From an uncultured Gammaproteobacteria bacterium (GTDB lineage: Bacteria > Pseudomonadota > Gammaproteobacteria > Pseudomonadales > Pseudohongiellaceae), in NCBI GenBank assembly GCA_913060695.1, contig CAJXUA010000015.1, positions 1 through 64,000 of the forward strand: a stretch of 64,000 bases of DNA. Direction: 5' to 3'. This document shows, one piece after another, positions 1 to 64,000 of the stretch. A program made the position numbers and the translations under genes. Under the pieces are notes generated by a model that saw only the letters and a program-made list of their open reading frames with translations, was not told the DNA's origin and did no database searches. Each line of letters starts with the position of its first letter. Position 1 is the stretch's first letter.

Positions 1-39
1 CGAACATAACCCACGTGCGTCGAGGCTGGGTAGGTCAAT

Positions 40-125
40 CCATCATGTCTACAATCAGTGGGTTCTATCAGATATTGATAATTGATCTGACGCCCTCGTA
101 AGGGGGTGGCCTGCAGGCGATTGGG
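40..125. repeat. Degenerate REP-like element
   Basis: The stretch near 52-88 matches, with a few differences, the flank of the REP pair at 600-750 (cagtggtttctatcagatc, then ttgataattg). It is followed by CCCTCGTAAGGGGG and an arm ending CCTGCAGGCGAT. The arm resembles the REP end at 61794-61817 and the CCCTCGTAAGGGGG piece resembles the insert seen at 560-600. The 5' arm is not recognisable, so I call it a decayed copy. No coding sequence is seen in 1-354. Confidence 0.5.
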
Positions 126-173
126 TTTAAGCCACGCGTTGTAGGGGGATTGTGCTTGGGAGTGGATCAGTGC

Positions 174-292
174 GGAGGGATTCAATTTTAACAGCCTTGG
201 GGCTGTTAAAACCCTTCGGGCTTCGCGCTTTGCGCTCGTTGCCGATTGCGTTGCAATCGGTCGAACCCTCTTTCGGGTTTGAATCCCTCTCC
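174..292. other. Multi-hairpin structured element beside tRNA-Ser
   Basis: An 11-bp outer stem (gagggattcaa at 175-185 with ttgaatccctc at 279-289) encloses several hairpins: an 11-bp stem at 186-211 with loop TTGG, a short CCCTTCGGG, an 8-bp stem at 242-260 with loop GTT, and AACCC/GGGTT at 264-279. The right arm (gggtttgaatccctctcc) resembles the T-arm and acceptor of tRNA-Ser but lies in the orientation opposite to the tRNA-Ser gene next door. It could be a tRNA-derived remnant, an attachment-site scar or a structured RNA. Function unknown. Confidence 0.45.
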
Positions 293-354
293 TTCCGGAG
301 TTGGAGATATTGCTGACCACTGCGGGGAGTTCGGGGTGCAGTGGCTTGATTATG

Positions 355-444
355 TGGCGGTGAGAGAGGGATTCGAACCCTCGATAGGGATTAACCTATA
401 CACACTTTCCAGGCGTGCTCCTTAAGCCACTCGGACACCTCACC
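355..444 (-). tRNA. tRNA-Ser(GGA)
   Basis: Read on the minus strand, the gene starts GGTGAGGTGTCCGAGTGG and ends with an encoded CCA. The acceptor stem GGTGAGG pairs with TCTCACC (one G-U), the anticodon loop is CTGGAAA (anticodon GGA), there is a long variable arm of serine type, and the T-loop carries the TTCGAAT motif. The 90-nt length fits tRNA-Ser. It reads UCC/UCU codons. REP-like repeats flank it on both sides. Confidence 0.95.
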
Positions 445-542
445 GTTTGCTTCAACACCAGTTAAATACGCTGATTTGAAGGCGCGACACTTTATAACAG
501 CGGAGGTGGAAACACAAGAAGAAGCCGGTGAACTATAGATTC

Positions 543-754
543 TCACCAATCGCACTATTCGCTTGCAAGCATCCCCTTACGAGGACAAGAGCTCCTACCG
601 TCAGTGGTTTCTATCAGATCTTGATAATTGCTCTGATTGTAGGAGCGGGCTTGCCCGCGAAGGCCTAAATCTTCCCCCGATTCCCACCAATCGCACCATT
701 CGCTTGCAAGCAAGCTCCTACCATCAGTGGTTTCTATCAGATCTTGATAATTGT
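543..754. repeat. Cluster of three REP-like palindromes
   Basis: There are three units. The minus-oriented unit around 560-600 reads GTAGGAGCT, then an 18-nt insert CTTGTCCTCGTAAGGGGA, then TGCTTGCAAGCGAA. The plus-oriented unit at 639-663 is GTAGGAGCG then GGCTTGCCCGCGAAGG. The minus-oriented unit at 698-721 is GTAGGAGCT then TGCTTGCAAGCGAAT, without an insert. The first and third are flanked by the same sequence (caccaatcgca on one side; cagtggtttctatcagatc on the other), so they are duplicates differing by the insert. The rest of 445-792 shows no coding potential; reading frames crossing it are REP artefacts. Confidence 0.8.
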
Positions 755-792
755 TCCAGACGAGAAAGAACCCCAAAAATTGAGCTAAGGCC

Positions 793-1614
793 CTACTGGC
801 GAATAAAGCGATTCGCTGGGAAATCTACTTGTATTGGGGCAGAGCTTCGTACTGGGTTGATCTCTAGGCCGCCGCGGCGCAGGAAGTGGATCATTACGCT
901 CAAGCTCTCTGGCTTGCAAATTCTTTGGAGGTCGCAGAACACCTGTTCAGTGCAATCCTCATGGAAGCCTTCGTGTTCCCTGAACGAGATCAGGTAGCGC
1001 AGTAGGCTCTTATGATCGATTGCTGGACCCTTGTAGTGAATCACGGCAGTGCCCCAGTCCGGCTGCGCCGTGACGGGACAATTTGAGCGAAACAAGTCTG
1101 TGTAGAGTGTCTCCTCAACTACTTGCCCTACTGTAGTTCGCAGCAGTTCTGAGTTAGGCGTATAGCGATCGATCGTGACGTCGAGCTGGTCGAGGCAGAC
1201 ACCCGCAGGCGTGCAGATGCTAAAACCCTCCGAGTCTTGAACAGACGCGAGTTGCACGACTACTTTAGAGCCCGCAGCTTGCGAGAGATCTTTGCTAATC
1301 GTGGCGCGCGCGTGTTCAACACTCTCGTAACGGGTCTGATTCAGCGAATTAAGATAGAGTTTGAGGGATTTCGACTCGATGATATTGGCAGAGCTGGCGG
1401 GAACGATAAACTCGCCGGTAGCCACTATGGGTTTCCCCTGCTCGTTAAGCCATGAAAGCTCGTAGGCGCGCCAAAGATCGTAGCCACGAAAAGGCAGCGT
1501 TGCGCCCGTTAAACCCATGCGCTCACGATTGTCGATACGGGGAATCGAGAACAAACACTCGGGGCTGTAGGCGGTAGGATATTGAGTAGCTCGTCCTAAT
1601 GGAATCTCATTCAT
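793..1614 (-). CDS. queF: NADPH-dependent 7-cyano-7-deazaguanine reductase
   Basis: QueF reduces the nitrile of preQ0 to the aminomethyl group of preQ1 in queuosine synthesis for tRNA wobble position 34, using NADPH in the cytoplasm. The 273-residue product matches the long, two-domain QueF form of gammaproteobacteria. The signature ESKSLKLYLNS lies at residues 80-90 (the ESKS NADPH motif). The catalytic Cys is C179 in RSNCPVTAQPDW, with the partner Asp D186 seven residues later, as in the family. It starts 20 bases after the ABC permease gene and is probably last in a yadG-yadH-queF transcription unit. The ATG lies just after that gene's stop. The assignment is firm; linkage to an ABC-2 exporter is probably shared transcription rather than shared function. 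Confidence 0.95.
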   Translation of the reverse strand: MNEIPLGRATQYPTAYSPECLFSIPRIDNRERMGLTGATLPFRGYDLWRAYELSWLNEQGKPIVATGEFIVPASSANIIESKSLKLYLNSLNQTRYESVEHARATISKDLSQAAGSKVVVQLASVQDSEGFSICTPAGVCLDQLDVTIDRYTPNSELLRTTVGQVVEETLYTDLFRSNCPVTAQPDWGTAVIHYKGPAIDHKSLLRYLISFREHEGFHEDCTEQVFCDLQRICKPESLSVMIHFLRRGGLEINPVRSSAPIQVDFPANRFIRQ

Positions 1615-1633
1615 TGCTTAATGCACTCGCATA

Positions 1634-2407
1634 TTAATGACGTAGGCCGGTGCCTCGGCGAAGCAAGGCTATACAGATCACATAGAGCACGAGCACGAAA
1701 AGGCATAGCATGCCCAGCGACCAGACTATGTTTACGTCGGAGCTGCCGAGAAAACCATAACGGAAGGTATTGACCATGTAGAAAATGGGATTAAACGAGG
1801 ACACGATTCGACCGGCGCTCGGTAGTAACTCTACCGAGTAAAACACTCCCCCAAGATAGATAAGCGGTGTTAGCACAAAGGTAGGGATAATCGAGATGTC
1901 ATCGAAACTATTGGCGAAAAGAGCATTCAAAAATCCCGCAAGCGAGAATACGATCGCCGTCATTAAGACTACAAGTATGGTTATCGGAAGATTATAAATT
2001 GAGAGATCGGTAAACGCGAAAGACATTAACGTGACGATAAACCCTACCGCTAAACCACGCGCCACGCCGCCGGCGATAAAGCCGCAGAGGATAACGTAAT
2101 TGGGCACGGGAGACACGAGCAACTCTTCGATGCTGCGCTGAAACTTTTGGCTGAAAAAAGAGGACACTACATTCGCGTAAGAGTTTTGGATGACCGCCAT
2201 CATGATCAGGCCTGGCACGATGAAGTCCATGTAATCGAATCCGCCCATGTCTCCTATCCTTCGACCGATGAGATTGCCGAAGATCAAGAAGTACAATCCT
2301 ATCGTGATTGCAGGGGGCACTAAGGTTTGCACCCAGATTCGAGCAAAGCGCCTGATCTCTTTTACTAAGATCGTTTCGAAAGCGATGTATTTATAATTGG
2401 CCAGCAT
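1634..2407 (-). CDS. yadH: ABC-2 type exporter permease (YadH-like)
   Basis: Inner-membrane permease of an ABC-2 exporter, 257 residues. About six hydrophobic segments are visible, for example around residues 28-48, 63-80, 110-135, 140-165, 175-195 and 230-250. A cytoplasmic N-terminus precedes the first segment, and the EELLVSPVPNY stretch matches the conserved ABC-2 loop. It lies 34 bases downstream of its ATPase gene and 19 bases before queF, so the pair makes a complete exporter of two half-permeases plus two ATPases. The substrate of the YadGH family is not established. ATG at 2407. The transporter class is clear; the gene symbol is by similarity to the E. coli arrangement. Confidence 0.85.
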   Translation of the reverse strand: MLANYKYIAFETILVKEIRRFARIWVQTLVPPAITIGLYFLIFGNLIGRRIGDMGGFDYMDFIVPGLIMMAVIQNSYANVVSSFFSQKFQRSIEELLVSPVPNYVILCGFIAGGVARGLAVGFIVTLMSFAFTDLSIYNLPITILVVLMTAIVFSLAGFLNALFANSFDDISIIPTFVLTPLIYLGGVFYSVELLPSAGRIVSSFNPIFYMVNTFRYGFLGSSDVNIVWSLGMLCLFVLVLYVICIALLRRGTGLRH

Positions 2408-2441
2408 ACCGGGTGGACACCTTCTTATTGAATGTGAATAA

Positions 2442-3362
2442 CTATGCGCTTTTTAATCTCGCGAGGAATAGCTGCTCAAGTCGGTTGGTCTTGTTGCGCA
2501 GTCCCTTTACGCCAATATTGTGTGCCTGTAAATGTTGAAACACCCCATTGATGTCCTCGTCTTTACCGATATCGACTTCGAAACTATGGGGGTCAACTAG
2601 GCGACTTCGCTCGATTGAGAGCGCAGTAAAAGCGCTAGGCTCTATCTCCTCGCGCAGATCGAACACAAGGGTTTGCGAGTCCAATTTATTGAGCAATAGT
2701 TTCATGCTCGTGTTCTCGATAATGCGGCCTTCGTCGATGATCGCAATGTTGCGACAAAGGCTCTCGGCCTCTTCCAAATAGTGGGTCGTCAGAATAATGG
2801 TAGTGCCATTGTCGTTGATCTCTTGTAGGAACTCCCACATCGAGCGCCGCAATTCTATATCGACCCCCGCGGTGGGCTCGTCCAGGATCAACAAGCGCGG
2901 TTCGTGAACGAGCGCCCGTGCGATCATCAGCCTGCGCTTCATGCCTCCGGAGAGCATGCGTGCGCGATTATTACGCTTGTCCCAAAGGCCAAGCTTCTTC
3001 AAATATTTCTCGGTGCGCTCTCTGGCTAAGGCGCGGGGCAGCCCGTAATAACCCGCCTGGGTCATAACGATATCCATCACCTTTTCGAAGAGACTGAAAT
3101 TCACTTCCTGGGGCACTATGCCCAGATCGAGTTTGGTCTCGTAGACGTGGGTTGCTACATCTTTGCCAAAAACACTAACGGTGCCCGAGGTCTGTTTTAC
3201 GAGTGTCGAGATCACGCCTATGGTCGTAGACTTACCTGCACCGTTTGGCCCTAGCAAGGCGAAGAAGTCGCCCTCTTCCACCTCTAGGTCGACCCCCTTA
3301 AGGGCCTGGTGCCCATTCCCATAGGTCTTGTACAAATCTTTTATCGATATGGCGCTAGTCAT
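2442..3362 (-). CDS. yadG: ABC exporter ATP-binding protein (YadG-like)
   Basis: Cytoplasmic ATPase subunit of the exporter whose permease follows it; 306 residues. Walker A is GPNGAGKST (around residues 38-46), the ABC signature is LSGGMKRRL, Walker B is LLILDEPTAG and the switch histidine is in LTTHYLEEAE. The last 80 or so residues form an accessory region common in DrrA/NodI/YadG-type ATPases. It is the first gene of the yadG-yadH-queF unit. The promoter should lie between 3363 and 3530. The ATG at 3362 directly precedes the family-typical AISIKDLYKTYG start. A tRNA-Glu gene and its terminator lie upstream in the same direction, separating transcription units. Confidence 0.9.
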   Translation of the reverse strand: MTSAISIKDLYKTYGNGHQALKGVDLEVEEGDFFALLGPNGAGKSTTIGVISTLVKQTSGTVSVFGKDVATHVYETKLDLGIVPQEVNFSLFEKVMDIVMTQAGYYGLPRALARERTEKYLKKLGLWDKRNNRARMLSGGMKRRLMIARALVHEPRLLILDEPTAGVDIELRRSMWEFLQEINDNGTTIILTTHYLEEAESLCRNIAIIDEGRIIENTSMKLLLNKLDSQTLVFDLREEIEPSAFTALSIERSRLVDPHSFEVDIGKDEDINGVFQHLQAHNIGVKGLRNKTNRLEQLFLARLKSA

Positions 3363-3530
3363 ACTCGTTACTTCTTGGCTTTGTATACGGATGAGAGGTC
3401 TGACGGAGGTAGAACATTAGCATCGTCAGCGGGTCGCCATCATAGCAAATCAATATTGGCTGCGCTATTTAACTACTGGACACACTTGGGTGAGGAATCG
3501 GTTTTAGGGGGGGCAAGGTTTTGGGAGGCA

Positions 3531-3560
3531 AAAAAAAGGCCCGACAAAAGTCGGGCCTTT
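3531..3560 (-). terminator. Rho-independent terminator after tRNA-Glu
   Basis: On the minus strand AAAGGCCCGAC, loop TTTT, GTCGGGCCTTT is followed by a run of T (seven A on the plus strand at 3531-3537). It begins a few bases after the CCA end of tRNA-Glu and so ends that transcript. Confidence 0.85.
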
Positions 3561-3565
3561 AAATT

Positions 3566-3641
3566 TGGCGTCCCCTAGGGGTTTCGAACCCCTGTTGCCT
3601 GGATGAAAACCAGGTGTCCTAGGCCTCTAGACGAAGGGGAC
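3566..3641 (-). tRNA. tRNA-Glu(UUC)
   Basis: On the minus strand the gene runs from GTCCCCTTCGTCTAGAGG to an encoded CCA, 76 nt. The acceptor stem GTCCCC pairs with GGGGAC, the anticodon stem CCTGG/CCAGG encloses loop TTTTCAT (anticodon TTC), and the T-arm is AGGGGTTCGAACCCCT. A strong terminator follows immediately. It appears monocistronic. Confidence 0.96.
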
Positions 3642-3959
3642 TAGAGTCGTACAATCTCTCCGCAATCGATATGCCTTATTGCGGAAAGCGGCGCATTTTA
3701 GGAAGCCTTAGTGCTCTCGTCAAGAGTTAATTGATGATTTTTAATATTACTGATTTCGAGCAAGCTTACAAAGTGACTTTCGAGTCTGCCTGAGACCCAT
3801 ACCGCAGCGCCATTACAGCGCATTGTGACAGTGTAATCAGAGATCGACCCGATAGCGATAAGATTGGTAGAATCGCCTAATACCACAAGCGCTGCCCGCA
3901 ACCCTTGGCAGTTAACTGCACACTTGCTTGAAAATCACGAAAGTTAATGGAGTAGTGAA
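3642..3959. other. Intergenic region, no firm feature
   Basis: This 318-base gap separates tRNA-Glu (minus) from the gene at 3960 (plus). It should hold both promoters. A 67-codon minus-strand frame from a TTG at 3901 exists, but it has no convincing ribosome site, so I leave it unannotated. Confidence 0.4.
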
Positions 3960-4658
3960 TTGATCTTAATAGGACTGAGCATCCTTGCTGCGATCGGTCT
4001 ATTGGTGCTGATCGTTTGGGCATTGCATCGCAACCAACGCATAGAGAATCAGGAGAGCGTCGATCGCAACCTCCCGCTTCCGCCTATCGAGTTAAAACAG
4101 AGCGACGCAAATGAGTTGTCTGATGTCGAGGACATGCTGGGCATAGAGCCAGAGTCTTCGCCAGCCCCGCGCCCTGCCCCTGTGGCAGCGAAAGTAGAGC
4201 TAAGCGACTCTGTCGCATCTCCGGATCAGTGGTTAGTCCGAAGTCGCGAGTGCGCGTCGCAGGGCGATTTCGATGCAGCCTTGCAGTTATGCGAAAGCGC
4301 GCTTCCCCAGATGGGAGCATTTCGGCAATCCTGCGTGGTCTTGCGCGCGCAGATTCGCGAATTGAAAAAGAAGCGGCATTCTCATTCCCGCGCGCTGGAG
4401 CAACTGTACCAGCTTGCCGCTCAGGCAGATTTCTTCCATGGCAAAACTCCAAATACTAAGGCTTTGGCACCCAGCGCCGTGAAGCAGATCGATTACGCTG
4501 CGTGGAAGGCCCTTAGCAGCCCCTATGCCGTGTTAGGCTACAAGCATGTAAGCTTGCTTACTAAGACAGACGCCAAGTGGCTAGTGCAGGAATGGGGCGA
4601 GCCCGAGAGTCACGGCTATATGCGTGAGTTGCACTTAGCGCAGTGGAATACTTTGTAG
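3960..4658 (+). CDS. Membrane-anchored protein of unknown function
   Basis: I do not recognise the family. The 232-residue product starts with one hydrophobic segment (about residues 2-22) followed by positive residues (HRNQR), so it is probably anchored in the inner membrane by its N-terminus with the rest in the cytoplasm. Residues 60-90 are acidic and proline-rich, like a linker. Residues 90-150 look helical and TPR-like (two ALQLCESALPQM-type helices). The C-terminus has a conserved-looking YAAWKALSSPYAVLGYKHVSLL block. The start is a TTG preceded by GGAG at 3949-3952 with seven bases of spacing; no in-frame ATG fits better. It is followed 10 bases later by another unknown small gene and then by a dUTPase gene, so the three may be co-transcribed. 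Confidence 0.65.
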   Translation: MILIGLSILAAIGLLVLIVWALHRNQRIENQESVDRNLPLPPIELKQSDANELSDVEDMLGIEPESSPAPRPAPVAAKVELSDSVASPDQWLVRSRECASQGDFDAALQLCESALPQMGAFRQSCVVLRAQIRELKKKRHSHSRALEQLYQLAAQADFFHGKTPNTKALAPSAVKQIDYAAWKALSSPYAVLGYKHVSLLTKTDAKWLVQEWGEPESHGYMRELHLAQWNTL

Positions 4659-4668
4659 GACATGGCAC

Positions 4669-4899
4669 ATGAAAGACTTTCGCAAGAATAGCGGTGAAGT
4701 CTCCATAGACCCCGAGTTGATTAGGCGGGGTGAACAGCAGCTGTGCAGTGAAATAAGTCTTCTCAAGCAATGGTTACAAGGGCTTCGCGACTCAGCCGAC
4801 CAGAGTGCATTCAACAGTAACTTAATTAGCACCTATCAAGACATGCTGCGTAGCCGGCAAGACATGCTAGAGATACTGCGCAAGCAGGCTAAGAACTAA
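4669..4899 (+). CDS. Small helical protein of unknown function
   Basis: This 76-residue product is predicted to be cytoplasmic and mostly helical, rich in Leu, Gln and Arg with heptad-like spacing over residues 20-70 (for example LLKQWLQGLRD and YQDMLRSRQDMLEILRK). No known domain is recognised. The gene lies 10 bases after the unknown membrane protein and 28 bases before the dUTPase-like gene, all on the plus strand, and the spacing suggests one operon. The ribosome site before the ATG is weak (AGGACATGGCAC). Gene context and codon pattern make it likely real. Confidence 0.6.
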   Translation: MKDFRKNSGEVSIDPELIRRGEQQLCSEISLLKQWLQGLRDSADQSAFNSNLISTYQDMLRSRQDMLEILRKQAKN

Positions 4900-4927
4900 A
4901 GATCGTTAGTAGCGATACAAGGACTCC

Positions 4928-5593
4928 ATGACCATTCTACTCGAAAGCCAAGCCCACCTAATGCTCTCTCTTCAGTCCCGCATGAACGCCAAAGTCGATC
5001 CCCTTTGGGTTCAGAAGCGTTTTCCCTATTTGCGTGCGGTGGTCATTGAGGCAGCGGAGGCTATCGAACACCACGGCTGGAAATGGTGGAAGAAGCAAGA
5101 CTGCGACCTGCCGCAGCTGCAAATGGAGATCATCGACATCTGGCATTTCATCTTGTCAGAGATCTTACTGCAGCACGAAGACGACCAGGCACTGGCCAGC
5201 AAGGCGCTGTTGCAAGAGACAGGCGCGATTAAGCACAGCAGCAGCCTTGAGTTCGACACACAGACTTACCACTTCCAAGATTTGAGCTTAGTTGCGAAGC
5301 TAGAGCTCTTGATAGGCCTGTCGACCGCACGCAGAGTGGATATCCCGCTATTTAAATCGATTATGGAGGACTGCGGCCTGAACTGGGAGTCCTTGTTCAA
5401 GCAGTACGTAAGCAAGAATGTGTTGAATTTCTTTCGCCAGGACCACGGCTACAAGGAAGGCACTTACCATAAGCTATGGCAAGGACGCGAAGACAATGAA
5501 CATCTAGTGGAATTGATGGACAGCTTGGACACTGCAGACCTGAGCTATCCGGAATTGCTCTACAGCGGATTGAAGCAACGCTATCCCAGCTAA
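4928..5593 (+). CDS. Dimeric-type (all-alpha) dUTP diphosphatase
   Basis: This matches the all-alpha NTP pyrophosphatase family of dimeric dUTPases (dUTPase_2 type, known from trypanosomatids, Campylobacter and some phages). That family cleaves dUTP, and also dUDP, to dUMP, keeping uracil out of DNA. The 221-residue product has the metal-binding helix EAAEAIEHHGWKWWK (residues 41-55) and a second helix with MEIIDIWHF (66-74), giving the E-x2-E...E-x2-D set typical of this fold. The helical C-terminal half carries a KNVLNFFRQDHGYKEGTY motif. AAGGACTCC precedes the ATG. It is unrelated in fold to the trimeric Dut of E. coli. I cannot tell from here whether a trimeric dut exists elsewhere in the genome. 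Confidence 0.85.
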   Translation: MTILLESQAHLMLSLQSRMNAKVDPLWVQKRFPYLRAVVIEAAEAIEHHGWKWWKKQDCDLPQLQMEIIDIWHFILSEILLQHEDDQALASKALLQETGAIKHSSSLEFDTQTYHFQDLSLVAKLELLIGLSTARRVDIPLFKSIMEDCGLNWESLFKQYVSKNVLNFFRQDHGYKEGTYHKLWQGREDNEHLVELMDSLDTADLSYPELLYSGLKQRYPS

Positions 5594-5618
5594 GGCCTGT
5601 CTTAGCCGGGAATAGGGC

Positions 5619-6200
5619 TTATTTGAAGTAGGCGTTCTCGCGCTGAGTGTGGTCGGTGATGTCACGCACCTCGGTCAACTGCGGGATCTGTTCGAGTAGA
5701 GTCTTCTCAACGCCTTCTTTCAGGGTAAGGTCTACCATGCCACAGCCTTGGCAGCCCCCGCCAAACTTCAGTACTGCTACATTGCCCTCGTAGATTTCCT
5801 CCAGTGACACCACGCCGCCATGGGCAGCCAGCGATGGGTTGATCTCGTTATAGAGCACGTAATTGACGCGGTCCTCGATCGAGCTGTCTTCCTGAATCTG
5901 CGGTAGGCGCGAGTTCGGCGCCTTGATCGTCAATTGCCCGCCCATCGCATCTTTAGAGTAGTTCACCACCGCGTCCTTCAAAAAGGGAATGCTGCGCTGC
6001 TCTATATACGTGTTGAAGGCGTCATATGGACGCAGTTCATCGTCCTCCTGAGACTCTCCTGGACGGCAGAAGGAGATACAGGTCTCTGCCTTTGGGGTGC
6101 CTGCGTCGAGGATGAAAATGCGGACGGCGATGCCTTCGCAATCCTGCTTTTTAAGGAGTTCGGCGAGGTATTCCTGCGCTGACTCAGTAATCGTAATCAT
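5619..6200 (-). CDS. nfuA: Fe/S biogenesis protein NfuA
   Basis: NfuA is a cytoplasmic iron-sulfur carrier that passes [4Fe-4S] clusters to target enzymes under stress. The product is 193 residues from the chosen start. Residues 1-95 form a degenerate A-type scaffold domain and residues 105-190 the Nfu domain with C150 and C153 in [13 protein letters not shown], the cluster ligands. I chose the ATG at 6200 rather than the longer frame to 6224 because [12 protein letters not shown] matches the usual family start and AGGAAA lies just upstream. It is divergent from metH with 199 bases between them. Confidence 0.95.
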
Positions 6201-6399
6201 ATTGTTTCCTACAAGAGCGTGCATGAGTGGGCGCAGTTTACGCTATGTTGCACGCAAGTTAAATACTGTACTGTTTTACTTGGTTATTACTATGCAGTTT
6301 TCTCATGTTGCGTGGGAAGGATTTGCACATGCCGCGACAGTGCAGTTCTGCTAGAATGCGCGCTTTTTAGAATACTCCCCTGCCCGGCGGTTATTAAAC

Positions 6400-9300
6400 A
6401 TGGCTATAGCGAACTCCCTAGACACCCTCAATAAAGCATTGCGCGAGCGCATTCTCGTTCTCGACGGCGCAATGGGCACCATGATTCAAGCCTATAAGTT
6501 GCAAGAGGCTGACTTTAGAGGGGCGCGCTTTAAGGACAATGCGCAGGATCTAGCCGGCAATAATGACCTGCTGACCCTGACCCGGCCCGATATCATTGCC
6601 CAGATTCACCGCGAGTACCTGGAAGCAGGCGCCGATATCATCGAGACCAATACCTTCAACTCTACCGCGGCTTCACAGTCAGACTATAAGCTTGAGGCCT
6701 TGGCCTACGAGCTCAATTTCGAGGCCGCCAAGCTAGCCCGTAGTGTTTGCGATGAGTTTAGTAGTGCCAATAAGCCGCGCTTCGTCGCGGGTATCGTAGG
6801 CCCGACTAGCCGCACGGCCTCCATCTCCCCAGATGTGAATGACCCCGCCTTCCGCAATACCAGTTTCGATGCCTTAGTGGCCGATTATCTGGTGTGTGCA
6901 GAGGGCTTGATCGACGGCGGCGCGGATATCCTGTTGATCGAAACAGTCTTCGACACACTGAACGCAAAAGCGGCAATCTTCGCGGTGCAGGAATACAGCA
7001 AGCGCATTGGGAGAGAAATCCCAGTCATGATTTCGGGCACGATTACGGATGCGAGCGGTCGCACCCTTTCCGGCCAGACAGTCGAGGCATTTTGGAACTC
7101 GGTAGCCCATGCCAAGCCCATTTCCATAGGCTTCAACTGCGCTCTAGGCGCTACTCAGCTGCGCCCGCACATCGAAGAGATCTCTGGCATCGCCAATACT
7201 TTCGTTTCGGCGCATCCGAACGCGGGGCTACCCAATGAGTTCGGCGAGTATGACCAGAGCGCTAAGGAAATGGCTGAAATCATTGAGGAATTTGCACGCA
7301 GTGGCTTCCTCAACATAGTCGGCGGTTGCTGCGGCACTACCCCCGTGCATATTCGTGCCATTGCGGACGCTGTGGCACAATGTGCCCCTAGAGCGATACC
7401 CGACATCAAGCCAGCCTGCCGCCTCAGCGGCTTAGAGGCGTTTAATATCACCTCGGAATCGCTCTTCGTAAACGTGGGTGAGCGCACCAATATTACAGGC
7501 TCAAAGCGTTTTGCTCGCCTCATTCGCGAAGGAGATTTCGACACCGCACTCGATGTTGCCCTGCAGCAGGTAGAGGCTGGCGCACAGATTATCGATATCA
7601 ACATGGACGAAGGCATGCTCGACTCTAATGCCGCCATGTCACACTTCCTGCGCCTTATCGCCTCTGAGCCAGACATAAGCCGTGTGCCGATTATGATCGA
7701 TTCCTCTAAGTGGGAGATCCTCGAGACCGGGCTGCGCTGCATTCAAGGCAAAGGCATCGTCAACTCCATCAGCATGAAGGAAGGCAAGGAAGACTTCGTC
7801 GAGAAGGCGCGGCTGTGCATGCAGTACGGCGCCGCCGTCGTGGTCATGGCCTTCGATGAAGAGGGCCAGGCCGATACACTCGAGAAGAAGTGCGCTATCT
7901 GTAAGCGCAGCTATGACATCTTGGTAAACGAAGTCGGCTTCCCTGCCCAAGACATCATATTCGATCCTAATATCTTCGCAGTGGCCACCGGCATCGAGGA
8001 GCATAATAACTATGCCGTCGATTTCATCGGCAGCTGTGAATACATCAAGCGAGAGCTGCCCCACGCGCTTATCTCCGGCGGCGTCAGCAATGTGTCCTTC
8101 TCCTTCCGAGGCAACGACACAGTGCGCGAGGCGATTCACTCGGTATTCCTCTACCACGCTATTCAGGCGGGCCTGAGCATGGGCATCGTCAATGCCGGGC
8201 AGTTGGCTGTCTATGACGAGATTCCAGCGCAGCTAAAAGAGCGCGTTGAAGACATCGTACTCAATCGCCGCCCCGATGGCACCGATCGCCTGATGGAGAT
8301 CGCCGGCCAGTACAGCGGAGAGAGCGCGACTGAGAGCCATGAGGATCTGAGTTGGCGCGAGAACGAGGTGGGCAAGCGCATCACCCACGCATTGGTAAAA
8401 GGTATTACCCGCTATATCGAACAAGACACCGAAGAGGCGCGTCAGTTATTCGACGAACCGATCGAGGTGATCGAAGGCCCGCTCATGGATGGCATGAATG
8501 TAGTGGGCGATCTGTTCGGCAGTGGCAAGATGTTCCTACCTCAGGTCGTAAAGAGCGCTCGCGTGATGAAACAGGCTGTTGCCTATCTGCTGCCTTTCAT
8601 CGAAGAGGCTAAGAAAGGCCAAGTCTTTAAGGCCAAGGGCAAGATCCTGCTCGCGACAGTTAAGGGCGATGTGCATGACATCGGCAAGAACATCGTTGGG
8701 GTGGTATTGGGTTGTAACAACTACGACATCATAGACCTGGGCGTAATGGTGCCTTGCGAGAAGATCTTGCAGACGGCCATCGCCGAGAAAGTGGACATCA
8801 TAGGCCTCAGCGGCCTGATTACGCCCTCACTCGACGAGATGGTGCATGTGGCCAAGGAAATGCAGCGACAGGGCTTTAAGATCCCATTACTTATCGGCGG
8901 CGCCACTACTTCTAAGGCGCATACTGCGGTCAAGATCGATCAGCACTACCACAACAACTCGACCGTCTATGTGCCAGATGCCTCGCGCAGCGTGACTGTG
9001 GTGAGCAATCTGCTGAGCAACGACGGTGGCGTCGATTTTAAGAACAAGATTAAGGAAGAATACGATGCGGTGCGTCTGCGTAACGCCAATCGTGATCATC
9101 GCAAGAACATCATCAGCTTCGAGAAAGCGAACGCCAATGCCTTTAAGGCCGACTGGCAGCAGCATCGCCCTGTCGCCCCGCAATTCTTGGGTACCAAGGT
9201 CTTCGAAGATTATCCCCTAGAAGAGCTCGTCCCCTATATCGACTGGACGCCCTTCTTCATCACCTGGAGCCTGTCTGGCAAGTATCCCGCAATCTTGAAG

Positions 9301-10086
9301 GACGAGGTGGTTGGCGAGGCGGCGCGCGACCTGTTCAAAGATGCACAGGCGATGCTTAAAGACCTGATCGACAACAAGCGCCTAAAGGCACAAGGTGTCG
9401 TTGGCTTCTGGCCAGCGGCGCAGCAGAACCTCAATGATGTGGTGTTATTCGAAGATGAGAGCAGAGAGCAGCAAATCGCCCGCTTCTGCTTCCTGCGCCA
9501 GCAAAGTGGCAAGGCTCACGGCGTGCCCAATCTTTCCTTGGCAGACTATGTGGCGCCGCAGGATGCCGGCACACCGGATTACATCGGCGGCTTCGCAGTC
9601 ACCACCGGTATTGGTGCCGATGAATTGGCTAAACAATACCAAGAACAGAACAATGACTATAACGCCCTGATGGTGAAAGCTCTTGCCGATCGTTTGGCCG
9701 AAGCGTTTGCCGAGCTGATGCACCTGCGAGTGCGCACCGAGTTCTGGCCCTATGCCCAGGACGAGTCACTTAGCAATGATGATCTATTGGATGAGCGTTA
9801 TCAGGGCATCCGCCCTGCCCCAGGCTACCCAGCCTGTCCGGAGCATTCAGACAAGGTCACCCTGTTTAAACTGCTGGGTATCGATGGCCACATAAACATG
9901 GAATTGACCGATAGCTACGCGATGCATCCGGCGGCTAGCGTGAGTGGTTTCTACTTCGCGCATCCAGAATCGCGTTACTTCTCTGTTGGCAAGATCGACG
10001 CAGACCAAGTCGAGTCGATCGCAGAAAGAAAAGGGCTAAGCCTTGCAACAATACAGGGTTTGCTGAGTCCAAATATCGTCGAATAG
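6400..10086 (+). CDS. metH: Cobalamin-dependent methionine synthase
   Basis: MetH transfers a methyl group from 5-methyltetrahydrofolate through cobalamin to homocysteine in the cytoplasm. All four modules are present over 1228 residues. The homocysteine domain has zinc cysteines in GFNCALG (about 246) and GGCCGTTP (about 308-312). The pterin domain starts near [12 protein letters not shown] (357). The B12 cap and Rossmann domain has the cobalt-ligand motif [11 protein letters not shown] (about 757-768). The reactivation (SAM-binding) domain covers about 900-1228, with [14 protein letters not shown] near 1136. I saw no cobalamin riboswitch signature in the 199 bases upstream. A possible -10 (TAGAAT) sits near 6353. 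A DUF2970 gene follows 12 bases later. Confidence 0.98.
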
Positions 10087-10098
10087 AGGAGTATCGAG

Positions 10099-10320
10099 AT
10101 GGCGGAAGATAAAGACAGCGGCTTAGAAGAGAAAGCCAAACTACCCTTTTGGAAGACCCTGCTCAGTGTGATGCAGGCGAGTTTTGGGGTGCAGAGTCGT
10201 GCTAATAAGGAAAGAGACTTCGCCAATGGCTCGGTCAAAGGCTTTATCGTGGCTGCACTGATTTTCACAGCTCTGTTTATAGCGACATTAGTAATCGTAG
10301 TGCGTTCGGTTCTGCCCTAG
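10099..10320 (+). CDS. DUF2970 small membrane protein
   Basis: This 73-residue product has a charged N-terminus, the conserved LPFWKTLLSVMQASFGVQS block of DUF2970 (residues 16-34), and one C-terminal membrane segment (about 48-70). The function of DUF2970 is not known; the conserved block is followed by the membrane anchor as in the family. GGAG-type ribosome site (gaggagtatcgagATG). It lies 12 bases after metH and is probably co-transcribed with it. Confidence 0.85.
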   Translation: MAEDKDSGLEEKAKLPFWKTLLSVMQASFGVQSRANKERDFANGSVKGFIVAALIFTALFIATLVIVVRSVLP

Positions 10321-10325
10321 GCAAC

Positions 10326-10350
10326 AGGCCAAGGACAGTGCCCTTGGCCT
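10326..10350. terminator. Hairpin between convergent genes
   Basis: AGGCCAAGG, loop ACAGTGC, CCTTGGCCT forms a 9-bp perfect stem directly after the DUF2970 stop and before the end of the convergent small gene. There is no clear T-run on either side, so it may be a weak or Rho-assisted bidirectional terminator. Confidence 0.5.
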
Positions 10351-10369
10351 AGCCTAAATATGGTTTGTG

Positions 10370-10507
10370 TTATCGGCTAACGAAGAACACGACCATAGTG
10401 ACGATGATGGCAACCAGAGATAGCATCGCAATCACGTCTGCTCGGCTGTTTGCGTCGCTCTCTTCTTCGCTGATTTGTGGGCTTGGGGAAACGTCGTGAT
10501 GGCTCAT
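10370..10507 (-). CDS. Tiny single-pass membrane protein, unknown
   Basis: From the chosen ATG at 10507 the product has 45 residues: a polar, acidic N-terminus (PQISEEESDANSRAD) and one strong membrane segment, VIAMLSLVAIIVTMVVFFV, ending VSR. Within a longer frame open to 10696 I chose this start because GGAA lies six bases upstream and because the part before it looks non-coding. Another ATG at 10519 is possible (49 residues). Family unknown. It is convergent with DUF2970. Confidence 0.55.
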   Translation of the reverse strand: MSHHDVSPSPQISEEESDANSRADVIAMLSLVAIIVTMVVFFVSR

Positions 10508-10742
10508 AATGCTTTCCATTGAGTAAGAAAAATCAAAGCGGCATTTTAAAGCCTCACTCTTTAGAATCAAGTGAAACTTGCGCATAGTGGTCCGAAAATG
10601 ACAAGGAGGTGTCGTAAAGCGGAGAGCTAGCACTAAGTCTTGCCTTTGCTTTACAATGCGCACCCCATTGAGATCGAAAATCCGCTGTCCTAGCACGCTA
10701 ATCCGTACTTGAACTCAGCTAAACTAGACATAGATTATTACC

Positions 10743-12401
10743 ATGTATCGATACGACAATTACGACCATCAAATGTTAGAAGATCGCATCGCGCAGTTTC
10801 GCGATCAGACTGCGCGCTTCCTGAAAGGCGAGCTCGCGGACACAGAGTTTCTGCCACTGCGCCTACAAAACGGTCTTTATATTCAGCGCCTGGCGCCGAT
10901 GCTGCGCATTGCTATCCCTTACGGCATGCTCTCCAGCACCCAGCTGCGTAAATTGGCCTATATCTCCGAGTACTACGACAAGGGCTATGGGCACTTCACC
11001 ACACGCCAGAACATCCAATTTAACTGGCCTGCGCTGGAAGATGTGCCGGATATCCTCGAGCACTTAGCCGAAGTCGAGATGCACGCTATTCAAACCAGCG
11101 GTAACTGCATTCGCAATACCAGTACCGACCAGTTTGCCGGTAGCGCGATCAACGAGATCGCAGACAGTCGCCCCTATTGCGAGATCATTCGTCAGTGGTC
11201 GACCTTCCATCCGGAGTTCGCCTACCTGCCCCGTAAGTTCAAGATCGCGGTGTGTGGCACTAGCGACGACCAAGCGGCTACCCAGGTTCATGACATCGGG
11301 CTATTCATCGTCCGCAACGACGCCGGAGAGCTCGGCTTTCGTGTCTTAGTAGGTGGAGGCCTAGGCCGCACGCCAGTAATCGGTAAAGCCATTCGTGAAT
11401 TCCTACCTGAACACGAGTTGCTCACTTATCTCGACGCGATCCTGCGTGTGTATAACCGCGAAGGTCGTCGGGATAATAAATACAAGGCGCGTATCAAGAT
11501 TCTCGTGAAAGAGACCGGGGTCGATGCCTTCCGTGAGAAGGTCGAGAAAGAGTGGCAGAGCCTCAAGGGCGGGCCACTGCGCTTGACTGACACTGAGATT
11601 CAACGCTGCAGAGGCTTTTTCGATGAGCCTGATTATAAAGAGCTGCCCGCACAGAGTGCGAAACTGAGCGAAGAACTCTCACGCGATGTTTTGTTCGCGA
11701 GTTGGTATCAGCAGAACGTCGATGCGCACAAAAAGCCAGGCTATGCCATTGTCACAATCTGCCTGAAAACGACAGGGGTAGCGCCGGGTGACGTGACGAC
11801 AGAGCAGATGAATTTCATCGCAGATGTTGCCGACCGCTATAGCTTCGGCGAGCTTCGCATTAGTCACGAGCAGAACGTTATCCTCGCCGACATCGAACAA
11901 GATGCCCTGTATGAGATATGGCAGGCGCTTAAATCCAATCAGCTCAGCGCGGCGAACTTGGGTCTACTGACCGATATCATCTGCTGCCCCGGTGGCGACT
12001 TCTGCGCCTTGGCCAACGCCAAGTCTATTCCTATCGCAGAGTCGATACAGCGTCGCTTCGATGACGCTAAGAGGCTGCAGGATATAGGCGACATTAGTCT
12101 GAACATCTCTGGATGTATGAATGCCTGCGGCCATCACCATGTCGGCAATATCGGCATTTTGGGTGTGGATAAAAAGGGTGCAGAGTTCTACCAAGTCTCT
12201 CTAGGCGGTTCTGCGGAGAACACGACATCACTTGGTCAGATCGTAGGCCCTTCTTTCGCGCAAGACGAAGTACCCGACGTGATCGAGAAGATCGTGAATG
12301 TGTACACGCGCCGCCGCGAAGGTGACGAGCGCTTCATCGATACGTTTAATCGTCTCGGCATGGCGCCGTTCAAGGAAGAGGTGTATGGCAAAACTAATTA
12401 A
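10743..12401 (+). CDS. cysI: Sulfite/nitrite reductase hemoprotein
   Basis: A 552-residue siroheme and [4Fe-4S] enzyme of the assimilatory sulfite/nitrite reductase family, reducing sulfite to sulfide for cysteine synthesis. Two ferredoxin-like half-domains and two siroheme-binding domains are visible. The substrate-binding arginine/lysine region holds HFTTRQNIQFNW (about 85-96). The cluster cysteines are in ICCPGGDFC (about 411-419) and SGCMNACGHHH (about 456-466). This is the Pseudomonas-type CysI that is found beside a DUF934 gene, and that partner overlaps its 3' end by 17 bases here. A TTGAAC element upstream may be the -35. Sulfite rather than nitrite is inferred from the DUF934 linkage. 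Confidence 0.92.
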   Translation: MYRYDNYDHQMLEDRIAQFRDQTARFLKGELADTEFLPLRLQNGLYIQRLAPMLRIAIPYGMLSSTQLRKLAYISEYYDKGYGHFTTRQNIQFNWPALEDVPDILEHLAEVEMHAIQTSGNCIRNTSTDQFAGSAINEIADSRPYCEIIRQWSTFHPEFAYLPRKFKIAVCGTSDDQAATQVHDIGLFIVRNDAGELGFRVLVGGGLGRTPVIGKAIREFLPEHELLTYLDAILRVYNREGRRDNKYKARIKILVKETGVDAFREKVEKEWQSLKGGPLRLTDTEIQRCRGFFDEPDYKELPAQSAKLSEELSRDVLFASWYQQNVDAHKKPGYAIVTICLKTTGVAPGDVTTEQMNFIADVADRYSFGELRISHEQNVILADIEQDALYEIWQALKSNQLSAANLGLLTDIICCPGGDFCALANAKSIPIAESIQRRFDDAKRLQDIGDISLNISGCMNACGHHHVGNIGILGVDKKGAEFYQVSLGGSAENTTSLGQIVGPSFAQDEVPDVIEKIVNVYTRRREGDERFIDTFNRLGMAPFKEEVYGKTN

Positions 12402-12897
12402 GAACCGTTCTATAGTGGAAGACTCCTGGCATTTGCTTAAGGAAGTCAGCAGCTTAGACGAGATTTCTGATAAGTCAGCGCAATCGATAATTGTACCCCT
12501 CGCCTTCTGGCAAGAGCATCGTAGGGAGCTGAAACAACGCCCTGGCAAAACAGCGGTATGGCTTCAGAGCAACGAATTGCCTGCGGCACTGGGCGAGGAT
12601 CTGCACTCTTTCGCCCTAATCGCGCTCAATTTCCCGGTGTTCTCCGATGGCAGGGTCTATTCTTCCGCACGTGAATTGCGCAGCAATTTCATGTTTAAGG
12701 GCGAGTTACGTGCGATTGGCGATGTGCTGCGTGACCAGTTGTTCTATATGGCGCGCTGTGGGTTCGATGCCTTCGCGTTACGCGAGGATCAGGACATCGA
12801 TTTAGCGCTAGAGGCCTTCGATGACTTCCAAGACGGCTATCAAGTCAGTGTAGACAAGCCCGAACCACTGTTCAGGCGTCGTGAACAGACTCTGTAG
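12385..12897 (+). CDS. DUF934 protein, sulfite reduction partner
   Basis: This 170-residue DUF934 protein is encoded with assimilatory sulfite reductase in many proteobacteria; its exact biochemical role is unknown, and CysI support or electron transfer is only inferred. The family block LIALNFPVFSDGRVYSSAREL is present (given here with the usual F-P-x-F-x-D-G-R-x-Y-S-x-A-R-x-L-R pattern). The C-terminal part has the usual GFDAFALREDQD segment. I chose the ATG at 12385, which overlaps cysI by 17 bases, over the longer frame from 12298 because AAGGAAGAGG precedes it and homology starts there. Confidence 0.88.
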   Translation: MAKLIKNRSIVEDSWHLLKEVSSLDEISDKSAQSIIVPLAFWQEHRRELKQRPGKTAVWLQSNELPAALGEDLHSFALIALNFPVFSDGRVYSSARELRSNFMFKGELRAIGDVLRDQLFYMARCGFDAFALREDQDIDLALEAFDDFQDGYQVSVDKPEPLFRRREQTL

Positions 12898-12905
12898 ATT
12901 CTCTG

Positions 12906-13916
12906 TTAAAGGGCCAGCACCATGCGGCCCTTGCCCTTTCCTGCCAACAAGCCATTGAGCTTGCTCTCAAGCTCTTCCAACGCAACTGTTTGCGCTAGCG
13001 CATCGAGTTGCGTGAGCTTCCAATCCGTCGCTAAGCGCTGCCACATTTGGCTCTTTAAAGGCTGCGGCACATTCACAGAGTCTACGCCTAACAGGTTGAC
13101 GCCCCTTAGAATGAAGGGGAATACGCTGGCATCGAGCGAAGGCGAACCCACTAAACCACATAGCGCAACGCTTCCGCCGTAGCGCAGCGCCTTCACAGCA
13201 TTCCATAAGACCGGCCCGCCGACGACATCGACGACCCCTGCCCAACGCTCTTTTAGTAAGGGGCGTGGATTCTCTTCGAGCAGTTCTTGCCTATCGATAA
13301 TCTCCGTCGCGCCAAGCGAGCGCAGGAAGTCCGCAGCCTCTGCCTTACCGGTAGCCGCCGTCACCGCAAAGCCAAGCTGCGCCAATAGAGCGACCGCCAC
13401 CGAACCTACACCGCCGGTGGCACCTGTAACTAAGACAGCTCCCGCATCGGGTGTCAGGCCGGCTTTTAAGAGCTTATCGACACAAAGCGCGGCCGTGAGA
13501 CCGGCAGTGCCTAGTACCATGCTCTCGTAAGCGCTGAGCCCGTCAGGTAGGCGCACCAACCAAGCTGCAGGTACGCGGACATACTCAGCGAAACCACCAT
13601 CGGTGTTCATTCCCAAGTCGTATCCAGTGATGATGACCGCATCGCCCGCTGCATAGGTATCGACGGAACTACTTTGCACAATGCCTGCCGCATCAATTCC
13701 GGGCGTATGGGGGTAGTTGCGCGTCACTCCCTTATTGCCAGAGGCAGATAAGGCATCTTTGTAGTTAAGCGACGAGTACTGCACTTTTACTAATACTTCG
13801 CCCTCTGGCAATGAGTCTAACTCGCGCGTTACGATGCTGCTGCTATAGGCGAGCTTGTCGCCCTCTTGCCGCTCCTCTACACGCATGGCTTTGAATTGCT
13901 TAGTCTCGGTGCTCAT
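12906..13916 (-). CDS. acuI: Acrylyl-CoA reductase / YhdH-type quinone oxidoreductase
   Basis: A zinc-free medium-chain dehydrogenase/reductase of 336 residues, matching the YhdH/AcuI group that reduces acryloyl-CoA to propionyl-CoA with NADPH. The N-terminal GroES-like domain includes LNYKDALSASG (about 53-63) and HTPGIDAAGIV. The Rossmann motif is VTGATGGVGSVAVALLAQLG (about 163-182). In marine bacteria AcuI clears toxic acryloyl-CoA from DMSP use, but no DMSP lyase is seen nearby, so that role is only possible. It follows sohB by 12 bases at the end of a minus-strand series. ATG at 13916; M11 is an alternative. Confidence 0.85.
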   Translation of the reverse strand: MSTETKQFKAMRVEERQEGDKLAYSSSIVTRELDSLPEGEVLVKVQYSSLNYKDALSASGNKGVTRNYPHTPGIDAAGIVQSSSVDTYAAGDAVIITGYDLGMNTDGGFAEYVRVPAAWLVRLPDGLSAYESMVLGTAGLTAALCVDKLLKAGLTPDAGAVLVTGATGGVGSVAVALLAQLGFAVTAATGKAEAADFLRSLGATEIIDRQELLEENPRPLLKERWAGVVDVVGGPVLWNAVKALRYGGSVALCGLVGSPSLDASVFPFILRGVNLLGVDSVNVPQPLKSQMWQRLATDWKLTQLDALAQTVALEELESKLNGLLAGKGKGRMVLAL

Positions 13917-13928
13917 TATCTTTTCCCT

Positions 13929-15014
13929 TTATGAGTAGAAGCTGCTCTCGCGCACGCGCTTCCACAAGGACATGACCGTGCGGTCTAGGGTGCTATGGAT
14001 TGCGGCTCCGAGCTTATCGCCTATCGAACGGCGAATCTCGTAGCTGACCTCGAAGACGTCCGCCTCGTCGCAGGCTAAGACGATGCACTCATCGCTCGTC
14101 ATGACCGCGTCTACCATATTGCGCTCTAAGGCCTGAATGCCCACCCAGGTCTCTCCCGTCGCAATAGAGTCGATCTCTACCGCGGGACGGTGTTGCTTAA
14201 CCCAGTTCTTGAAGAGCACATGCATCTCCTCGACGTCTTCCTTTACCTTCTTGCGGCCTTTGTTCGTGATCTCGCCGAAGGTAGTCAGGGTTGTCTTGAA
14301 CTCCCCCGCGCTAATAGTCTCGTAATCCACATCATGCTTGCGCAGTAGGCGATGGAAGTTGGGCAGTTGTACCAACACACCAATGGAGCCGAGTATGGCG
14401 AAAGGCGCTGCAACTAGATTGCTGGCGAGGCAGGCCATCATATAGCCACCGCTAGCCGCAACCTTGTCTACACAGATCGTCAGTGGAATGTCCTTGTCGC
14501 GAATTCGTAGTAATTGCGAGGACGCCAAACCATAGGCGTGAACCATTCCACCGGGGCTTTCCAAGCGCAGAAGCACTTCGTCTTTAGGGGTTGCAAGCGT
14601 GAGGATAGCGGTAATCTCTTCGCGTAAACTCTCGACCTCGCTAGCTTCTACATCGCCATCAAAATCAATTACATAAACGCGTTTTCTATAATCATCTTCA
14701 GCTGTCTCTTCCGTGCTGTTTTGCTGGGCTTTGAGCTGCTTCTTACGATCCTTCTCTTCCTGCTTGTGGCGCTTCTTCTCCAGCTTTTGCTCTAGCTTGA
14801 ACTCGGCCTTATCCAATACGGACTTCTTGACCGAGTCGCGCATATCATCCAACTCGTCGTTCAAACGCACGATCGAGATCGCACCCCTGCCCGATCCGGA
14901 TGCGCGTTTGCCGCGAGAGCCCGCTGAGATCAAGGCACTTAATACAACAATGAAGGCCACCACTAGTGTGGCAACCTTCGCTAAAAACAATCCGTATTCA
15001 GTCAGAAACTCCAA
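13929..15014 (-). CDS. sohB: Inner-membrane serine protease SohB (S49)
   Basis: SohB is a signal-peptide-peptidase-like protease anchored in the inner membrane and acting on the periplasmic side. The 361-residue protein has an N-terminal membrane segment (about 10-32), a highly charged Lys/Glu helical stretch (50-108, probably coiled coil), then the S49 domain. The catalytic Ser is S188 in KVAASGGYMMAC and the general-base Lys is K240 in AGEFKTTLTTFGE, a Ser-Lys dyad. It lies 16 bases after nudC and 12 bases before acuI on the same strand. All key residues are present. Confidence 0.93.
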   Translation of the reverse strand: MEFLTEYGLFLAKVATLVVAFIVVLSALISAGSRGKRASGSGRGAISIVRLNDELDDMRDSVKKSVLDKAEFKLEQKLEKKRHKQEEKDRKKQLKAQQNSTEETAEDDYRKRVYVIDFDGDVEASEVESLREEITAILTLATPKDEVLLRLESPGGMVHAYGLASSQLLRIRDKDIPLTICVDKVAASGGYMMACLASNLVAAPFAILGSIGVLVQLPNFHRLLRKHDVDYETISAGEFKTTLTTFGEITNKGRKKVKEDVEEMHVLFKNWVKQHRPAVEIDSIATGETWVGIQALERNMVDAVMTSDECIVLACDEADVFEVSYEIRRSIGDKLGAAIHSTLDRTVMSLWKRVRESSFYS

Positions 15015-15030
15015 GCATACTCTCCTTAAT

Positions 15031-15861
15031 TTAGGCGTTCTTTGTCTCGTTTAAACCTTGCAAGAATAACGCAATGAGCTGGCCTGCGACACTAATGCCG
15101 GCAGAGGGCATCTCGGGTAAGTCTTCCTTGCTATACCAGCGCGCCTCGGCGATCTCGATTCCGTCGACACATAGCTCCCCGGCTTTGTAATCCGCGAAAA
15201 AACCGAGCATGAGCTGGGATGGGAATGGCCACGACTGACTCTTGATATAGCGAATATTGTCGACCTCGATGCCCACCTCCTCCATGACCTCACGCTTTAC
15301 GGTCTCCTCCGGTGTCTCGCCTACTTCCATGAAGCCTGCAAGGCAACTGCTATAGGACGCGTTGCCGCGGTTGTGGCGAGCCAACAGAAACTGCTCACCC
15401 TTGGTCACCAATACAATGATGCAGGGATTTATGCGCGGATAGTAAGTGGCGTTGCACGCGGTGCATACAAGTGCGCGATCATTCTTATGCGCCAGAGTAT
15501 TGGCCCCGCAAGAGCCACAGAAGCGGTGGCTGTCATACCAATTGATTAGCTGATTGGCGCGGCCGACCGCAGTGAAATCGTCGAAAGCATGGCGTAGCAG
15601 CAGTGTTCTAGGGCTTGCTCTGGCGACTGTAAAGTCCTCTTGCACCCAATCATGGGGCAGGTTCAGCGCTACAATCCTGCGCGCCTTGAACTCCCCGACG
15701 AGCAAGAGCGGATACCAAGCTTTATCTAATTCCTCTAAGACCTTGCTAGGCCAGAGGAATTCGTCATTACGCAGCAGAACCTCGCCCTTGTGGAAGAGGA
15801 TGACAAGCTCATCGCCGCGCATGTCCTGGGCGCGATAGAAATAGGTTTGGATCGAATCCAT
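15031..15861 (-). CDS. nudC: NAD-cap/NADH pyrophosphatase NudC
   Basis: NudC hydrolyses NADH and removes NAD caps from RNA 5' ends. The 276-residue product has an N-terminal domain, a zinc ribbon with C115, C118, C133 and C136 (CGSCGA and CTACNA), and a Nudix domain whose box runs from GFMEVGETPEE through REVMEEVGIE (about 176-199). The NADH-specific motif appears as SQSWPFPSQ (208-216), close to the family SQPWPFPxS. It is 15 bases from dnaQ on the same strand. The assignment is firm. Confidence 0.93.
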   Translation of the reverse strand: MDSIQTYFYRAQDMRGDELVILFHKGEVLLRNDEFLWPSKVLEELDKAWYPLLLVGEFKARRIVALNLPHDWVQEDFTVARASPRTLLLRHAFDDFTAVGRANQLINWYDSHRFCGSCGANTLAHKNDRALVCTACNATYYPRINPCIIVLVTKGEQFLLARHNRGNASYSSCLAGFMEVGETPEETVKREVMEEVGIEVDNIRYIKSQSWPFPSQLMLGFFADYKAGELCVDGIEIAEARWYSKEDLPEMPSAGISVAGQLIALFLQGLNETKNA

Positions 15862-15876
15862 AACGCCTTGTAGCTC

Positions 15877-16596
15877 CTACTCAATAGTCTGCGCCGCGCT
15901 CCACACGCAGGCATTGTTACTTTGCTTATTGATACGGTCGAGAAACTGCTCGTGGGCAAGCATATCGGCGTGGCTGGGCTGGGTAACAAGCAAAGGTCCA
16001 CGGCTAAGATCGCGTTCTCGATGAGTGCCCTCGCCTTCCTGCTGGGTATCCTCTTCATTCTGCAGCTGCAAAATAGTCTGACCGCCCGTCATCAGCAGAT
16101 ATACATCCGCGAGAATCTCGGCATCGAGTAAAGCCCCGTGAAGGTCGCGCTGAGAGTTGTCTACCTCATAGCGTTTGCACAGGGCATCTAGGCTATTGCG
16201 CTGCCCAGGATGCTTCTTGCGTGCCATCACCAGCGTATCGATCACGGAGCATTGCGCCTCCATACTCTCCTGAGCCTGGTCCACGAGTTGCAACTCATGA
16301 TTGAGGAAGCCAAGGTCGAACGGCGCATTGTGTATCACTAATTCCGCGCCACGCACGAAGTCGAGAAACTCCGCGGCCACCTGCTTGAAGCGGGGTTTGT
16401 CTGCTAGAAATTGCGAGGTGATGCCGTGGACCTGCACTGCACCATCGTCTATCTCGCGGTCCGGATTCAGGTAGCAATGGTAATGACGCCCGGTAAGTCG
16501 TCTATTCTCGATCTCAACACAGCCAATCTCGATGACGCGATGGCCTTGTAGAGGGTCGAGCCCCGTAGTTTCGGTGTCTAATACTATTTGTCGCAT
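15877..16596 (-). CDS. dnaQ: DNA polymerase III epsilon proofreading subunit
   Basis: DnaQ is the 3'-5' proofreading exonuclease of the replicative polymerase III core. The 239-residue product has ExoI LDTETTGLDP (D7, E9), ExoII VIHNAPFDLGFL and ExoIII with HGALLDAEILADVYL, so the DEDDh set with the catalytic His is complete. The C-terminal 60 residues are the variable tail that contacts the alpha subunit. It follows rnhA by 18 bases on the same strand; the rnhA/dnaQ pairing is also known in E. coli, where the two genes are divergent, whereas here they are co-directional. Confidence 0.96.
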   Translation of the reverse strand: MRQIVLDTETTGLDPLQGHRVIEIGCVEIENRRLTGRHYHCYLNPDREIDDGAVQVHGITSQFLADKPRFKQVAAEFLDFVRGAELVIHNAPFDLGFLNHELQLVDQAQESMEAQCSVIDTLVMARKKHPGQRNSLDALCKRYEVDNSQRDLHGALLDAEILADVYLLMTGGQTILQLQNEEDTQQEGEGTHRERDLSRGPLLVTQPSHADMLAHEQFLDRINKQSNNACVWSAAQTIE

Positions 16597-16614
16597 AGTC
16601 TCTCGGTGGTCATT

Positions 16615-17067
16615 TTAAACTTTAGTAGTCTCAAGCTCGTCGATGCCTAGATTCGCTAAGCTGTCGGCAATCTCGTTCTCGGGGTGACCGCTGTGGCCCT
16701 TGACCCATTCCCATTGGATTGTGTGCTGTGCGGCCAATGCATCGAGTGTCTGCCATAGATCCACATTGAGCACGGGCTTCTTCGCTGCGGTCTTCCAGCC
16801 TCGTTTTTTCCAGTTGGGCAGCCATTCGGTAATGCCTGTAAGGACATACTTTGAGTCACTGAATACATGTACGTCACAACCGGACTTTTTCAATGCCCGC
16901 AAGCCCTGAATGACAGCCATCAGTTCCATGCGGTTGTTAGTGGTGTGCGGCTCGCCGCCGTGAAGAGTCTTTTCGGTGCCGTTGTAGCGCAGCAGTGCAC
17001 CCCAACCGCCCTTACCGGGATTGCCTCTACAGGCGCCATCGGTATACATCTGAATGGTGTTTGACAA
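16615..17067 (-). CDS. rnhA: Ribonuclease HI
   Basis: RNase HI cuts RNA in RNA-DNA hybrids, removing primers and R-loops. The 150-residue product has D10 ([16 protein letters not shown]), E48 (NNRMELMAV), D71 (VFSDSKYV), the mobile-loop H125 (WVKGHSGH) and D135 (NEIADSLAN), the full active site. The basic protrusion [13 protein letters not shown] (handle) of E. coli-type enzymes is also present. It lies between the yafS-like methyltransferase gene and dnaQ, all on the minus strand. Confidence 0.97.
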
Positions 17068-17098
17068 ATCTACTTCCTAAAACGTCGCCATTACGGCT

Positions 17099-17914
17099 TT
17101 ATGAATCGAGTTTAACTTTAGCGGCTTCTGGCCGCGCCCTTGCTGTCTCGGCAACAGGTCGCACGAGAACTGGCCTAGGGAGTTTCGGCCAGCGCGGTAG
17201 TATAGGCGTTACGGGCATCACTTGCTTGCATGCGACTATGACATATACAGCACCCAGAGGCGCATTGAACCGTTTTCCGAATGCCTCAAATTGATGTGCG
17301 GCATTCACAAAGCGCGTGTGTTTGAGCGGCAAAAGGTAGGCACAATGTTCAACTTTGTCGACACTGAAATCCAGCAGTTTTAACCAATCCTGCACCCTCG
17401 AGCTCGAGATATAGCGGGCATCCCATGGCCGTGTGTTGCGCCAGCGAAACAGCTTGCGCATGCCCCAACTGCTTAGCGGGTTGAAGCCGATAATCACGAG
17501 TTTGCCCCCCGGCATCAAGACACGGGCTGACTCCCTTAGCAAACGGTGACTGTTGGGAGTGTAATCCAAGGCATGGTGTATTAGCACCGCATCGACACTG
17601 TCGCTAAGCAGGGGTAACGCCTCGTTATTGGCAACCGGCAAGGTCTTCTCTGCGTCGTATTGCGGCACAAACATCAGCTTGTGACCGATCGGGCTCGCCT
17701 CGAGCATTGAATGTTCACTGACACCGAGCTGCAAGAAATGATAGCCAAAGATGCGGGCGAGAGTCGGCTCCAGCAGCTCGGTCTCACTCGCGAGCAAGGC
17801 CTTGCCGAGCGAAGTCTCCCACCACGCCCCCATGTCATGAAAGAGCGCTTCCGGGGCTGGAAGATCGCGGCGTTTACGCCACCGCGCCCGAAGATTTTCT
17901 AGAAGCTGAATCAT
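17099..17914 (-). CDS. Class I SAM-dependent methyltransferase (YafS-like)
   Basis: A 271-residue methyltransferase-11-type protein. The motif I region is FGYHFLQLGVSEH (about 56-68). The post-motif blocks DAVLIHHALDYTPNSHRLLRE and PGGKLVIIGFNPLSSWGMRKL fit the YafS group, which sits between gloB and rnhA in E. coli as it does here. The substrate is unknown. I chose the ATG at 17914 (AAGG eight bases upstream) rather than the longer frame to 18052, whose extra 46 residues look non-coding and would reach into the gloB promoter. It is divergent from gloB. Confidence 0.85.
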   Translation of the reverse strand: MIQLLENLRARWRKRRDLPAPEALFHDMGAWWETSLGKALLASETELLEPTLARIFGYHFLQLGVSEHSMLEASPIGHKLMFVPQYDAEKTLPVANNEALPLLSDSVDAVLIHHALDYTPNSHRLLRESARVLMPGGKLVIIGFNPLSSWGMRKLFRWRNTRPWDARYISSSRVQDWLKLLDFSVDKVEHCAYLLPLKHTRFVNAAHQFEAFGKRFNAPLGAVYVIVACKQVMPVTPILPRWPKLPRPVLVRPVAETARARPEAAKVKLDS

Positions 17915-18067
17915 GTTCAGACCTTGTTTGATGCGCTGCGTCACGGCCAGTTCGAAGATAGCTGACCGCTTTCCGACTCGAGACAGCGTTCGTCTTGGCG
18001 AAAAGAGGTTTATACCATGGTGCCGGTGCACTATGATTGCTTTCTTTAGCACTGAAAATCAAATGCA

Positions 18068-18859
18068 ATGACCCTAAATATCAGTCCAATTTCCGCCTTT
18101 AAAGACAACTACATCTGGTTGTTCCAAGTCGGCGCAGAAAAACAGGTTGGGATTGTGGACCCGGGCGATGCGGGTCCTGTGCTGGAGAGCCTTGCAAACC
18201 AAGGATTACAGCTAAATACGATCTTGATTACCCATCATCATCCGGACCACACTGGGGGCATCGAGCAACTCCTCGAAGCGTTTCCCGATGCCAATGTTAT
18301 CGGCTCTCATAGCAGCCGTATTGGCTCTCTCAAGCAGCGCTGCAAACAAGGCGACACGGTGCGTGTCCTCGGCCTCGACTTTGAGGTAATAGAGATCCCG
18401 GGCCATACACTCGACCACATCGCTTTCTATCTTCCAAGTTGCGGCGCGCTCGAACAAGGCGCGGTGTTTTGCGGAGACACGCTCTTTGCAGCAGGTTGTG
18501 GCCGAATTTTCGAGGGCGAAGCGGCCATGATGCATGCCTCACTGGCCAAGCTAGAGGCTTTGCCGGGCAGCACCTTGGTGTACTGTGCGCATGAATATAC
18601 CTTGGCGAATCTTAACTTTGCGCTGGCTGCTGAGCCTGAGAACGCGGATCTGCACGCGCGTTTAGAGGCAACTCAAGCGATGCGCGCGGCTAACCGGCCT
18701 AGTATTCCTTCAAGTATCGCGCTCGAACAGCGAACCAATCCGTTTCTGCGTTGTCATACCAAAGATCTTGTAGAGATGGTGGCAACACATTCCGGTAAGC
18801 AAGCGCGTAACGAAATCGACACCTTTGCACAGCTGCGCGCGTGGAAAGATAATTTTTAG
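18068..18859 (+). CDS. gloB: Hydroxyacylglutathione hydrolase (glyoxalase II)
   Basis: GloB hydrolyses S-lactoylglutathione to lactate and glutathione in methylglyoxal detoxification. This 263-residue metallo-beta-lactamase-fold protein has the metal motif THHHPDHTGG (H56, H58, D60, H61), further ligands in PGHTLDHIAFY and FCGDTLFAAGCGR, and the C-terminal YCAHEYTLANL block and basic residues that bind glutathione. The ATG lies next to the divergent methyltransferase gene, with about 150 bases shared as a promoter region. mltD follows 52 bases later, as in E. coli. Confidence 0.95.
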   Translation: MTLNISPISAFKDNYIWLFQVGAEKQVGIVDPGDAGPVLESLANQGLQLNTILITHHHPDHTGGIEQLLEAFPDANVIGSHSSRIGSLKQRCKQGDTVRVLGLDFEVIEIPGHTLDHIAFYLPSCGALEQGAVFCGDTLFAAGCGRIFEGEAAMMHASLAKLEALPGSTLVYCAHEYTLANLNFALAAEPENADLHARLEATQAMRAANRPSIPSSIALEQRTNPFLRCHTKDLVEMVATHSGKQARNEIDTFAQLRAWKDNF

Positions 18860-18911
18860 GCCCTTAACCTTCGGGCATTCACTTGTTTAGAATTTAGCAA
18901 AAGTACTCCTC

Positions 18912-20579
18912 ATGACATCTATGGTAATTTCAAGCTCGCAGCTCAATCCCACTTTCCCCCGATTCCGCTTCAAGCGTCTCTACATTGTGGTGGCCTCTGC
19001 CGTATTGTTGAACGCTTGTAGTACCGTTTATCAGCCCGATATGGAGGCCGATGAGAGCACCGAGGCAGCTAACGCCTCGCGTATTTTGGGCAATCGCGAC
19101 GCCGCGACACGAGTCTCGATAGTCCCGACTCAGGAAGCCGTCGAGCCTGAAATGATTGAGTTCAAGGATATTTGGGCGCGCATAGGTGCTGGCTTACAGT
19201 TCGCCTATAAATATGACAACGCGCGTATCGACGAGCAGCTGCAATTCTATCGAGATAACCCTAGCTATCTGCAGACCGTCACAGAGCGAGCAAGCCCTTT
19301 CATCTTCGAAATAGTGGAAGAGGTTGAGCGCCGCGGTCTGCCCATGGAGCTGGCGTTATTGCCTATCGTGGAGAGTGCGTTCAACCCCAATGCGGTCTCG
19401 CCAGGCAATTCGGTTGGCCTGTGGCAGATTGGCAGCAGCACCGCGCCAGTGTTAGGCCTGAAACGAGACTGGTGGTACGACGGTAGCCGCGACCCTATTG
19501 CCTCGACCTCGGCAGCCTTAGACTACCTCACTACATTGCAGCAGATGTTCGATGAGAGCTGGCTGCTGTCCCTCGCGGCCTACAACACAGGACCGGGAAA
19601 TGTGCGCAAGGCGATCAACAAGAACGAAGTACGCGACCGCGACGTAGACTACTGGTCACTCAACCTGCCCTCCATCACCGAAGATTTCGCACCTAAACTC
19701 ATAGCACTCAGCCGCCTTGTCGCAGAGCCCGATCATTACGGTATGGAGCTTAGTGACGTGCCCAATGCGCCCGCGGTGAAGCTCGTGGATGTTGGCTATC
19801 AGCTCGACCTTGCCCTCGCGGCGAGTATCGCTGGAATCGATTCGGAGACCCTCTATCAGCTCAACCCTGGCTATAGGCAGTGGGCCACGCACCCAGATGG
19901 CCCCTATGGCCTACTGGTGCCAGTCGCGGTCGCAGATGCCTTCACGAGTGCGCTAGCGGATCAGCGCGACCGACCCAATGTCACATGGGATCGCTATGTG
20001 GTTCAGAGTGGAGATACCCTAGGCAGGATTGCGCAGAAGTTCCGTACTCAAGTGGGAGTATTGCAACAAGTCAACGCAATCGAGGGTAGCCGCATCATCG
20101 CCGGCGAGTCACTGCTCATTCCCCGCGCCTACGACTCCACAGCGCCCATAGCCGCTCCTAATGCTCCCGACTATATTGCGACCGCTAGCCGCTCATCCGC
20201 GGCCAGCACGGTGCCCCCACAGCCTCCTGCGCGTTATACCGTACGCAGCGGCGATAGCCTTTGGCTGATTGCCAATCGTTACCAGATCACAGTTGCACAG
20301 TTAGTGCAGTGGAACTCATTAGGGGCAGATGCCCTGATCAAACCAGGACAGCAATTGGTATTGCAGGGAGATACGACTCTTGCACAGACCAACGGCCAAA
20401 GCACGATCGAGACAGCGCAGCGCTATACCGTGCGTCCAGGCGACTCATTGGCGAGGATTGCGCAGCGCTTTAGAATTACTGCGGAAGATCTAGCGGACTG
20501 GAATTCGATTCAGCTTGGGGACTTGATTCACCCAGGGCAGCAACTACAGCTGCCCCCAGGTGATGCTAATCTCAATTGA
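18912..20579 (+). CDS. mltD: Membrane-bound lytic transglycosylase D with three LysM
   Basis: MltD cleaves peptidoglycan glycan strands in the periplasm, forming 1,6-anhydromuramic acid ends. The 555-residue product has a lipoprotein signal with lipobox LLNAC (lipidated C36). The SLT domain covers about 120-250, with catalytic E154 in LPIVESAFN and the SVGLWQI and AAYNTGPGNV blocks. A middle domain follows, then three LysM repeats (about 361-404, 441-485 and 504-548) starting RYVVQSGDTL, RYTVRSGDSL and RYTVRPGDSL. It follows gloB, an arrangement shared with many gammaproteobacteria. An in-frame ATG three codons on is an alternative start. Confidence 0.94.
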   Translation: MTSMVISSSQLNPTFPRFRFKRLYIVVASAVLLNACSTVYQPDMEADESTEAANASRILGNRDAATRVSIVPTQEAVEPEMIEFKDIWARIGAGLQFAYKYDNARIDEQLQFYRDNPSYLQTVTERASPFIFEIVEEVERRGLPMELALLPIVESAFNPNAVSPGNSVGLWQIGSSTAPVLGLKRDWWYDGSRDPIASTSAALDYLTTLQQMFDESWLLSLAAYNTGPGNVRKAINKNEVRDRDVDYWSLNLPSITEDFAPKLIALSRLVAEPDHYGMELSDVPNAPAVKLVDVGYQLDLALAASIAGIDSETLYQLNPGYRQWATHPDGPYGLLVPVAVADAFTSALADQRDRPNVTWDRYVVQSGDTLGRIAQKFRTQVGVLQQVNAIEGSRIIAGESLLIPRAYDSTAPIAAPNAPDYIATASRSSAASTVPPQPPARYTVRSGDSLWLIANRYQITVAQLVQWNSLGADALIKPGQQLVLQGDTTLAQTNGQSTIETAQRYTVRPGDSLARIAQRFRITAEDLADWNSIQLGDLIHPGQQLQLPPGDANLN

Positions 20580-20587
20580 GCCGCGTT

Positions 20588-22474
20588 TTATAGCGGTTCG
20601 AGATTAGTAGTAATGTCTGAATTGCGACGAGTATTGGCTACGAATGCTTCGAAAGTTTCACGGCCATCGCGTTCGATGTAGGTATCGGTCATTGTCGCGC
20701 GCTCTGCCAGAGACAGCTGCGATAGACTACCGCGAGTCACCTCTTGTAGCTCTAAGACGATGTAAGTGCCATTGCTAAGCGAGAACCCGTTATAGATTGG
20801 CTCGCCTTCGCTTGGGCTTGGCATGGAGAATACCGACTGTAAGACTTCCCCATTCAAGCCTGGCTGATCGCGCGTGGCATCGGTCTGTTCTATCCACTGC
20901 AATTCGTTCTCTACCAATACGTCGTCGATAGAAGACCCGGCTTGGAGTGAGCTCAGTAAAGACTGCCCCAGTGCGCTAGCACGCTCCTTCTCCAACTCCG
21001 TTCGCAGGATTGCGGCAATTTCACCACGGACTTCTTCTAGTGGTTGCAGTGTAGACTCATTGTGTTCACTAACGTGCAGGACAACCGCACGCTCATCCCC
21101 CAATTCGATGACATCGCTGTTATTGCCATCAAGGAGGGTCTCGTCAGAGAACGCCGCAGCGATAATATTCGCATTGCTAGTAATCTCAGTAGAGCCGCCA
21201 AGGCGTGTGAACATTTCGCTTTCGATCACTTCCAAGCCCAGCTCACTCGAAATATCGTCGAGGCCAGTTGTCTCAAATCCCAAATTAGCTAGATCTTCGA
21301 GACGCGAGAAATAAAGGGCGTCTACCTCAGCAGTGCTGATGTCGCGACGGATGCGCTCGGCTACTTCCTCGAACGGAGGATATTCATTGACGGTATTCTC
21401 TGTCAGCTTCACTAAGTGTACGCCGAACTCACTTAGAACTGGCGCGGATACTTCGCCAACCTCAAGTGCAGTCAGCGCCTCTTCAACAGCTGTAGGGAAA
21501 GCAGAGCCATCGGTATAACCGATATCGCCACCCTCTTCTGCTGAGATGGTGTCAGAGGATGCCTCAAGCGCTAGGGCGCCGAAGTCTTCCCCAGCATCTA
21601 AGCGTGCCTTCAAGTCGGCTGCTTGAGCCATGGCGTCCTCTTCACTCAGGTCGCCGCCCGTTTCCAGTAGGATGTGCGATGCGCGGCGCTGTGATGCAGA
21701 GTTAAAGGCACTACTCTCTGCATCGTATTGGGCCTGTACTGCTGATTCATTGACGCTAACTTCATCGAAAATGGCGCTCTTATCGAGTACCACGTATTTG
21801 ATGCTCACTTCCTCATCCAGCATGAAGCGCTCTGCGTTGTTTTGGTAATAGGCCTCAATCTGCTCTGCAGGGATTGGCTCGCCCATGGTGCGATTACCCA
21901 AGGTGACGGATACGAAGCGGAAATCACGTGTCTGTGATGATAGGGCCGCCATGCGATCTAGTTCTGCCTCTGTCACGAAGCTTGTGGAGGCATAAGCATT
22001 GACCAATTGGCCCACGACCATCTGCTCTTGTAGTGCTTGGCGATAGCCTTGAACGGTAAAGCCCTGGGTCGCCATAGTGCGTAGTGCGAGGTCTGAATTG
22101 AAAACCCCGCCAATCTGAAACTGGGGGCTGCTAATAATCTGGCGATCGATCGCGTCACTCGATATCGTCATATTCGCATCGCGAGTGGCCTGTCGCATCA
22201 GGCGGTCTTCAACAAGCTGGTTCAAGGCGATTTGACGCAGCAGACCTTCGTCTAGGTCACCGAGGTCACCACCAACGCTGGCGAGAAGGTTTTGGACATT
22301 TGTCGCCAATTCGGGTTCGGTGATCTTCTCACCGTTCACCTCTGCAACGGTTCCGTTGTTGGCCAGCCCACCTACGATGGACTCAACGCCAAATAAGGCC
22401 ATGACAGCAATGATGAAACCAATAATGACCTTGGCAATCAAACCCTGTGAATTTTCTCTAATCGTCTGCAGCAT
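20588..22474 (-). CDS. ppiD: Periplasmic folding chaperone PpiD
   Basis: PpiD is an inner-membrane-anchored periplasmic chaperone working near the SecYEG exit. The 628-residue product has one N-terminal membrane segment (about 14-35), SurA-like N-terminal chaperone helices, and a single parvulin domain (about 265-355) with RRASHILLETGG, GGDIGYTDGSAFP and EFGVHLVKL blocks. A long C-terminal chaperone region is rich in acidic residues. It is downstream of hupB in the conserved lon-hupB-ppiD order, but a terminator at 22553-22578 separates it from hupB. The ATG at 22474 precedes MLQTIRENSQGLIAK, the usual family start. Confidence 0.94.
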   Translation of the reverse strand: MLQTIRENSQGLIAKVIIGFIIAVMALFGVESIVGGLANNGTVAEVNGEKITEPELATNVQNLLASVGGDLGDLDEGLLRQIALNQLVEDRLMRQATRDANMTISSDAIDRQIISSPQFQIGGVFNSDLALRTMATQGFTVQGYRQALQEQMVVGQLVNAYASTSFVTEAELDRMAALSSQTRDFRFVSVTLGNRTMGEPIPAEQIEAYYQNNAERFMLDEEVSIKYVVLDKSAIFDEVSVNESAVQAQYDAESSAFNSASQRRASHILLETGGDLSEEDAMAQAADLKARLDAGEDFGALALEASSDTISAEEGGDIGYTDGSAFPTAVEEALTALEVGEVSAPVLSEFGVHLVKLTENTVNEYPPFEEVAERIRRDISTAEVDALYFSRLEDLANLGFETTGLDDISSELGLEVIESEMFTRLGGSTEITSNANIIAAAFSDETLLDGNNSDVIELGDERAVVLHVSEHNESTLQPLEEVRGEIAAILRTELEKERASALGQSLLSSLQAGSSIDDVLVENELQWIEQTDATRDQPGLNGEVLQSVFSMPSPSEGEPIYNGFSLSNGTYIVLELQEVTRGSLSQLSLAERATMTDTYIERDGRETFEAFVANTRRNSDITTNLEPL

Positions 22475-22552
22475 ATCGGTACCTGTTGGAGAATCGAGTC
22501 TTAGCTAAATCGAATGGTGTGCGAAGCAGCTATTAAGAACCCTTTTTAAACT

Positions 22553-22578
22553 AAAAAGGCGCATCACTGATGCGCCTT
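22553..22578 (-). terminator. Terminator downstream of hupB
   Basis: On the minus strand AAGGCGCATCAGTGATGCGCCTT forms a stem of about 10 bp with a short loop, followed by TTTAG (five A on the plus strand at 22553-22557). It ends the hupB transcript about 100 bases after its stop and before ppiD. Confidence 0.8.
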
Positions 22579-22679
22579 ATAAATTCCACTGTGCGATTGG
22601 GAGTATCTCTCCGTCGCAATCAGATCATTTGTCGTGAGACTAGAACTGATCTGATTAGCTATGGAATCTTGACTTTAAG

Positions 22680-22955
22680 TTAAATATTAACTGAGTCTTT
22701 TAGTGCTTTGCCTGCTTTGAAAGTTGGCACTTTAGCAGCTTTGATCTGGATGGTAGCGCCGGTTTGGGGATTACGTCCCTGACGTGCTGCGCGCTCTTTC
22801 GTAGTGAAAGTACCAAAACCAACAAGCACTACTGGGTCGCTTTTCTTCAGTGAGTCTGTGATCGCATCGATCATGGCATCAATTACGCGTCCAGCTGTTG
22901 CTTTTGGTATATCGGCACCTGCTGCCACAGCATCGATTAATTCTGATTTGTTCAC
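22680..22955 (-). CDS. hupB: DNA-binding protein HU-beta
   Basis: HU is a nucleoid protein that bends DNA as a dimer. This 91-residue product has the HU signature [21 protein letters not shown] (about residues 46-66, including the beta-arm with RNPQTG) and the usual [14 protein letters not shown] end. The start codon is GTG at 22953-22955, with AAGGGG about six bases before it. It lies between lon and ppiD as in E. coli. A near-consensus promoter upstream (see 23097-23126) would give a 5' leader of about 135 bases. Confidence 0.97.
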
Positions 22956-23096
22956 GGTATCCCCTTATTTTTCTATGTTGATTGTGCTTGAAAACCTAGG
23001 CAGTAAAATGACGATTCACTTCCCACCATAAGTATTGTTATTTTGTCTGATTTTTTTATCCAAAAAAAATGGCTCGATAAGCAATACGACCGGCAC

Positions 23097-23126
23097 TTTA
23101 TACCAAGTCACGGAAAGCTGTGTCAA
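23097..23126 (-). promoter_or_regulatory. Probable sigma-70 promoter of hupB
   Basis: On the minus strand TTGACA (23121-23126) and TATAAA (23097-23102) are 18 bases apart, close to the sigma-70 consensus. It points at hupB. The -35 lies inside a large inverted repeat (23109-23148) that follows the lon stop. Confidence 0.7.
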
Positions 23127-23148
23127 CAGGAAACACAGGCTTTTCGTG
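23109..23148. terminator. Large inverted repeat between lon and hupB
   Basis: cacggaaagctgtgt (23109-23123) pairs with acacaggcttttcgtg (23133-23148): about 14 pairs with two irregular positions around a 9-base loop. It begins five bases after the lon stop, so it may end or stabilise the lon mRNA. There is no T-run on the minus-strand side. It also covers the hupB -35 element. Confidence 0.5.
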
Positions 23149-23152
23149 CTAT

Positions 23153-25588
23153 TCAGTGCGTATTTATGTGCAATTCGTCCTTGCTTTTGTCGCCCTCTTC
23201 GGCAGCAGGAGCAATCGCGGTTTTTATTGCCTCAGCACCTGCGATTGGGACCGGTCGATATTCTAATGCCAACTCTAGAACTTGATCGATCCAACGTACG
23301 GGTCGAATGTCCAAATCGGCTTTCACATTATCTGGAATTTCTTTCAAATCGCGCTCGTTGTCTGCAGGGATTATCACAGTTTTGATATTCCCTCGATGAG
23401 CGGCTAGCAATTTCTCTTTAAGCCCACCGATGCGCAATACTTGACCACGCAAAGTGATCTCACCAGTCATCGCCACATCGGAACGAACGGGAATACCCGT
23501 CAATGCCGAGACCAACGCGGTGCACATGCCCACACCTGCACTTGGGCCATCCTTCGGAGTTGCCCCCTCAGGGACATGAATATGCAGGTCGATGGTCTCG
23601 TGGAAGCCCGACTTCAGCCCTAGCGACGGCGCACGACTCCGTACGACGGTGATAGCGGCCTGAATAGACTCCTGCATGACATCGCCTAGAGAGCCTGTCT
23701 TAATCGTCTTGCCTTTGCCTTCCAAGGCCACAGCCTCGATAGTCAATAATTCGCCGCCCACCTGCGTCCAAGCAAGGCCATTGACCTGACCAACGAGGTT
23801 AGTCTCCTCTGCGACACCGAAATCGAACTTACGGACGCCGGAATATTTCTCGAGAAGCTCGCCAGTGAGTACGATGGGCGCTGGTTTCTTCGAATCGCTG
23901 TTCTCTTTCACGACTTTGCGGCAAATTTTGGCGATTTCTCGTTCAAGATTACGCACACCCGCCTCACGCGTGTAATAGCGCACGAGGTCCTGAATAGGCT
24001 CTGTACCAATCTCCAACTCGTCTTTGCGCAAGCCGTTGTTCTTCTGCTGCTTAGGCACTAAATAACGACTGGCGATGTTAATCTTCTCGTCTTCGGTATA
24101 GCCAGGTAGACGAATGATCTCCATACGATCCAACAATGGACCGGGGATATTCATCGTATTAGACGTACACACGAACATGACTTCGGACAAATCATAATCC
24201 ACTTCTAGATAATGATCGTTGAAACTGTGGTTCTGCTCTGGGTCCAAAACCTCCAATAAAGCGGAAGCTGGGTCGCCACGATTATCCATGCCCATCTTGT
24301 CGATTTCATCCAGCAAGAATAAGGGATTCTTGACCCCTACTTTAGATAATTTCTGTAATAACTTGCCTGGCAATGAACCGATATAGGTGCGACGGTGGCC
24401 ACGAATCTCTGCTTCATCACGCACACCGCCCAAGGCCATGCGCACGAATTTGCGATTAGTAGCACGCGCAATAGACTCGCCAAGAGATGTCTTGCCTACC
24501 CCGGGTGGACCTACCAAGCAGAGAATGGGGCCTTTCAATTTCTTTACGCGCTTCTGTACAGCCAAGTATTCCAGAATGCGGGTCTTTACCTCTTCTAGAC
24601 CATAATGATCATTGTCCAGTACGCCCTCTGCCTTATCGAGATCGAGGCGCACTTTGCTGCGCGCCTTCCAAGGAATGCTGACCATCCAGTCAATATAGGT
24701 GCGGACAACGGAAGCCTCTGAAGACATTGGCGACATCATGCGCAGCTTATTGAGCTCGGACATCGCCTTCTCTTTCGCCTCGACAGGCATTCCCGCTTCT
24801 TCGATGCGAGACTTAAGCTCTTCAGCCTCGTTAGGCGCATCATCCAACTCACCCATCTCTTTCTGAATAGCCTTCATCTGCTCGTTCAGATAATACTCGC
24901 GCTGGCTCTTCTCCATCTGCTTCTTAACGCGGCCACGAATGCGCTTTTCGACTTGGAAAAGATCGATCTCAGATTCGATCAGGCCCATCAAGTGTTCGAT
25001 GCGTGGCTGCAAGCTGACGAGCTCGAGTAGGTTTTGCTTCTCTTGAATCTGCAGGGACATGTGTGAGGCGATGGTGTCTACAAGACGACCAGGCTCGTCG
25101 ATGCTGGAGATCGAGGTCATGACCTCTGGCGGAATCTTCTTACTTAACTGCACGTATTGTTCGAACTGCGCAAGAAGTGAGCGAACCAGTAGTTCACCCT
25201 GCTTCTCGGCCAGTGCCTCAGCGCTTAACGCTGCAATATGCGCCTGGAAATAGTCTGTCTCCAACTCCACCAGCTTGATGCGTGCCCGGCTAACCCCTTC
25301 CACTAAGACCTTCACCGTGCCATCAGGCAGGCGGATCAGTTGCAGAATGCTAGCGACAGTGCCGATCTCGAAGATATCGCGAGTGCTGGGATCGTCATCC
25401 GTAGGGTTTTTCTGTGCGACCAATAAGACTTGCTTGCCAGTATTCATGGCAACTTCAAGCGCCTTAATAGACTTGGGGCGACCTACGAACAGGGGTTGGA
25501 CTATTTGGGGGTAAACCACGACATCGCGCAATGGCAACAACGGGAGAATGGTTTTGGCGATTTCGGGTGTATCTGACATAAGACCCAT
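23153..25588 (-). CDS. lon: ATP-dependent protease Lon
   Basis: Lon degrades misfolded and regulatory proteins in the cytoplasm. The 811-residue product has the N-terminal substrate domain ([14 protein letters not shown] at about 17-30), a central coiled region, an AAA+ domain with Walker [10 protein letters not shown] (about 358-366) and Walker [10 protein letters not shown], and the C-terminal protease domain. The latter has Ser in [11 protein letters not shown] (about 682) and Lys in [13 protein letters not shown] (about 724), the Ser-Lys dyad. It sits between clpX and hupB in the conserved order. A sigma-32-like promoter is visible upstream. Start at 25588; the ATG three codons on is possible. 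Confidence 0.97.
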
Positions 25589-25646
25589 AGCTAACGTCCT
25601 GAATAATGATGGTGAGGCTTTGCAGTCTCAATAAGTACAGGTGCTT

Positions 25647-25676
25647 ATCTTGGGGCTTATCGTGTCGATTTCAATC
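25647..25676 (-). promoter_or_regulatory. Candidate sigma-32 promoter of lon
   Basis: On the minus strand GATTGAAA and CCCCAAGAT are spaced so that 13 bases lie between TTGAAA (25669-25674) and CCCCAA (25650-25655). The heat-shock consensus is CTTGAAA and CCCCATNT with 11-16 bases between. It lies about 60 bases before the lon start. lon is a classical heat-shock gene, which supports the call. Confidence 0.55.
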
Positions 25677-25730
25677 CGCCGCTTCGCGTCTAGCACTTTA
25701 TGGGTATGCAAAGCGGCGAAAAGGCCCCTC

Positions 25731-27020
25731 CTAATGCTCCTCGGTCGCAGCACGTGTAGGCTGCTCACGATTCTCATAGACCAATAATGGTTCGGATTCC
25801 CCGTTGATGACGGCAGCGTCGATAATGACCTTGCTGACTTTCTCCATGGAAGGAATCTTATACATCGTGTCGAGCAGTACGCTCTCCATGATAGAGCGCA
25901 GACCACGTGCACCGGTTTTGCGCTCTTTTGCTTTTGCCGCAACGGCGCTCAAGGCCTCGTCACGGAACTGAATTTCCACGTTCTCCATCTCAAACAGCTT
26001 CTGATACTGCTTGATAAGAGCATTTTTCGGCTCTTTGATGATGCGAACCAAGGCGTCGAGATCGAGCTCATCGAGAGTGGCGATCATGGGCAGACGACCC
26101 ACAAACTCAGGGATCAGGCCATATTTCACTAAGTCTTCCGGCTCTACATTGCGCAATGCTTCGCCCACACGATGCTCGACATCTTTGCTGCGTACCTCGG
26201 CGCTAAAGCCGATACCGCTCTTCTCAGAGCGATCGCGAATGATCTTATCGAGGCCAGCAAATGCGCCGCCACAGATAAACAGAATATTAGAGGTGTCGAC
26301 CTGCAGGAATTCCTGCTGCGGATGCTTACGGCCACCCTGCGGCGGTACCGATGCCACTGTACCTTCGATCAACTTAAGAAGCGCTTGCTGCACGCCCTCG
26401 CCCGAAACATCACGGGTAATCGATGGGTTGTCGGATTTACGTGAGATCTTGTCGATTTCGTCGATATAGACGATGCCGATCTGGGCTTTCTCAACGTCGT
26501 AGTCACACTTCTGCAACAGCTTCTGAATGATGTTCTCGACGTCTTCGCCGACGTAACCGGCCTCTGTCAGGGTGGTGGCGTCTGCGATGGTAAAGGGCAC
26601 GTCCAAAAGGCGCGCGAGCGTCTCCGCCAGCAGGGTTTTACCAGTGCCGGTCGGGCCTACCATCAAAATATTGCTCTTGCCGAGTTCTACGCCACCGGCA
26701 CCACTCTCGTAGTTCAGGCGCTTGTAGTGGTTATAAACAGCGACGGCGAGGACTTTCTTGGCATTGTCCTGCCCAATAACATACTCATCGAGGGTCTTCT
26801 TGATCTCTTCCGGGATAGGTAACTTTTTGCTGCCTGACTCGGAGTCCTTCTCCTGAATTTCTTCCCTAATGATGTCATTGCAAAGATCAACGCACTCATC
26901 GCATACAAATACGGATGGTCCGGCGATCAGTTTGCGTACTTCATGCTGACTCTTTCCACAGAAGGAGCAGTAGAGCAGTTTGCCGCTGTCATCGCCTTTG
27001 TTGAAACGATCATCTGACAT
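25731..27020 (-). CDS. clpX: ATP-dependent unfoldase ClpX
   Basis: ClpX unfolds tagged proteins and feeds them to ClpP. The 429-residue product has the N-terminal zinc-binding domain with C18, C21, C40 and C43, Walker A GPTGTGKT (122-129), the pore-loop GYVGEDVEN, Walker B YIDEIDKI, the [11 protein letters not shown] sensor-2 region and the usual IGF-containing loop region (SGIGFSAEV). It lies between clpP and lon on the same strand, with its own probable promoter in the 181-base gap after clpP. ATG at 27020 with GAGGGAAAG just upstream. Confidence 0.97.
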
Positions 27021-27050
27021 TCAACTTTCCCTCTAAATCGGTTCGTGACC

Positions 27051-27079
27051 AGATTACAGGACTTTGGAGGACTCTCCAA
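27051..27079 (-). promoter_or_regulatory. Probable clpX promoter with palindromic -35
   Basis: On the minus strand TTGGAG (27074-27079) and TAATCT (27051-27056) are 17 bases apart. The -35 is the left half of a perfect inverted repeat, TTGGAG-AGTC-CTCCAA (27064-27079). It lies about 30 bases before the clpX start. The repeat could be an operator; no known regulator is recognised. Confidence 0.55.
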
Positions 27080-27201
27080 TAGCTTCTGGATAACTGGTTA
27101 TGCGTATGCGTTAGATAGTTCATCGGCAAACTTAGCGGCAATCATAGTGTTTGCCGCACAATTTTTACCGATAGTGGAAAAACTAGCGAATTCGCCGAGT
27201 G

Positions 27202-27822
27202 TTACATCACACGCTGATTGAGTACCTTATCCACAAGGCCATATTCCACGGCCTCGTCGGCACTCATGAATCGATCGCGTTCTGTATCCGCTGCGATCAC
27301 ATCAAGGTCTTTCCCGGTGTGTGCCGCCATAATCTTGTTGAGCTGGTGGCGTAACTTAATGATTTCATTAGCTTGTATTTCAATGTCAGCCGCCTGACCC
27401 TGCGCGCCGCCGCTAGGCTGGTGAATCATCATGCGCGAGTGTGGCAGCGCGAAACGCTTGCCTTTGGTACCACCTGCTAGCAGCAAAGCCCCCATACTGG
27501 CGGCTTGCCCGATACACATCGTGCTCACATTGGGATTGATGAACTGCATGGTGTCGTAAATCGACAGGCCCGCAGTCACAGATCCACCAGGGGAGTTGAT
27601 GTACAGGTGGATATCCTTATCAGGATTCTCGGACTCGAGGAATAGCAACTGCGCCACTACGAGATTGGCCATATAGTCTTCGACTTGGCCAACCACGAAA
27701 ATGACGCGATCCTTCAGGAGTCGCGAATAGATGTCATAGGAGCGTTCTCCCCTGGCGGTCTGTTCGATCACCATGGGAACTAGCGCGTTAGTGACTATCT
27801 CTTGCTTATGATCCATATTCAC
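27202..27822 (-). CDS. clpP: ATP-dependent Clp protease proteolytic subunit
   Basis: ClpP is the tetradecameric serine peptidase partnered by ClpX and ClpA. The 206-residue frame has S109 ([11 protein letters not shown]), H134 ([11 protein letters not shown]) and D183 (TERDRFMSA), the full triad, and the NSPGGSV oxyanion strand. The gene directly abuts tig: the tig stop (27823-27825) is followed at once by GTG AAT ATG. Translation may start at the GTG at 27822 or at the ATG at 27816, for which AGGTG would be the ribosome site; translational coupling to tig is likely. Confidence 0.97.
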
Positions 27823-29145
27823 CTATTTCTTGCCGGCCTTTGGCGCGTCGGGCTTTATTACGTCATCGTAGCTGACTTTCTTCTCAGTCACTTTCGCATC
27901 AGCCAGAATCGCTTCGAAAGCTTGATCTTCGAGAACTGAGGACTCAACAGAAGCCAATTGCTCCTTATTGCTGTAATACCAACGAACAACCTCTTCCGGT
28001 GTCTCGTAGGTCGAGGCTATATCTTCAACAGTGCTCTTCACTAGAGCTGGATCGGCCTTAAGCTTCTTAACCTTAATGACTTCACCCAGAATTAGGCCTA
28101 GAGAGATACGCTTCTCGGCTTGCTCCTTGAATAGCTCGTCCGGCAACATGGACGGGTCAATATTCTGCTTGCCGCCGCCAAATTGCTGCATCGCTTGCTG
28201 ACGCAATGACTCGATTTCGCTCTTAACTAAGCTAGAAGGCAGGTCGATCTTGTGCTCTTTGAGCAGCAAATCCATGACCAAGTTCTTCACTTTGCCTTTG
28301 CTCGCGTTCTTCAGCTCGCGGTTCATATTGGCAGAGACTTCCTTACGGAATGCCTCTTCACCGCCCTCATCAATACCGAAGACTGCGAAAAACTCGTCAT
28401 TCAGTTCGGGCAGGACTGGAGCACTTGCCGAATTAACAGTCACTTTGAACTGCACTGGTTTTCCCGCTACTTCTTTATTCTGGTAATCCTTAGGGAACTC
28501 GAGATCGAGAACAATCTCTGCGCCGGCTTTGGCTTTCAGCAGGCCTTTCTCAAATCCTGGGATCATACGGTCTGAGCCAAGCACTAGATTAGTGCCTTTG
28601 GCCGCGCCGCCTTCGAACTCTTCTCCATCTATGGTGCCGACGAAATCGATATTCAAGCGATCGCCATTCTTAGCCTGACGCGTAATAGTGTCCCAAGTCT
28701 GACGCTGCTGACGCAGGGTTTCGATCATCTTGTTGACATTCTCGTCGTCAACTTCCGCTACTAGCTTCTCAACCTTAAGCTTAGAGAAGTCGCTGAGCGT
28801 TACTTCTGGGTAGACTTCGAATATCGCGACGAACTCGATGTCCTTGCCCTCTTCCAAGGTCTTAGGCTCTATGCGCGGCTGACCTGCAGGCTTGAGCTTC
28901 TGCTCAGTAATCGCCTCATAATAGGTCTTGCTCATGACTTCGCCCAACACTTCTTGTCGAACACCGCGACCGTAGCGACCCTTGATCACCTTCATGGGCA
29001 CCTTGCCCTTGCGGAAGCCGTTCAGCTTCATAGTGCTTGCAGCCTCGGCAAGACGTGCATTCACTGCGCTTTCGACGATTGAAGCGGGCACAGCGACCGT
29101 CATACGACGCTCAAGCCCAGAAGTTGTTTCGATGGAAACTTGCAT
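27823..29145 (-). CDS. tig: Trigger factor, ribosome-associated chaperone
   Basis: Trigger factor binds the ribosome exit tunnel and shelters nascent chains; it also has peptidyl-prolyl isomerase activity. The 440-residue product has the ribosome-binding loop GFRKGKVPMKV (about residues 43-53), the FKBP-type domain (about 150-240) with NGDRLNIDFVGTIDGEEFEGG, and the C-terminal chaperone arms. I chose the ATG at 29145 (GAGGG upstream; MQVSIETTSGLERR is the usual start) instead of the frame opening at 29235. It heads the tig-clpP-clpX-lon series. Confidence 0.96.
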   Translation of the reverse strand: MQVSIETTSGLERRMTVAVPASIVESAVNARLAEAASTMKLNGFRKGKVPMKVIKGRYGRGVRQEVLGEVMSKTYYEAITEQKLKPAGQPRIEPKTLEEGKDIEFVAIFEVYPEVTLSDFSKLKVEKLVAEVDDENVNKMIETLRQQRQTWDTITRQAKNGDRLNIDFVGTIDGEEFEGGAAKGTNLVLGSDRMIPGFEKGLLKAKAGAEIVLDLEFPKDYQNKEVAGKPVQFKVTVNSASAPVLPELNDEFFAVFGIDEGGEEAFRKEVSANMNRELKNASKGKVKNLVMDLLLKEHKIDLPSSLVKSEIESLRQQAMQQFGGGKQNIDPSMLPDELFKEQAEKRISLGLILGEVIKVKKLKADPALVKSTVEDIASTYETPEEVVRWYYSNKEQLASVESSVLEDQAFEAILADAKVTEKKVSYDDVIKPDAPKAGKK

Positions 29146-29511
29146 GAAATACCCTCTAAGAAAGGCTGATCTTAGGGCCAGCCTTTCGCGACCAATATTA
29201 TTGAAGCTCACCCTATCGCGAAGATAGATTGGCAATTTTCAGTTGGGAAATTGAATCAACTAGGCCAAATGTGCAGTCTTTTACGGCTTGGTTTTCTCAA
29301 ACCTCTTAAATATCAAAGACTTATCACATTATTCCTGTTATCCGAAGTGCGGGATTCTCCCATACCGCCTCATTTTATTCAATAAATAATCTTGTCGGTT
29401 TAGCTGGCCTCCCCTATGCTCAATCCCAAGCAACATAGGCGATTGCGAGTGTTGCCTCAGCGAGACCGACGATTTCCCAAGCCCTTTGCCGTATTAAAGC
29501 AGTCCCACACT

Positions 29512-30144
29512 ATGCCTCTGACGAAAGACAATATTAGCGGTGTCATCCTGGCCGGTGGCAGATCTTCACGCATGCTGTTCGAGAACAAGGCGCTGCTCGA
29601 GCTTGGCGGCAAGCCACTCATAGCCCATGTCATTGCGGGCGCTAAGCCCCAAGTTGCGCAACTATTAATCAACGCCAATCGTGACCTCGAGCGTTTCGCT
29701 ACACTTGAAATCCCTGTCGAGCCAGACCAGTTTGGCACAGACGCTGGCCCACTAGCGGGCATCGTGACGGGCATGCAATACAGCCGCAAACACCTTCCCA
29801 ACGTCACGGCGATGGCCTGCTTTCCGGCCGACGTGCCTTGGTTTCCTAGCGATATAGTGGCGCAACTGGCCCAGACGATGCGTGACGAATCCACGCAAGT
29901 TGCCTGGTTGTGCACCGCTAAACAGTGGCAGCCTCTCTTCTCGCTATGGTCTCTAAGCTTAGAAGACGACCTTATCGCAGCCTTAGATGACGGCCTATAT
30001 AGCCCCATGGCCCTAATCCGTTCTCTACCTAACAGCCAGCTCAATATAGTGGATATTGCCCAGGGCGATTTCGCAAATTTGAATACTCCTGAAGATTTTG
30101 CAAAAGCACGAATTCAGCTACAAGCCCGTAACGGCGGGGGCTAG
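29512..30144 (+). CDS. mobA: Molybdenum cofactor guanylyltransferase-like (MobA)
   Basis: Nucleotidyltransferase of the MobA type, which attaches GMP to molybdopterin. The 210-residue product (from the chosen ATG) has ILAGGRSSRM then ENKALLELGGKPLIAHV (about 11-40). This matches LAGGxSSRMGxDKxLLxLxGxPL except that the usual G-x-D before the Lys is replaced by F-E-N. An FPADVPWFPSDIV block (about 106-118) provides the metal Asp. The C-terminal NLNTPEDFAKA block is family-typical. I chose 29512 because the 32 residues before it in the longer frame do not look like the family. No other molybdopterin genes are nearby. The relaxed motif leaves room for a related nucleotidyltransferase. Confidence 0.78.
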   Translation: MPLTKDNISGVILAGGRSSRMLFENKALLELGGKPLIAHVIAGAKPQVAQLLINANRDLERFATLEIPVEPDQFGTDAGPLAGIVTGMQYSRKHLPNVTAMACFPADVPWFPSDIVAQLAQTMRDESTQVAWLCTAKQWQPLFSLWSLSLEDDLIAALDDGLYSPMALIRSLPNSQLNIVDIAQGDFANLNTPEDFAKARIQLQARNGGG

Positions 30145-30149
30145 GGAAT

Positions 30150-30290
30150 ATGGAAGTATTTTGCCTCAATGAAAAAATATTTTTAAATGAGCACTCGCTC
30201 CAAGCCCTTAATTTTGGTGAAAAAATAGATATGCTCGTGCAGCTAAGTGATTTTCGAGCAGCTTCGCTAGATGAATTTTGCGCATCGTGA
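30150..30290 (+). CDS. Possible 46-residue small protein, unknown
   Basis: An ATG frame starts five bases after the mobA-like stop with purine-rich CGGGGGCTAGGGAA upstream and runs 46 codons to TGA (ends LDEFCAS). The composition is acidic with two Cys. It is more AT-rich than its neighbours. No family is recognised. It could be a real tail gene of the mobA unit or chance. Confidence 0.3.
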   Translation: MEVFCLNEKIFLNEHSLQALNFGEKIDMLVQLSDFRAASLDEFCAS

Positions 30291-30484
30291 GCTGCATTTC
30301 CTAAGGCACTGATTCATCAGCAAAAACTTGCTTAGCGCTATTTCCGCAATAGCTTCTAAGTACTTGTTTTAATAATAAATATATCTTAGGTGTCAGGTCT
30401 GCAGCGGCGCATTTAATTAAAATTTGTGGCATGCAATTTGCGCTCTTCTCAGATTTTGTAAGCCGGTTTAATTTGCAAAAACTC

Positions 30485-30549
30485 GTTAGCTCAGGGTTGC
30501 TACTCAATCCTTGGGACTGAATAATTTTTCAGGGCAACCCTGGGCTAAC
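30485..30549. other. Long inverted repeat before the DUF6316 gene
   Basis: gttagctcagggttgc (30485-30500) pairs with gcaaccctgggctaac (30534-30549) over 16 positions with a single G-U, around a 33-base loop that itself contains a weak inner repeat. It ends 23 bases before the start codon of the next gene. It could be a terminator of upstream transcription without a T-run, a leader structure or an operator. The rest of 30291-30484 is AT-rich and shows nothing firm. Confidence 0.65.
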
Positions 30550-30572
30550 GGAGACTAAAGAGGACTAAAATA

Positions 30573-30854
30573 ATGAGCAGCCTCCGCAAGCAAGATCGTT
30601 CGAATGACCTAGCTTTCAATCGTACAGAGCGTATTTTTGACAATGGCGGACTTTGGTATTTTCGTACCCGCGAGGGGGGCAATGTAGGCCCCTTCAGATA
30701 CGAGTCAGAAGCCAGACAAATGCTCAGCAACTTTATTAGTGAGCTCCAAGCGAAAGAACAGGCGGCCGCGCAGCCCGAAAAACTGCATTTACGCCGTAGC
30801 GCCATAGCAACTATCACTGGGCAGATTATGACGCCAGTGAGCATGGGCCACTAA
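30573..30854 (+). CDS. DUF6316 family protein
   Basis: This 93-residue cytoplasmic protein appears to be of the DUF6316 type: the block RTERIFDNGGLWYFRTREG then GNVGPFRYESEARQML (about residues 17-52) carries the family-like N-G-x-W-Y-F-x-T-R-E-G and G-P-F. Such W-Y-F/G-P-F modules look like short peptide-binding or adaptor folds (GYF-like); no function is established. The C-terminal 30 residues are variable and helical. A clear 5' hairpin lies just upstream (30485-30549), suggesting control at the mRNA level. Ribosome site AGAGGAC, nine or so bases before the ATG. Confidence 0.75.
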   Translation: MSSLRKQDRSNDLAFNRTERIFDNGGLWYFRTREGGNVGPFRYESEARQMLSNFISELQAKEQAAAQPEKLHLRRSAIATITGQIMTPVSMGH

Positions 30855-31061
30855 CGCCTATCACGCCGCCCGAGTTTAGCCATTGCTATGCTCGGGCGGG
30901 GTACCTCTTTCGCCTTCAATCCCCCTCCTCGTCAGATTTTATCGCGCACTCATCCTGTTTTATCGCTAGATTGGCGATGCTGGGGTACACTCCGTGGGAC
31001 TTTTACTGTTAGCCATTGTATGGCCTGTGGATTGCGTGTTGTGAGCCAATCTGATTTAACA

Positions 31062-33053
31062 ATGACTGTAATCCCACCTGCAGCGGAAACTCTGGGCCTT
31101 ACCCTGTGTTACGGTCAGCAATTCCAGCAACACGCCCTGTGGCAGCAACTCAATAGCCCTACCTTGCGCTGCATTCCTATTAGTAGCATCGAACAGGCAC
31201 AGACCGAACAGGCCTCGCTGGTGCTTCTAGACCAGGCGCTACTCCAACAAGCCAGTCTCGAGACTTGGCGCGAGCATTTCAGCAATACCATAATGCTGAG
31301 CGAAGCCGCCTTGCAGGCGGATACCGACCTAGTCCTCTCCGACGGTCTACCCTCTATCCAGACTCAAAAACTCATTCGCATGGCTTGCGATAATTGGTTG
31401 GCACGCAAGCGCGAGTTGGATAGTGATTTACTCCTGCAATCTCTTGAGGGTAATTTAAACAAACTTGCTAGTGTAGGAATCGCGCTTGCGGCGGAAAACG
31501 ACCTATCTACATTGCTACGTAAAATCCTCAGCGAAGGACAGAATATTTCCAATTGCGATGCGGCATCTTTGTTTCTTGTAGACCAAGACAAAGAGTCGAT
31601 GACCTTCAAACTTACCCAGAACGACTCCATTAACTTTCCCTTCCAGGAGAGCAAGTTCAAGATCGACGCGAAGTCCATCTCCGGTTATGTTGCGCAGAAT
31701 AAAACCGCTCTGAATATCGCCGACGCCTATAATATTGCTCCCGATTCCGTCTATCAGTTCAATAGTAGCTTTGACACCGGCGCCGGTTACGAAACCATCA
31801 GCATGCTGACATTGCCAGCACTGAACAAGAAGAAGAATGTCATTGCGGTATTGCAATTCATCAACAAGAAAAGAAAGCGCGAGACTCTCTTAAACGCCGA
31901 TACGAATATAAGGGGGCAGGTGTTACCTTTCGATGACGAATCCTTTTTGTTGCTCCAAGCGCTAGCCGGCCAGGCCGGGGTCGCTATCGAGAACGCCATC
32001 CTCCACAACGACATTCAGAAACTATTCGAGGGTTTTGTTAAAGCCTCGGTAATGGCGATCGAGCAGCGCGACCCTACAACAAGCGGACATTCCTTCAGGG
32101 TTGCAGATCTGTGTGTCGCCCTAGCTCGCGCAGTCAATCTTAGCCAGCTTCCGGAGCACCGCCAGAATACCCAGAATGAGACACAGGTCAGAGAGCTTCG
32201 CTATGCAGCCCTGTTGCACGATTTCGGCAAAGTTGGCGTCCGCGAATCGGTTCTAGTGAAGGCCAAGAAACTCAGTCCTGAGAATATACAGAGCATTCAC
32301 TTCCGTATTTTATTGGCCAAAGAAAAGCTCAAGAACAAGGCATTGAAGCAACAGCTGCATATGCACAAGCGCGGCAGTTTCGACGCCGAAATAAATATGC
32401 GTATCGAGGTGAATCTGGCTCAAGAGCTGGAACAACTAGACCAGTTCTTTGCCACTATTATCGACGCGAATGAACCCCTATTGCTTGGGGCAAGCAAGCG
32501 TACCGACCTGAACCGAATTGCGGCCTATTGCAGCCCATTCGAGCGCTCTCATGGCTTCGCTATCGTCAGCCCAGAAGAGTTCTCGATGCTCGCCATTTCG
32601 AAAGGCAGCCTCTCTGCCGAGGAGCGGCGCGAAATTGAGTCTCATGTCACGCATACACGCAACTTCCTAAGTCTTATTCCTTGGACCGATGAGTTCAAAC
32701 AAGTGCCCACAATCGCCGGCGCACACCATGAGAAACTCGATGGGAGTGGCTATCCAGATGGCAAAGGGACCGCAGAGATACCCTTCGGCTCTAAGATCAT
32801 GACTATCTGCGATATATACGATGCCTTGACTGCATCGGACAGGCCCTATAAGTCAGCCGTATCGCCCGAATTCGCATTGGACATCCTACACCTAGAAGCC
32901 AAGGCGGGCACCGTCGACAAGTCGCTGATCGATGTATTTATCGAAAGCGATGCCTACAAGTCTATAGAGGGTAAGGAATATTCAGAGGGCTTCGAGGGCG
33001 ACAAGCAGTTTCGACATCACGTGTGTGATTTCGACCTGCATGAAGAACACTAG
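31062..33053 (+). CDS. GAF and HD-GYP domain c-di-GMP phosphodiesterase
   Basis: Likely cytoplasmic phosphodiesterase that breaks down cyclic di-GMP. From the chosen ATG it has 663 residues: a variable N-terminal region (1-110, possibly a degenerate receiver), a GAF sensor domain (about 130-320, with CDAASLFLVDQD and GQAGVAIENAILHNDI), then an HD-GYP domain. The catalytic HD is LLHDFGKVGV (about 386) and the GYP motif is HHEKLDGSGYP (about 554). An unusual insert of roughly 90 residues (about 415-520, charged helices) separates the HD helix from the GYP part. The start is uncertain: the frame opens at 30888 and ATGs occur at 31020 and 31062. Its 3' end overlaps the convergent hydrolase gene by 4 bases. 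Confidence 0.85.
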   Translation: MTVIPPAAETLGLTLCYGQQFQQHALWQQLNSPTLRCIPISSIEQAQTEQASLVLLDQALLQQASLETWREHFSNTIMLSEAALQADTDLVLSDGLPSIQTQKLIRMACDNWLARKRELDSDLLLQSLEGNLNKLASVGIALAAENDLSTLLRKILSEGQNISNCDAASLFLVDQDKESMTFKLTQNDSINFPFQESKFKIDAKSISGYVAQNKTALNIADAYNIAPDSVYQFNSSFDTGAGYETISMLTLPALNKKKNVIAVLQFINKKRKRETLLNADTNIRGQVLPFDDESFLLLQALAGQAGVAIENAILHNDIQKLFEGFVKASVMAIEQRDPTTSGHSFRVADLCVALARAVNLSQLPEHRQNTQNETQVRELRYAALLHDFGKVGVRESVLVKAKKLSPENIQSIHFRILLAKEKLKNKALKQQLHMHKRGSFDAEINMRIEVNLAQELEQLDQFFATIIDANEPLLLGASKRTDLNRIAAYCSPFERSHGFAIVSPEEFSMLAISKGSLSAEERREIESHVTHTRNFLSLIPWTDEFKQVPTIAGAHHEKLDGSGYPDGKGTAEIPFGSKIMTICDIYDALTASDRPYKSAVSPEFALDILHLEAKAGTVDKSLIDVFIESDAYKSIEGKEYSEGFEGDKQFRHHVCDFDLHEEH

Positions 33054-34054
33054 CGGCTATTGGCCTTGGCACGAGGTTGCACAAGTTTAGGCAATTGGGT
33101 AGTGGCGAAGGCCTGTTGCTGTATTTGGGGTTTCTTGCCGCGCTCGAGCAGATTGTTGGCTTGTGCGAACACATCTTCCATATAGCGCAGATAAAAATAG
33201 CGACCACGGTTTATGACTTCGTGCAAACGGGCATCGGAAAGCCGCGCGATAAAGCGTTCAGCACGTGTCCTAACACTACTGCCCTCAGCACTGCCCTGCC
33301 AGAAATGACATGGCGTGTTCAGCTGGGCAAAATCGAGGGGCAGCGCTGCGAACTGCAGGGCGCTATCGCTGGCCACACCCCGCGGCCCTTGACGCAATGC
33401 CTCGCGAACATCGTTCTCGACGAACTCCATGACTCTAGGATTATCAAAGACGCGCTTATCCGCGTAGGACAGCGACTCTAAAAGGCGCTGCAGATAACGG
33501 CCGTGGGACAGAGCCCCGCGCCAATGCCTGAGCAAAATAGAGCTCTTGAGCATCGTTGCAGCACTGCTACGCAGAATCCTTTGAAAGACACTGCCCTGTT
33601 CCGTAAATAGGGGAAATGAGCAAGACATACCTAGCAGCACACTTACCCGCTCCGGAGATTTGTTCGCCATCGCCAATGCGTAGGCTGTGCCGGCACCATT
33701 GGCCAGCAAGCCAAAGCGCTTACAGCGCAGGTGTTCAGCAAGGAAAGACAAATCTTGTGTGAATGCCGCGACGCTTGTTTTCGCGTTGAAATCGGATAGG
33801 CCGATACCAGGACGGTCTACCGCGATAATACGGAATCCGGCCTGTTTCGCATCACGGTGAAAACTAGCGGCCTCGAGGCGGGAGCTGCCGTGACTATGGC
33901 AATGAAACAAGGGGTAGCCGGTGCGTTCACCGTACTCTGTGTAGGCGAGTCGCCGTCCATCGGGGAGATTGATCAGTCGCACGTCTTCGTGGCGACTAGG
34001 GGTATCGACACCTAGCTGTCCATGGCTACGATCATCTAATAAATGTGAATGCAT
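33050..34054 (-). CDS. Alpha/beta-hydrolase fold protein lacking catalytic residues
   Basis: A 334-residue protein with the alpha/beta-hydrolase pattern: YTEYGERTGYPLFHCHSHGSS (oxyanion region, about 36-56), VDRPGIGLSDF (about 80-90) and a nucleophile-elbow region that reads LLANGAGTAYALAM. The usual G-x-Ser-x-G is A-N-Gly-A-G here, so the nucleophile is Gly. The Asp position reads GSAEGSS (Glu) and the His position GRYFYL instead of G-H-F. If this alignment is right, all three triad positions are changed, which points to a non-enzymatic binding protein. It is divergent from the DUF6502 gene, with two palindromes between. Confidence 0.75.
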   Translation of the reverse strand: MHSHLLDDRSHGQLGVDTPSRHEDVRLINLPDGRRLAYTEYGERTGYPLFHCHSHGSSRLEAASFHRDAKQAGFRIIAVDRPGIGLSDFNAKTSVAAFTQDLSFLAEHLRCKRFGLLANGAGTAYALAMANKSPERVSVLLGMSCSFPLFTEQGSVFQRILRSSAATMLKSSILLRHWRGALSHGRYLQRLLESLSYADKRVFDNPRVMEFVENDVREALRQGPRGVASDSALQFAALPLDFAQLNTPCHFWQGSAEGSSVRTRAERFIARLSDARLHEVINRGRYFYLRYMEDVFAQANNLLERGKKPQIQQQAFATTQLPKLVQPRAKANSR

Positions 34055-34146
34055 CCTGTTACCCGCATCTTGTCGCTTGATGACTTTTTGGTGTCACTAG
34101 GGGGATGCACTCGCGTCCATCCTTTGGAACCATGGCTAGAGAATAG

Positions 34147-34163
34147 GTGGGAATTATTCCCAC
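34147..34163. promoter_or_regulatory. 17-bp palindrome, candidate operator 1
   Basis: GTGGGAATTATTCCCAC: perfect GTGGGA and TCCCAC arms with five bases between. It sits 93 bases before the hydrolase start and 114 bases before the DUF6502 start. It shares arm sequence and spacing with the copy at 34240-34256. Confidence 0.65.
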
Positions 34164-34239
34164 GTCAACTTAAAGATGCTAAAGAAGTGATCTTGGTCAC
34201 TTTCGCCATTTGCCCTTGTGCATTTGATTGAATAAAGAT

Positions 34240-34270
34240 GTGGGATATATTCCCACCCTTAGGCTATACT
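34240..34270 (+). promoter_or_regulatory. Candidate operator 2 and promoter of DUF6502 gene
   Basis: GTGGGATATATTCCCAC (34240-34256) repeats the arms and spacing of the palindrome at 34147. A good -10, TATACT, lies at 34265-34270, so the palindrome occupies the -35 region, as expected of a repressor or proximal activator site. Transcription would begin around 34276-34278, which is at the ATG itself, and no ribosome site is seen. The transcript may therefore be leaderless. Confidence 0.6.
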
Positions 34271-34277
34271 GCGCCCT

Positions 34278-35162
34278 ATGACGCGACCTGATGAAAATCT
34301 CAGCATTTCCTCGCAGCCCCCAGCGGTGCTAGTGGCAGCTATTCGCAAAATTCTGCGTCCACTCGTGCGCATGCTGCTTACATTCCAAATTACCTACCCC
34401 TTCTTGGTGAATCTGCTGAAAGGCCTCTATGTAGAGGTAGCAGACCAAGAGTTCGGCATGGATGAGAAGCGTCAAACAGATAGCCGCATCACTTTGTTAA
34501 CAGGCGTGCACCGTAAAGACGTAAAGCGCCTGCGCAGTGAGCTCAGCGAAGATATCAATACTCCCAAGAATATCTCCATCGGCGGTCAGCTAATCGCTTA
34601 TTGGCTGGGTTCCAAGGAATTCTGGGACAAAGAGGGTCTACCTCTCGCCCTGCCGCTAAGAACTGCCGCAAAGATCACTAAAGAGAAGACTTTCGACGAT
34701 CTGGTTGAACTGGTGTGCAAACAGGATATTCGCCCGCGCGTTATTCTCGATGAATGGCTAAACCTGGGCATTGCCACACTCGACAGCGACAATAAGGTGC
34801 AGCTCAATACCGGCGCCTTTACACCGGAGAAAGGCTTCGACGAGAAGGCATTCTTCTTCGGTAAGAATCTTCACGACCATCTTAGCGCTAGCGCTCACAA
34901 CCTGACGGGAAACACACCTTCCTATTTCGATAGAAGTGTTTATTATGACAAGCTATCCCATGAGTCTATTCAGGAGCTCGCGTCACTCGCCAATACCGCT
35001 GGAATGCAGGCCTTAAATACACTCAACAAGGCCGCCCTAAGCATGCAGCAGCGTGACGAGAAAGGGGAAGACAGGAATTACCGCATGAACTTTGGGGTGT
35101 TTAACTATAACGCCGTCTTAAATGACCAACCGGCCGATCGCGAGGGAGAGCAGAATGCCTAA
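34278..35162 (+). CDS. DUF6502 family protein, possible HTH regulator
   Basis: A 294-residue cytoplasmic protein that I assign to DUF6502. Residues 60-92 (DSRITLLTGVHRKDVKRLRSE) look like a helix-turn-helix with a recognition helix. This is followed by GGQLIAYWLGSKEFWD (about 101-116), a middle helical region, and a C-terminal part with FFFGKNLHDHLSASAHNL and RNYRMNFGVFNYN. DNA binding is inferred from sequence appearance, not known for the family. No ribosome site precedes the ATG and the promoter abuts it. The next gene overlaps it by 8 bases. It may autoregulate through the two upstream palindromes. Confidence 0.7.
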   Translation: MTRPDENLSISSQPPAVLVAAIRKILRPLVRMLLTFQITYPFLVNLLKGLYVEVADQEFGMDEKRQTDSRITLLTGVHRKDVKRLRSELSEDINTPKNISIGGQLIAYWLGSKEFWDKEGLPLALPLRTAAKITKEKTFDDLVELVCKQDIRPRVILDEWLNLGIATLDSDNKVQLNTGAFTPEKGFDEKAFFFGKNLHDHLSASAHNLTGNTPSYFDRSVYYDKLSHESIQELASLANTAGMQALNTLNKAALSMQQRDEKGEDRNYRMNFGVFNYNAVLNDQPADREGEQNA

Positions 35163-35991
35163 AGCTATTTTAGCCATGCGCACCTATCCCGCCACCCTAT
35201 TGTTGGCCATTGTCCTATTCTTAGCGACACTCATCATCACGACCGGTTCACTCGGCAAGGTTCGTAGCGGTGGCGATGATGGCGACGGCGGCAGTGGCAT
35301 GGGCGGCACCGGTAAATCTGGTGAGTTCGGCGGCAGCGGCTTCGGTGGCACTGGCGGCCCCTCCCCCTTCTTTACGAGCACAGACTCTGAAGAGCAAGAG
35401 AAGACACCACAATTCCGCATTCCTGCAGGCGAGCAGAGCGCTCCTGTGATTATCGCGCAAGATCCCCAAGTAGATGGTTCTATCGGCACGGGTTCGCCAA
35501 GTGAGTTGAGTGAGCGCGTAATCGAGGCTATCGATAGCAACCCACTCGTGGAAGAGACACGCATAGAGATCGCGCAAAGCGCCGAGCAAGCAGAAAAAGC
35601 CATTGTCGCTGATGAGCCAAATGCCGAATTACAATTGGTAGAGCTGCAGAATGCACCAGAGCAGCCCGAGCTAGATAGCTTGCAGCGTCCGCAAAACCCC
35701 TTCCAGGATAGCGGTTCCTTACTACAAAACTCTCAGCAAGAGCGTCAAATAGCGACTGCAGTTGAGAAGGAAAGTGCCGAGTTAAGCAAGCCTCAGCGCG
35801 ATAACGAGCAGCAAATCGCGGAGACTATCGCCGTAAAACTCGACACGGAACAACAGGCCAGCGATCAGACACGTGACCGTGACGGCCTGCCAGAGCGTAT
35901 TCAGCGCCCTGACCTGCCTCCATTCCAGCGCATACGCCCTATTGAACGCCCAGCGCTAATGCCGCCACGCGTGCAGCCAATGCGCATCTAA
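35155..35991 (+). CDS. Gly-rich and Gln-rich membrane-anchored protein
   Basis: Unknown family. The 278-residue product has a membrane segment at about 8-30 (TLLLAIVLFLATLIITTGSL), then a Gly-rich stretch (about 36-64, GGSGMGGTGKSGEFGGSG), a long polar region rich in Gln, Glu and Asp (about 70-235), and a Pro/Arg-rich tail (about 240-278, with RPDLPPFQRIRPIERP). It is likely inner-membrane anchored with a disordered periplasmic body, like linker or secretion-accessory proteins. I chose the ATG at 35155 (GGGAG upstream) over 35122; it overlaps the DUF6502 gene by 8 bases, so the two are translationally coupled. Confidence 0.65.
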   Translation: MPKAILAMRTYPATLLLAIVLFLATLIITTGSLGKVRSGGDDGDGGSGMGGTGKSGEFGGSGFGGTGGPSPFFTSTDSEEQEKTPQFRIPAGEQSAPVIIAQDPQVDGSIGTGSPSELSERVIEAIDSNPLVEETRIEIAQSAEQAEKAIVADEPNAELQLVELQNAPEQPELDSLQRPQNPFQDSGSLLQNSQQERQIATAVEKESAELSKPQRDNEQQIAETIAVKLDTEQQASDQTRDRDGLPERIQRPDLPPFQRIRPIERPALMPPRVQPMRI

Positions 35992-36010
35992 GGGAAATAA
36001 TCGCTTGCCG

Positions 36011-36817
36011 CTACCAGCGGTAATTGAGTTGAACGCCGACAGCGATGTCGGCGCTATCCTCCGTAAAGCCTTTTACTACATAGGACATCAGCGTCCATTC
36101 GTTGGCTAATGCCCAAGATACATAGGGCAGGACTTCATGTGTTTCGCCAGAAGCGCTGGATGCGGCTTCGCGGAAGTCGTAGATTATCCCAGCACTGAAC
36201 TTCTCACTCAGCGGCCTTGCGAAACCAAGGGATACAAAGCCCGAATCCGTCATGCTATTAAATAGGTCCGATTTGCCGCGTATTTTGTAACCGAGCGTCG
36301 CAAAAAGCGTGGTCTGGCCGACTTGCTGGTAGGCGTCCAACTGAACCCCGTAATCGTAGGCCCCAGTGCCTAAGCCCTTATCCTCATTGGCAGTCGGAAT
36401 CTTGACCTCAAAGCCTAGGTCGAAGAATGGCGTTAAGCTCCCTAACGCGGGCAGCTGGTAGGTCGCGCTCAACACCGAATCGCCCACGCCCCGATTATTG
36501 CCAGAGGCTAATGGGTTATCTAGCACCTCTAGCTCTTCTCTGCCCACTCCTCCGACGTTTACAAGCACATTGCCAGCACCCGATATCTCTAGATAGGGCA
36601 CACTCGCCTGTACGCTCCAATTGCCGAAAGAGCGCTCGTAGGAAAGTGGAAAATAGTAAATAGAGGTATCGAGGGTTTGGCCATAGTCGCCTTTACTATA
36701 ATAAGCCCCGAAGGAAAGATCATTGCTCGGCGCCTGAGACTCGGAATGCTGCGCGTTCGCGCCCATAGCGATCCCTACCCCTACGACTACTTGACTCATC
36801 TTTATTAGCTTTAGCAC
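36011..36817 (-). CDS. Outer-membrane beta-barrel protein
   Basis: This 268-residue product has a signal peptide (cleavage likely after residue 22, MGANA) and then alternating strands typical of a barrel of about 12 strands, ending in the aromatic motif LNYRW required for outer-membrane insertion. Blocks such as LGFEVKIPTANEDKGLGTGAYDY match the transporter-like (phenol-degradation MetA-type) porin superfamily, in which the substrate is often unknown. It is convergent with the Gly-rich gene (20 bases apart) and divergent from the Slam-like gene. It may be part of this envelope cluster or independent. Confidence 0.75.
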   Translation of the reverse strand: MLKLIKMSQVVVGVGIAMGANAQHSESQAPSNDLSFGAYYSKGDYGQTLDTSIYYFPLSYERSFGNWSVQASVPYLEISGAGNVLVNVGGVGREELEVLDNPLASGNNRGVGDSVLSATYQLPALGSLTPFFDLGFEVKIPTANEDKGLGTGAYDYGVQLDAYQQVGQTTLFATLGYKIRGKSDLFNSMTDSGFVSLGFARPLSEKFSAGIIYDFREAASSASGETHEVLPYVSWALANEWTLMSYVVKGFTEDSADIAVGVQLNYRW

Positions 36818-37100
36818 ATCGGCCTCCAGTTGCGAGGCAAAGTAGCGTTACCCTCAATTATTGTCAAAGTTTTGCGCGTTTTTACCGACATATACTAGGC
36901 CTAGCCCTAGTTTGGGCGCCATGGTTTCGAGATGCATCACATATTGAGCACGCGAATAGTGCTAAATCTTTGAAAACTGTTGTATACCATGTAAAGTTGG
37001 CTAAAAAATATGCTCACTCAAAGTCGCTGCAGATGGGCTCTATTCTGCCCGGCATTCTTGCTCAGCCTTTTGGCTAAATCTCATCGGAACGGATCGCTCT
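36818..37100. other. Divergent intergenic region
   Basis: These 283 bases separate the porin-like gene (minus) and the Slam-like gene (plus) and should hold both promoters. A palindromic patch ACTAGGCCTAGCCCTAGT lies at about 36893-36910. No Fur box and no copy of the GTGGGA-N5-TCCCAC palindrome was found. Confidence 0.4.
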
Positions 37101-38447
37101 ATGAGAACCTTTAAAATATTTGCTCTAACCGCATTATCAGCGAGTTTGGCGTCCCCGCTGGCGCTAGCACAAGAGAACACGCCTCCCAACACACAGTTAA
37201 ACGAACTCATTGGCGCAGAGCGTTACGAGGAAGCCTATGCCCTCGCAATTAGCGATCTAGAGGCTTGGGAAGGCGACACTGACTTCGACTTCCTCTATGG
37301 CATCGCGGCTATAGAGAGTGGCAACGCTAACGAATCCGTCTATGCCTTCGAACGGGTCGCCAACACCGCCCCGCGCAATGTCACACGACAGCGTGCACGA
37401 CTAGAACTGGCACGGGCATATTTGCTCACTAATAACCTGGCGGCCTCCGAGACTCTGTTTAATGAGGTGCTCGCGAGCAATCCTCCAGAGAACGTGCAGG
37501 ACAATATTCGCGCGTTTCTTAGCCTCATCGATGAGCGCCGCAATAGCCGCACGTCCACATTCAGCTTCGCCATCGCTCCCGTCATCGGTCACGATGACAA
37601 CATCAATAGCGCAACAAGCAATGGGCTAATCGATACTCCACTGATAGGTGAGATCGAATTGAATTCAGAGGGACTCAAGACTGGCGATGAGTTCTTCGAC
37701 GTCACCGTTAACATGGCCTATAAGAAGCCCTTCTCTCGCGATCGCGCACTCGACGTTACTTTGATAGCCAACCGCCATGACAATCAGTCTACGGACCAGT
37801 TCGACATAGACTATGCCTTGGGCGACCTCTCTTATGGCTATGGTAATGATAAACATCGCTTCCGACACAGCCTGCAGGTTCAGTCTGTATTCCTAGACGG
37901 CGCACGCTTCCAGAACACCTATCGTTTCAATAACTCTTGGCAGAGAGCCGGCGAAAATGGCTGGTATCAAGGCCTCTCGGGCGCCCTTTCGACGACCCGC
38001 AATGTCAACACAGCCGACTCCCCATTAAGCGATCTAAAAGACACCAATCAGATTCTAGTGTCGGGCTCACTCACCAAATTGAGCGCGAAGTTCACCAATA
38101 CCTTTACCTTATTCTATGCCCAAGACAATGCCTTAGCCTCCCAAGGCGAGCACAACGGTCGTGACTATTACGGCCTATCCCATAGCTTACTGTGGCGACT
38201 CAATGGGTCACATACACCCTATGCACGTCTTTCTTACCAGAGCACTGGGTATGACGCAAAGCATCCTATCTTCTTCAACGATGTCCGCGGCGACGACAAT
38301 GTCTCCGCTGCCCTTGGTTGGACTTGGCAGTATTCGCGCCGCCTCTCCATCAACTCCGAGATGGCATACAACGACGCCAATAGTAATATCGCGCTATTCG
38401 AGTACACACGATTCAAGTATCAATTAGGCCTGCAGTTCCAGATGTAA
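37101..38447 (+). CDS. Slam-like TPR and beta-barrel outer-membrane protein
   Basis: This 448-residue product has a signal peptide (cleavage after A23, LALAQ). A TPR region (about 30-150) follows, with helix pairs such as YEEAYALAISDLEAWEG and ARAYLLTNNLAASETLFNEVL. From about 153 to the end it is a strand-rich barrel. The junction FAIAPVIGHDDNINSATSNG and the TPR-then-barrel layout match the surface lipoprotein assembly modifier (Slam, DUF560) family, which moves substrate proteins across the outer membrane (type XI secretion). The end reads FKYQLGLQFQM. It lies 48 bases before the huge FecR repeat gene, its probable cargo. An alternative is a related TPR-barrel of other function. Confidence 0.7.
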   Translation: MRTFKIFALTALSASLASPLALAQENTPPNTQLNELIGAERYEEAYALAISDLEAWEGDTDFDFLYGIAAIESGNANESVYAFERVANTAPRNVTRQRARLELARAYLLTNNLAASETLFNEVLASNPPENVQDNIRAFLSLIDERRNSRTSTFSFAIAPVIGHDDNINSATSNGLIDTPLIGEIELNSEGLKTGDEFFDVTVNMAYKKPFSRDRALDVTLIANRHDNQSTDQFDIDYALGDLSYGYGNDKHRFRHSLQVQSVFLDGARFQNTYRFNNSWQRAGENGWYQGLSGALSTTRNVNTADSPLSDLKDTNQILVSGSLTKLSAKFTNTFTLFYAQDNALASQGEHNGRDYYGLSHSLLWRLNGSHTPYARLSYQSTGYDAKHPIFFNDVRGDDNVSAALGWTWQYSRRLSINSEMAYNDANSNIALFEYTRFKYQLGLQFQM

Positions 38448-38495
38448 TAAAGGAACTTAAGCACACTACAGCCGAACGAATGACGAGCAAAAAAT

Positions 38496-41400
38496 ATGAA
38501 CGATGATCTTACACACCGCTTTTATAAGCTTCTCAATGTCGGCTTCTTCTGCCTGTGTCTCAGCCTTTACAACCCTGTAGTTCATGCACAGGAAGACGAA
38601 GAGATTGCCGGTCGTGTTATTCGTGTCAGCGGTGCGGTCAACGCGATTAACCCTACTGGCACCCGCGTATTAGCGCGTGGTGATGACTTCTATGTTGGCG
38701 ACACCATCACTACCGGGCCCGCCGGATTTACCCAGATTCGCCTCAAAGACTCAGCGATCATCAGCCTGAAGTCCGATACGATCTTCGAGATTACCGAGTA
38801 CAGCTATCAATCGACTACTGGCGAAGAAGATGCAGCGACTATGACGTTGCTACAGGGCGGTTTCCGCACTATCACCGGCAATATTGCGAGAGATGCGTAT
38901 AACGTCGAAACCCCCTTCGCCACCATCGGTATTCGCGGCACAGATCACCAGGCACTCATAACACCTGACGGCTTGATCGTTGGCGTATTCGATGGCACCA
39001 CTTTCGTCTTCAATGACGGTGGCTCCATCGAACTGGGTGTTGGTCAAAGCTTCGATTTCGCCTTTATCGCCTCAGCGATTCTCGCGCCGCTTGGCCTGCC
39101 AGGTACTCCCGATGAATATGGCATTATCGACATCGACCCTACTGACGATGGCAGCGTTGAAGAAGAGGAAGACGACAACAATGGCGGTAACGCTGGTGGC
39201 GGTAACGCCGGCGGTGGCAACGCAGGCAGCGGCGACAGCGGTGATGGCTCGACGCGAACGATCCCTCCGGCCTCGACTGCTGCCACCATCCGCGATGAAC
39301 GCACTGTTAACGGCATAGTGCCAGGCAATACTGCTGGCACCACTGCGGGCACCACCACGAGTGCTCGAACTGGCACAGGGCAAGGTCAAACCAGCTCACT
39401 CACGATCAACCCGAATGACAGCGGTGACGGCCGAATCGTTACTTCGCCCACTCCTACTATTCCGAATACTCCAGCACCGGCCCCGGCGCCTGCGCCAACT
39501 CCTGCACCAGCGCCAACTCCGCCTCCTGCGCCAGAACCCACTCCGCCTCCCGCGCCAGAGCCCACTCCGCCTCCTGCGCCAGAGCCCACTCCGCCTCCTG
39601 CGCCAGAGCCAACTCCGCCTCCTGCGCCCGAGCCAACTCCACCTCCTGCGCCGGAGCCCACTCCACCGCCCGCTCCTGAACCAGCCCCAGAGCCTGCACC
39701 TGCACCTGCTCCTGCGCCTGAACCGGCCCCAGAGCCTGCGCCTGAACCTGCTCCGGAACCTGCGCCTGCGCCAGATCCTACCCCAGCGCTCAGCACTGCA
39801 GAACTCACTACTCTTTCAAGCTCTGACCGGACTGGCGTGTTGGTAACCCATTCCTTGTCGGAAGCACAAAGCGGTAGCGCCAGCGATTTCGGTAGTTCGA
39901 CACTATTTGGCAATACCAGCAACAATATTGCCGTACGTCCCGGTAGCGCTACACGCTCGGGTTTCTTAACCTCAGTTGATGGGCTCGAGGTACAGTGGGG
40001 CAAGTGGACCAGCGTTGCGGGTAGCCCTTCTTATTGGCAGAACGTCGCCGGCGATTTATCCGGCGAACTCTCGACGTTCATCATGGTGTCTGCGCCAACG
40101 ACAGACACAGAAACAATGAACAAGCTCGTCGGCAGCATTGAATACAGCAGTACTGGAAGCTTCATAGCCGATGAAAGTACGGGTTCAACCCCCGTACGGG
40201 AAGTGAGCAGCAGCCTTACACTAGATGTATCCACCGGCGACATTACATCGGGCACACTCAATATCTGCTTGGGCGCGACTGGTTGCAGCAGTAGCGATGA
40301 TAGACAACGCTGGGCCACTTCGTTTATTGGAAGGCTATCCAGCGGAAAGTTCTCCTCAACTCTTAGCGGCAGCATTATCGAGGAAAGTGGCAGTGCTGCT
40401 GGGCTTACAGGCGGCTTCAATGTGTTCAGCATAGACTCGACTAGAAGTGTCGAAGGGACGATTACAGGCAATATTACCGGCAACTCTGGCGAAGGCTTTG
40501 TCCTAGGCTTTAGAGCTAAAGAAGTAGGCGAGAGCACAAACTCTATTATCGGTGCTAGCGTTCTGAAGGCTCCGGCATCTATTTCTCAAGAGCAGATTAA
40601 CGCACTCACCTATAGAGGCCTCGCGATTGTCGGCCCCAATGATGGTGCCAAGAACTTGGGCATTCACATAGGCGCATCAGGCGACCTAACTAATGACCAA
40701 GCCTTCCTTCTTTACAGCCAGAACCCTGGCTTTGTTTTGCACAACAATGGCGTGAGTGCGGACAGCGGAACACTCGAGAACGACATCAACGACTATGATG
40801 TTACTTGGGGAATGTGGACAGGCACAAGCCCAGAGGTGGAAGGCGTGCCCTTGCACTATAGATATAGTCTTAGCAATGCGGCCATGTACAACAGCATAAT
40901 GGGCAAGGTAATAGTGGCAACTGGCACGCCTTCTCCAAGCAATCAACTTACGGGCAGTAAGTATTTCGAATCGAGCTCTAGTAATGAATACTTCATCACC
41001 GGCGGCGACGAAGCAGCTAATACCATCAAGGGTCAGTTTAAAATCGACTTAGACTCAGGTGCACTCACCAATGGCAAGATGGAGGTCATCAGCAGTGGCA
41101 AACACTGGACGTCGAATGAGTTTATCGGAACGGTTGCCAACGGCACCCTCCCGGTTACTAGCGTCACAGGCAATGTCGTAATAGGCGAGTCCACTGGCGC
41201 TTTCACTGGCAATTTCGCAGGCCACTTTGTTGGCAACTACGCACAGGGTTTCCTTGCCGCCTTCGACTTCAAGAAAACTGGCTCTAGCACCAATAGCTTT
41301 GGTGCGGTCTTGTTCGAGGCAGTCGAGTTAGCGCCTGTCTACACCACTTCAGACTTCACCACATTCGGCGAAAGCTCTTACTACGGTTTCGTGCTCGGCC

Positions 41401-43493
41401 AAGTCGTAGCCGACAATGAAGGCCTAGCCACTTTCGGCAAGGTATTGGTCAATCTCGACGAGGAAAGCTCTTACGAAGGAGGCACCGAGAAGTTTGTCAG
41501 CGCTGCCGCGAGCAATGCCTTGAGCACCAACACAGAGCCCAAGTTCATTATTGAACGCAACACTGCAGACAATCAGAACTATGAGCAAGGCGTAACCGAA
41601 AGGAATATCAACTGGGGTAAGTGGCTGGCCGGCGCGAAGGTCTACACGAAATTCGACGACAATCGACAATTCCAGACCCTCGATCAGACGACTATCAACG
41701 TAAACTTCGTCCCTACCACGGCCGCAGAGTTCACTAGCATAGGCAGTGTCAGCCGCACCTATGCTGGCGGCGACTCATCGGCCTTCGGCAAGATCAATCA
41801 TTCGCTTATCCACGCCTATTCCTCGGTACACGAGATCAAGTCGGTGTTTGACATCAACTTTGGCACCGGCGTTCTGACTAATGGTTTACTCGAGATTTGC
41901 ATGGATGCAAGCTGCAGCAATGTCAGCGCCGACAAATGGCAGTTCGGTTATAGCGGCACACTCAACAACGGCATTCTCTTGGATGCGACGACCGACAGCG
42001 CGAAACACAATGACAACGCAGTTACTGTCACCGGCACTGTGGTAGGCGGCTTCACTGGTAGCGATGCAGACCGATTTGTGGGCGGCTTCAACTATATTGA
42101 AAACGGCAATTCCGGCCACTATATGCGCGGCAGCTTCCTCCTAGAGAACTCAAGCTTCCTCACTGCCGAAGCTATCTCAGGTTTCGAGGAGAACGAGTAT
42201 GGATTCTTGAGCTTCTCGGACAATCTTTCTGCCGGTGTTTACGGCGGTGCGGCCCAGCGCAAAGGCAATTCTAGCAACTATCTGATTACAGATTCCCGGC
42301 TAAACAGTTCGGACTGGTATAACCGTAACGGAAGTGGCGCATCATTCCATAATGAAGATATCGACAGCTTCTTCCGCAAAGGCGGAGCTGGAGTCACAGT
42401 CATTAACAATGTCGCTAGCTTGGGCGATGTGATTACCTGGGGTAAGTGGGACGGCGAATCCGGAAGCGAAATACGACGCGACTCCCTAGGTTCAACCTAT
42501 ACCGATTTCGACGTGGATGCCTATTGGTTTATAGCCAAGCCAAGTGCCCCTACCGGCACCACTGGCAAGTGGGAATACTCCAACACACTAGCACTTCAGG
42601 GCTCTGGCAGCGACGGTACCTTGGCACTAGCAGACCTGAAGACATTTGGTTTTGTTCTCGATCTGAGTAATGGCAATATCTCCCTAGGAAAGCTGAAGAT
42701 TCAAAGAGATGCCGATTGGACCGTTGCGTTCACAGGCTCGGCGAAGAATGACACAACGGGACAGGGCCCATTCCTCTCTCTGGCCATCTCCAACGTTGAA
42801 TACAATGGCAACAGCATTGATCATTCGAATAGTTCTCTCGCAGGCATGCTAATCAACAATGGACAACAAGCGGCCACCGCGTTCTCCCTCACTAAAGTTG
42901 GGTCCGAATCCAGCCCCAATGTCGCGGGAACAATCCTTACCCAACGCGCCAGTGACGACCTGGAAGTGGATTGGGGCGACTGGGATACGCCAGTGGTGGA
43001 TAACTGGACATCGCAGTTGAAAAACGAAATCGAGACGAGCATCTTCACATCGCTGCAGCTAACGCCGGACTTCGTTATCAATAGTCTCAAAGGCAGCGGC
43101 GAGTTCCAATACGACTATGCGAATGGTGCTGGGGCAGGTTATGGATCTGCGGCAGGCGAGCTTCTTAGCGTTTCTGCGAATATGGAAGTTAACTTTAACG
43201 ACTCAACTATCGATGAAGGCCATCTTACAGTCATGACTGCTAACGAGGAATCGTGGCACTCTCATTTCACGGGTAGCTTCCAAGGAAACAATGTCACCCT
43301 TACTCCCGAGACTGGTTCCTTTACCATCGGCGGGACTGCCAATGCAGGCACTACAAGTTTCGGCGGTGCCTTCACGGGAGAAGCTGCTGGAGGATTTGTT
43401 GGAGCCTTCGAGATGATCGATGCACTCGATAATCAGAACTTCGTACAGGGAGCCTTCACCTTAGGCAAAGGCGCGTCCCTGAGTACTGATTAA
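38496..43493 (+). CDS. Giant FecR-domain repeat protein, candidate Slam cargo
   Basis: A 1665-residue exported protein. It has a signal peptide cut near VVHAQ (residue 31; no lipobox, so not lipidated). A FecR domain follows (about 35-190: VIRVSGAVNAINPTGTRVLA, then TPFATIGIRGTDHQAL), then a Gly/Asn/Ser-rich linker, a proline-rich stalk (about 324-430) of repeated PTPPPAPE units, and five repeats each with a WGxW motif at residues 501, 771, 1040, 1315 and 1493. In each repeat the WGxW is followed by a pattern D-x-x-x-G-x-L-x-x-G-x-L, then a conserved W and F-x-G, then a barrel-like glycine pattern such as GAFTGEAAGGFVGAF. The last pattern recalls the barrel domains of TbpB and other Slam substrates. 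Extracellular or cell-surface location inferred. Confidence 0.75.
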   Translation: MNDDLTHRFYKLLNVGFFCLCLSLYNPVVHAQEDEEIAGRVIRVSGAVNAINPTGTRVLARGDDFYVGDTITTGPAGFTQIRLKDSAIISLKSDTIFEITEYSYQSTTGEEDAATMTLLQGGFRTITGNIARDAYNVETPFATIGIRGTDHQALITPDGLIVGVFDGTTFVFNDGGSIELGVGQSFDFAFIASAILAPLGLPGTPDEYGIIDIDPTDDGSVEEEEDDNNGGNAGGGNAGGGNAGSGDSGDGSTRTIPPASTAATIRDERTVNGIVPGNTAGTTAGTTTSARTGTGQGQTSSLTINPNDSGDGRIVTSPTPTIPNTPAPAPAPAPTPAPAPTPPPAPEPTPPPAPEPTPPPAPEPTPPPAPEPTPPPAPEPTPPPAPEPTPPPAPEPAPEPAPAPAPAPEPAPEPAPEPAPEPAPAPDPTPALSTAELTTLSSSDRTGVLVTHSLSEAQSGSASDFGSSTLFGNTSNNIAVRPGSATRSGFLTSVDGLEVQWGKWTSVAGSPSYWQNVAGDLSGELSTFIMVSAPTTDTETMNKLVGSIEYSSTGSFIADESTGSTPVREVSSSLTLDVSTGDITSGTLNICLGATGCSSSDDRQRWATSFIGRLSSGKFSSTLSGSIIEESGSAAGLTGGFNVFSIDSTRSVEGTITGNITGNSGEGFVLGFRAKEVGESTNSIIGASVLKAPASISQEQINALTYRGLAIVGPNDGAKNLGIHIGASGDLTNDQAFLLYSQNPGFVLHNNGVSADSGTLENDINDYDVTWGMWTGTSPEVEGVPLHYRYSLSNAAMYNSIMGKVIVATGTPSPSNQLTGSKYFESSSSNEYFITGGDEAANTIKGQFKIDLDSGALTNGKMEVISSGKHWTSNEFIGTVANGTLPVTSVTGNVVIGESTGAFTGNFAGHFVGNYAQGFLAAFDFKKTGSSTNSFGAVLFEAVELAPVYTTSDFTTFGESSYYGFVLGQVVADNEGLATFGKVLVNLDEESSYEGGTEKFVSAAASNALSTNTEPKFIIERNTADNQNYEQGVTERNINWGKWLAGAKVYTKFDDNRQFQTLDQTTINVNFVPTTAAEFTSIGSVSRTYAGGDSSAFGKINHSLIHAYSSVHEIKSVFDINFGTGVLTNGLLEICMDASCSNVSADKWQFGYSGTLNNGILLDATTDSAKHNDNAVTVTGTVVGGFTGSDADRFVGGFNYIENGNSGHYMRGSFLLENSSFLTAEAISGFEENEYGFLSFSDNLSAGVYGGAAQRKGNSSNYLITDSRLNSSDWYNRNGSGASFHNEDIDSFFRKGGAGVTVINNVASLGDVITWGKWDGESGSEIRRDSLGSTYTDFDVDAYWFIAKPSAPTGTTGKWEYSNTLALQGSGSDGTLALADLKTFGFVLDLSNGNISLGKLKIQRDADWTVAFTGSAKNDTTGQGPFLSLAISNVEYNGNSIDHSNSSLAGMLINNGQQAATAFSLTKVGSESSPNVAGTILTQRASDDLEVDWGDWDTPVVDNWTSQLKNEIETSIFTSLQLTPDFVINSLKGSGEFQYDYANGAGAGYGSAAGELLSVSANMEVNFNDSTIDEGHLTVMTANEESWHSHFTGSFQGNNVTLTPETGSFTIGGTANAGTTSFGGAFTGEAAGGFVGAFEMIDALDNQNFVQGAFTLGKGASLSTD
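39466..39787 (+). repeat. In-gene 24-nt tandem repeats coding PTPPPAPE
   Basis: About seven consecutive 24-nt units encode the octapeptide PTPPPAPE, flanked by shorter APAP and EPAPEPAP arrays. The unit length is a multiple of three, so copy-number change would lengthen or shorten the stalk without breaking the frame. A long minus-strand Gly/Ala frame across it is an artefact. Confidence 0.85.
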
Positions 43494-43525
43494 ACTCCTA
43501 ATAAGAGAGTTGGAGGAGCGAACAG

Positions 43526-43954
43526 CTACTCCCCTTTTTCCTCATCTAACTGTAGTGATGCAGAGTTGATGCAATAACGCAGCCCAGTGGGCTGTGGCCC
43601 ATCAGGAAACACATGGCCAAGATGGGCCTTGCAGTGTGAACACAGCACCTCGGTGCGCACCATGCCATGGCTATGGTCCGACTCCGTGATCACCTTGTCT
43701 TGCTCGACAGGCTCCCAATAGCTAGGCCAGCCGCTGCCAGAGTCGTACTTGGTCTCGGAAGAGAACAACGGATTATTGCAGACCGAACAGCGATATACGC
43801 CAGGGGCCTTCTCATTCCAGTATTTGCCGGAAAAGGCGCGTTCGGTGCCCTTCTCGCGCACGATCTGATAGCCCTCCTCCCCCAGTTCCTGTCGCAACAC
43901 CTCGTCCGACTTTACCTTTACCTGCTTTGTATCTGCGCCTTTATTCTCGCTCAT
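43526..43954 (-). CDS. msrB: Peptide methionine (R)-S-oxide reductase MsrB
   Basis: MsrB repairs the R-epimer of methionine sulfoxide in proteins with a catalytic cysteine and thioredoxin. The product is 142 residues from the chosen ATG. Zinc cysteines are C56, C59 (CSVC) and C105, C108 (CSHC); the catalytic cysteine is C128 in [18 protein letters not shown] and [10 protein letters not shown] are family blocks. The frame opens at 44068, but AGGAG upstream and the homology favour 43954. It is convergent with the FecR gene (32 bases apart). Confidence 0.95.
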
Positions 43955-44131
43955 TGCTGCATAAGCTCCTGTGTTGATGTAAGTCTGTTGATCTGTACCA
44001 CTGTCTTTTTGCCAAGAGGGGTTTACAATAGCCGCCCCATAAGCCCTTGGTTTAGGGCCAACATTCAATACGCCTAGATTAGCACACGCAGATCAACCTA
44101 GTTGGTTCTGCCGCAGCAGAGAAGCAATGCC

Positions 44132-45346
44132 ATGAAGAGAATCAAGCAGTCCGACAAACTTAATAAAGTATGTTACGACATTCGTGGCCCGGTTCTAGAA
44201 GAGGCCAAGCGCTTAGAGGAAGACGGTCACCGCATATTGAAGCTGAATATCGGCAACCCTGCCCCATTCGGTTTCGAGGCGCCCGAAGAGATCATTCAAG
44301 ACGTCATTCGCAATCTCTCCAATGCACAGGGTTATAGCGACTCTAAGGGCCTATTCTCGGCACGCAAGGCGATCATGCAGGAATGCCAGCAGATCGGCAT
44401 CAATGGCGTGGACATCGACGACATCTATCTAGGCAACGGGGTCAGCGAGCTTATCGTCATGGCCATGCAGGCGCTCCTGAATAACGGCGACGAGGTGCTA
44501 ATCCCTGCCCCTGATTATCCCCTGTGGACCGCGGCAGTTAGCTTAAGTGGCGGCACGCCAGTGCACTATGTGTGTGACGAGGGCGCGGACTGGTTTCCCG
44601 ACATCAAGGATATAGAGGCAAAGATTACATCGAACACCAAAGCGATCGTGATCATCAACCCAAATAATCCTACTGGCTCGGTGTATAGCAAAGAGGTGCT
44701 CGAAGAGATTATTCGTGTGGCACGCAAACACCAGCTAGTGATCTTCTCTGACGAGATCTACAGCAAGATTCTCTACGACGAGGCTGTCCATATTCCGATC
44801 GCCTCCCTTTGCGATGACCTGTTGATAGCAACATTCAACGGCCTCTCCAAGTCCTATCGCTTGGCCGGATTTCGTTCTGGGTGGATGATACTCAGTGGCG
44901 CAAAGGACAAGGCAGAGAATTATATCGAAGGCTTGGAGATTCTCTCCAATATGCGCCTGTGCGCCAATGTTCCGGCCCAGTTCGCCGTGCAGACAGCCCT
45001 TGGTGGTTATCAGAGTATTAATGAATTGATATTGCCGGGCGGGCGCCTGCGCGAGCAGCGCGACATGGCGTGGAACCTCATCACGCAGATTCCCGGTGTG
45101 AGCTGCGTAAAACCCAAGGGGGCCATCTACATGTTCCCGCGACTGGACCCGGATGTTTACGCCGTAAAAGACGATGCCAAATTCGTGTTCGACCTTCTAG
45201 AGAAAGAGAAGATCCTACTGGTACAGGGCAGTGCCTTCAATATTGAGGACAACTGCCACTTCCGTATCGTCTTCCTGCCTACAGTCGACGTGTTGCAACA
45301 GGCGATAACGAAGATTGAAAACTTCCTGCGTCGCAATAAATTCTAA
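44132..45346 (+). CDS. alaA: Glutamate-pyruvate (alanine) aminotransferase
   Basis: PLP-dependent class I aminotransferase that makes alanine from pyruvate and glutamate. The 404-residue product aligns closely in length and motifs with E. coli AlaA: LNIGNPAPFGFEAPEEI (substrate loop), NPNNPTGSVYS, the PLP-binding FSDEIYSK, and the Schiff-base lysine K240 in FNGLSKSYRLAGFRSGWM. I chose the ATG at 44132 over 44102, giving MKRIKQSDKLNKVCYDIRGP as in the family. It is divergent from msrB and convergent with pdxB. Confidence 0.93.
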   Translation: MKRIKQSDKLNKVCYDIRGPVLEEAKRLEEDGHRILKLNIGNPAPFGFEAPEEIIQDVIRNLSNAQGYSDSKGLFSARKAIMQECQQIGINGVDIDDIYLGNGVSELIVMAMQALLNNGDEVLIPAPDYPLWTAAVSLSGGTPVHYVCDEGADWFPDIKDIEAKITSNTKAIVIINPNNPTGSVYSKEVLEEIIRVARKHQLVIFSDEIYSKILYDEAVHIPIASLCDDLLIATFNGLSKSYRLAGFRSGWMILSGAKDKAENYIEGLEILSNMRLCANVPAQFAVQTALGGYQSINELILPGGRLREQRDMAWNLITQIPGVSCVKPKGAIYMFPRLDPDVYAVKDDAKFVFDLLEKEKILLVQGSAFNIEDNCHFRIVFLPTVDVLQQAITKIENFLRRNKF

Positions 45347-45354
45347 GCAGGTAA

Positions 45355-46509
45355 CTAGACAGGCATTACGCTGAACCCCAAAGCCCGCAGCTGCGCAAGC
45401 AATGCGGGCTTTTTCTGTTCTGCTCCCCAGGCATCTAGATCGAGAGTGTAGTGTGAAAACTCTCTGCGCTGGCTTATTCTCTTGCGTATCGCATCGAACA
45501 AGGCCGCATCCGGTTTAGCCTGCCCTGCCCGCAGCTGCCCATCGATATCCACAACATCACATGCCTTGCTTAGCACATGGGCAAGAAGTTTGTGCGGATC
45601 TGTTTCGCTTAGCTCCGGCAATACTAACAAGCTTTGCGCCGCCTGCTGCCCAGTATTGCCGCGTGCATCTGGCAACTCAAAATGCTGCAGGAAAGATTGA
45701 TAGTTACGCTCGCTCGCGCTGCGTTTAGCCTCTACGCTATAACCGGCGATATGGGGTGTGCCGATGCGGACAAGGCGCAACAAATCGGCCGAGATGCTCG
45801 GTTCTCTCTCCCAACAGTCCAGCACCGTGATCAGCCCGGAGTCTCGCGCAAGTTGCTTGGTAAGCGCGGCATTGTCCACAACCTCTCCCCTAGCTGCGTT
45901 AATTAGCACGGTTCCTGGTGCGAGTTTAGATAGGCGCTGCGCATCGAGCATATGGAAAGTCGGATGCGGCCCCTCTTTGCTAAAGGGCGTATGCAGCGTG
46001 ATTATCGGCGCAGTCAATGCTTCGTCTAGAGAGCAGAACTTCTCCTTAGTGTTTTGAGCAGCGACGAAGGGGTCACATAGCACGCAGGGAATATTAAGAC
46101 TGCTAAGACTCTGATATAAACGTCGGCCAACATGACCGAAGCCGATGATCGCGACATGCTTATTCTTTAGGTCGAGCTCATTGGCCAGCACTAGCTGGGC
46201 CAAGCTGGCTAAGACATATTCCACTACGGCATTCGCATTACTGCCCGCGGCATCCGCCACGGCGATTCCCGCAGCACGCAGATACTCGAGGTCTAGATGA
46301 TCCGTGCCACTAGTAGCGGTCGCCACGAAGCGGACCTTTGACCCCTCGATTAGACTAGCGCCGACCTTGGTGATCGAGCGCACCAACAGCGCATCGGCAT
46401 CGCGCACGTCATCTGGTCCAATCTCACGCCCTGCAAGTAGCTTTAGTTCGCCATGGGTCTCATATAAGGCGCTGACATCCACGATATTGGCATCCGCCAC
46501 GATCTTCAT
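45355..46509 (-). CDS. pdxB: 4-phosphoerythronate dehydrogenase
   Basis: PdxB oxidises 4-phosphoerythronate in the DXP-independent-of-PdxS route to pyridoxal phosphate. The 384-residue D-2-hydroxyacid dehydrogenase has MKIVADANIVDVSALYE at the start, the NAD-binding AIIGFGHVGRRLYQSL (about 124-139), the catalytic ARGEVVD Arg, DCWEREP Glu and a GTPHIAGYSVEAK His block. A PdxB-type C-terminal dimerisation domain lies past residue 290. Its start overlaps the 3' end of the nuclease gene by 4 bases, so coupling is likely. Confidence 0.94.
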   Translation of the reverse strand: MKIVADANIVDVSALYETHGELKLLAGREIGPDDVRDADALLVRSITKVGASLIEGSKVRFVATATSGTDHLDLEYLRAAGIAVADAAGSNANAVVEYVLASLAQLVLANELDLKNKHVAIIGFGHVGRRLYQSLSSLNIPCVLCDPFVAAQNTKEKFCSLDEALTAPIITLHTPFSKEGPHPTFHMLDAQRLSKLAPGTVLINAARGEVVDNAALTKQLARDSGLITVLDCWEREPSISADLLRLVRIGTPHIAGYSVEAKRSASERNYQSFLQHFELPDARGNTGQQAAQSLLVLPELSETDPHKLLAHVLSKACDVVDIDGQLRAGQAKPDAALFDAIRKRISQRREFSHYTLDLDAWGAEQKKPALLAQLRALGFSVMPV

Positions 46510-47474
46510 GATGCGAACCCCTGCGCAGGCGTAGTGGGCGTGAGCGAGCCTAGCAGCGCGAGGTAGCGCTCGGTGGCAATGCTATCCAGCTGCATGCGCT
46601 GCAGAATGTCGGCCACATGCTCCGGCTGCGGAGCGCTCCAGAGCAGATGTGCAGACTCGATGCTAGAGAAAGGCTCTTCAGGGTGATCCACATCCTCCAC
46701 TATCGTGGCCAATTGCCTGCTCAACATCGCAATCTCTTGGTGCTGCTTCAATAGCTCTGCCCCCTTCTTCGCGCCTCGATAACTTAGGCTTGCGACCTCT
46801 GACAGATTATCGTAGAGCTGTGGCAGTGTCTGAAAGTGTTGCAGCAAGGCGCAGGCAGCAACGGGACCTACTCCGGGCACTCCTGGGATGCAATCCACCG
46901 CGTCACCCACCAAGCCAAGATAATCAGGGAACTGGCTCGGGCGAATGCCGTACTGGCGCACGATATCGTCATGGAATCGACGCAGGCTGCCGCTGAAATC
47001 CCAGACATGATCGCCTTCACTACGCAGAAGCTGGGCGAGGTCTTTGTCGCGGCTCACGATGCTGACCGCCTCACCCACTAGGGCCTGGGCAGCGTTCTGT
47101 GCGCGGTAACGCGCCGCGAGAGTGCCGATGATATCGTCGGCCTCATAGACCTTGCTGGCGAAGCCGCGCACGCCCATCGCGGCGGTGAGCTCGGCACAGG
47201 CGAAGAGCTGTCGTTCCAGATCTGGGTCAGGCAACACGCGATTGGACTTATAGTCGGGGTAAAGAGTATGGCGGAAACCGCAGAACAGGCTTTCATCGAA
47301 AGCCACGGCAATATGTTCGGGACGGGTTTGGCGCAGAAAACGCTGCAGGAACTGGGCATAGCCGAGGAACGCGCTCAGGTCGCGCCCATCCTCACCCCAT
47401 ACCTCCAAGTGCGGAGAGAAGTAGGCCTGGAAAATGTAGATCGAGGCATCGACCAGATACAGAGGCTTGGGCAT
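46506..47474 (-). CDS. 5'-3' exonuclease of the PolI/Xni family
   Basis: A stand-alone FEN-like nuclease of 322 residues, larger than E. coli Xni (about 250). The N-terminal PIN-like domain has YLVDASIYIFQAYFS, AVAFDESLFCGFRH and EADDIIGTLA, and SRDKDLAQLL supplies metal acids. The helix-hairpin-helix is GDAVDCIPGVPGVGPVAACALL (about 185-206). The C-terminal region beyond 260 is extra. It probably handles flap or gap structures in DNA. ATG at 47474 chosen (MPKPLYLVDAS) over 47489. It overlaps pdxB by 4 bases. Confidence 0.87.
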   Translation of the reverse strand: MPKPLYLVDASIYIFQAYFSPHLEVWGEDGRDLSAFLGYAQFLQRFLRQTRPEHIAVAFDESLFCGFRHTLYPDYKSNRVLPDPDLERQLFACAELTAAMGVRGFASKVYEADDIIGTLAARYRAQNAAQALVGEAVSIVSRDKDLAQLLRSEGDHVWDFSGSLRRFHDDIVRQYGIRPSQFPDYLGLVGDAVDCIPGVPGVGPVAACALLQHFQTLPQLYDNLSEVASLSYRGAKKGAELLKQHQEIAMLSRQLATIVEDVDHPEEPFSSIESAHLLWSAPQPEHVADILQRMQLDSIATERYLALLGSLTPTTPAQGFAS

Positions 47475-47513
47475 GGTGTCTCTCTGCAAGGGCTAGGCAC
47501 TAAGGCCCAGGGC

Positions 47514-47783
47514 TCACACTTTGCGAATCAAATAACGGTATTGCCCATCTTGCTCTGAACGCTCGACCAACTCATGGCCGAGAAACATGCAGAACTTGGG
47601 CACATCGCGCGTAGTCGACGGGTCTGTAGCTAAGACCTCTAGGATCTCGCCCGCGGCGATATCGCGAATCTTATTGTGCAACATCATCACAGGCTCTGGG
47701 CAGAAAAGACCGCAGGCATCTAATGTGGCGACCGCCTGTGTATTCTCGTCGGCGTTATCGCTAGGGATTGATTTATCGCTCAT
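47514..47783 (-). CDS. tusA: Sulfur carrier protein TusA
   Basis: TusA relays sulfur from IscS to the TusBCD/E chain for 2-thiouridine in tRNA and to other acceptors. The 89-residue product has [15 protein letters not shown] with the active Cys C28 in CPEP, and the [19 protein letters not shown] block of the family. It lies near ttcA, another tRNA-thiolation gene, on the same strand. yheU lies just upstream. Confidence 0.92.
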
Positions 47784-47802
47784 TACTACTCTCTTATCGC
47801 GG

Positions 47803-48009
47803 TCAGCGCAGGCTGATCAATGAACAGGTCTCTGTCTCAGTATCGAAGCTAATGCCGACGTCACCGCGCTCTAACTGCTTGCGCAGCATGCTCACTTTCT
47901 GGGCGAGTGAATAGTCGACCTCGCCATACTCCGTGCCTTCGCGGCTAGCGTATTCTTCTAAGATAGCGGTGAGCGTGTCAGCACTGAGTTGTTCGAACGG
48001 TATCTGCAT
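47803..48009 (-). CDS. yheU: YheU family protein (UPF0270)
   Basis: This 68-residue protein of unknown function starts [20 protein letters not shown] and contains [17 protein letters not shown], both typical of the YheU family (about 70 residues). Predicted cytoplasmic. It is 8 bases after ttcA and 19 bases before tusA on the same strand, so probably one operon ttcA-yheU-tusA. Confidence 0.88.
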
Positions 48010-48017
48010 AGTGCCGT

Positions 48018-48866
48018 TTAGCCCACATTGACGAAGTCGATGGTGGGGGCGTCTTCTCTTATCGCCTTCAAAGCCGTAAACGGAAACAACTTACTGTCGG
48101 CCAATTGCGAAGGCGATACGTTGGTTACGCTGCGGAAGATGCTCTCCACGCGGCCCGGGTATTCGCGGTCCCACTGCTTGAGCATCTCCTTGATATTGCG
48201 CCGCTGCATATTCTCTTGCGTGCCGCAAAGATTGCAGGGAATGATCGGAAACTCGCGCAGCTTAGCGTAGCGACTAATCTCCTGCTCGCTGCAATAGGCC
48301 ATCGGTCGAATCAGGATGTTTTGCTTATCATCGCTTAGCAGTTTCGGCGGCATGGCCTTCAAGGTGCCGCCGAAGAACATATTCAGGAACAGAGTCTCTA
48401 CGATGTCTTCGCGGTGATGGCCGAGCGCAATCTTGGTTGCGCCAATCTTCTTCGCATAGGTATAGAGGCTGCCACGTCGCAGGCGCGAGCATAGTCCGCA
48501 GAAGGTCTTGCCCTCGGGTACTTTTTCCTTCACAACCGAATAGGTGTCTTGCTCGAGAATATGATAGTCGACGCCGAGCTCGCTGAGATATTTCGGCAAC
48601 ACATGCTCGGGGAAACCGGGTTGTTTCTGGTCGAGGTTTACCGCAATAAGATTGAAGTCGATTGGGGCGTGCTTCTTCAGGCTTATTAAGATATCGAGCA
48701 TCGCATAGGAGTCTTTGCCGCCGGAGACACAGACCATGATGAGGTCGCCCTCCTCGATCATATTGTAATCGGCCACTGCCTTGCCGACATCGCGACGCAG
48801 GTTCTTATGGCTGCGGTTGAGCAAACGAAGTCTGCGCTGTTCCGGGGTCTCATTTCTCTCTGTCAC
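48018..48866 (-). CDS. ttcA: tRNA cytidine(32) 2-sulfurtransferase
   Basis: TtcA thiolates cytidine 32 of certain tRNAs with ATP and an iron-sulfur cluster. The 282-residue product has the PP-loop SGGKDS (48-53), [10 protein letters not shown] and [10 protein letters not shown] providing the CxxC pairs, and the [16 protein letters not shown] block. It is followed by yheU and tusA, a sulfur carrier, so the operon makes sense as a tRNA-thiolation unit. Confidence 0.95.
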
Positions 48867-48912
48867 GCGTCGTTCTCCTAAACCTGATCAATACTTCGCC
48901 GAGGCCATGTGC

Positions 48913-51057
48913 CTAAGCGTAAAACTTCTCGCCCTTGGCGGCCATTTCCAGCAGGCGCGGCGTCGGGGCAAACAAAGGACCTAGGTGAGCATAGCGCTGT
49001 GCTAACTCACAGAATGCCTGCGCACCCATGCTGTCGATATAACGCAAAGCGCCACCGCGGAACTTAGGAAAGCCAAGCCCGAGGATCAGCCCCATATCCG
49101 CCTCGATAGGGTCGGACACGATGCCGTCTTCTAGGCAACGCACGGTCTCCAAACACATCGCCAGCATCAAGCGAGCCACTATCTCCTCGTCATCGAACTC
49201 GCGCTGCTCGCCTTGCAGAGCCTCTATCCTGGCAATAATGGAAGCGTCGATCTGTTTCTCAATACGACCACGCGCGCCGGGCACATAGCGGTAGAAACCC
49301 GAGCCCGTCTTCTGCCCCAACTCCCCCGCCTCGAACAATAAGTCCATGGCCGATTTGAAGTCATAACGCATACGCTCTGGAAAGCCATCCGCCATTACCG
49401 CTTGCGCGTGTACCGCTGTGTCTATGCCCACTACATCGAGTAGATAAGCTGGCCCCATCGGCCAGCCAAAGGCTTCCATTACTGCGTCTATCTTGCGGAA
49501 GTCCGCGCCATCGCGAAGCAATTGCGAGAAGGCGCCGAAATAGGGAAACAGAATACGGTTTACAAGAAAGCCTGGGCAGTCGTTGACCACGATCGGCGTC
49601 TTACCCAAGGCTTGCGCGTAGGCCACTGTAGTCGCTATTGCCGCATCGCTGGACTGCGCACCGCGAATAACCTCTACCAGAGGCATCAAGGGCACGGGAT
49701 TGAAAAAGTGCATGCCGCAGAAATTTTGCGGACGCTGCAGTGCTGTGGCCAAATCTGTAATCGATATCGTAGAGGTGTTAGAGCAAAGTATTGCATCTGG
49801 CCCTAGCAGCGGCTCCACTTCGCTCAATACTGCCTTCTTAACACGAGGATTTTCGACTACCGCCTCGATCACTATATCGACTTTGTCGAAGCCCGAATAA
49901 TCTAAGACTGGATGGATAGACCCGAGCATCGCCGCCGCGGAGGACTCGTTGAGGCGCCCTTTGGTCACTTGCTTATTCAATAGCGAAGAGGCCTCGGCCA
50001 TGCCGGCATCTAGCCCTGCCTGCGCGATATCCTTCATCAAGACAGGAACCTTCTTCAGGCTCGACTGATAGGCGATGCCGCCCCCCATGATGCCTGCACC
50101 CAACACGGCAGCGTGGCCAACACTCTTACCCGCCTTGCCAAGACGGCGACTCTTCTGACGCAGCCATTGGTCGTTCGTAAACAAGCCGATCAGATTGGTG
50201 GCCACCTCACTCTGCGCTAAAGCGGCGAAGAGATTCTTTTCAACCTCGAGCGCCGCGTCGCGCGACAGCAACACGCTCTTGGCAACTGCGGCTAGTACTA
50301 GTCGTGGTGCGGGGTTATGGATATCTCGACTCTGGGCGAGCAGTGCCTCGGCTTGGGTGATGAGGTCCTCGAGATCGCTTGTGTCGATCGCAAGCGGGCC
50401 CTTCTTAAGTACTCGCGATTCTAGCCAGGCGGCTTTCTCTTCGTGGCTCTGGCTAATTTGCTCTAGCGCTGACTCAAGCAATAACTCTGCGTCGCATATC
50501 GAGTCGACCGCGCCGCTGGCCAGTGTCTGTTGTGCATCGACTTGCTTGCCCGACACCATCCACTGCAAGGCAGAGCCAAGGTCCATGATGCGCGGCGCGC
50601 GAACTGTGCCGCCAAAGCCCGGGCAGATGCCTAGGCCGACCTCAGGAAAGCCCAAGGAGGCCTGAGGACTCGCAATGCGGTAATCGGTGGCTAGGCAGAG
50701 CTCTAGGCCGCCACCGAGGGCATGACCATTGATGACACTCACGGTGGGGAACGGCAACTCTTCCAAGGCGGTGAACACACGGTTGCTCTGCTCTACCCAA
50801 GCGCTAAGTTCGGCCTTGGGGAGTTTGAACAGCTCTGTGAACTCAGTAATATCGGCCCCCACTATGAAGCTGCTCTTAGCGCTAGAACAGACTAGGCCCA
50901 CAATACTGGAATCCTGCGCGAGAACCGCCAATGCCTGCTCAAGCTCTTTTAGCGTAGCGCTATCGAATTTATTGACCGGCGAACCCTGCAGGTCGAAGCA
51001 AAGATGTGCGATATCTGCCTCTAGGCGTGTCACTCTGATCGCATTACCTTGATACAC
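48913..51057 (-). CDS. fadB: Fatty acid oxidation complex alpha subunit
   Basis: Bifunctional enoyl-CoA hydratase and 3-hydroxyacyl-CoA dehydrogenase for beta-oxidation, 714 residues. The N-terminal crotonase domain has VGADITEFTELF, NGHALGGGLELCLATDY with a catalytic Glu, and GFPEVGLGICPGFGGTVR with the second. The dehydrogenase has AAVLGAGIMGGGIAYQSS (about 322-339), CSNTSTISITDLA and GMHFFNPVPLMPLVEV with the catalytic His. The thiolase partner gene fadA, usually adjacent, is not on either side here. FadJ is an alternative identity. Confidence 0.9.
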   Translation of the reverse strand: MYQGNAIRVTRLEADIAHLCFDLQGSPVNKFDSATLKELEQALAVLAQDSSIVGLVCSSAKSSFIVGADITEFTELFKLPKAELSAWVEQSNRVFTALEELPFPTVSVINGHALGGGLELCLATDYRIASPQASLGFPEVGLGICPGFGGTVRAPRIMDLGSALQWMVSGKQVDAQQTLASGAVDSICDAELLLESALEQISQSHEEKAAWLESRVLKKGPLAIDTSDLEDLITQAEALLAQSRDIHNPAPRLVLAAVAKSVLLSRDAALEVEKNLFAALAQSEVATNLIGLFTNDQWLRQKSRRLGKAGKSVGHAAVLGAGIMGGGIAYQSSLKKVPVLMKDIAQAGLDAGMAEASSLLNKQVTKGRLNESSAAAMLGSIHPVLDYSGFDKVDIVIEAVVENPRVKKAVLSEVEPLLGPDAILCSNTSTISITDLATALQRPQNFCGMHFFNPVPLMPLVEVIRGAQSSDAAIATTVAYAQALGKTPIVVNDCPGFLVNRILFPYFGAFSQLLRDGADFRKIDAVMEAFGWPMGPAYLLDVVGIDTAVHAQAVMADGFPERMRYDFKSAMDLLFEAGELGQKTGSGFYRYVPGARGRIEKQIDASIIARIEALQGEQREFDDEEIVARLMLAMCLETVRCLEDGIVSDPIEADMGLILGLGFPKFRGGALRYIDSMGAQAFCELAQRYAHLGPLFAPTPRLLEMAAKGEKFYA

Positions 51058-51222
51058 TTCTCACCTCCAACGCTGTCATAAAGGCGGGCATTATAGTCAA
51101 TGTTCTCTCCTATAGACAGGCGCGCAGGCGTCACTTCCACTCTTGCCCAGCCTAGTGCCTTACTGCAAAATGAAACGCTCAATTTCAGGGCCCGCCGCAG
51201 CGGTGCCAGTACAAAGGACTTT

Positions 51223-52284
51223 ATGAATCGACGACAGAACGCCTCCCTCACGCTGCTGTTCGGCGCCATTGGCATTGTAAGCACACCCATCCAAGCGGCA
51301 GAGCATGCCACTATTACCCTGTATCACCATGTGTCCGAGTCAACTCCGGCCTCCACTAGCGTTTCGCCCGCCATATTTCGACAGCATCTAGATCACCTGC
51401 GGGATGACGGCTTCAATGTCATGCCCCTGCCAGAGTTGCTCGAGGCCCTACAGGAACGCCGTCAGATCCCCGACAAGAGCGTGGCCATTACCTTCGACGA
51501 CGGCTATAGCTCGATCTACGACACCGCCTTCCCGATGCTGCAAGAATACGGATTTCCCTTCACCCTGTTCGTCAACACCCAGCCCCTGAACGATAGTATG
51601 TCGGGCTATATGAGTTGGGCTCAGGTCAAGGAGATGAGCGACGCCGGCGTGACTATCGCCAACCACATGGAGAACCATCCCCATATGGTGGATGCACTGC
51701 CAGATGAGGACACGGCGGCAAGAGATCAAAGACTACGTGAGGAGCTACTCAGAGCGCAGGCGCGCATAGAGGCCGAAACCGGGCAGGACCATAAGTTCAT
51801 CGCCTACCCCTATGGCGAGTACGACTTAGCCAATAAGGCGATGTTAGCGGACTTAGGATTTATGGGGATCGGCCAGCAGTCTGGCGCAGTGGGTTTCGAT
51901 GCGGATTTCCTAGCACTACCCCGCTTCCCCTTCGGCGGCGCCTTTACAGACCTCAACGATTTCAAGCAGAAAGTACAGACCCTGTCCTTTCACCTGCTCA
52001 ATGTTGACCCAGAGAGCCAGATGACCCAAGAGCGCAATCCGAGCGTTACCCTGCAGTTCGCCGCGGGGGACTTCAACTTCCGCCAGCTAGCCTGTTATGC
52101 GGGCAGCCAGCCTATGCAGTTGGAATGGTTAGATCAGGAGCAGGGATTGTTGCGAGTCAGCACAGACCAGACTTTCAACTCGCGCCGCTATCGCTATCTA
52201 TGCACTGCACCGATGCGTGGCACGAACCGTTATTTCTGGTATTCGAAGGATTGGACCCGTTCAACCCCGACGAATCAGGATTGA
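51223..52284 (+). CDS. Exported polysaccharide deacetylase family protein
   Basis: NodB-fold deacetylase, probably periplasmic or surface, 353 residues. A signal peptide (cleavage about residue 26, IQAAEH) is followed by the deacetylase domain: YHHVSES, ITFDDGYSS with D92 and D93, and the metal histidines H148 and H152 in ANHMENHPHMV. FIAYPYGEYD is the later conserved block. The C-terminal 100 residues are extra, of unknown fold, with two Cys. This layout resembles PgaB/IcaB-like deacetylases, but no other exopolysaccharide genes are nearby. I chose the ATG at 51223 with AAAGGA upstream, rather than 51100. Confidence 0.85.
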   Translation: MNRRQNASLTLLFGAIGIVSTPIQAAEHATITLYHHVSESTPASTSVSPAIFRQHLDHLRDDGFNVMPLPELLEALQERRQIPDKSVAITFDDGYSSIYDTAFPMLQEYGFPFTLFVNTQPLNDSMSGYMSWAQVKEMSDAGVTIANHMENHPHMVDALPDEDTAARDQRLREELLRAQARIEAETGQDHKFIAYPYGEYDLANKAMLADLGFMGIGQQSGAVGFDADFLALPRFPFGGAFTDLNDFKQKVQTLSFHLLNVDPESQMTQERNPSVTLQFAAGDFNFRQLACYAGSQPMQLEWLDQEQGLLRVSTDQTFNSRRYRYLCTAPMRGTNRYFWYSKDWTRSTPTNQD

Positions 52285-52293
52285 ACGGCGAGA

Positions 52294-53127
52294 TTAACTC
52301 TGACTGTCGAAGGACAGCAAGTCGTTGATGCGGATGATGTCGTGAATCTCACTGATGTAGACATGACCGCGTTCTGAATAGCGCAGCAGGCCCTGCGCGA
52401 GAGCGCGGGAGTCCAGCGGCTTGTCCTTGATGCGCATCTGCGCACGCAGCTCGCGTAGGTACGCGTAGCTAGGATTGGTGTTGAGGTTGCGGAAATAGGC
52501 GCGGATAGAGGCCTCTACCGTGGCAAAGGACCTAACTTCATGGCTAGCATCCTCCGCACGCTGACCTGGCACAAGACCACAGCCCTCGTCGAAACACCAC
52601 TGACCGAAGATGTTATTGCCCTCGCGAGCGAAACGAGACGTGCCCCAGGCAGACTCAGTAGCGGCTTGCGCCAAAGCTAAAGACACGGGGATGATGTCGA
52701 CACGCACCAGCAGCTCGTCTACCAGATCAACTGGAGACAACTCACTGCCCTGCAAGCGATACTGTAGCGCGAACTCGTCTAGAGTTTCCTGCTCTGTGAC
52801 GCTCAAGTCACCGCCAGTGGCGAGGATATTGGCGAACAGCTGCACTTTCGCGCGGCGCTCTAAGATGCGTTTATTTTCCGCCTCGATATAGGCGTTGAAG
52901 TAAGTGAAGAAGGTTTCCTTCTTCAGATCAATATTGGTGATTGCTTCAAAGTTAGGCAGAGTGCTCTCGGCACTAGTTTCGGCCTGCTGACCGGCCTCTA
53001 CCACTACAACTGGTTCGTCAACTTGGCGCACTTTTACGTAAAGGGCCAGTGGCAGGGAAGCTAAAATCACGATCAGGCCGACGCGCACAAGAGTTGAAGA
53101 TCTTGGGTAAGCTAATAGTCTGAGCAT
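52294..53127 (-). CDS. Bax-like glucosaminidase domain protein
   Basis: A 277-residue protein with an N-terminal membrane segment (about 15-32) and a glucosaminidase domain of the Bax/FlgJ type at about 130-265: PVSLALAQAATESAWGTSRFA with the catalytic Glu, GNNIFGQWCFDEGCG, and YAYLRELRAQMR. It probably cuts peptidoglycan in the periplasm while tethered to the inner membrane. It is convergent with the deacetylase gene, 9 bases apart. Most similar to E. coli Bax. Confidence 0.87.
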   Translation of the reverse strand: MLRLLAYPRSSTLVRVGLIVILASLPLALYVKVRQVDEPVVVVEAGQQAETSAESTLPNFEAITNIDLKKETFFTYFNAYIEAENKRILERRAKVQLFANILATGGDLSVTEQETLDEFALQYRLQGSELSPVDLVDELLVRVDIIPVSLALAQAATESAWGTSRFAREGNNIFGQWCFDEGCGLVPGQRAEDASHEVRSFATVEASIRAYFRNLNTNPSYAYLRELRAQMRIKDKPLDSRALAQGLLRYSERGHVYISEIHDIIRINDLLSFDSQS

Positions 53128-53171
53128 TAAGTATTCATTATCCCGTAGTTAGAAAACAGCGGCACCGTAAC

Positions 53172-53201
53172 AAAAAAACCCTTATAAAGCAAGCTATAAG
53201 G
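53172..53201 (-). terminator. Terminator after bolA-family gene
   Basis: On the minus strand CCTTATA, loop, TATAAGG is followed by GTTTTTTT (A-run at 53172-53178). It begins two bases after the bolA-like stop. The stem is AT-rich but the T-run is strong. Confidence 0.8.
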
Positions 53202-53203
53202 AG

Positions 53204-53512
53204 TTAGTGACTCCCGCCCATACAGTCGGGGGAAAGCGGCGCAGTGCCGTTCTTCTTGGCCCATTCTGCAGGGGTATAAGTGTGCAATGCGAGGGCGTGA
53301 ACGCCACTTTGCAGTTGCTCATTAAGTAGACCGTATAAGTGCTGATGACGTTTCACGGGGCCCATTCCGTCAAAAAAAGGAGACACAGCGGTAACCTTAA
53401 AGTGAGTCTGCGTCCCTGGACCGCCATGATTATGACTCTCATTAAGCACATCGAGGTGCTCCAATTCCAAAGCACTGCGCAAACTGGCCTCAATACTACC
53501 CTTCATATCCAT
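53204..53512 (-). CDS. bolA: BolA family transcription/iron-homeostasis protein
   Basis: This 102-residue BolA-fold protein binds monothiol glutaredoxin and can act in iron-sulfur regulation. ESHNHGGPGTQTHFKV and GMGPVKRHQHLYGLLNEQL (about 24-62) contain the conserved BolA residues, including the R-H-Q and the final ALHTYTPAEW. The C-terminus is CMGGSH, with Cys and His that could bind metal. I prefer the ATG at 53512; the frame opens to 53536 and ATG 53506 is also possible. Confidence 0.88.
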   Translation of the reverse strand: MDMKGSIEASLRSALELEHLDVLNESHNHGGPGTQTHFKVTAVSPFFDGMGPVKRHQHLYGLLNEQLQSGVHALALHTYTPAEWAKKNGTAPLSPDCMGGSH

Positions 53513-53741
53513 TCTAGACTCTCTCTCACTATTCAACTCGATGTGAACAGTTTACTGCTCTTTTCATCACATCGTTAATTTTCGACGCAAACTTCTGTAG
53601 TAATTTGATACTCGCATCACTGTACTCCGCTAATCGAGCCACGAGGGTGGTATGGAATTGCTGGAACCGCCAAAAGGCGCACATCCATGTGCAGGCTTGA
53701 CGTGAATGGTCCGATTTATGAAGATCTGTGGAAGATTTAGG

Positions 53742-54115
53742 CCTTCGCGGGCGGGGCCCGCTCCCACAGTCAGAAACATATTCCAATGAGGTGGTATAAA
53801 CCACTGACTGTGGGAGCTTGCCTTGCAAGCGAATGGTGCGATTGATGAGGATCTGTGGAAGATTTAGACCTTCGCCTGCAGGCAGACTCCCACAGTCAGA
53901 GTAATATTCTAGATCTGATTTGGGCCACTGACTGTGGGAGCTCTTGCCCTATTTATGGGGTGCCTTGCAAGCGAAGGGTCTGATTGATGAATATCTGGCA
54001 GAACCACTGACTGTGGGAGCTTGCCTTGCAAGCGAAGGGACTGATTGATGAGGATCTGTGGAAGATTTAGACCTTCGCGGGCAGGGCCCCCCATAAATAG
54101 GGCAAGCGCTCCCAC
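53742..54115. repeat. Cluster of six REP-like palindromes
   Basis: Six units fill the gap between bolA and the GTPase gene: 53742-53767 (minus), 53810-53836 (plus), 53869-53893 (minus), 53934-53977 (plus), 54013-54038 (plus) and 54072-54115 (minus). Arms begin GTGGGAGC and end GCGAAGG. The inner arms differ (TTGCCTTGCAA, GGGCCCTGCCC and others). Units 53934 and 54072 carry the identical 18-nt insert CTTGCCCTATTTATGGGG nine bases from the start. Conserved flanks (atgaggatctgtggaagat) repeat between units. No gene was found in 53537-54235. Confidence 0.85.
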
Positions 54116-54235
54116 AGTCAGAAATCAATTCCAATGTAGTGGTAGAACCACCGATCCAGTTAGCCATTAAACGTGTAATACATTGGTATACACGGTAGAA
54201 TTCGCGCTCATTTTCTGCTGAGACTAGAACATCCT

Positions 54236-55159
54236 ATGGCAATCTCCTGGTACCCCGGCCACATGCATAAGGCCAACAAGGAAATGGCCGCGCTGATTAA
54301 AGACATCGACGTCGTTATTGAAGTGCTCGACGCCCGCATGCCTCAGGCCAGCTCTAACCCCATGCTCAAGGCCATGCGCAAGGGCAAACCCTGTCTGCAC
54401 GTTCTCAACAAAGCCGATCTCGCCAACCCCCATATCACCCGCGAATGGCTCGACTACTATAACGCCCAGCCCCTCGCCTACGCCGCCACTAGCTCCAAAG
54501 AGAAACGCCTCGAGACCTCCGACGTTTTGTTTCTTTGTCAGAAGCTCATGCGCAAGGTCAATGCCGCCAAGCCCGTCGTCGAAGAGACTGTTCCGACAAA
54601 CCCCGACGCCGCGGCCCTGCGCGCCTGGAAGAAGCAGAATCATAAGAACCAAGTGCTCATCGTCGGCATCCCCAATGTTGGTAAGTCCTCTATCATGAAC
54701 ACCCTGCTCGGCAAGAAAATTGCCCGCACGGGTAACGAGCCCGCTATTACTAAGGGCCAGCAGCGTGTGCGGCTCAACGATCACTGGTTCCTTGTGGATA
54801 CCCCAGGGGTGTTGTGGCCTAAGCTCGAGGATCAGACCGCCGCCTACCGCCTAGCCCTGTCAGGCGCTATCCGCGCGACTGCGATGGAGTCCACAGAGGT
54901 TGCGGTGTTCGCCGCCCAGATGCTCATCGATCAGTTCCCCGAACGGCTCAAGGAACGCTATAAGGTCGAGGAATTACCCGCAGACAGCGAGGCCTTCCTG
55001 CGCGATCTCGCCGTGTCACGTGGCTGTGTGCGCAAGAATAAGGACATCGACTGTAACCGTGTGGCCGAGTTGATCATCAACGATTATCGCGCCGGACGCT
55101 TCGGCGCGATGTCGCTAGAGCGGCCCCCGCGCCCTGCGCAAAGCGAAGCTCCACAATAG
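54236..55159 (+). CDS. ylqF: Circularly permuted ribosome-assembly GTPase (YlqF/RbgA)
   Basis: This 307-residue GTPase helps late assembly of the large ribosomal subunit. The circular permutation is visible: G4 (LNKADL, about 60-65) comes before G1 (GIPNVGKSSIMN, about 143-154), then the G3 DTPGVLWP. The N-terminus WYPGHMHKANKEM is family-typical. The C-terminal domain lies past 200. The gene starts after a REP cluster; promoter between 54120 and 54230. The rapA gene follows with 94 bases between. Confidence 0.92.
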   Translation: MAISWYPGHMHKANKEMAALIKDIDVVIEVLDARMPQASSNPMLKAMRKGKPCLHVLNKADLANPHITREWLDYYNAQPLAYAATSSKEKRLETSDVLFLCQKLMRKVNAAKPVVEETVPTNPDAAALRAWKKQNHKNQVLIVGIPNVGKSSIMNTLLGKKIARTGNEPAITKGQQRVRLNDHWFLVDTPGVLWPKLEDQTAAYRLALSGAIRATAMESTEVAVFAAQMLIDQFPERLKERYKVEELPADSEAFLRDLAVSRGCVRKNKDIDCNRVAELIINDYRAGRFGAMSLERPPRPAQSEAPQ

Positions 55160-55165
55160 AATTGC

Positions 55166-55208
55166 GCCGATTGGGGATTCTTGTTTCTCAAGCTACCCCC
55201 AAATCGGC
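55166..55208. other. Inverted repeat before rapA
   Basis: gccgattgggg (55166-55176) pairs with cccccaaatcggc (55196-55208) with small bulges. It sits between the GTPase stop and rapA, followed by TAAAATACAGCG. It could be a terminator without a T-run or a leader structure. Confidence 0.4.
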
Positions 55209-55253
55209 TAAAATACAGCGCTCGACAACCCTCTTAGGAAACGCCCCGGCTTT

Positions 55254-58200
55254 ATGCAAACCCTCCATACCTTCGCCCTCGGGCAACGCTGGCTCAGCGA
55301 AACAGAACCCGAACTGGGCCTAGGCATCGTCGCCGATGTCGATCATCGTACTGTCACTCTCGCCTTTCGTTCCTGCGATCAGCAGCGCCGTTACGCGCGG
55401 CAACAGGCGCCGCTGAACCGCATCGTGTTCTCTGCGGGCGACACCATCACTACTCTGCACGGCGATGAGTTGATCGTGATCGAGGTATTTACCCTCGACG
55501 ACACCGTGATCTACCACTCTCACCTCGCCGATGACGTGACCGAGACGATCAAGCTACCGGAGTCGCTATTAAGCGACACCCTTGCTCTTAATAAGCCACT
55601 GGAGCGCCTATTCTCTGGGCAGACCGATGCCTCGCAGTGGTTCTACCTGCGCAAGCACACGCTAGAGCGCCTTGGCGACATCGAAAAATCCCGCGTACTT
55701 GGGCTGTGTAGCGGCCGCACCGATCTTATTCCCCATCAGCTCTATATCGCCTCCGAGGTCGCCTCGCGCTTCGCGCCACGTGTGATGCTGGCGGACGAAG
55801 TGGGCCTAGGCAAGACTATCGAGGCAGGTTTGATCCTGCAGCAGCAATTGGTGACAGGGCTTGCCAGCCGCGTGTTGATCATCGTGCCTGACGCATTGCT
55901 AAACCAATGGCTGGTCGAGATGCTGCGGCGTTTCAGCCTGCACTTCAGCCTCTACGACGACGAGCGTTGCAGCGAGATACTCGAGGCCATGGCCGACGAG
56001 GAAGGCAGTGTCCGCAACCCCTTCATGGAAGAACAGCTGGTCCTAACCAGCGTAGACCTATTCCAGAAGCAACCCCAATGGTATGAGTTCGCCATCAATG
56101 GCGAGTGGGATCTGTGTATCGTCGACGAGGCGCACCACCTGCGTGACGATGCCGTGGCCAGCGCACCCAGTGCAGACCCGCGTCGAAAGAAGCGCACCGA
56201 CTACGCCATGGTCAAGCGCATCGCGGAGTCTAGCCGCGGCATCCTGCTGCTAACTGCTACGCCAGAGCAGATGGGCCAGGAGAATCACTTCGCCCTGCTG
56301 CAGCTGCTCGACCCGAATCGCTTCACCGATTACGAGGCCTATCACCAAGAGCACGCCAACTATCACGACCTAGCGGCCACTATTAACGCGCTAGTGAGCA
56401 AGTCTAGCCTCTCGGCCGCTCAGCTCGATGACCTAGAGGCAGTATTAGCCACTCGGCATGACCCCAAGGGCATCAACCAGATCCTGTCGCCCCTTCTGCC
56501 CTCCAGCACCGCTAGCGGCACAGCACAGAACGAGGCCCGTGAACGCCTAGTGCGCATGCTGCTCGACCAACACGGCACCGGTCGCATCCTATTCCGCAAC
56601 ACGCGCAAATCCCTAACCGGCTTCCCGAGCCGCGAGGTGCACCCCTACCTGCTGCCTCTGCCACCGGCCTATGACGACCTGCGCATCGCCCGCCCAGAGG
56701 CACTCGAGACCCACCTAAAACCAGAGATGGCCTATATCAGCGCCAGCGCCCTGATGGACGAGGAGGAGGCAGAACAGAGCCTGCCGTGGACCTCAGTTGA
56801 CCCGCGCGTGAAATGGCTAGTGGAGTTCCTGCAGAGCAATCGCGGCGAGAAGGTGCTGCTGATCTGCGCCCAAGATGTCACGGCCATGAGCCTCGAGAAA
56901 TACCTACGAGTGAACGCCGGCATCCGCAGCAGCGTGTTCCATCGCCACATGGACCTACTGGACCGCGACCGCGCCGCAGCCTACTTCGCCGGCACCGAGA
57001 GCAGCGCACAGATATTGGTGTGTTCCGAGATCGGCAGCGAGGGCCGCAACTTCCAATTCTGTCGCCACATGATCCTGTTCGACCTGCCCCTGAACCCAGA
57101 CTTGTTGGAGCAGCGCATCGGGCGCCTGGATCGCATCGGCCAGAAACACACCATTCAGATTCATGTGCCTATCTTCAAAGACAGCGCGCAAGAAGCCCTG
57201 TTCCAGTGGTATCAAGAGTCTCTTAACGCCTTCCTCTTCGTGGCACCGGCGGCCTACCGCGTCTACCGGCAATACGAGAGCGAACTGCACGCACACCTGC
57301 TGGCTCCCAATCTGGATTCCGAAGACTTCACCCAATTCCTGCAGGATGCCAAGCAGCTCAACCATACTTTGAATGGCGAGTTAGAACAGGGCCGCGATCG
57401 CCTGCTAGAGATTAACTCCTTCAATAAACAGAGTGCGCAGCAGACCGTGCAGCAGATCGAAGACTTCGAGGCCGCCTGCACGCCAGAGGACTATATGAAG
57501 GAGGCCTTCGACGCCTTCGGCATCCACTACGAACACAACGCGGACGACAGCTATATCATCCACCCGACAGAAGAGATGATCGTAGACTCCTTCCCCGGCC
57601 TGCCAGACGATGGCATCGGCGTGACCTTCGCGCGCCAGTTAAGCCTGCACCGCGAGGACATTCAGTTCCTAACCTGGCAGCACCCCATGGTGCGCGGCGC
57701 CATCGACATGGTGTTGGATTCGCCCCAAGGCGGCGCTGCCGTTAGCCTCCTACCAGCAGTCGATGGGCGCGAGGCTGGCATTACCGAGCAGGGATTCGTG
57801 ATCGAGGCGATCTATCGCATCCTTGCCCCTGCCCCGAAGCATCTGCAGATGTCGCGCTACCTGCCCGCCACCAGCTTCTGCTACACCCTCGTGCCCGAGG
57901 TAGATGGGGAGCGCGCGGCTAAGGTTTCCCTAGACCCAGTGCGCCACAGACTGCGCTACATCGACAAACACGAGGCCGCAGGGCTGATCAGCGAGCACCA
58001 GGCACGCATCATCGAACTGCTGCGCAAGGGCGAGGCGAAGGCACAGGCGCAGATGGCGATCAAAGTGGGCGACGCCAGCAACGACATGCTCAAGACCCAG
58101 ACCGGCGAGATCAAGCGCCTGGTTGCATTAAAGCAGGTCAACCCCAATGTCAGAGAGTCTGAGATCGAGTATCTGAAAGAACAAACCATGCAGCTGCACC

Positions 58201-58262
58201 AATGCATGAAGCAGGCTAGTATTGAATTACTCGCTGTCCACGTCGTGTTTAAGGCCGGATAG
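55254..58262 (+). CDS. rapA: RNA polymerase-associated helicase-like ATPase RapA
   Basis: RapA is a Swi2/Snf2 ATPase that recycles RNA polymerase. The 1002-residue product has an N-terminal domain with beta-strands (GLGIVADVDHRTVTLAF), the helicase core with Walker A ADEVGLGKTIEAG (about 180-192), DEAH box IVDEAHHLRDD (about 290), motif III LLLTATPEQ, and the second RecA domain with CSEIGSEGRNFQF and QRIGRLDRIGQ (about 620-640). The C-terminal third matches RapA only. Length is close to E. coli RapA (968). The following M16 peptidase gene starts 25 bases after it. Confidence 0.95.
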   Translation: MQTLHTFALGQRWLSETEPELGLGIVADVDHRTVTLAFRSCDQQRRYARQQAPLNRIVFSAGDTITTLHGDELIVIEVFTLDDTVIYHSHLADDVTETIKLPESLLSDTLALNKPLERLFSGQTDASQWFYLRKHTLERLGDIEKSRVLGLCSGRTDLIPHQLYIASEVASRFAPRVMLADEVGLGKTIEAGLILQQQLVTGLASRVLIIVPDALLNQWLVEMLRRFSLHFSLYDDERCSEILEAMADEEGSVRNPFMEEQLVLTSVDLFQKQPQWYEFAINGEWDLCIVDEAHHLRDDAVASAPSADPRRKKRTDYAMVKRIAESSRGILLLTATPEQMGQENHFALLQLLDPNRFTDYEAYHQEHANYHDLAATINALVSKSSLSAAQLDDLEAVLATRHDPKGINQILSPLLPSSTASGTAQNEARERLVRMLLDQHGTGRILFRNTRKSLTGFPSREVHPYLLPLPPAYDDLRIARPEALETHLKPEMAYISASALMDEEEAEQSLPWTSVDPRVKWLVEFLQSNRGEKVLLICAQDVTAMSLEKYLRVNAGIRSSVFHRHMDLLDRDRAAAYFAGTESSAQILVCSEIGSEGRNFQFCRHMILFDLPLNPDLLEQRIGRLDRIGQKHTIQIHVPIFKDSAQEALFQWYQESLNAFLFVAPAAYRVYRQYESELHAHLLAPNLDSEDFTQFLQDAKQLNHTLNGELEQGRDRLLEINSFNKQSAQQTVQQIEDFEAACTPEDYMKEAFDAFGIHYEHNADDSYIIHPTEEMIVDSFPGLPDDGIGVTFARQLSLHREDIQFLTWQHPMVRGAIDMVLDSPQGGAAVSLLPAVDGREAGITEQGFVIEAIYRILAPAPKHLQMSRYLPATSFCYTLVPEVDGERAAKVSLDPVRHRLRYIDKHEAAGLISEHQARIIELLRKGEAKAQAQMAIKVGDASNDMLKTQTGEIKRLVALKQVNPNVRESEIEYLKEQTMQLHQCMKQASIELLAVHVVFKAG

Positions 58263-58287
58263 CAAACCCAACGATCAGGAGTCATGC

Positions 58288-61200
58288 ATGACGCAAAGCG
58301 CAAGTAATACCGCCACACAGGCCCAGAACAATGCTGCGGGCAATAGCCAATTGAGCGCCCCGGCCCAGGTTCACCCTGCCTTCGAGTGGCTGCGCAGCCA
58401 GCGTATCCCGACGCTCAACGTCGTGATGGAAGAGTATCGACACAAGGTCACGGGTGCGCAGTATTTCCACCTTGCCAGCGACGATGTCGAAAACGTATTC
58501 CTAGTGGCACTGCGCACGGTGCCTATGGATTCGAAGGGCGTTGCCCATATTCTGGAGCACACCGTACTTTGCGGCAGCGAACGCTACCCAGTACGCGACC
58601 CCTTCTTCATGATGATTAGGCGCTCGCTCAACACCTTCATGAACGCGTTTACTAGCAGCGACTGGACCGCCTACCCCTTCGCGAGTAAGAACCGCAAAGA
58701 CTTTAACAACCTGCTCGAGGTCTACCTAGACGCCGTGTTCTTCTCGCGCCTGCACGAACTAGACTTTGCCCAAGAGGGGCACCGCCTAGAGTTCAGCGAG
58801 ACGAATAATCCAGACAGCGCGCTCGAGTACAAGGGCGTAGTGTTTAACGAGATGAAAGGCGCCATGAGTTCCACGAACTCGATTCTGTGGCAGACCCTCA
58901 GCAAGTATCTCTACCCCACCACCACCTATCACTACAACAGTGGCGGCGAGCCCGAACATATTCCAGACCTTAGCTATGCCGAACTAAAAGAGTTCTACGC
59001 ATCCCATTACCACCCCAGCAACTCCGTGTTCATGACCTACGGCGACATACCCGCATTCGAGCATCAGCAGCGCTTCCACGAACTGGCCCTAGCGCGCTTC
59101 GAGAAGCTGGACATCAATATCCATGTGCCAGATGAGAAGCGTTATTTCGCGCCTGTGCGTGTGGAAGAGAGCTACCCGCTAAGCGAGCAAGAGAGCGAAG
59201 ACGGCGAGAGCCAAGACAAGACTCATGTCGTCATGGCATGGCTGTTAGGCAAGAGCATCAATCTCGACGACATGTTCCAGGCGCAACTGCTTTCCAGCGT
59301 GTTACTAGACAATAGTGCCAGTCCTCTCATGAATGTCCTGGAGACCTGCGGCATAGGCTCTTCGCCCTCACCCATGTGTGGTTTGGAAGACGGCAATCGC
59401 GAGATGAGCTTCATGTGCGGGCTCGAAGGCTGCGCAAAAGGCGCCACGGCCGAGGTGGAAGCCTTGATTCGTAGCACGCTAGAAACTCTTGCGCGCGACG
59501 GCGTGCCAGAGGAGCAAGTGCAGGCAGCCCTGCACCAGCTAGAACTGCATCAGCGCGAGATTACCGGCGACAGCCATCCCTATGGCTTACAACTCATTAT
59601 CGCCAGCCTCTCTAGCGCTATCCATGGCGGCGACCCGATCAACGTCTTAGACATCGATCCTGCGCTTGCGCGCCTGCGCGAGCAGATCGCCCAGCCCAAT
59701 TTCATCGGCCACTTGATTCAGAGACTGCTATTAGACAACCCCCATAATCTAGTGCTGACTCTGCAGCCAGACCCGCACCTATCCGCGCGCCAGGTTGCCG
59801 CAGAAGTACAGCGCCTGCAGGCGATCAAAGACAGCCTAACTGAAGACCAAGCGCAACAGATTATCGAGCGCAGCAAGCAATTGAACGAGCGCCAAGAGGC
59901 GCAGGACGATCCCTCCATACTGCCAAAGGTCGGCCTAGAAGACGTGCCAGCAGATTTGCCTTCTCCGCCATCGGAGACCAGTGACATCGACGTGGCTGGC
60001 AGCAAGATGCCAGTAAGCTTCTACCCTCAGGGCACCAATGGCATCTGTTATCAGCAATTAATAATCGAGCTGCCGCAGCTAGAAGACGAACTGCTTGCCG
60101 TGCTGCCCTACTACACTACCTGTGTGTCGGAGTTCGGCGTTGGCAAGCGCAGCTACGGCGAGGTGCAGACCTGGCAGTCCAGCATCAGCGGCGGTGTGGG
60201 TTACTACGCCAACATCCGCAGCACTATCGACAGCGAACAACGCAGCAAGGCGATCATTGTGCTTTCAAGCAAGGCATTGGTGGCCAATCAGGCCGCACTG
60301 ACAGACCTATTGTTCGAGACCTTCGATGAGGTGCGCTTCGACGAGGTGCAACGCCTGCGTGAGATCATGGATCAGATTAGTGCGCGGCGCGAGAGCAGCA
60401 TCACCGGACAGGGCCACGTATTAGCGATGGCCTTGGCGAGCAGCGGCATGAGCCCAACCGCTCAGCTTAACCACCGCTTCACCGGTCTCGCCGGCATTAA
60501 CTCATTGCGCGCCCTGAGCAAGGCAATCAAGAGCGACGAACAAGCCAAGGCCCTGCTCGCCAAGTTCCAAGCTATACACGCCAAACTAAAGCAGGCGCCC
60601 AAACGCGTGCTCTTAGTCGCCGAAGAGGCTGCGCAGCAATCCATTACCGAGACTCTTGCCCAGCGCTGGAGCAAAGCGAGCGCGCCGAGCGACGGCTTCC
60701 AGAGTCTGCTATTACCCGAGCGCCGCGAGCAAGTGCGCCAGATCTGGACGACCAACACCCAAGTGAATTTCTGCGCCAAGGCCTACCCTACCGTGCCGTC
60801 CTCGCATCCTGACCACGCTGCCTTGTCGGTACTCGGCGGCTTCCTGCGCAACGGATTCCTACACAGAACGATTCGCGAGCAAGGCGGCGCCTATGGTGGC
60901 GGCGCAGATCAGGATGGCAACTCCGCCTCGTTCCGCTTCTATTCATACCGCGACCCAAGGCTAGTAGAGACGCTGAAGGACTACGATCGCGCCATAGAAT
61001 GGGTGCTAAGCGGCACACATGACGAGCGTTTGGTTGAAGAGGCAATATTGGGCGTGATCAGCAGCATGGATAAATCTAGCTCGCCAGCTGGCGAGGCGAA
61101 ACAGGCGTTCTACAACGAGCTATTTGGCCGCACTCTCGAGCATCGTCTGCACTATCGCAAGCAGGTGTTAGGGACTCAGATGGCCGACCTACAACGCGTG

Positions 61201-61305
61201 GCTGCCCGTTATCTGCTGCCAGAGAAGGCCAGCATTGGCTTAATTAGCAATAGCAGCAAGCTAGAACAGGTGAAAGATTTACATCTAGAAGCGCATAACG
61301 TTTAG
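58288..61305 (+). CDS. M16 presequence-protease-like zinc peptidase
   Basis: A large insulinase-type peptidase of the PreP/Falcilysin (M16C) subfamily, 1005 residues from the chosen ATG. The inverted zinc motif is H87-I-L-E90-H91 in VAHILEHTVLCGSERYP, and the distal Glu lies in EYKGVVFNEMKGAMSS. The four M16 half-domains over the length are typical, and SSPAGEAKQAFYNEL is found near the end. No signal peptide is seen, so it is cytoplasmic; related enzymes degrade peptides of up to about 65 residues. The start at 58288 follows GGAG by about seven bases; the longer frame overlaps rapA. Confidence 0.9.
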   Translation: MTQSASNTATQAQNNAAGNSQLSAPAQVHPAFEWLRSQRIPTLNVVMEEYRHKVTGAQYFHLASDDVENVFLVALRTVPMDSKGVAHILEHTVLCGSERYPVRDPFFMMIRRSLNTFMNAFTSSDWTAYPFASKNRKDFNNLLEVYLDAVFFSRLHELDFAQEGHRLEFSETNNPDSALEYKGVVFNEMKGAMSSTNSILWQTLSKYLYPTTTYHYNSGGEPEHIPDLSYAELKEFYASHYHPSNSVFMTYGDIPAFEHQQRFHELALARFEKLDINIHVPDEKRYFAPVRVEESYPLSEQESEDGESQDKTHVVMAWLLGKSINLDDMFQAQLLSSVLLDNSASPLMNVLETCGIGSSPSPMCGLEDGNREMSFMCGLEGCAKGATAEVEALIRSTLETLARDGVPEEQVQAALHQLELHQREITGDSHPYGLQLIIASLSSAIHGGDPINVLDIDPALARLREQIAQPNFIGHLIQRLLLDNPHNLVLTLQPDPHLSARQVAAEVQRLQAIKDSLTEDQAQQIIERSKQLNERQEAQDDPSILPKVGLEDVPADLPSPPSETSDIDVAGSKMPVSFYPQGTNGICYQQLIIELPQLEDELLAVLPYYTTCVSEFGVGKRSYGEVQTWQSSISGGVGYYANIRSTIDSEQRSKAIIVLSSKALVANQAALTDLLFETFDEVRFDEVQRLREIMDQISARRESSITGQGHVLAMALASSGMSPTAQLNHRFTGLAGINSLRALSKAIKSDEQAKALLAKFQAIHAKLKQAPKRVLLVAEEAAQQSITETLAQRWSKASAPSDGFQSLLLPERREQVRQIWTTNTQVNFCAKAYPTVPSSHPDHAALSVLGGFLRNGFLHRTIREQGGAYGGGADQDGNSASFRFYSYRDPRLVETLKDYDRAIEWVLSGTHDERLVEEAILGVISSMDKSSSPAGEAKQAFYNELFGRTLEHRLHYRKQVLGTQMADLQRVAARYLLPEKASIGLISNSSKLEQVKDLHLEAHNV

Positions 61306-61510
61306 AGTTAAAACGCTATTATATTCAATTGCTTATGGGGTATTTTTAGAAGAGTTATCGCAAGATCTGAAGAAAATTAAAATATTTTGAAGATATTTTT
61401 AAATTCTTTGGAACTATGTGCGAACCCCACAGTCTTAATAGGTGTAGGTGAATTGCAGACAAAATTGTGGGTTTTGTTTCATTTTATCTCTCCCTTGATA
61501 GTAGTAATTT
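61306..61510 (+). other. AT-rich non-coding gap, possible sRNA
   Basis: No reading frame of note. The segment is much more AT-rich than the genes around it. aaccccaca (about 61424-61432) can pair with tgtgggtt (about 61466-61474), and the region ends in a strong terminator. That is consistent with a long 3' UTR or a small RNA, but nothing proves it. Confidence 0.3.
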
Positions 61511-61540
61511 AAACCCGGCCCCTTTGGCCGGGTTTTTTTT
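61511..61540 (+). terminator. Strong rho-independent terminator
   Basis: AAACCCGGCC, loop CCTT, TGGCCGGGTTT and then a T-run of eight. It lies about 200 bases after the M16 peptidase stop, so it ends that unit or a separate small RNA. Confidence 0.88.
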
Positions 61541-61589
61541 GCCTGGGATATTTTCGAAACCCCCACATCTCTAGAATAATACGCTGATT

Positions 61590-61817
61590 GTAGGAGCGGG
61601 CTTGCCCGCGAATGGGGTCAGATTGAAACAAATCTATAGGGAGGGGCAGATCCTTCGCGGGCAAGCCCCCCATAAATAGGGCAAGCGCTCCTACCCCGCT
61701 GGATTGGGGTTTGGCGCTGGGTTGGGATCCTTCGCGGGCAAGCCCGCTCCTACAGTCAGTGGTTCCCATCTGTTCAAAAACAGCGCGCTGACTGTAGGAG
61801 CCTGCCCTGCAGGCGAT
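61590..61817. repeat. Cluster of four REP-like palindromes
   Basis: Units at 61590-61615 (plus), 61652-61694 (minus), 61729-61753 (minus) and 61794-61817 (plus). The unit at 61652 has the 18-nt insert CTTGCCCTATTTATGGGG (read on the minus strand). The others lack it. The unit at 61794 has a distinct CCTGCCCTGCAGG core. No gene found in 61541-61843. Confidence 0.85.
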
Positions 61818-61843
61818 ATGCCAAAATCACCCGCAGATATTTA

Positions 61844-62629
61844 TCAACCCCCACGCTGCTCCATGATGGTGTCATAGGCCATCTTGATTTCTTGGGTTTT
61901 CTTCTTCGCCATCGCCATCATCTCTTCGGGCAAACCCTTCGAGACGAGCTTGTCTGGATGGTGCTGACTCATTAGTTTGCGATAGGCGCGTTTAACATCG
62001 GCGCTACTGGCACTGCTTTCCAGTCCTAACACCTTATATGCGTCGCGCAGACGATCCGCTGGGGCCTCCTGTCCTTGAAAACGGAACTGGGCGCTCAAGC
62101 GTAAGACCAACTGATCGAAGGCCTGCTTAGGGTAGCCTAGGCTCGCCGCCATGGACTCTAGCAGGCGCCGCTCACTCTCCTCCATCTTCCCGTCTGCTAG
62201 CGCGGTGGCGATGAGGATCTCTAGAAACATCTGAATCAGATTGCGCCGGCGCTGACACTCGCGCTTGAACTGCGCCAAGACCTCTTGATAGGGAAAATTG
62301 TCCTGCTTGCCCTGTTCGAACAGCTTGATCGCCAGCTTGCGCTGCTCTGGCTGCAGCTGCATCTGCCCCATGACCTGCTGTGCCAGCGATATCTCGTCCT
62401 GACTGACGCGGCCATCGGCCTTGGCGATATAACCCATCAAGGAGAACACGGCGGTGAAGAAAGCCGTCTGCACCCGCTCGTTGTTCTGGGGTCCCCCGAT
62501 CCTGTCGATCGACACGCCATCTAGGCCCGCATCGAAATAATTGCCCAGAGCTGCACCCAAGACGGCCCCGATTGGCCCGCCCATGACGAAACCGAAGGTG
62601 CCACCGATTACCTTACCCCACCAACTCAT
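61844..62629 (-). CDS. djlA: Membrane-anchored J-domain co-chaperone DjlA
   Basis: DjlA is a DnaK co-chaperone anchored in the inner membrane with its J domain in the cytoplasm. The 261-residue product has a Gly-rich membrane segment (MSWWGKVIGGTFGFVMGGPI, about 5-30), a central TerB-like helical domain (about 55-175) with AKADGRVSQDEI and LADGKMEESERRLL, and a C-terminal J domain with the HPD in LMSQHHPDKLV. The assignment is strong by architecture. Confidence 0.93.
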   Translation of the reverse strand: MSWWGKVIGGTFGFVMGGPIGAVLGAALGNYFDAGLDGVSIDRIGGPQNNERVQTAFFTAVFSLMGYIAKADGRVSQDEISLAQQVMGQMQLQPEQRKLAIKLFEQGKQDNFPYQEVLAQFKRECQRRRNLIQMFLEILIATALADGKMEESERRLLESMAASLGYPKQAFDQLVLRLSAQFRFQGQEAPADRLRDAYKVLGLESSASSADVKRAYRKLMSQHHPDKLVSKGLPEEMMAMAKKKTQEIKMAYDTIMEQRGG

Positions 62630-62669
62630 AGTCTTCCCTGTTCCAAAAGCCTCACTATGGAGGCGCTAC

Positions 62670-63278
62670 TTAAGAAAATAGGCGTTGCCACCAGTTCTTG
62701 CCCAGCTCTTCCGCGCAAATATCGATCTGCGCCTGATAGCGATCCGCATTGCCCTGCACCCTTCCAGCCGTGTCGATGAGCCACTGCTTATCGGCATAAG
62801 TGCGGCGCTCGAAGCCCGTATTGCCCTCGTGATAGGCCAGGTACAGATCCCGAGCGTTATGAAGGGCGATATTATTGCGCCTGTAACTATTGGCGTTATA
62901 CCAACCCACGAAGTCCACCGCGTCGCTGAAACTCGAGCGTTTAGCGCGGGAGTTGCCGGTAGAGCGCTGATAATCTGCCCAAGTACTGTCCAGAGCCTGG
63001 GCATAGCCATAGGCATTGGAGGGCCGAGGACCCGGAATTACCCAGAGGATTCGGCTACGGGCAGGCTTGGCCCGCGAGCGAAACGCAGATTCTTGATAGA
63101 TAAACGCCATGGACACCGAGATCGGCACGCCCCAGCGCTTCTCGGCGTCTGCCGCCGCCCTGAACCACGAGCGATTCTCCTCGAAAATGGAGCAGGCATT
63201 GCCGAGATTCTTAGGCTGGCCGTTCATGCAGCCCGCGAGGGTGAGGAGCGCGAGCAACATCAATGTGAATTTTTGCAT
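62670..63278 (-). CDS. SLT-domain lytic transglycosylase lipoprotein
   Basis: This 202-residue product has a lipoprotein signal with lipobox LAGC (C17) and a lysozyme-like SLT fold. FIYQESAFRSRA gives the probable catalytic Glu, followed by NAYGYAQALDSTWADY and YNANSYRRNNI. It is similar to the short MltE/EmtA-like or Slt-like lipoproteins in marine gammaproteobacteria. It is likely in the periplasm acting on peptidoglycan. It lies 40 bases upstream of djlA on the same strand, probably co-transcribed. Confidence 0.85.
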   Translation of the reverse strand: MQKFTLMLLALLTLAGCMNGQPKNLGNACSIFEENRSWFRAAADAEKRWGVPISVSMAFIYQESAFRSRAKPARSRILWVIPGPRPSNAYGYAQALDSTWADYQRSTGNSRAKRSSFSDAVDFVGWYNANSYRRNNIALHNARDLYLAYHEGNTGFERRTYADKQWLIDTAGRVQGNADRYQAQIDICAEELGKNWWQRLFS

Positions 63279-63330
63279 TTGTGCCCTCCTATTATCTGTA
63301 GAACTGTGTCAATCGAACCCCATTCGCGGG

Positions 63331-63579
63331 GTAGGAGCGCTTGCCCTATTTATGGGGGGCTTGCCCGCGAAGGATCTGCAGCTAAATCTAGACCTGCATC
63401 AATCAAACCCTATTCGCGGGGTAGGAGCGGGCTTGCCCGCGAAGGATCTGCAGCGCAATTTAGACCTGCATCAATCAAACCCCATTCGCGGGGTAGGAGC
63501 GGGCTTGCCCGCGAAGGATCTGCAGCTCAATTTAGACCTGCATCAATCAAACCCTATTCGCGGGCAAGCCCGCTCCTAC
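63331..63579. repeat. 72-nt tandem repeat built on REP units
   Basis: Three plus-oriented units start at 63331, 63421 and 63493. The last two are 72 nt apart, and the first is 90 nt long because its REP carries the 18-nt insert CTTGCCCTATTTATGGGG (72 + 18 = 90 exactly). Each REP is followed by the spacer ATCTGCAG, then CAATTTAGACCTGCATCAATC or close variants of it in shorter blocks. A final REP in the opposite orientation is at 63556-63579. The block separates the SLT lipoprotein gene from ligA. Plus-strand frames across it are artefacts. Confidence 0.88.
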
Positions 63580-63594
63580 AATCAGCGGTTTTTA

Positions 63595-64000
<406 letters not shown>

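What the first reader, a model, noticed from the sequence alone, without database searches (positions are those of the whole stretch)
37101..43493. Candidate Slam-type (type XI) secretion locus with a giant FecR repeat cargo
Seen: a signal-peptide TPR plus beta-barrel protein (37101-38447) with the Slam-like junction IGHDDNIN, followed 48 bases later by a 1665-residue secreted protein whose repeats carry glycine patterns like those of TbpB-type barrels. Known: Slam proteins move barrel-domain substrates, lipidated or not, across the outer membrane, and translocon and cargo genes are often adjacent. Inference: this pair is a Slam system whose cargo is much larger than known haemophilins, non-lipidated, and carries a FecR domain and a proline stalk, a combination I do not recall as described.
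Basis: partly seen in the sequence, partly recalled or inferred. Interest (0 to 1): 0.75.

Follow-up and report, generated by a model that had tools for sequence, protein, structure and literature searches.

The report
Slam-like exporter with giant FecR cargo
Two neighbouring genes look like a distant branch of a known bacterial protein-export system: a pore protein, and a very large exported protein built from five copies of the barrel module that such pores are thought to recognise.

Summary
37101-38447 encodes a signal peptide, TPR helices and a barrel; 48 bases on, 38496-43493 encodes a 1665-aa FecR protein with a proline stalk and five WGxW domains. The Slam (type XI) reading holds for family and fold, although neither window protein reaches the Pfam models. 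Of 51 barrel-family members scanned, 18 match SlipAM and 21 TPR_Slam (E<=0.1). Profile comparison favours canonical Slam (barrels alone 99.1%) over the BBP2_2 porins (96.8%); with the window's clade alone it does not decide (34.9 against 33.0%). The predicted barrel has 14 long strands. The last WGxW domain's first 21 PDB matches are NHBA, TbpB, fHbp and hemophilins, recalled as Slam cargos. In 60 fetched relatives the next gene is FecR in 53, absent in 5, off the contig in 2. Four other proteins fuse FecR to the translocon's N-terminus, so FecR probably works in the periplasm, perhaps as an anchor. Multi-barrel, proline-rich type XI cargo is already described; FecR cargo was not found in the searches made. 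Secretion is untested. Verdict: new variant of a known kind, a FecR-cargo branch of type XI secretion with a giant five-barrel form in the window's clade.

The parts
37101..38447 (+). Slam-like translocon (P0001, 448 aa): signal peptide, TPR helices, 14-strand barrel
37188..37544 (+). periplasmic TPR helices (about residues 30-148)
   Evidence: Pfam TPR_19; helices in the model; TPR parts alone against canonical Slam 97.1%
37557..38441 (+). outer-membrane barrel, 14 long strands (residues 153-447)
   Evidence: model with mean pLDDT 92.2; barrels alone against canonical Slam 99.1%
38496..43493 (+). proposed cargo (P0002, 1665 aa): signal peptide, FecR, proline stalk, five barrel domains; no lipobox pattern
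38700..38999 (+). FecR domain (residues 69-168)
   Evidence: Pfam PF04773 E 2e-11
39432..39806 (+). proline-rich stalk (about residues 313-437)
39972..40568 (+). WGxW barrel domain 1
40788..41297 (+). WGxW barrel domain 2
41592..42149 (+). WGxW barrel domain 3
42426..42947 (+). WGxW barrel domain 4
42939..43469 (+). WGxW barrel domain 5, C-terminal; proposed export signal
   Evidence: model of 42939-43490, mean pLDDT 82.7; NHBA, TbpB, fHbp and hemophilin as first 21 PDB matches

Best explanation
The pair is a type XI (Slam/DUF560-like) secretion unit of a divergent, FecR-associated branch. The barrel protein sits in the outer membrane with its TPR domain in the periplasm. The 1665-aa partner leaves the inner membrane by Sec, unlipidated; its C-terminal TbpB-like barrel is recognised by the translocon, and the five barrel domains are passed to the cell surface, where they act as binding modules or an adhesin. 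Shown here: the gene pair and its conservation, family and fold relations of both proteins, the C-terminal place of the barrel. Inferred: export itself, its direction, surface location and what the domains bind. A further, weaker inference: the N-terminal FecR domain stays in the periplasm against the TPR domain, with the proline stalk leading through or beside the pore, so that FecR anchors the unlipidated protein.
For: 18 of 51 family members match SlipAM (best 2e-11), 21 of 51 TPR_Slam; four relatives above the PF04575 cut-off, each with FecR next door; the family's profile finds canonical Slams L065 and L059 at 1.8e-23 and 1.3e-17 in a small set. hhalign to 13 canonical Slams 99.8%, barrels alone 99.1% over 278 columns; reversed and shuffled controls at most 2.0%. 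14 long strands. C-terminal domain: first 21 PDB matches are NHBA, TbpB, fHbp, hemophilin; TbpB_B_D in 9 of 38 and NCBIfam slam_lipo in 3 of 38; profile to canonical TbpB_B_D 92.7%, controls at most 0.4%. FecR gene next in 53 of 60 loci. Last WGxW 164-193 residues from the C-terminus in 33 of 33 complete cargos that have one. The domain occurs in 17 of 194 same-order genomes, 15 of which carry the barrel protein, against 32 of 194 overall (not corrected for kinship). FecR fused to the translocon N-terminus in four proteins 25-41% identical to each other.
Against: No secretion data. The window proteins alone miss both defining models. With the 21 window-clade sequences only, Slam and BBP2_2 score alike (34.9 and 33.0%), and the clade's cargo domain reaches 51.8%. 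BBP2_2 is matched by 33 of 51 members and DUF2860 by 18. The best PDB match of the translocon model is BcsC, a cellulose exporter, then porins. Cargo TM-scores are modest: 0.59/0.70 at best. Five of 60 loci have no adjacent cargo. Some partners are FecR-only with no barrel domain.
Confidence: 0.75

Rival explanations
1. A trans-envelope signalling set: the TPR-barrel is an outer-membrane receptor and the FecR protein stays wholly in the periplasm, its barrel domains binding ligands there and its FecR domain speaking to CHASE2 cyclases or kinases.
For: CHASE2 genes in 12 of 60 and 6 of 26 fetched loci (four of these loci supplied the model); in the window's own genome a second locus has FecR, CHASE2-adenylate cyclase and a TPR-barrel relative in a row. 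FecR-only partners exist, four in the first set read (L034, L037, L038, L039) and L122. FecR with LysM next to a CHASE2 kinase is in print (PMC5192318, passages).
Against: No CHASE2 in the window. The domain's fold neighbours are surface proteins. The barrel domain always ends the protein, as in known cargo (PMC12282271 section 15).
Confidence: 0.15
2. A polysaccharide or small-solute export porin of the BcsC/PgaA/EpsL or BBP2_2 kind, with the FecR protein as an accessory.
For: BcsC is the first PDB match; BBP2_2 in 33 of 51, NCBIfam EpsL in 27 of 51 members.
Against: Profile comparison prefers Slam for the whole family; the barrel has 14 long strands where PgaA is said to have 16 (PMC8406197 passages); seven neighbouring genes scanned hold no glycosyltransferase; the partner carries a cargo-type barrel.
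Confidence: 0.08
3. Homology without function: a Slam-derived barrel that now only assembles or anchors the FecR protein in the outer membrane from the periplasmic side.
For: Unlipidated cargo; FecR fused to the translocon in four proteins; marine type XI clusters with lost cargo have been suggested (PMC12282271 passages).
Against: The cargo-type C-terminal barrel is kept in 33 of 38 complete cargos surveyed, four more being dropped for want of the search motif.
Confidence: 0.1

Closest known systems
Type XI secretion, Slam/NilB (DUF560, PF04575), cluster 1
   Same: Signal peptide, periplasmic TPR, 14-strand barrel, adjacent cargo gene with C-terminal TbpB-like barrel (PMC8406197 and PMC12282271 passages).
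   Different: Sequence too distant for the window protein to match PF04575; partner carries FecR; no lipobox pattern in 38 cargos surveyed.
Sphingomonas and Psychrobacter multi-TbpBBD surface proteins (PMC12282271, section 15)
   Same: Proline-rich N-terminal region followed by two to three handle-barrel copies.
   Different: Window cargo has FecR and five barrels; clade relatives carry up to six WGxW motifs.
TbpB, NHBA, fHbp, hemophilin
   Same: Fold of the last WGxW domain.
   Different: Sequence identity 7-17% in the first 21 matches; ligand unknown.
FecR/CHASE2 operons (BiofilmReg, PMC5192318 passages)
   Same: Signal-peptide FecR protein in an operon; CHASE2 next to some relatives of the pair.
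   Different: There FecR is joined to LysM; a search for tetratricopeptide, TPR and outer membrane in that paper gave no occurrence.

Membership tests
Type XI outer-membrane protein (Slam/DUF560) | match to PF04575 over its curated cut-off | tested here: not met
   Window protein: no PF04575 match at E<=1. Relatives: 18 of 51 at E<=0.1, four over the cut-off.
Type XI outer-membrane protein (Slam/DUF560) | periplasmic TPR plus 14-strand barrel | tested here: met
   Model with 14 strands of 12-17 residues, mean pLDDT 92.2.
Type XI outer-membrane protein (Slam/DUF560) | common descent with canonical Slam | tested here: met
   hhalign 99.8% whole, 99.1% barrels, controls at most 2.0%. Window clade alone 34.9%. 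No tree was built.
Type XI outer-membrane protein (Slam/DUF560) | moves cargo across the outer membrane | not testable with these tools
   Needs an export assay.
Type XI cargo | C-terminal TbpB/lipoprotein-C-like barrel fold | tested here: met
   First 21 PDB matches are such proteins, three with E<=0.001.
Type XI cargo | match to TbpB_B_D (PF01298) | tested here: not met
   Window domain: none at E<=1; 9 of 38 relatives' domains match, best 1e-7.
FecR sigma-factor regulator | FecR domain | tested here: met
   PF04773 E 2e-11.
FecR sigma-factor regulator | cytoplasmic sigma-binding N-terminus and adjacent sigma gene (recalled) | tested here: not met
   FecR starts at residue 69 after a signal-like stretch; no other Pfam match within the cut-off; no sigma factor among seven neighbours scanned.
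BBP2_2 porin | match to PF10082 over cut-off | tested here: inconclusive
   Window 22.9 bits, cut-off 23.7; barrels 96.8% by hhalign against 8 sequences.

The most novel reading that the evidence does not exclude
A separate branch of type XI secretion in which the unlipidated cargo is not released: its FecR domain stays in the periplasm on the translocon's TPR domain as an anchor, the proline stalk leads outward, and several TbpB-like barrels are displayed outside; where CHASE2 cyclases or kinases stand nearby, the same FecR domain reports cargo state across the envelope. The branch reaches beyond Proteobacteria.
Probability: 0.25. Interest if true: 0.8.

Novelty: new variant of a known kind. 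Interest (0 to 1): 0.6.

Why it matters
Outside cluster 1, type XI translocons had no characterised members in the 2021 survey (PMC8406197 section 5), and marine cluster 3 translocons seldom sit beside recognisable cargo (PMC12282271 passages). This branch supplies a conserved translocon-cargo pair that can be tested directly. Loci whose record titles name Verrucomicrobia, Lentisphaerae, PVC and Helicobacteraceae bins would extend the kind beyond Proteobacteria if the binning is right. The FecR link suggests a way to hold unlipidated cargo at the surface.

Tried and rejected
Sequence search of P0001 in the PDB gave nothing. P0001 alone in Pfam and NCBIfam pointed to TPR, DUF2860 and BBP2_2, not Slam; I rejected the porin reading only after the family-level comparison. 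DUF2860 was not compared profile to profile. The second structural aligner was not available, so fold claims rest on Foldseek. Promoter and terminator scans gave no more sites than shuffles, so the operon claim rests on strand, spacing and conservation. A weak NCBIfam match of the FecR region to the LapA retention module (24.7 bits, cut-off 50) is only a lead for the anchor idea. My early note that all four PF04575-positive relatives had FecR neighbours rested at first on two of them; one search then confirmed all four.

Rows left out before counts: A3 took 50 of 53 unfused candidates (three without ATG start) plus the window; A4 took 37 of 88 units, last or single ones, plus the window. 13 of 24 Slam, 8 of 15 BBP2_2 and 18 of 30 TbpB_B_D loci were usable for profiles. 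Four cargos were dropped for want of an IRGT motif.
Full report
What is there. The first has a signal-like start, TPR matches and the GHDDNIN junction; the second has FecR at residues 69-168, a proline-rich stretch at about residues 313-437 with up to 64% proline and five WGxW domains. Neither N-terminus shows a lipobox pattern.

The translocon. By itself P0001 matches TPR_19 and DUF2860 over their cut-offs, BBP2_2 just under (22.9 against 23.7 bits), and no Slam model at E<=1. Its own genome has no PF04575 match over the cut-off. Relatives change the picture: a PF04575 search of 185 genomes of the class found five genomes at E<=1e-8. Four of them hold P0001-type proteins (E 4e-113 to 2e-139 to the family profile), each with a FecR gene beside it; canonical Slams L065 and L059 are also found by that profile, at 1.8e-23 and 1.3e-17. 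Of 51 members scanned, SlipAM is matched by 18, TPR_Slam by 21, BBP2_2 by 33 and DUF2860 by 18 at E<=0.1. Against 13 canonical Slams hhalign gives 99.8% over 388 columns; barrels alone 99.1%, TPR parts alone 97.1%. Against 8 BBP2_2 proteins, barrels alone give 96.8%. Reversed and shuffled Slam barrels give at most 2.0%. With only the 21 closest sequences the barrel gives 34.9% to Slam and 33.0% to BBP2_2, so the window's clade alone does not decide. The E-values are for single comparisons. The AlphaFold2 model has mean pLDDT 92.2 and 14 strands of 12-17 residues after the TPR helices, plus two short loop strands. Its PDB matches are led by BcsC, then FadL, CymA and other porins; no Slam is among the 50 rows shown.

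The cargo. The model of the last WGxW domain has mean pLDDT 82.7. Its first 21 PDB rows are NHBA, TbpB, HphA, fHbp and hemophilin chains; row 22 is a nitrophorin. Only three rows reach E<=0.001 and TM-scores are modest (0.59 by query, 0.70 by target at best). That these are Slam cargos is recalled, in part supported by passages. TbpB_B_D is matched by 9 of 38 C-terminal domains and is the only Pfam family with more than one; NCBIfam slam_lipo by 3 of 38. Profile to profile with 18 canonical domains gives 92.7%, controls at most 0.4%; the window clade alone 51.8%.

Neighbourhood. One scan of genome contigs gave 60 loci. A FecR gene follows within 400 bases in 47; on inspection it follows in six more, where a start was called too early or the barrel gene is broken; five lack it (L073, L079, L083, L085, L088) and two end at the contig edge. 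In four of those five genomes a WGxW domain lies elsewhere: one is an intact unlinked FecR cargo, two genomes show only broken pieces, one was not looked at further. Across 194 same-order genomes the domain is found in 17, of which 15 carry the barrel protein, against 32 of 194 overall (Fisher p 7e-12, kinship not corrected); the more sensitive family profile again gives 15 of 17. Some loci have two or three FecR cargos in a row (L046, L049). Complete cargos in other lineages mostly carry one WGxW domain; counts of four to six belong mainly to the window's clade, whose members also carry the proline stalk: 13 of 38 surveyed cargos reach 46% proline or more in 50 residues, all in that clade, the rest at most 34%.

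How it may work. The fold, the C-terminal place of the barrel (33 of 33) and the conserved pairing make export of the FecR protein by the barrel protein the best reading. The FecR domain is found fused to the N-terminus of the translocon in four proteins, 25-41% identical to each other, which puts FecR on the periplasmic side there. From this I infer, without proof, that FecR in the cargo also stays in the periplasm and anchors it. FecR-only partners and CHASE2 neighbours (12 of 60 and 6 of 26 loci) speak for a signalling side in part of the family and are the main ground for the chief rival. The window shows no CHASE2 gene, but its genome has a second locus with FecR, CHASE2-cyclase and a TPR-barrel relative.

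What is known. Cargo with several TbpBBD domains and proline-threonine repeats is in print (PMC12282271, section 15 read). In the passages searched, FecR has no occurrence in PMC12282271 or PMC8406197. Searches for FecR with DUF560 or with the Slam name gave no paper on such cargo; one listed paper has a classical FecR regulator beside a TbpB/Slam operon (PMC11233812, passages), another only separate mentions. The library lacks most subscription papers and all bioRxiv preprints.

Noticed in passing
L057 (own genome, contig C6), 3504-8365: Second locus in the window's genome: FecR protein with one WGxW, CHASE2-adenylate cyclase, then a TPR-barrel relative.
   Followed up: partly
L048, L050, L115, L116: FecR domain fused to the N-terminus of the TPR-barrel protein, with a further FecR gene downstream.
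   Followed up: partly
L073, L079, L083, L085, L088: Translocon kept without adjacent cargo, although msrB and aminotransferase neighbours are conserved.
   Followed up: partly
L119, L120, L122, L124-L126: Pairs in records titled PVC, Verrucomicrobia, Lentisphaerae and Helicobacteraceae; binning not checked.
   Followed up: no
window 30888-33053: GAF plus HD-GYP-type protein upstream; similar genes in 17 of 60 relatives' loci and in L034.
   Followed up: no
window 34278-35991: DUF6502 gene overlapping a 289-aa glycine- and proline-rich gene without Pfam match, both conserved in 15 of 60 loci.
   Followed up: no
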